Of a stretch of 11,796 nucleotides of DNA, positions 1-11,796 are shown in pieces. Source of the DNA: an uncultured Chlorobiales bacterium (GTDB lineage: Bacteria; Bacteroidota; Chlorobiia; Chlorobiales; Chlorobiaceae); contig CAIUQW010000176.1 of the NCBI GenBank assembly GCA_903901395.1, positions 1 to 11,796 on the forward strand. The letters are read 5' to 3'. Below the pieces are notes generated by a model. The model was not told where the DNA came from and searched no databases. It saw only the letters and a program-made list of their open reading frames with translations. The position numbers and the translations under genes were made by a program. The stretch's first letter is position 1. Each line of letters starts with the position of its first letter.

Positions 1-109
1 ACCATCGACTGATTGGATATACGAATACCAATAAATGATTTCTCGAAACCTCATGGCGCTGCATCTTGCCGAAGAACGCTATTCGTGAGGATTTGCATCA
101 TTTCCCATT

Positions 110-475
110 TCACGCCGCTACCCACTGCACGGCGCTGTCGAGGGTTTCGAAGAGGTCGATGCTGCGGGAGCCGGTTTTTTCTTCGTTGCTGAACAGGCCG
201 CTGATGGCGCTGTTCATGCTGTTTTGCAGCACAATGGCGACTTTGTTTTTTCTTTTGCCTGGCGTGTCGAGTTCGCCGATGATCGGAATCACCGAGGAGA
301 TGGTCGAGAGCGAAAGGCTCGCTTCGTCGTTTTGCCTGAAGATCCAGATGCGGTTCTTGCGTTCGTATCCGGGCAGCGCAGTGATGCGAAGGAAGGCTTC
401 GAGAATCGCCGAAAAGCTGACGTCGCCGTTGAACGTGACTTTGATATACGTTGCTTCGTTGATGATGGTGTACAT
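110..475 (-). CDS. Small STAS-like (SpoIIAA-like fold) protein, function unknown
   Basis: A 121-residue protein starting MYTIINEAT. The frame stays open for 17 more codons upstream, but I chose this ATG because a GGAG motif sits 7 bases before it and the upstream residues (rich in H, T, N) look non-coding. No signal peptide, membrane helix or metal motif is visible. The pattern fits the common family of about 120-residue STAS/SpoIIAA-like bacterial proteins: a short beta start (YTIINEATYIKVTFNG), a helix, a strand IWIFRQND, a helix, a strand KVAIVLQNS, and a final helix SAVQWVAA after FETLD. That family is usually annotated as hypothetical. The fold assignment is pattern recognition only. It stands alone, in the same direction as the large dehydrogenase but separated from it by about 360 bases and a terminator, so it is probably its own transcription unit. 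No role can be given. Confidence 0.78.
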   Translation of the reverse strand: MYTIINEATYIKVTFNGDVSFSAILEAFLRITALPGYERKNRIWIFRQNDEASLSLSTISSVIPIIGELDTPGKRKNKVAIVLQNSMNSAISGLFSNEEKTGSRSIDLFETLDSAVQWVAA

Positions 476-482
476 GGTCGTG

Positions 483-486
483 CTCC
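483..486 (-). promoter_or_regulatory. Ribosome binding site GGAG fixing the start at 475
   Basis: Read on the minus strand, GGAG lies 7 bases before ATG 475-473. The longer open frame starting at 526 has no comparable motif, so this site decides the start of the STAS-like gene. Confidence 0.6.
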
Positions 487-511
487 GTTCAGCGTTGTGA
501 GTTACAGTATG

Positions 512-538
512 GTTATATATCATCAAAACTCATGCCAA
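512..538 (-). promoter_or_regulatory. Possible sigma70-type promoter for the STAS-like gene
   Basis: On the minus strand a TTGGCA box (538-533) is followed after 15 bases by TATAAC (517-512), inside an AT-rich patch with TATATA. Transcription would start near 505, giving a leader of about 30 bases that carries the GGAG site. The spacer is shorter than the usual 16-18 bases, so this is tentative. Confidence 0.33.
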
Positions 539-798
539 ACGGCAAGGATTCTATCCGCCAGACCGCTCGATTGTCCACAACTCCTTATTCCACAGTCAGT
601 TAAATGTTTTGACAGGCTCCTCGCTATCAGGTCGAAACGAGGTCAAAAATCGACATAAATGCAGAAAAGTGCGTGGATTGCGGGAAAAGTGGACATTTTT
701 GTGGGAAATATCGGAGGTGATTTCGTCGGGAGCGGTGCTTTTGCGTGCCGTCCGTTTCTCGTCGAAAGAGGCGCAGGGACGTATTTCATCTCTGACGC

Positions 799-828
799 AA
801 AAAAGGGCGCACAAGCTGGTACGCCCTT
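799..828 (-). terminator. Rho-independent terminator of the DUF3683 dehydrogenase gene
   Basis: On the minus strand AAGGGCGTAC pairs with GTGCGCCCTT (10 bp with one G-T wobble) around a 6-base loop, CAGCTT, and is followed at once by a run of T. It begins 11 bases after the TAA stop at 842-840. The shape and position are textbook for an intrinsic terminator. Confidence 0.88.
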
Positions 829-839
829 TCAATTCATCA

Positions 840-3800
840 TTAAAACATCACCGCTGTAGCTTTGGCGGCCTGGGCAAGGAAGCGTTCCATCCAGTCGGGG
901 CCGGAGTGCTTTTCGGCCAGCGCCACGGCGATGTGCTTGGGTTTGACGCCCATGTCGAGGTTGCGTCCAAGGCCCTGCACGCATGAGGGGCAGTTGGTCA
1001 GAATCGTCGCCGACTCCGCGCCGTGCATCGACTCCTTCAGCGCCTCGCGTTTGCGGTGCAGCATCGAGTCGGTGATGTCGGGCCGCGAGAGCGCCAGCGT
1101 TCCGGCCTCCGAGCAGCAGTGCGGCACGTCGGTCACCTTGCCGAAGCCGCCCACGTCGCGCAGGAGGTCGCACGCTTTGCCTTTCAGCGAGTCGTGGCAG
1201 GGGGCGTGGTAGAGGCTCTCGGTCGAACCGCCGTCCACGCGCATCCCTTTTTCCCAGGCGTAGCGCGACACATCGACGATCCGGTTGCCGAAAAGCTTCG
1301 GAGCCTCCATGATCTCCAGCCCCTCCATGCAGGTGCCGCAGGAGATGATGCAGGCGTCAAAGTCGAGATAGGCGAACATTTCGCGTATCTGGCTGAACAT
1401 TACTGTGTTGCGCAGCACAATCGAGGCGTACTCCTCCTCTTTGGCGTTGACGTGCAGCGGGAAGCCGCAGCAGAGGAAGGGCGGCGGCAGCACCACGCGC
1501 GTGCCGGTTTCGAGCAGAATGTGAAGCGAGGCCATCGAAATCGACGAATGCAGCCGCTCCGAGCCGCAGCCGGGGAAGTAGAAGACCGTCGAGTTTGCCT
1601 CCTCGCCAGCCGGTTCGAAGACGAGAACCTGGTCGCTTTCGCACGCTGGAAGTACGTCGCGCAGCGTCTTTTCCGGCACGGGCGGCACCGCCGAGCGCAG
1701 GAGCCGCAAGGGCGCAGGGACATTCTGCGCCTCCCTGGATGCCTGGAGCGGAGCGGTCATTTTCGCGCCTGCACGCTGGGCCGCGCCGCCAATCCGCAGC
1801 ACCGTGTTGCGGAACATCTTGTTGTAGAAGGGCGAGCGGTTGGCCAGGTAGTTCAGCGTCATCTTGGTGATGGGCGGCGAATTTTTCAGGCCGCGCGCCG
1901 AGAGAATCTCCCGTTCGAGAATCGACACCTCGCCCGAATCGATGTCTACCGGGCAGGGCTTGAGGCACTTGTGGCAGATGGTGCAGTGATCCGACACCTC
2001 CTCCAGCCATTGCAGAAGTTCGAAAGCCGTCGAGCGCTCGCGCTGGGCGTCGTAAAGCAGCGCCTCGATGAGCGAGCCGATGGCGAGATTCTTGTTGCGC
2101 GGATGGTAGAACATGCCTCGCGCAGGGTAGTAGACGCAGCAATCCGGCTTGCACTTACCGCAGCGAATGCAGTAGTCCACTTTCTTCGAGAGTGCTTCGA
2201 GCTTGCCGCGCTTGAGGATGTGCGCCTCCAGCTCCAGCAGGTTGAACGATGGCGTGAAGATGTGGTTCAGCGCCTCGTAATCCTCCAGTTTGCCGGGGTT
2301 CATGATGCCGTCGGGATCGACCTCGCGGCGATAGGCGCTCAGCTCGTCGATGCGAGCCTTCTCCATATACTTCAGCTTCGTCACGCCGATGCCGTGTTCA
2401 CCGGAAACTACGCCACCAAGCGAAATCACTTTTTCCATCACCAGGTCGATGACGTGATCGGCCCGTTCGAGCATCGGGCGGTCGTTCGAGAGCACCGGCA
2501 CGTTGACGTGCACGTTGCCGTCACCGGCGTGCATGTGCGTGGCCAGTACGATGCGCCGGTCGCGAACGTGCTTGTAGGCTGCCTCGATGGCGTCGAGCGT
2601 TTTCGGATAGCCGCGGAAGAGCTGGTTCAGCTCCGCGCGGAACTCCTGCAAAAGCGTGAGTGAGCGCAGGAGCAGCGGATCGGCGGCTTCGAGGCGGTTG
2701 CGGATCAGGTCGCAGAGGCCGAGGCCCGCCGGAATTTTCGCCTCGAACGGCGAGAGGCTTTCGGGATTGCTGCTTGCGTGCAGCATTTTTTCGATCCGCT
2801 CGACGTACTTCAACTGCGCGTAACGCTCCTCCTCGACGTTCAGGTCATCGATGAAGCGGGCGAAGACGGCGAGCTGCTCGATGGGGATGACGATATCCTC
2901 GTTCAGCTTGAAGGCGTTGGTGCGGCGGGCAATTGCGCCGAGCTTTTTGCGATCCTGCCAGAACTGGACGCCCTCGGCCTCGTCGCGAGCCACGAACATC
3001 AGGGTGTTTGGATGCTTTTCGAGCAACGCGTGAACGCGCTCCACGCCCGCCTCGACCTCCGCCTCCGCGTGTCCGGCGATGTCGATCAGGAGCACCGCTT
3101 TCGGCGTCTGCGGGCGGGTGGCCTTCACCTTGTAGTCGATGGCGCGGATGTACTCGTCGTCGAAGTGTTCCAGCGCGAGCAGCGTTTCGTGCTCGACGTT
3201 CTGGTAGGGAAACGCCTTCGACAGCTCCACGATGACGCGGCTCGCCTCGTCCATGTCTGGGCCGAAGAACTCCAGGCAGAGCGTGCGCTTTGCTTCGTAC
3301 TTCGGGTAGAGTACGAAGACCGCCGAGGTGATGACGCCGTCGGTGCCCTCCTTCTGCAATCCCGGCACGCCGCCAAGCGCCTTGTTGGTGATGTCCTTCC
3401 ACAGCCCCTGCTTGCGGATTTCGGTGCCGCGCAAGGCGATGCGTTTCAGCGGAGCGCCGTGCTGGTCGAGCACCTCGTAGGTCACGATGTCCTCGGGCAG
3501 AATCTTGCGAAGCTGATGGTCGGTTCGGCGCACCGTCCACAATTTGCCGCCCGGCATGGCGATCTTCCACTCAAGCAGGTTGTCGATGCAGGTGCCCCAG
3601 CGCACAGCCATTTTGCCGCCTGCGTTCTCGGCGATGTTGCCGCCGATGGTGCAGGCCCACTCGCTGGTCGGATCGGTGGCGAAGACGAGGCCATGCTCGT
3701 CGGCATGGTGCATGGCCGCCTCGGTGATGACGCCCGCTTCGACCTCGATCACGCTGCCCGTCACCGAGTGGCCATCCTTCAGGTGGAAGGTTCGCTCGGT

Positions 3801-4505
3801 GATGCCGCGCACGTGGTTCAGCTTCTCGGTGTTGATGATGACGCAATCCGAGCGAAGCGGCACCGCGCCACCCGTGAGGCCGGTGCCCGCGCCGCGCGGA
3901 ATCACGCGCAAGCCGAGCCGGGCGATAGCCCCGATGAGCGGCGCGACCTGCGCCTCGTCGTCCGGCGTCACCACGGCAACCGGCAGATACAGGCGCCAGT
4001 CAGTGGCGTCGGTTGCGTGAGCCACCAGCGAGAAGGGATCGAACAGCACGTTCTTCGCTCCGACGATGGGAGCCAGCTCTTTGCGGACTCTGCGCCGGAA
4101 CTCCGGGAGCAGCTCGATCTCGGCGCGGAACTTCTCAAGCTTTGCGCGTAAGGTCTCGACAATCGCGAGCACTCTCGGCTCTCCGTTGGCCGAGGTATGG
4201 ATGGTTTCCATGTCCTTGCGGGCATGCTCGAAAATGCGGTTCCGCCGCTTCTCGGAGCTGATCAGCTCCTCAAACAGATAGGGATTGCGGCCATGAATCA
4301 GAATGTCGCCGAAAAGCTGCATGAGCAGGCGAGCCGAGCGTCCGGTGACGCGAAGATCGCGCAGCTCCTCGATCTGCCGGACGACCTCTTCGCCAAGGAT
4401 GAACGAAATCGCCTGCCGGTCGCTTGCAGAGGTGTAGTTATATGGTATTTCGCGCCAGGCGGCAGGGACCGTCCGCGCGGCATCAGGCTTTTTATTGACA
4501 GTCAT
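840..4505 (-). CDS. DUF3683 FAD/Fe-S oxidoreductase (GlcD-GlcF/YdiJ-like fusion)
   Basis: A 1221-residue, probably cytoplasmic or membrane-associated flavin dehydrogenase. Domains in order: an N-terminal DUF3683-type region (about 1-135); an FAD-binding type 4 domain with the pyrophosphate loop PRGAGTGLTGGA (203-214) and IGGNIAENAGG (287-297); a FAD-oxidase C domain with HMHAGDGNVH (657-666), SGEHGIG (701-707) and NPGKL (736-740); two [4Fe-4S] motifs, C779-x2-C782-x2-C785-x3-C789 and C841-x2-C844-x2-C847-x3-C851-P; then two CCG domains with C980, CCG 1012-1014 and C1056/C1059, followed by C1103, CC 1130-1131 and C1172/C1175. This architecture joins GlcD-like and GlcF-like parts, as in the E. 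coli D-2-hydroxyglutarate dehydrogenase YdiJ. It implies oxidation of a D-2-hydroxyacid (lactate, glycolate or 2-hydroxyglutarate) at FAD, with electrons leaving through the iron-sulfur clusters. The substrate cannot be told from sequence. The second CCG motif reads CCS. All key residues are present and the gene looks intact. The start ATG has only a weak ribosome site, but the N-terminal region looks real. It is a single gene with its own terminator. Confidence 0.93.
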   Translation of the reverse strand: MTVNKKPDAARTVPAAWREIPYNYTSASDRQAISFILGEEVVRQIEELRDLRVTGRSARLLMQLFGDILIHGRNPYLFEELISSEKRRNRIFEHARKDMETIHTSANGEPRVLAIVETLRAKLEKFRAEIELLPEFRRRVRKELAPIVGAKNVLFDPFSLVAHATDATDWRLYLPVAVVTPDDEAQVAPLIGAIARLGLRVIPRGAGTGLTGGAVPLRSDCVIINTEKLNHVRGITERTFHLKDGHSVTGSVIEVEAGVITEAAMHHADEHGLVFATDPTSEWACTIGGNIAENAGGKMAVRWGTCIDNLLEWKIAMPGGKLWTVRRTDHQLRKILPEDIVTYEVLDQHGAPLKRIALRGTEIRKQGLWKDITNKALGGVPGLQKEGTDGVITSAVFVLYPKYEAKRTLCLEFFGPDMDEASRVIVELSKAFPYQNVEHETLLALEHFDDEYIRAIDYKVKATRPQTPKAVLLIDIAGHAEAEVEAGVERVHALLEKHPNTLMFVARDEAEGVQFWQDRKKLGAIARRTNAFKLNEDIVIPIEQLAVFARFIDDLNVEEERYAQLKYVERIEKMLHASSNPESLSPFEAKIPAGLGLCDLIRNRLEAADPLLLRSLTLLQEFRAELNQLFRGYPKTLDAIEAAYKHVRDRRIVLATHMHAGDGNVHVNVPVLSNDRPMLERADHVIDLVMEKVISLGGVVSGEHGIGVTKLKYMEKARIDELSAYRREVDPDGIMNPGKLEDYEALNHIFTPSFNLLELEAHILKRGKLEALSKKVDYCIRCGKCKPDCCVYYPARGMFYHPRNKNLAIGSLIEALLYDAQRERSTAFELLQWLEEVSDHCTICHKCLKPCPVDIDSGEVSILEREILSARGLKNSPPITKMTLNYLANRSPFYNKMFRNTVLRIGGAAQRAGAKMTAPLQASREAQNVPAPLRLLRSAVPPVPEKTLRDVLPACESDQVLVFEPAGEEANSTVFYFPGCGSERLHSSISMASLHILLETGTRVVLPPPFLCCGFPLHVNAKEEEYASIVLRNTVMFSQIREMFAYLDFDACIISCGTCMEGLEIMEAPKLFGNRIVDVSRYAWEKGMRVDGGSTESLYHAPCHDSLKGKACDLLRDVGGFGKVTDVPHCCSEAGTLALSRPDITDSMLHRKREALKESMHGAESATILTNCPSCVQGLGRNLDMGVKPKHIAVALAEKHSGPDWMERFLAQAAKATAVMF

Positions 4506-5332
4506 AGGTATTCAGTGCTCACAAAAATATTCACGCTCCAGCCAAACAACGCCTGGCGGGAAGCCACGATAAACAAAGACGGTGAAAATTCCGAACTCTT
4601 GCGCTCCTCCGTCCGGCAAAAGCATTGTCGTCGATCCGTTCCGCAAGCGGTTCTTCAGCCATTAACACCAGGCAAGGGAAGAGCTTGTACGCCAATATAA
4701 CTAAACTCGGCTTAACTCGTTGACAAGCCGTTTTCAAACGGAGCTGCTCCTCGCAGTTTTCCTGACGCCAAAGCTCTATAGATGCAGCATTCATGCTCTT
4801 CAGACCACCATTAACACTCTTAACCAGCATCGTGCCAAGAACATTCCCCAGCCGGGATTTTCATGTCACGATCGGCGTAGAGCTTTTGAGCGAATCATCC
4901 CGTCCAGCATCTCTGAAGTTCCTGAAGGCAAGAGTATTCAAGGAAAAAGGACATTCCTTATGGTTCTTTCGAAAAAAGTTCTTTACAAGGCAAAGGGGTT
5001 ATTATAGCAACGCAGTCAGGACAGGATGTGATGTCTCTGACGCCAAACCACGTTACCGTCGTTCTTTCGATCAGTCTCTATTTTCTGGAAAAAGGATGAA
5101 ATGAATACTCAATAATTTCTTTTCTGGGCGTCATTGATGGGAGTGCTGACCTGTCGGAACCGGTATTCTTCAGCTTTTGCAATGTATTGTTGCCGGAGTG
5201 ATCATCGAGCGCAGGTTGGGGTGGAGATCGCGACAGAAGCAAAAAAAGGAGGCGTTTCCACCTCCTTCTCTGACCCTGCCAAAACCCTGAAACACTCAGG
5301 TTATCGATGGGCCAATGTATTCCGTCACAGTA
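4506..5332. other. Long intergenic region without a convincing gene
   Basis: These 827 bases lie between two minus-strand genes. Open frames of 70-100 codons occur on both strands (4531-4830 minus, 4720-5007 plus, 4793-5104 plus, 5134-5361 plus), but none has a good ribosome site or family-like sequence. They contradict each other across the same stretch. The only clear element is the terminator at 5241-5267. A small perfect palindrome, CCGTTT-TC-AAACGG, lies at 4728-4741 and could be an operator or chance. I found no tRNA, CRISPR or transposon ends. It may hold the degraded remains of an older gene. Confidence 0.5.
5241..5267 (-). terminator. Rho-independent terminator of the outer-membrane barrel gene
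   Basis: On the minus strand AAGGAGGTG pairs with CGCCTCCTT (one T-G wobble) around a stable GAAA tetraloop and runs directly into a T tract (5247-5241). It lies about 65 bases after the stop codon at 5335-5333. This is a strong intrinsic terminator. Confidence 0.88.
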
Positions 5333-5953
5333 TCAGAAATAGTACTGCAATCCCGTTATGAGAGTTTTCGTTGAACTCTCAACTTTGAAATTATCATCAT
5401 CAGCTGTCGCATAATGGGAAGGTTTGAGGTATCTGAAGCCAAGATCGAGCAACAGGTGATCCGCTACCTGGATGCTTGCGCCCATGCCGAATTGCCATGC
5501 AAAAACTGTACTGTTTGCGGGATACAGCGTCGGTCCGCTCGCTTTTATGTTCACCAAACCGATACCGGTCATAACGTAAGGGTCTATTTTCGAATCCTGA
5601 TCCATATCGAGATATCCATTCACCATAAATGAGCTGATCGAAACCTTGTCATCGCTTGTAGCCGACTTATAGTTGGAGGAATTTTTTTCCTTGACCTTGA
5701 CTGCATCGTTCTGCTGATGCCCATAAGCAGCTTCAAGGCGGTAACCATCGCCCCGAAGACCTATTGCGCCGCCATAGGTCATGCTTTCCTTGAAAACGAT
5801 GGCATTGTTATATTTTCCGCCATTAAGAATGTACTTAGAGTCATTCGGTTCTGCACCACCGAAAGAAACGCTTACGTACGGTGTATCTGCAAGAGAGAGC
5901 GATGGAATCAGGCAGATGCCTGAAAGCAAAAGGGCGAGAAAACCGTTTTTCAT
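5333..5953 (-). CDS. Secreted outer-membrane beta-barrel protein (OmpA/OmpW/opacity-like)
   Basis: A 206-residue precursor with a clear Sec signal peptide: Lys2, a hydrophobic core at about 5-17 (FLALLLSGICLIP), and a likely signal peptidase I cut after Ala22 (SLSLA/DTPYV). The Cys at 14 is not in a proper lipobox, so it is probably not a lipoprotein. The mature part of about 184 residues shows alternating strands rich in aromatic and Gly residues (YVSVSFGGA, TYGGAIGLRG, GYRLEAAYGH, DPYVMTGIGLVNI, FAWQFGMGASI, LLLDLGFRYL). It ends in TLITGLQYYF, the C-terminal aromatic signature recognised by the BAM machinery. The size suits an eight-stranded barrel. No ligand or role can be read from it. 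The ATG at 5953-5951 has only a weak upstream purine stretch. It is monocistronic, with its own terminator. Confidence 0.85.
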   Translation of the reverse strand: MKNGFLALLLSGICLIPSLSLADTPYVSVSFGGAEPNDSKYILNGGKYNNAIVFKESMTYGGAIGLRGDGYRLEAAYGHQQNDAVKVKEKNSSNYKSATSDDKVSISSFMVNGYLDMDQDSKIDPYVMTGIGLVNIKASGPTLYPANSTVFAWQFGMGASIQVADHLLLDLGFRYLKPSHYATADDDNFKVESSTKTLITGLQYYF

Positions 5954-6409
5954 AATTCATTCGGTTTTATTTGTTGAATCGATACTTATCAAGAAAACTG
6001 AATTGACGCAAGATAACTGTAAAAAGGCGAGTGTCGATTGATGTGACGTAAAATATTTGAACTACCTAAGGAGGCTATGGTTCAACGTATTTTTTCTCCG
6101 ATAACGTGAAGCTAATAAACCAGGAGTGATAAGTAAAAGAAATTACAGTGGTTCGAGGAAGAAAACGAAAGAACCTTCATGTTTTTCCGCCATGAGTTGT
6201 CTTACACTATGCTTCTCTGCCTGCTCACTATTTGCTTGTAAATGGCGTATCCATTCAGTATATAAAATAATGCTGATGTTCGTGGCATGTTGTTGGTGCA
6301 GTATCCTGGAAAACCCCATTCGGCCATCTGGACTTCTCTTTATGACTCGCACTTCTCGAAATCGTCAGGCCGCTGTTGTTCTCGTCACGCTGAATGGAGG
6401 AGGCCACTG
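5954..6409. other. AT-rich divergent intergenic region between omp and res
   Basis: This region must hold the leftward promoter of the barrel gene and the rightward promoter of the restriction locus. Leftward, TTGATA (5992-5987) and TAAAAC (5969-5964) are 17 bases apart but so close to the ATG that the leader would be only a few bases, so I do not call it. Rightward, a perfect Shine-Dalgarno AAGGAGG (6068-6074) lies just 2 bases before an ATG that opens an 10-residue frame (6077-6109). A 22-codon frame (6342-6410) ends in TGATG on the res start. The long frame 6126-6410 looks non-coding, with many Cys and no family pattern. GC content rises to the level of res from about 6320. Confidence 0.45.
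6396..6403 (+). promoter_or_regulatory. Strong ribosome binding site of the res fragment
   Basis: GGAGGAGG lies 6 bases before ATG 6410. It fixes this start rather than the in-frame ATG at 6287, and it matches where proteins of the family begin (MNNPFF). It also overlaps the end of the small 6342-6410 frame. Confidence 0.75.
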
Positions 6410-6976
6410 ATGAACAATCCTTTTTTCGATCATCCGATTCTCAATTCGCCGTACGGTTATCCGGCTCGCCATTGGGAACTCGACTCCTCCGGTCAGCCGA
6501 CGCAGCGTGTCATCGAAAGCCGTCGTCGCGCCGAGTTCGTCACGCCGATTCCGAAGCCGAAAAAGCGCCGCGCCGACGAACAACAGCAGGAGCTCGTGTT
6601 CGACGAAGGCGTCGGGCTTTCGACCGAAGCGCAGCAGTACGACCAGACTTCGATCATCAACGCGGTTCGCGCCGAGGTCGATAAATGGCGTCAGTTGCCC
6701 GACCCGTCGAGCTGGCAGGTGACGCCCGAAACCGCGCGGCTCCTCAAACACTGGCGGCACCACGACTTCAGCGACATTCGCCCCTTCTTCTGCCAGCTCG
6801 AAGCGGTCGAAACCGCGATCTGGCTCAGCGAGGTCGCGCCCCATGCGGGCAAAACCGGCAGGCGCTTGCTCGATCACCTCGAAAACGCCAGCCACAATGC
6901 CAATCCGGAGATTCTCCGCCTGGCGCTCAAGCTCGCCACCGGCGCGGGCAGCAGTAACGGGTGCAAGTACAACTAA
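6410..6976 (+). pseudogene. 5' fragment of BPTD_3080-type restriction endonuclease (Res), cut in Walker A
   Basis: The 188-residue frame starts MNNPFFDHPILNSPYGYPAR and continues with HWELDSSGQPTQRVIESRRR and FVTPIPKPKKRR. I recognise this as the N-terminus of the BPTD_3080 family of type III-like restriction subunits, superfamily 2 helicase-nucleases of roughly 900-1000 residues. Family features continue through WQVTPETARLLKHW (102-115), RPFFCQLEAVETAIWL (124-139) and LRLALKLATGAG (169-180). In the family the next residues are KTTVM, completing Walker A. Here they are SSNGCKYN and a stop. About 80% of the protein is therefore missing, including the P-loop lysine, the DEAD/DEAH box, the other helicase motifs and the C-terminal nuclease. 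The break lies at about 6949/6950. The start and ribosome site are intact, so a short peptide may still be made, but it cannot act as a restriction enzyme. Family recognition is from memory. Confidence 0.85.
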
Positions 6977-6997
6977 AAGCATAATGCAGGCGACAAA

Positions 6998-8020
6998 ATG
7001 AGCATCGCAGGTATACGCTCCAACCGTGGAGATATTTATCAGACCATGATTGCATTCGATTGGGCATTGTATGTCCTGTCCGATCCAGAATATCAATGGC
7101 TTGAAATAGATTCGACTGCTTATTTGGTAGATGATGTAGTGATTGGCAAATCTGACGGTTCACTTATTTGCTGCCAGTGCAAAAAAAACCAGCCTGATTG
7201 TAAAGCATGGTCGATATCCGATTTAGGTGATGAGTTGGAAAAGGCTTCTGTTGTGCTGGCGGATAATCAACAGGCCAAAGTCAAATTCTATTCCCGTGAT
7301 TCGTTCGGGGCACTTGCAAAACTGCGTGAATACAGCACTCTTTGGCGCAATGATGAAGAATACCTTGGGAATTTGACCCAAGAACATATAATGACCAATC
7401 GCGATTTAGACGCTCGAATTACCGTTAAGGCTCCTTATCTCACTACCTATGACTTCCTGTGCCGCACCAGCTTTGAGACCAGCCAAAATTTTGATCATAT
7501 TGAGACTGAGTTACGTGAACGTTTGCGCTATTTGACGAGCAATTCAGTTGCTGCCTTCAACGCCCTCTGGGTACAGATAGATAAACTTGGTGGGCATATA
7601 GAGGGTGGCAATCAATTGGCTTCGACCCAGCATCGTCTCACAAAGGAAGATATTAAAGACATTCTCCATCAAGCGGGAGCCATGTTGGTTCCGATGATCT
7701 CCGTTACGGTGGTGTGCAATTCATTTGCCAGTACCTCTAATATCGGCAGGTTGTGGCGTCGGGATATAGCCGGGCATCGCATTTCGAGTCCGCTTGTAGA
7801 AGAACTCTTAGCAGCCATAGATACCAAGAAACGCGCAGTTTTGCTTTCGGGTTTACCGGGTTCGGGAAAAACTTGTGTCATGTTGAGTTTGCAAGAAGTT
7901 CTTGAGCAAAGAAGGAAAAACAAAGTGACCTTGTGCCACTTTTCATTCAATCGCGTGAATTTGCTGACTTTGCGACGGCGCAGGAACGTCAAGCACAAGG
8001 CTTACCAGAGAAATGGGTAG
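6998..8020 (+). CDS. Nuclease-STAND protein, 5' part: Cap4/DUF4297-like nuclease and P-loop
   Basis: A 340-codon frame with ATG 6998 after an AGG (6988-6990) at 7 bases, only 21 bases beyond the res fragment stop, so probably read from the res promoter. Residues about 8-110 look like a Cap4/DUF4297-type PD-(D/E)xK nuclease: NRGDIYQ, LEIDS (Glu36), VDDVVI (Asp45/46), and CQCKKN with the Gln60-x-Lys62 pair, then YSRDSFGALAKLREYS (98-113). A helical linker follows (about 150-235), then a P-loop GLPGSGKT (285-292) opening a STAND/NACHT-like ATPase. After about residue 307 the frame leaves the family pattern and becomes basic nonsense (LLTLRRRRNVKHK), while the natural continuation appears in the next frame. 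Known Avs proteins with this nuclease type degrade DNA when the STAND part is triggered by a phage protein. Such a role here is inferred. As written, the product would lack Walker B and the sensor. Confidence 0.82.
   Translation: MSIAGIRSNRGDIYQTMIAFDWALYVLSDPEYQWLEIDSTAYLVDDVVIGKSDGSLICCQCKKNQPDCKAWSISDLGDELEKASVVLADNQQAKVKFYSRDSFGALAKLREYSTLWRNDEEYLGNLTQEHIMTNRDLDARITVKAPYLTTYDFLCRTSFETSQNFDHIETELRERLRYLTSNSVAAFNALWVQIDKLGGHIEGGNQLASTQHRLTKEDIKDILHQAGAMLVPMISVTVVCNSFASTSNIGRLWRRDIAGHRISSPLVEELLAAIDTKKRAVLLSGLPGSGKTCVMLSLQEVLEQRRKNKVTLCHFSFNRVNLLTLRRRRNVKHKAYQRNG
7906..7935 (+). other. Frameshift zone joining the two halves of the nuclease-STAND gene
   Basis: The first frame has codon starts at positions such as 7931 (TTG); the second has them at 7930 and 7933. 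The second frame opens only after TGA 7903-7905, so the shift must lie after that. At 7911-7921 the sequence is GAAGGAAAAAC. Adding one A to the A5 run (7916-7920) yields RRKKQSDLVPLFIQ, which flows smoothly into the downstream domain. The event is thus most simply a one-base loss in the run. A -1 shift of the ribosome at G-AAA-AAC would have the same effect but is not a canonical slippery heptamer. A sequencing error is possible too. Confidence 0.7.
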
Positions 8021-11000
8021 AGCAGGTTGCCCGATTAGCAGAAAATACGTATGTGGTTGTGGTAATTGATTCGCTGGATGTTTTGTCCATTGCCCGTGAA
8101 CACAGTGTGTTGACATATTTCCTCGCACAAATTGACCAGTTGTTATTCATACCCAATGTCACTGTAATCACGTCCTGTCGAGACTTCGATCGCAAATACA
8201 ATCCACGAATTGCCATGCGGCAATGGGATTGCGAGTTACAGTGCTTGCCGTTGAATTGGGATTCTGACATTGTTCCGTTACTTGTTAGCCTCGGAATTGA
8301 TACAAGCGCTATTGATGATGTTACTCGTGAACTTATCCGGAATCCTCGTGAATTGGACCTTTTTGTCGAATTGGCTCAGCGTGAAGGCAGCTTCAACGTG
8401 GTTACCAGCCAGGCACTGGCACAGCGCTATCTCGATGCTATCGAGCAGATTGATCCCGAGTTGGGAGATGCAGCCATGCAAGTGCTTGAAACCATGGCCG
8501 AGACAATGCTGAAGTCTCGTAGCTTGTCTATTCCACATCAGTGCGTAAAGGCATCATCAGAAATTCAGCGGCGCTTGCGTAGTCTCAATGTCTTGCAAGA
8601 TACCCATGATGGAAAATTGACTTTTGGTCATCAAACATTACTGGACGTTCTGGTGATAAGCAGTGCTATACGGCAAGGGGTTTCGCTCAATGAGTTTATC
8701 AAAGGCTTGCCTCCAGTTCCCTTTGTGCGCCCCAGCATACGTAGTTTTGTCGCACAGCTTGCAACAGGAGATCGCCGAGAGTTCAGGAAACAACTGCGAG
8801 CGGTCTTAACTGGAAAATCACCATTTCATATTCGCCGTTTGATTGCGGAATCATTTGCTCAGCAAATGCCGCAAGATGATGATTGGCCGATGATAAGAGA
8901 GCTGCGAGAAAAGCACCATGAAGTGTTCAACGTGATATACTTCCATGCAACATTTATTGAGTGGCACTACTTTTGGTTTTCTCATTTGGTGCCGATTTTG
9001 AAAGAAATGTACGACTCCGAGGGAATGATGGCCCATGTTCACCGGGTAGCGAATTGGCAAAATGAAGATGCTGCCGGGGTAATGGCATTTTGGATGGATA
9101 CGTTGGCGCTGGATTGGCTGGATGGGAATAGAATTGCGGAGCAATTGGTGTTTTCGATATCTAAATTCAAAACAGAAAATTTGCCACTTGTTGCGCCCTT
9201 ACTTGAACGATTACTCAGTGTCCCAAAGCCAGCGCATAGCTTATTGGGCCATACTATTGCACGCTGCGTTGAAGCTGGCGCTGTTGATGACAGATTATTA
9301 TGGAGCTATATCGCTGGAGATATAGGTGACGATGATGTGATGGAATTTCATTTTAACAATAAACTTCACTGTCAACCGCATAATTTTGGAGATAAGAACG
9401 ATGGTTTTCTGGTAAAAAGAATGATGAGTTCGGTCGCCCTATTGGATTTGGCATTAGAATCAATCGAACGTTGGAGCCAAGTCAGGTCGGTTAGCAATGG
9501 CGAATCTAAAACAAGTTATCGCCAAGGATTTTTGGATGAAACCTCCTATTTTGATGTTCACTCACAGATTGATCACCGGCATGTAGATGAGGAACGAATT
9601 CTGTTCGATGCAATTGAAGCAGCTGTTCTCGATCATGCAAAAAACCACTCAAAGTGGTGGCTTAAGAATCGAGAAGGTCTTTGCTTTAATCATGAGCTTG
9701 CATTATGCTATTTTGCTGTTCTTGCTTGTAAAAAATATCCAATAAATAATATTGATTTGATTGGTCGTGTGTTGTGCGATAAGAATTTATTGGAATCAAA
9801 ACTTTCTTACGAACTATGTGATTTGAGTTATGCTGCATTTATTTACTTGGATAGAAATACGCAGAATATTGTTCTAAAGACAATACAAGACGTTTTTAAG
9901 GAATATATGATGGATGCGGATAATCGCTCGTGGATATTAAGGGTTCAAGCAAAATACATATCATCAGTGCCATGCTTTCTCCGTACAATAGATGCGCAAG
10001 CGATACTTGATGAGTACGAAAGAATAAATGGAAAAATGGAGAGAAAGCCATCCATGAGTATACGAAGCTATAGCGTTTCCGCTCCTTTTTCATTTGAGAA
10101 ATTTTTGAGTGTAAGTGATGACGGAGTGATTTGCTTGCTATCGCACTACTCTGGATATAATCGAGATTTTGAGGACTTTTCAGTAGGAGGAGAGCGTGAA
10201 GTCGGTTGGCAACTACGGGAGGCAGCATCTCGACACCCAGTGCGATTTATGAGATTGCTGGTGTCTTATTGGACAAATATTTCAGCACATTTTCGCGATG
10301 ATATTATGGATGGCCTCGCCACATACCTGGCTTATCGTTATGGAAATTTGCGAATCAACGGCAATTGGGTACCTATAGATGAACCTGATGCTGCTGATTT
10401 GGCAAGTCAAATTCTTATTGAGCTGGAGCGACATCCTGAACACTGGCAACTCAATCGCTCTGCTGCTGAGGCTCTCGAAAGCTGTGCACATGTCATTCTT
10501 GATACACAAAGTGCTATGCGATTGGTATTTTTAGCAATAGGTTTTGAAAGGCTTTGTGAGGAAGAACCCGTCAACAAAGCTAATTCAGACAACTTGATTA
10601 ATGTAGGCTTCGGTATGACAAGTGGAAAAGTAGTCGAAGCTATGATGATTCTAATCGAAAAACTATACGAGCGAGGCATTGAAATACCCGAATTATTACC
10701 ACCTATTTTACTTCGATACGCAAGCAACGAACATCCTGCTATTCGCGCATTAATTCTAAGACGTTTGCCTTACCTTCAAAGTAAGAATCCCGAGTTTGGT
10801 TGGAAACTCTTTCACCTAGCTATGCAGAATGATGATAGACTTTGGCGTATTGCAGAGCCTTGTCTGTATTACGCATATTACGACCAGTTCGAAAACGTAG
10901 CTCCGTTGCTTGAACGTATCTATCAAAATGGCAGTTCGGATAGCATGGAAACTTGGGGTCGTATTTCAGCTTTATCAGCGTTGAGAGGTCATATTGAATT

Positions 11001-11568
11001 TATAAATTTACTTGCTGACTTGAATGCTCTGAATATGACTGAAGCATGGAAAGGGGCTGCCGATGTATGGACTTATCCTGGCAACATCAAGCTGCATCGT
11101 GAACAATGCCTTGCAGGTATTGAAGCAGGATTAAAAGCAGTTGATTCTCATTCAAAGACTGTTGTTAAATGTGCAGAAAATATTTTCAGAGAGAAAACTC
11201 CGCCAATCTTGATTCCTATTGAATTGATTCAGCTTTTCTTTGGTGTACTCGAAAACTATAGCGAGGATAAATATCATAGTCTTTTTGGATTTAATGAATG
11301 GCTTAATGCTACTTCGCAACGAGACTCAGAGTTCGCATTAACCGCAACTGAAATTTACTTGGCATATGTCAGTCGTGCCAAGCCATACTTTTTTGACCAT
11401 GAGAATCAAATGGTCCAGGTAGTGACCAGACTTTTTGCTGAAGCCGAAGAACGCGAAGAATCTGATAATGGAGAAATGCTCAAGCGTGTGGTAGCAGTGC
11501 AAGATTTGCTGTTATCTTTGGAAGTGACTTCTGTAAATGATTGGCTAACAGCAGCTGAAAGGCCATAG
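7933..11568 (+). CDS. Nuclease-STAND protein, 3' part: ATPase core and long helical sensor region
   Basis: An open frame of 1211 residues from a GTG that has no properly spaced ribosome site, so it is probably not an independent start but the continuation of the upstream frame (fused length about 1523). It carries Walker B VVVVIDSLD (41-49), a sensor-like SCRDFD (81-86), the helical STAND-type motif RNPRELDLFVELA (136-148), and a winged-helix-type FGHQTLLDVL (231-240). The remaining 950 or so residues are mostly alpha-helical with no family I can name. Some stretches look HEAT-like (around residue 930: HPAIRALILRRLPYLQ). By analogy with Avs and NACHT defense proteins this would be the target-recognition part. 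No membrane segment is visible. Base composition grows more AT-rich in the middle (around 9.7-10 kb) than in the nuclease and ATPase parts. The TAG stop overlaps the next GTG. Apart from the frame break no internal stop occurs, so decay, if any, is recent. Confidence 0.8.
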   Translation: MPLFIQSREFADFATAQERQAQGLPEKWVEQVARLAENTYVVVVIDSLDVLSIAREHSVLTYFLAQIDQLLFIPNVTVITSCRDFDRKYNPRIAMRQWDCELQCLPLNWDSDIVPLLVSLGIDTSAIDDVTRELIRNPRELDLFVELAQREGSFNVVTSQALAQRYLDAIEQIDPELGDAAMQVLETMAETMLKSRSLSIPHQCVKASSEIQRRLRSLNVLQDTHDGKLTFGHQTLLDVLVISSAIRQGVSLNEFIKGLPPVPFVRPSIRSFVAQLATGDRREFRKQLRAVLTGKSPFHIRRLIAESFAQQMPQDDDWPMIRELREKHHEVFNVIYFHATFIEWHYFWFSHLVPILKEMYDSEGMMAHVHRVANWQNEDAAGVMAFWMDTLALDWLDGNRIAEQLVFSISKFKTENLPLVAPLLERLLSVPKPAHSLLGHTIARCVEAGAVDDRLLWSYIAGDIGDDDVMEFHFNNKLHCQPHNFGDKNDGFLVKRMMSSVALLDLALESIERWSQVRSVSNGESKTSYRQGFLDETSYFDVHSQIDHRHVDEERILFDAIEAAVLDHAKNHSKWWLKNREGLCFNHELALCYFAVLACKKYPINNIDLIGRVLCDKNLLESKLSYELCDLSYAAFIYLDRNTQNIVLKTIQDVFKEYMMDADNRSWILRVQAKYISSVPCFLRTIDAQAILDEYERINGKMERKPSMSIRSYSVSAPFSFEKFLSVSDDGVICLLSHYSGYNRDFEDFSVGGEREVGWQLREAASRHPVRFMRLLVSYWTNISAHFRDDIMDGLATYLAYRYGNLRINGNWVPIDEPDAADLASQILIELERHPEHWQLNRSAAEALESCAHVILDTQSAMRLVFLAIGFERLCEEEPVNKANSDNLINVGFGMTSGKVVEAMMILIEKLYERGIEIPELLPPILLRYASNEHPAIRALILRRLPYLQSKNPEFGWKLFHLAMQNDDRLWRIAEPCLYYAYYDQFENVAPLLERIYQNGSSDSMETWGRISALSALRGHIEFINLLADLNALNMTEAWKGAADVWTYPGNIKLHREQCLAGIEAGLKAVDSHSKTVVKCAENIFREKTPPILIPIELIQLFFGVLENYSEDKYHSLFGFNEWLNATSQRDSEFALTATEIYLAYVSRAKPYFFDHENQMVQVVTRLFAEAEEREESDNGEMLKRVVAVQDLLLSLEVTSVNDWLTAAERP

Positions 11569-11796
11569 TGTCAAAGAAGAGTGCAAATGAAAACCTCCAA
11601 AACCAGAAAAAAGAAGAGGCTTTGATGAACGCTATAGTCAACTATCATGGCCAAAAATTCGGCACCGTCTCGCGCCCCGACCTCGTCGGAGCCGCCCGCG
11701 AAGCCGGAGACGCCGGATTCGACGTGCTTGTCGCCTGCGCCTTCAACTACGACGCGCACTCCTCCGAATTCAACAAACTCGGCAGAATCCCCGTCC
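11568..11796 (+). CDS. C-terminal portion of an adenine DNA methyltransferase (Mod-like), runs off the window
   Basis: The frame is open to the window edge. From about 11645 it encodes KFGTVSRPDLVGAAREAGDA, then GFDVLVACAFNYDAH and FNKLGRIPV. I recognise this as resembling the C-terminal region of large site-specific adenine methyltransferases that accompany BPTD_3080-type Res subunits (typical text FGTVSRPDLVAAAREAGD...). The methylase catalytic motifs (DPPY-type and FxGxG) would lie upstream and are absent here. Two starts are possible. GTG 11568 overlaps the previous TAG by one base, with AAAGG 5 bases upstream, and gives a lysine-rich leader VSKKSANENLQNQKK. ATG 11625 has GAAGAGG 5 bases upstream. 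Either would express a headless fragment. GC content (about 63% in one counted line) matches the res remnant, not the cassette. Family recognition is from memory. The full gene lies beyond the window. Confidence 0.6.
   Translation, partial: MSKKSANENLQNQKKEEALMNAIVNYHGQKFGTVSRPDLVGAAREAGDAGFDVLVACAFNYDAHSSEFNKLGRIPV

What the first reader, a model, noticed from the sequence alone, without database searches (positions are those of the whole stretch)
6998..11568. Nuclease-STAND (Avs-like) defense gene with an unassigned sensor
Joined across the frame break, the gene encodes about 1523 residues: an N-terminal Cap4/DUF4297-like nuclease (Glu36, Asp45/46, Gln60-x-Lys62), a P-loop (GLPGSGKT), Walker B (VVVVIDSLD), a CRDFD sensor motif, a winged-helix-like FGHQTLLDVL, and about 950 residues of helical sequence I cannot place. 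The order effector-STAND-repeat sensor is that of Avs antiphage proteins. The C-terminal region does not look to me like the tetratricopeptide sensors of the described Avs types, so this may be a distinct subtype with its own trigger.
Basis: partly seen in the sequence, partly recalled or inferred. Interest (0 to 1): 0.75.

Follow-up and report, generated by a model that had tools for sequence, protein, structure and literature searches.

The report
Broken copy of bacterial immune receptor
This stretch holds a frame-broken copy of a large gene of the bacterial immune-receptor kind (a DNA-cutting head, an ATP switch and a long sensor) lodged where most of a restriction-modification system used to be in a green sulfur bacterium; the family is real and widespread, is not one of the named Avs types tested, and already has a close relative with a solved structure.

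Summary
Window 6998-11568 encodes, in two frames, a ~1520-residue protein: Cap4-type nuclease, STAND/NACHT ATPase with winged helix, ~870-residue sensor. An intact 1519-residue relative (81-84% identical) lies at the same chromosomal site in Chlorobaculum thiosulfatiphilum. The family is large (954 hits among 8000 scored candidates). No NCBIfam Avs model matches five members, nor does SeAvs3: 'Avs-like, but none of the types tested' is supported. 'Unassigned' is only partly right: a full-length relative is solved (PDB 9n00, 9n01, 9yix), 62% identical over the 959 residues I could read. I found no paper on it.

Two additions. (1) In the window and C. thiosulfatiphilum the gene stands in place of ~4.8 kb of a type III-like res-mod operon present at that site in a relative. 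(2) The same ATPase-sensor chassis carries caspase, trypsin, SEFIR/TIR, phosphorylase or glycosyltransferase heads elsewhere; a 133-row tree needs 13 head changes.

Most likely a phage sensor that triggers DNA cleavage; trigger unknown; the window copy is dead or mis-sequenced.

The parts
6998..7687 (+). N-terminal Cap4/DUF4297-type nuclease domain (residues 1-230); E36, D45-D46, Q60-x-K62
   Evidence: Pfam Cap4_nuclease in 7 of 25 relatives; PADLOC LmuA E 6.7e-8; residues invariant in 25 of 25, E36 >=90%
7850..7873 (+). Walker A (P-loop) GLPGSGKT
7903..7935 (+). zone holding the single frame break (last stop of the downstream frame at 7903-7905); gene broken here, intact copies exist
7688..8946 (+). 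STAND/NACHT-type ATPase core with winged helix (interrupted by the frame break)
   Evidence: NACHT and AAA profiles each in 23 of 23 relatives; alignment A5
8053..8079 (+). Walker B VVVVIDSLD
8176..8190 (+). sensor-1-like CRDFD
8341..8355 (+). NPREL, STAND GxP-like motif (label recalled)
   Evidence: invariant in 32 of 32 rows of A1
8623..8652 (+). winged-helix motif FGHQTLLDVL
8947..11565 (+). C-terminal sensor, about 870 residues, no Pfam family; its profile finds only 9n00 in the PDB at E <= 1
6287..6976 (+). truncated res gene (BPTD_3080-type restriction endonuclease), cut at its own Walker A (LATGAG/KTT); DNA homology to the intact locus ends at 6950
   Evidence: NCBIfam NF046055 E 1.1e-59 over model positions 1-164 of 970
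11656..11796 (+). C-terminal remnant of the mod (type III methyltransferase) gene, runs off the window
   Evidence: PADLOC MTase_III E 7.7e-20; 97.1% DNA identity over 139 bases to L080 and to L003
6951..11655 (+). cassette with the receptor gene, standing in place of about 4.8 kb of res-mod
   Evidence: comparison with L080 8289-13055 and L003

Best explanation
It is a broken copy of a single-gene STAND (NLR-like) defence receptor. Proposed working: the ~870-residue C-terminal region, probably a helical solenoid, binds a conserved phage-made (or phage-perturbed) molecule; the NACHT/STAND ATPase exchanges nucleotide and oligomerises; the Cap4-type nuclease heads come together and cut double-stranded DNA, stopping the phage or killing the cell. 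Shown here: domain order, conservation of the catalytic and nucleotide-binding residues, purifying selection, no recurrent neighbour gene, repeated exchange of the N-terminal head, and lodging inside a defence (res-mod) locus. Inferred from Avs and other STAND receptors: solenoid fold, oligomerisation, DNA cleavage, phage trigger. The window copy is broken in frame just after the P-loop and, if the sequence is right, makes no complete receptor.
For: Nuclease; the DD..QxK motif is present in 323 of 326 nuclease-headed proteins; of the other three, one has ExK and two lack the motif. ATPase: NACHT in 23 of 23. Core and sensor profiles match 117 of 117 new proteins of the third search. Heads exchanged with caspase, trypsin, SEFIR/TIR, PNP phosphorylase and GT4-conflict; 13 changes on the tree as built, minimum 5 for six labels. 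No neighbour family in more than 4 of 53 loci. Defence context: stands in the middle of a res-mod operon. dN/dS 0.192 before and 0.195 after the break against C. thiosulfatiphilum. Known Avs logic: PMC12931631 and PMC12724215 (passages seen).
Against: I found no phage assay or trigger for this family (paper searches listed under Tried and rejected). The ATPase profile also meets the Pch2/TRIP13 AAA+ ATPase (4xgu, E 3.8e-6), and Pfam AAA scores a little better than NACHT in the first member, so a remodeller-like use is not excluded. The Cap4 match is weak in sequence (7 of 25 members; none for P0001 itself). No structure could be predicted. T7 large terminase and portal gave no chain of 9n00, 9n01 or 9yix, while they did meet the Avs complexes 8dgc (SeAvs3) and 8dgf (Avs4, recalled); this says little about other phages.
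Confidence: 0.8

Rival explanations
1. A divergent branch of an already named Avs type (Avs3, which also has a Cap4-type head; recalled).
For: Same order of parts; same kind of nuclease head.
Against: No NCBIfam Avs model matches five family members at E <= 10; Avs models seen by name there: Avs5, Avs4, Avs3a. An Avs3-like protein, L092, finds SeAvs3 8dgc_A at 874 bits but gives no significant blastp or profile match to this family; the family's profiles do not reach 8dgc at E <= 1. Length ~1520 against 2092.
Confidence: 0.1
2. Not a phage sensor but a Pch2/TRIP13-like AAA+ or host-stress sensor that cuts DNA when host chromosome or replication is disturbed.
For: Pch2 is the best non-family PDB match of the ATPase; the sensor is evenly conserved (column conservation 0.44-0.61 per 50 residues from residue 650 on, 135 sequences), as for a conserved or host-made ligand.
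Against: NACHT profile in 23 of 23 cores; heads typical of STAND receptors exchange on this core; patchy distribution (2 of 21 genus genomes).
Confidence: 0.2
3. The broken frame is functional: two proteins (nuclease + P-loop piece; rest) made separately or by frameshifting.
For: Two long open frames; Nitrincola sp. A-D6 (L035) also has the gene in two ORFs, parting near residue 340.
Against: 39 of 53 loci carry one full-length ORF; the breaks in L015, L018, L022 and L035 fall at different places; here the break splits the ATPase right after Walker A.
Confidence: 0.04

Closest known systems
PDB 9n00/9n01/9yix, 'AAA family ATPase', 1523 aa
   Same: Same family end to end (1-1518 against 1-1522, 1971.7 bits); nuclease, core and sensor profiles each match
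   Different: 62% identical to the intact Chlorobaculum protein over its first 959 residues (the rest was not printed). Nearest database cluster P0121 is 97% over that part, the next named hits being Enterobacterales; entry titles and paper not seen
Avs3 (SeAvs3, PDB 8dgc)
   Same: Effector-STAND-sensor order; Cap4-type nuclease head (recalled)
   Different: No significant sequence match through the Avs3-like protein L092; 2092 against ~1520 residues
Avs4, Avs5 (NCBIfam NF041815, NF041814)
   Same: STAND receptor with an N-terminal effector
   Different: No model match; Avs5 has a Sir2 head and predicted TPR/Sel1/PPR repeats (passages of PMC12931631)
Cap4 / LmuA (CBASS and Lamassu nucleases; system names recalled)
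   Same: Nuclease head: Pfam PF14130 in 7 of 25, PADLOC LmuA
   Different: Here fused to its own ATPase and sensor; no partner gene recurs beside it
Cyanobacterial caspase-headed relatives (e.g. BAY35410, L056)
   Same: Same core and sensor, ~30% identical over residues 210-1516
   Different: Caspase head (Peptidase_C14 1.2e-11)

Membership tests
STAND/NACHT NTPase receptors | Walker A, Walker B, sensor-1 Arg, GxP-like and winged-helix motifs in order (set of motifs recalled) | tested here: met
   Motifs conserved in alignments; NACHT profile in 23 of 23 at E <= 0.1, best 5.9e-9. Scores lie near Pfam's cut-off 26.7: L003 core 26.1, P0346 27.1, intact whole protein 23.6
STAND/NACHT NTPase receptors | Oligomerises on ligand and nucleotide binding | not testable with these tools
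   -
Cap4/DUF4297 nuclease | Catalytic D...(E/Q)xK | tested here: met
   D45-D46 and Q60-x-K62 in 25 of 25; motif in 323 of 326
Cap4/DUF4297 nuclease | Family profile match | tested here: inconclusive
   7 of 25 members at E <= 0.1, best 2.7e-5; none for P0001
Cap4/DUF4297 nuclease | PD-(D/E)xK fold | not testable with these tools
   Structure prediction switched off
Avs (AVAST) types | Effector-STAND-sensor order | tested here: met
Avs (AVAST) types | Match to an Avs family model | tested here: not met
   NCBIfam, 5 proteins, E <= 10: none named Avs; PADLOC, intact protein, E <= 1: none named Avs
Avs3 | Homology to SeAvs3 | tested here: not met
   8dgc is in the PDB copy searched
Avs types | TPR-type sensor (recalled as typical; Avs5) | tested here: not met
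   No TPR family for 24 sensors at E <= 0.1; HEAT_2 in 1 of 24, E 0.0072
Avs types | Triggered by terminase or portal | not testable with these tools
   Only that T7 gp19 and gp8 searches list no chain of the solved relative's entries

The most novel reading that the evidence does not exclude
A STAND receptor lineage separate from Avs1-5, with one strongly conserved sensor spread over many phyla and at least six exchangeable killing heads (Cap4 nuclease, caspase, trypsin, SEFIR/TIR, PNP, GT4), recognising one conserved trigger not yet named; in Chlorobaculum it moves by replacing the core of restriction-modification operons while their ends remain as homology arms.
Probability: 0.45. Interest if true: 0.6.

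Novelty: new member of a known kind. Interest (0 to 1): 0.4.

Why it matters
The family is large, is present and intact in named cultured strains, has a solved member, and no PADLOC 2023 or NCBIfam 2026 model names the members tried, so annotation by these libraries overlooks it. Natural pairs that share a sensor but differ in head (P0250 caspase and P0255 nuclease, 86% identical over 1326 residues) would allow a clean test of whether the trigger is fixed by the sensor alone. The Chlorobaculum locus gives a resolved case of one defence gene standing where another defence system was.

Tried and rejected
Neisseria origin: its DNA uptake sequence has 0 matches in the window; the host is Chlorobaculum. 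Plasmid match of the neighbouring FAD gene: none. Conserved partner genes: no family in more than 4 of 53 loci (contig ends cut some flanks). Carriage on phages: no match in 50,697 records. Plasmids: 7 of 72,556 records, all under 60% identity, 6 of the 7 cyanobacterial. E. coli: no near match of the Photorhabdus gene's DNA. N-terminal stubs in L009, L052, L054 and L055 looked like a pattern; put down to bias, since the search word CCQCKKNQ, invariant in the 25 N-termini aligned, lies in the N-terminus. Name of the solved relative: PDB codes searched in papers (the one '9yix' hit is a medical case report, seen as a listing only, and unrelated) and topics: no paper on this family was recognised in those listings; the library holds no bioRxiv preprints of its own and few subscription papers. 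Trigger by co-deposited chains: T7 terminase and portal tried, negative; lambda fetched but not used. NCBIfam numbers were guessed from recall: NF041812 proved to be an unrelated family; the Avs4 model found only weak matches in 11 of 200 genomes; one of these, L087, gave a weak P-loop profile match to this family (probability 10.9%).

Full report
What is there. Window 6998-11568 holds two overlapping open frames, 6998-8020 and 7933-11568, with one frame break between about 7903 and 7935. The host assembly G000 is 77.8% complete in 457 contigs. G015, of the same genus, encodes an uninterrupted 1519-residue relative; its contig has the length of, and its protein is identical to, the one that other searches name Chlorobaculum thiosulfatiphilum DSM 249. 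Among 21 genus genomes searched, only these two match.

Anatomy. Residues 1-230 carry E36 (at least 90%) and invariant D45, D46, Q60, K62 in 25 of 25 rows. Pfam Cap4_nuclease matches 7 of 25 (best 2.7e-5) and PADLOC LmuA the window piece (6.7e-8). Of the 357 proteins fetched, 326 were labelled as having this head by profile coverage, and 323 of those show the DD..QxK motif; one of the other three has ExK and two have lost it. Residues 231-650 match NACHT in 23 of 23 and AAA in 23 of 23; the best PDB match outside the family is Pch2, 3.8e-6. The sensor (about 870 residues) has no Pfam family; HEAT_2 touches 1 of 24, and only 9n00 matches in the PDB at E <= 1.

Selection. Against C. thiosulfatiphilum, dN/dS is 0.192 before the break (300 codons) and 0.195 after it (1205 codons); the neighbouring FAD/FeS gene has 0.107. 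So the gene was under constraint until recently, whether the break is a mutation or an assembly error.

Family. 954 proteins at E <= 1e-5 were found among the 8000 candidates scored; 117 of the 120 listed are 1515-1526 residues long. Contig matches come from Chlorobiota, Pseudomonadota, Nitrospirota, Cyanobacteriota and a Paceibacterota bin, by their titles. Of 53 loci, 39 carry a single full-length ORF; the rest are cut by contig ends, broken, or stubs. No neighbour family occurs in more than 4 of 53 loci. A PDB chain of 1523 residues (9n00, 9n01, 9yix; six chains in all) matches from 1 to 1518 with 1971.7 bits; over its first 959 residues it is 61.9% identical to the intact protein, and 57.7% and 63.3% to the two window pieces. 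A protein 97% identical to that part stands for 186 member sequences (P0121).

Relation to Avs. Five family members meet no NCBIfam Avs model at E <= 10, although Avs5, Avs4 and Avs3a models exist there. An Avs3-like protein, L092, finds SeAvs3 8dgc_A at 874 bits but shows no significant match to this family by blastp or profile. In passages of PMC12931631, Avs1-4 are described as nuclease systems recognising terminase, portal or Ksap1, and Avs5 as Sir2-headed. It looks built to work like an Avs; it is not shown to be one of Avs1-5.

Head exchange. Cyanobacterial plasmid relatives share residues 210-1516 at ~30%; the one scanned from the caspase-type group has a caspase head. Of 117 new proteins in the third search, 88 have the Cap4 head, 13 caspase, 4 trypsin, one each SEFIR, PNP and GT4, and 9 are fragments or unassigned (caspase, trypsin, SEFIR, PNP and GT4 confirmed on one protein each, E 4.1e-13 or better; P0255, labelled Cap4 by our profile, has no Pfam head match there). 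All 240 proteins of the first two searches match the nuclease profile (238 of them with the coverage asked for). In a tree of 133 core-sensor sequences (28 of the 240 earlier proteins and third-search proteins of enough length) all labels together need 13 changes (minimum 5; no shuffle of 200 as low); starred branches force at least 6 for caspase and 3 for trypsin. P0250 (caspase) and P0255 (nuclease) are 86% identical over 1326 residues, starting just after the heads; P0248 keeps a 56-residue scrap of the nuclease behind its caspase. Limits: quick tree, several long branches flagged, and sampling centred on a caspase-headed cyanobacterial query.

The site. Upstream lies the start of a res gene of the BPTD_3080 kind (NCBIfam E 1.1e-59, model 1-164 of 970), downstream the end of a mod gene (PADLOC MTase_III). 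In G020 (L080) the same site, next to the same FAD/FeS gene and a 138-aa ORF, has an uninterrupted 1045-codon res frame followed by a 949-codon mod frame; G001 (L081) has the uninterrupted res there, its contig ending about 1 kb further on. DNA homology between window and L080 stops at window 6950 and resumes at 11656, which is 8288 and 13056 in L080; C. thiosulfatiphilum breaks at 7966 and 12642. The first 139 bases of the mod end in the window are 97.1% identical to L080 and to C. thiosulfatiphilum; over a longer stretch the latter two differ more (76% over 410 bases). Both carriers share both joints, so one event, or later transfer of the whole block, explains them. The upstream joint falls inside the Walker A codons of res. 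How the exchange happened (homologous recombination or other), and that res-mod was there first, are inferences.

Mechanism. By analogy with Avs and other STAND receptors, the sensor binds a trigger, the ATPase assembles, and the nuclease cuts DNA. The head exchange supports 'one sensor, several ways to kill'. The sensor is conserved fairly evenly (0.44-0.61 per 50 residues from residue 650 on in 135 sequences), which fits a slowly evolving ligand. The trigger is unknown: searches with T7 terminase and portal list no chain of the solved entries, a weak negative.

Verdict.

Noticed in passing
window 5336-5953 (-): A 206-aa outer-membrane beta-barrel gene (Pfam OMP_b-brl 1.6e-8) sits between the FAD/FeS gene and res in the window only. 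It gave no match in L003, L080 or L081, where the unaligned interval is more than 1 kb shorter. No clear flanking repeats.
   Followed up: partly
window 840-4505 (-): A 1221-aa protein joining DUF3683, FAD oxidase, 4Fe-4S and CCG domains; it anchors the site in four Chlorobaculum genomes including the window's.
   Followed up: partly
L009 5188-5475: Nitrincola alkalisediminis has an N-terminal stub of the same family about 2.5 kb upstream of an intact copy: possible earlier copy lost and regained.
   Followed up: no
L050 8001-8852: Polaromonas sp. OV174 has one 283-aa ORF matching residues 1-239 and 1472-1518, as if the ATPase and most of the sensor were deleted.
   Followed up: no
P0248 residues 280-335: Scrap of the Cap4 head kept between the caspase head and the ATPase, a trace of head replacement.
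   Followed up: partly
P0316, P0317: Two close sisters on the tree with different heads, SEFIR/EAD7/TIR against PNP phosphorylase.
   Followed up: no
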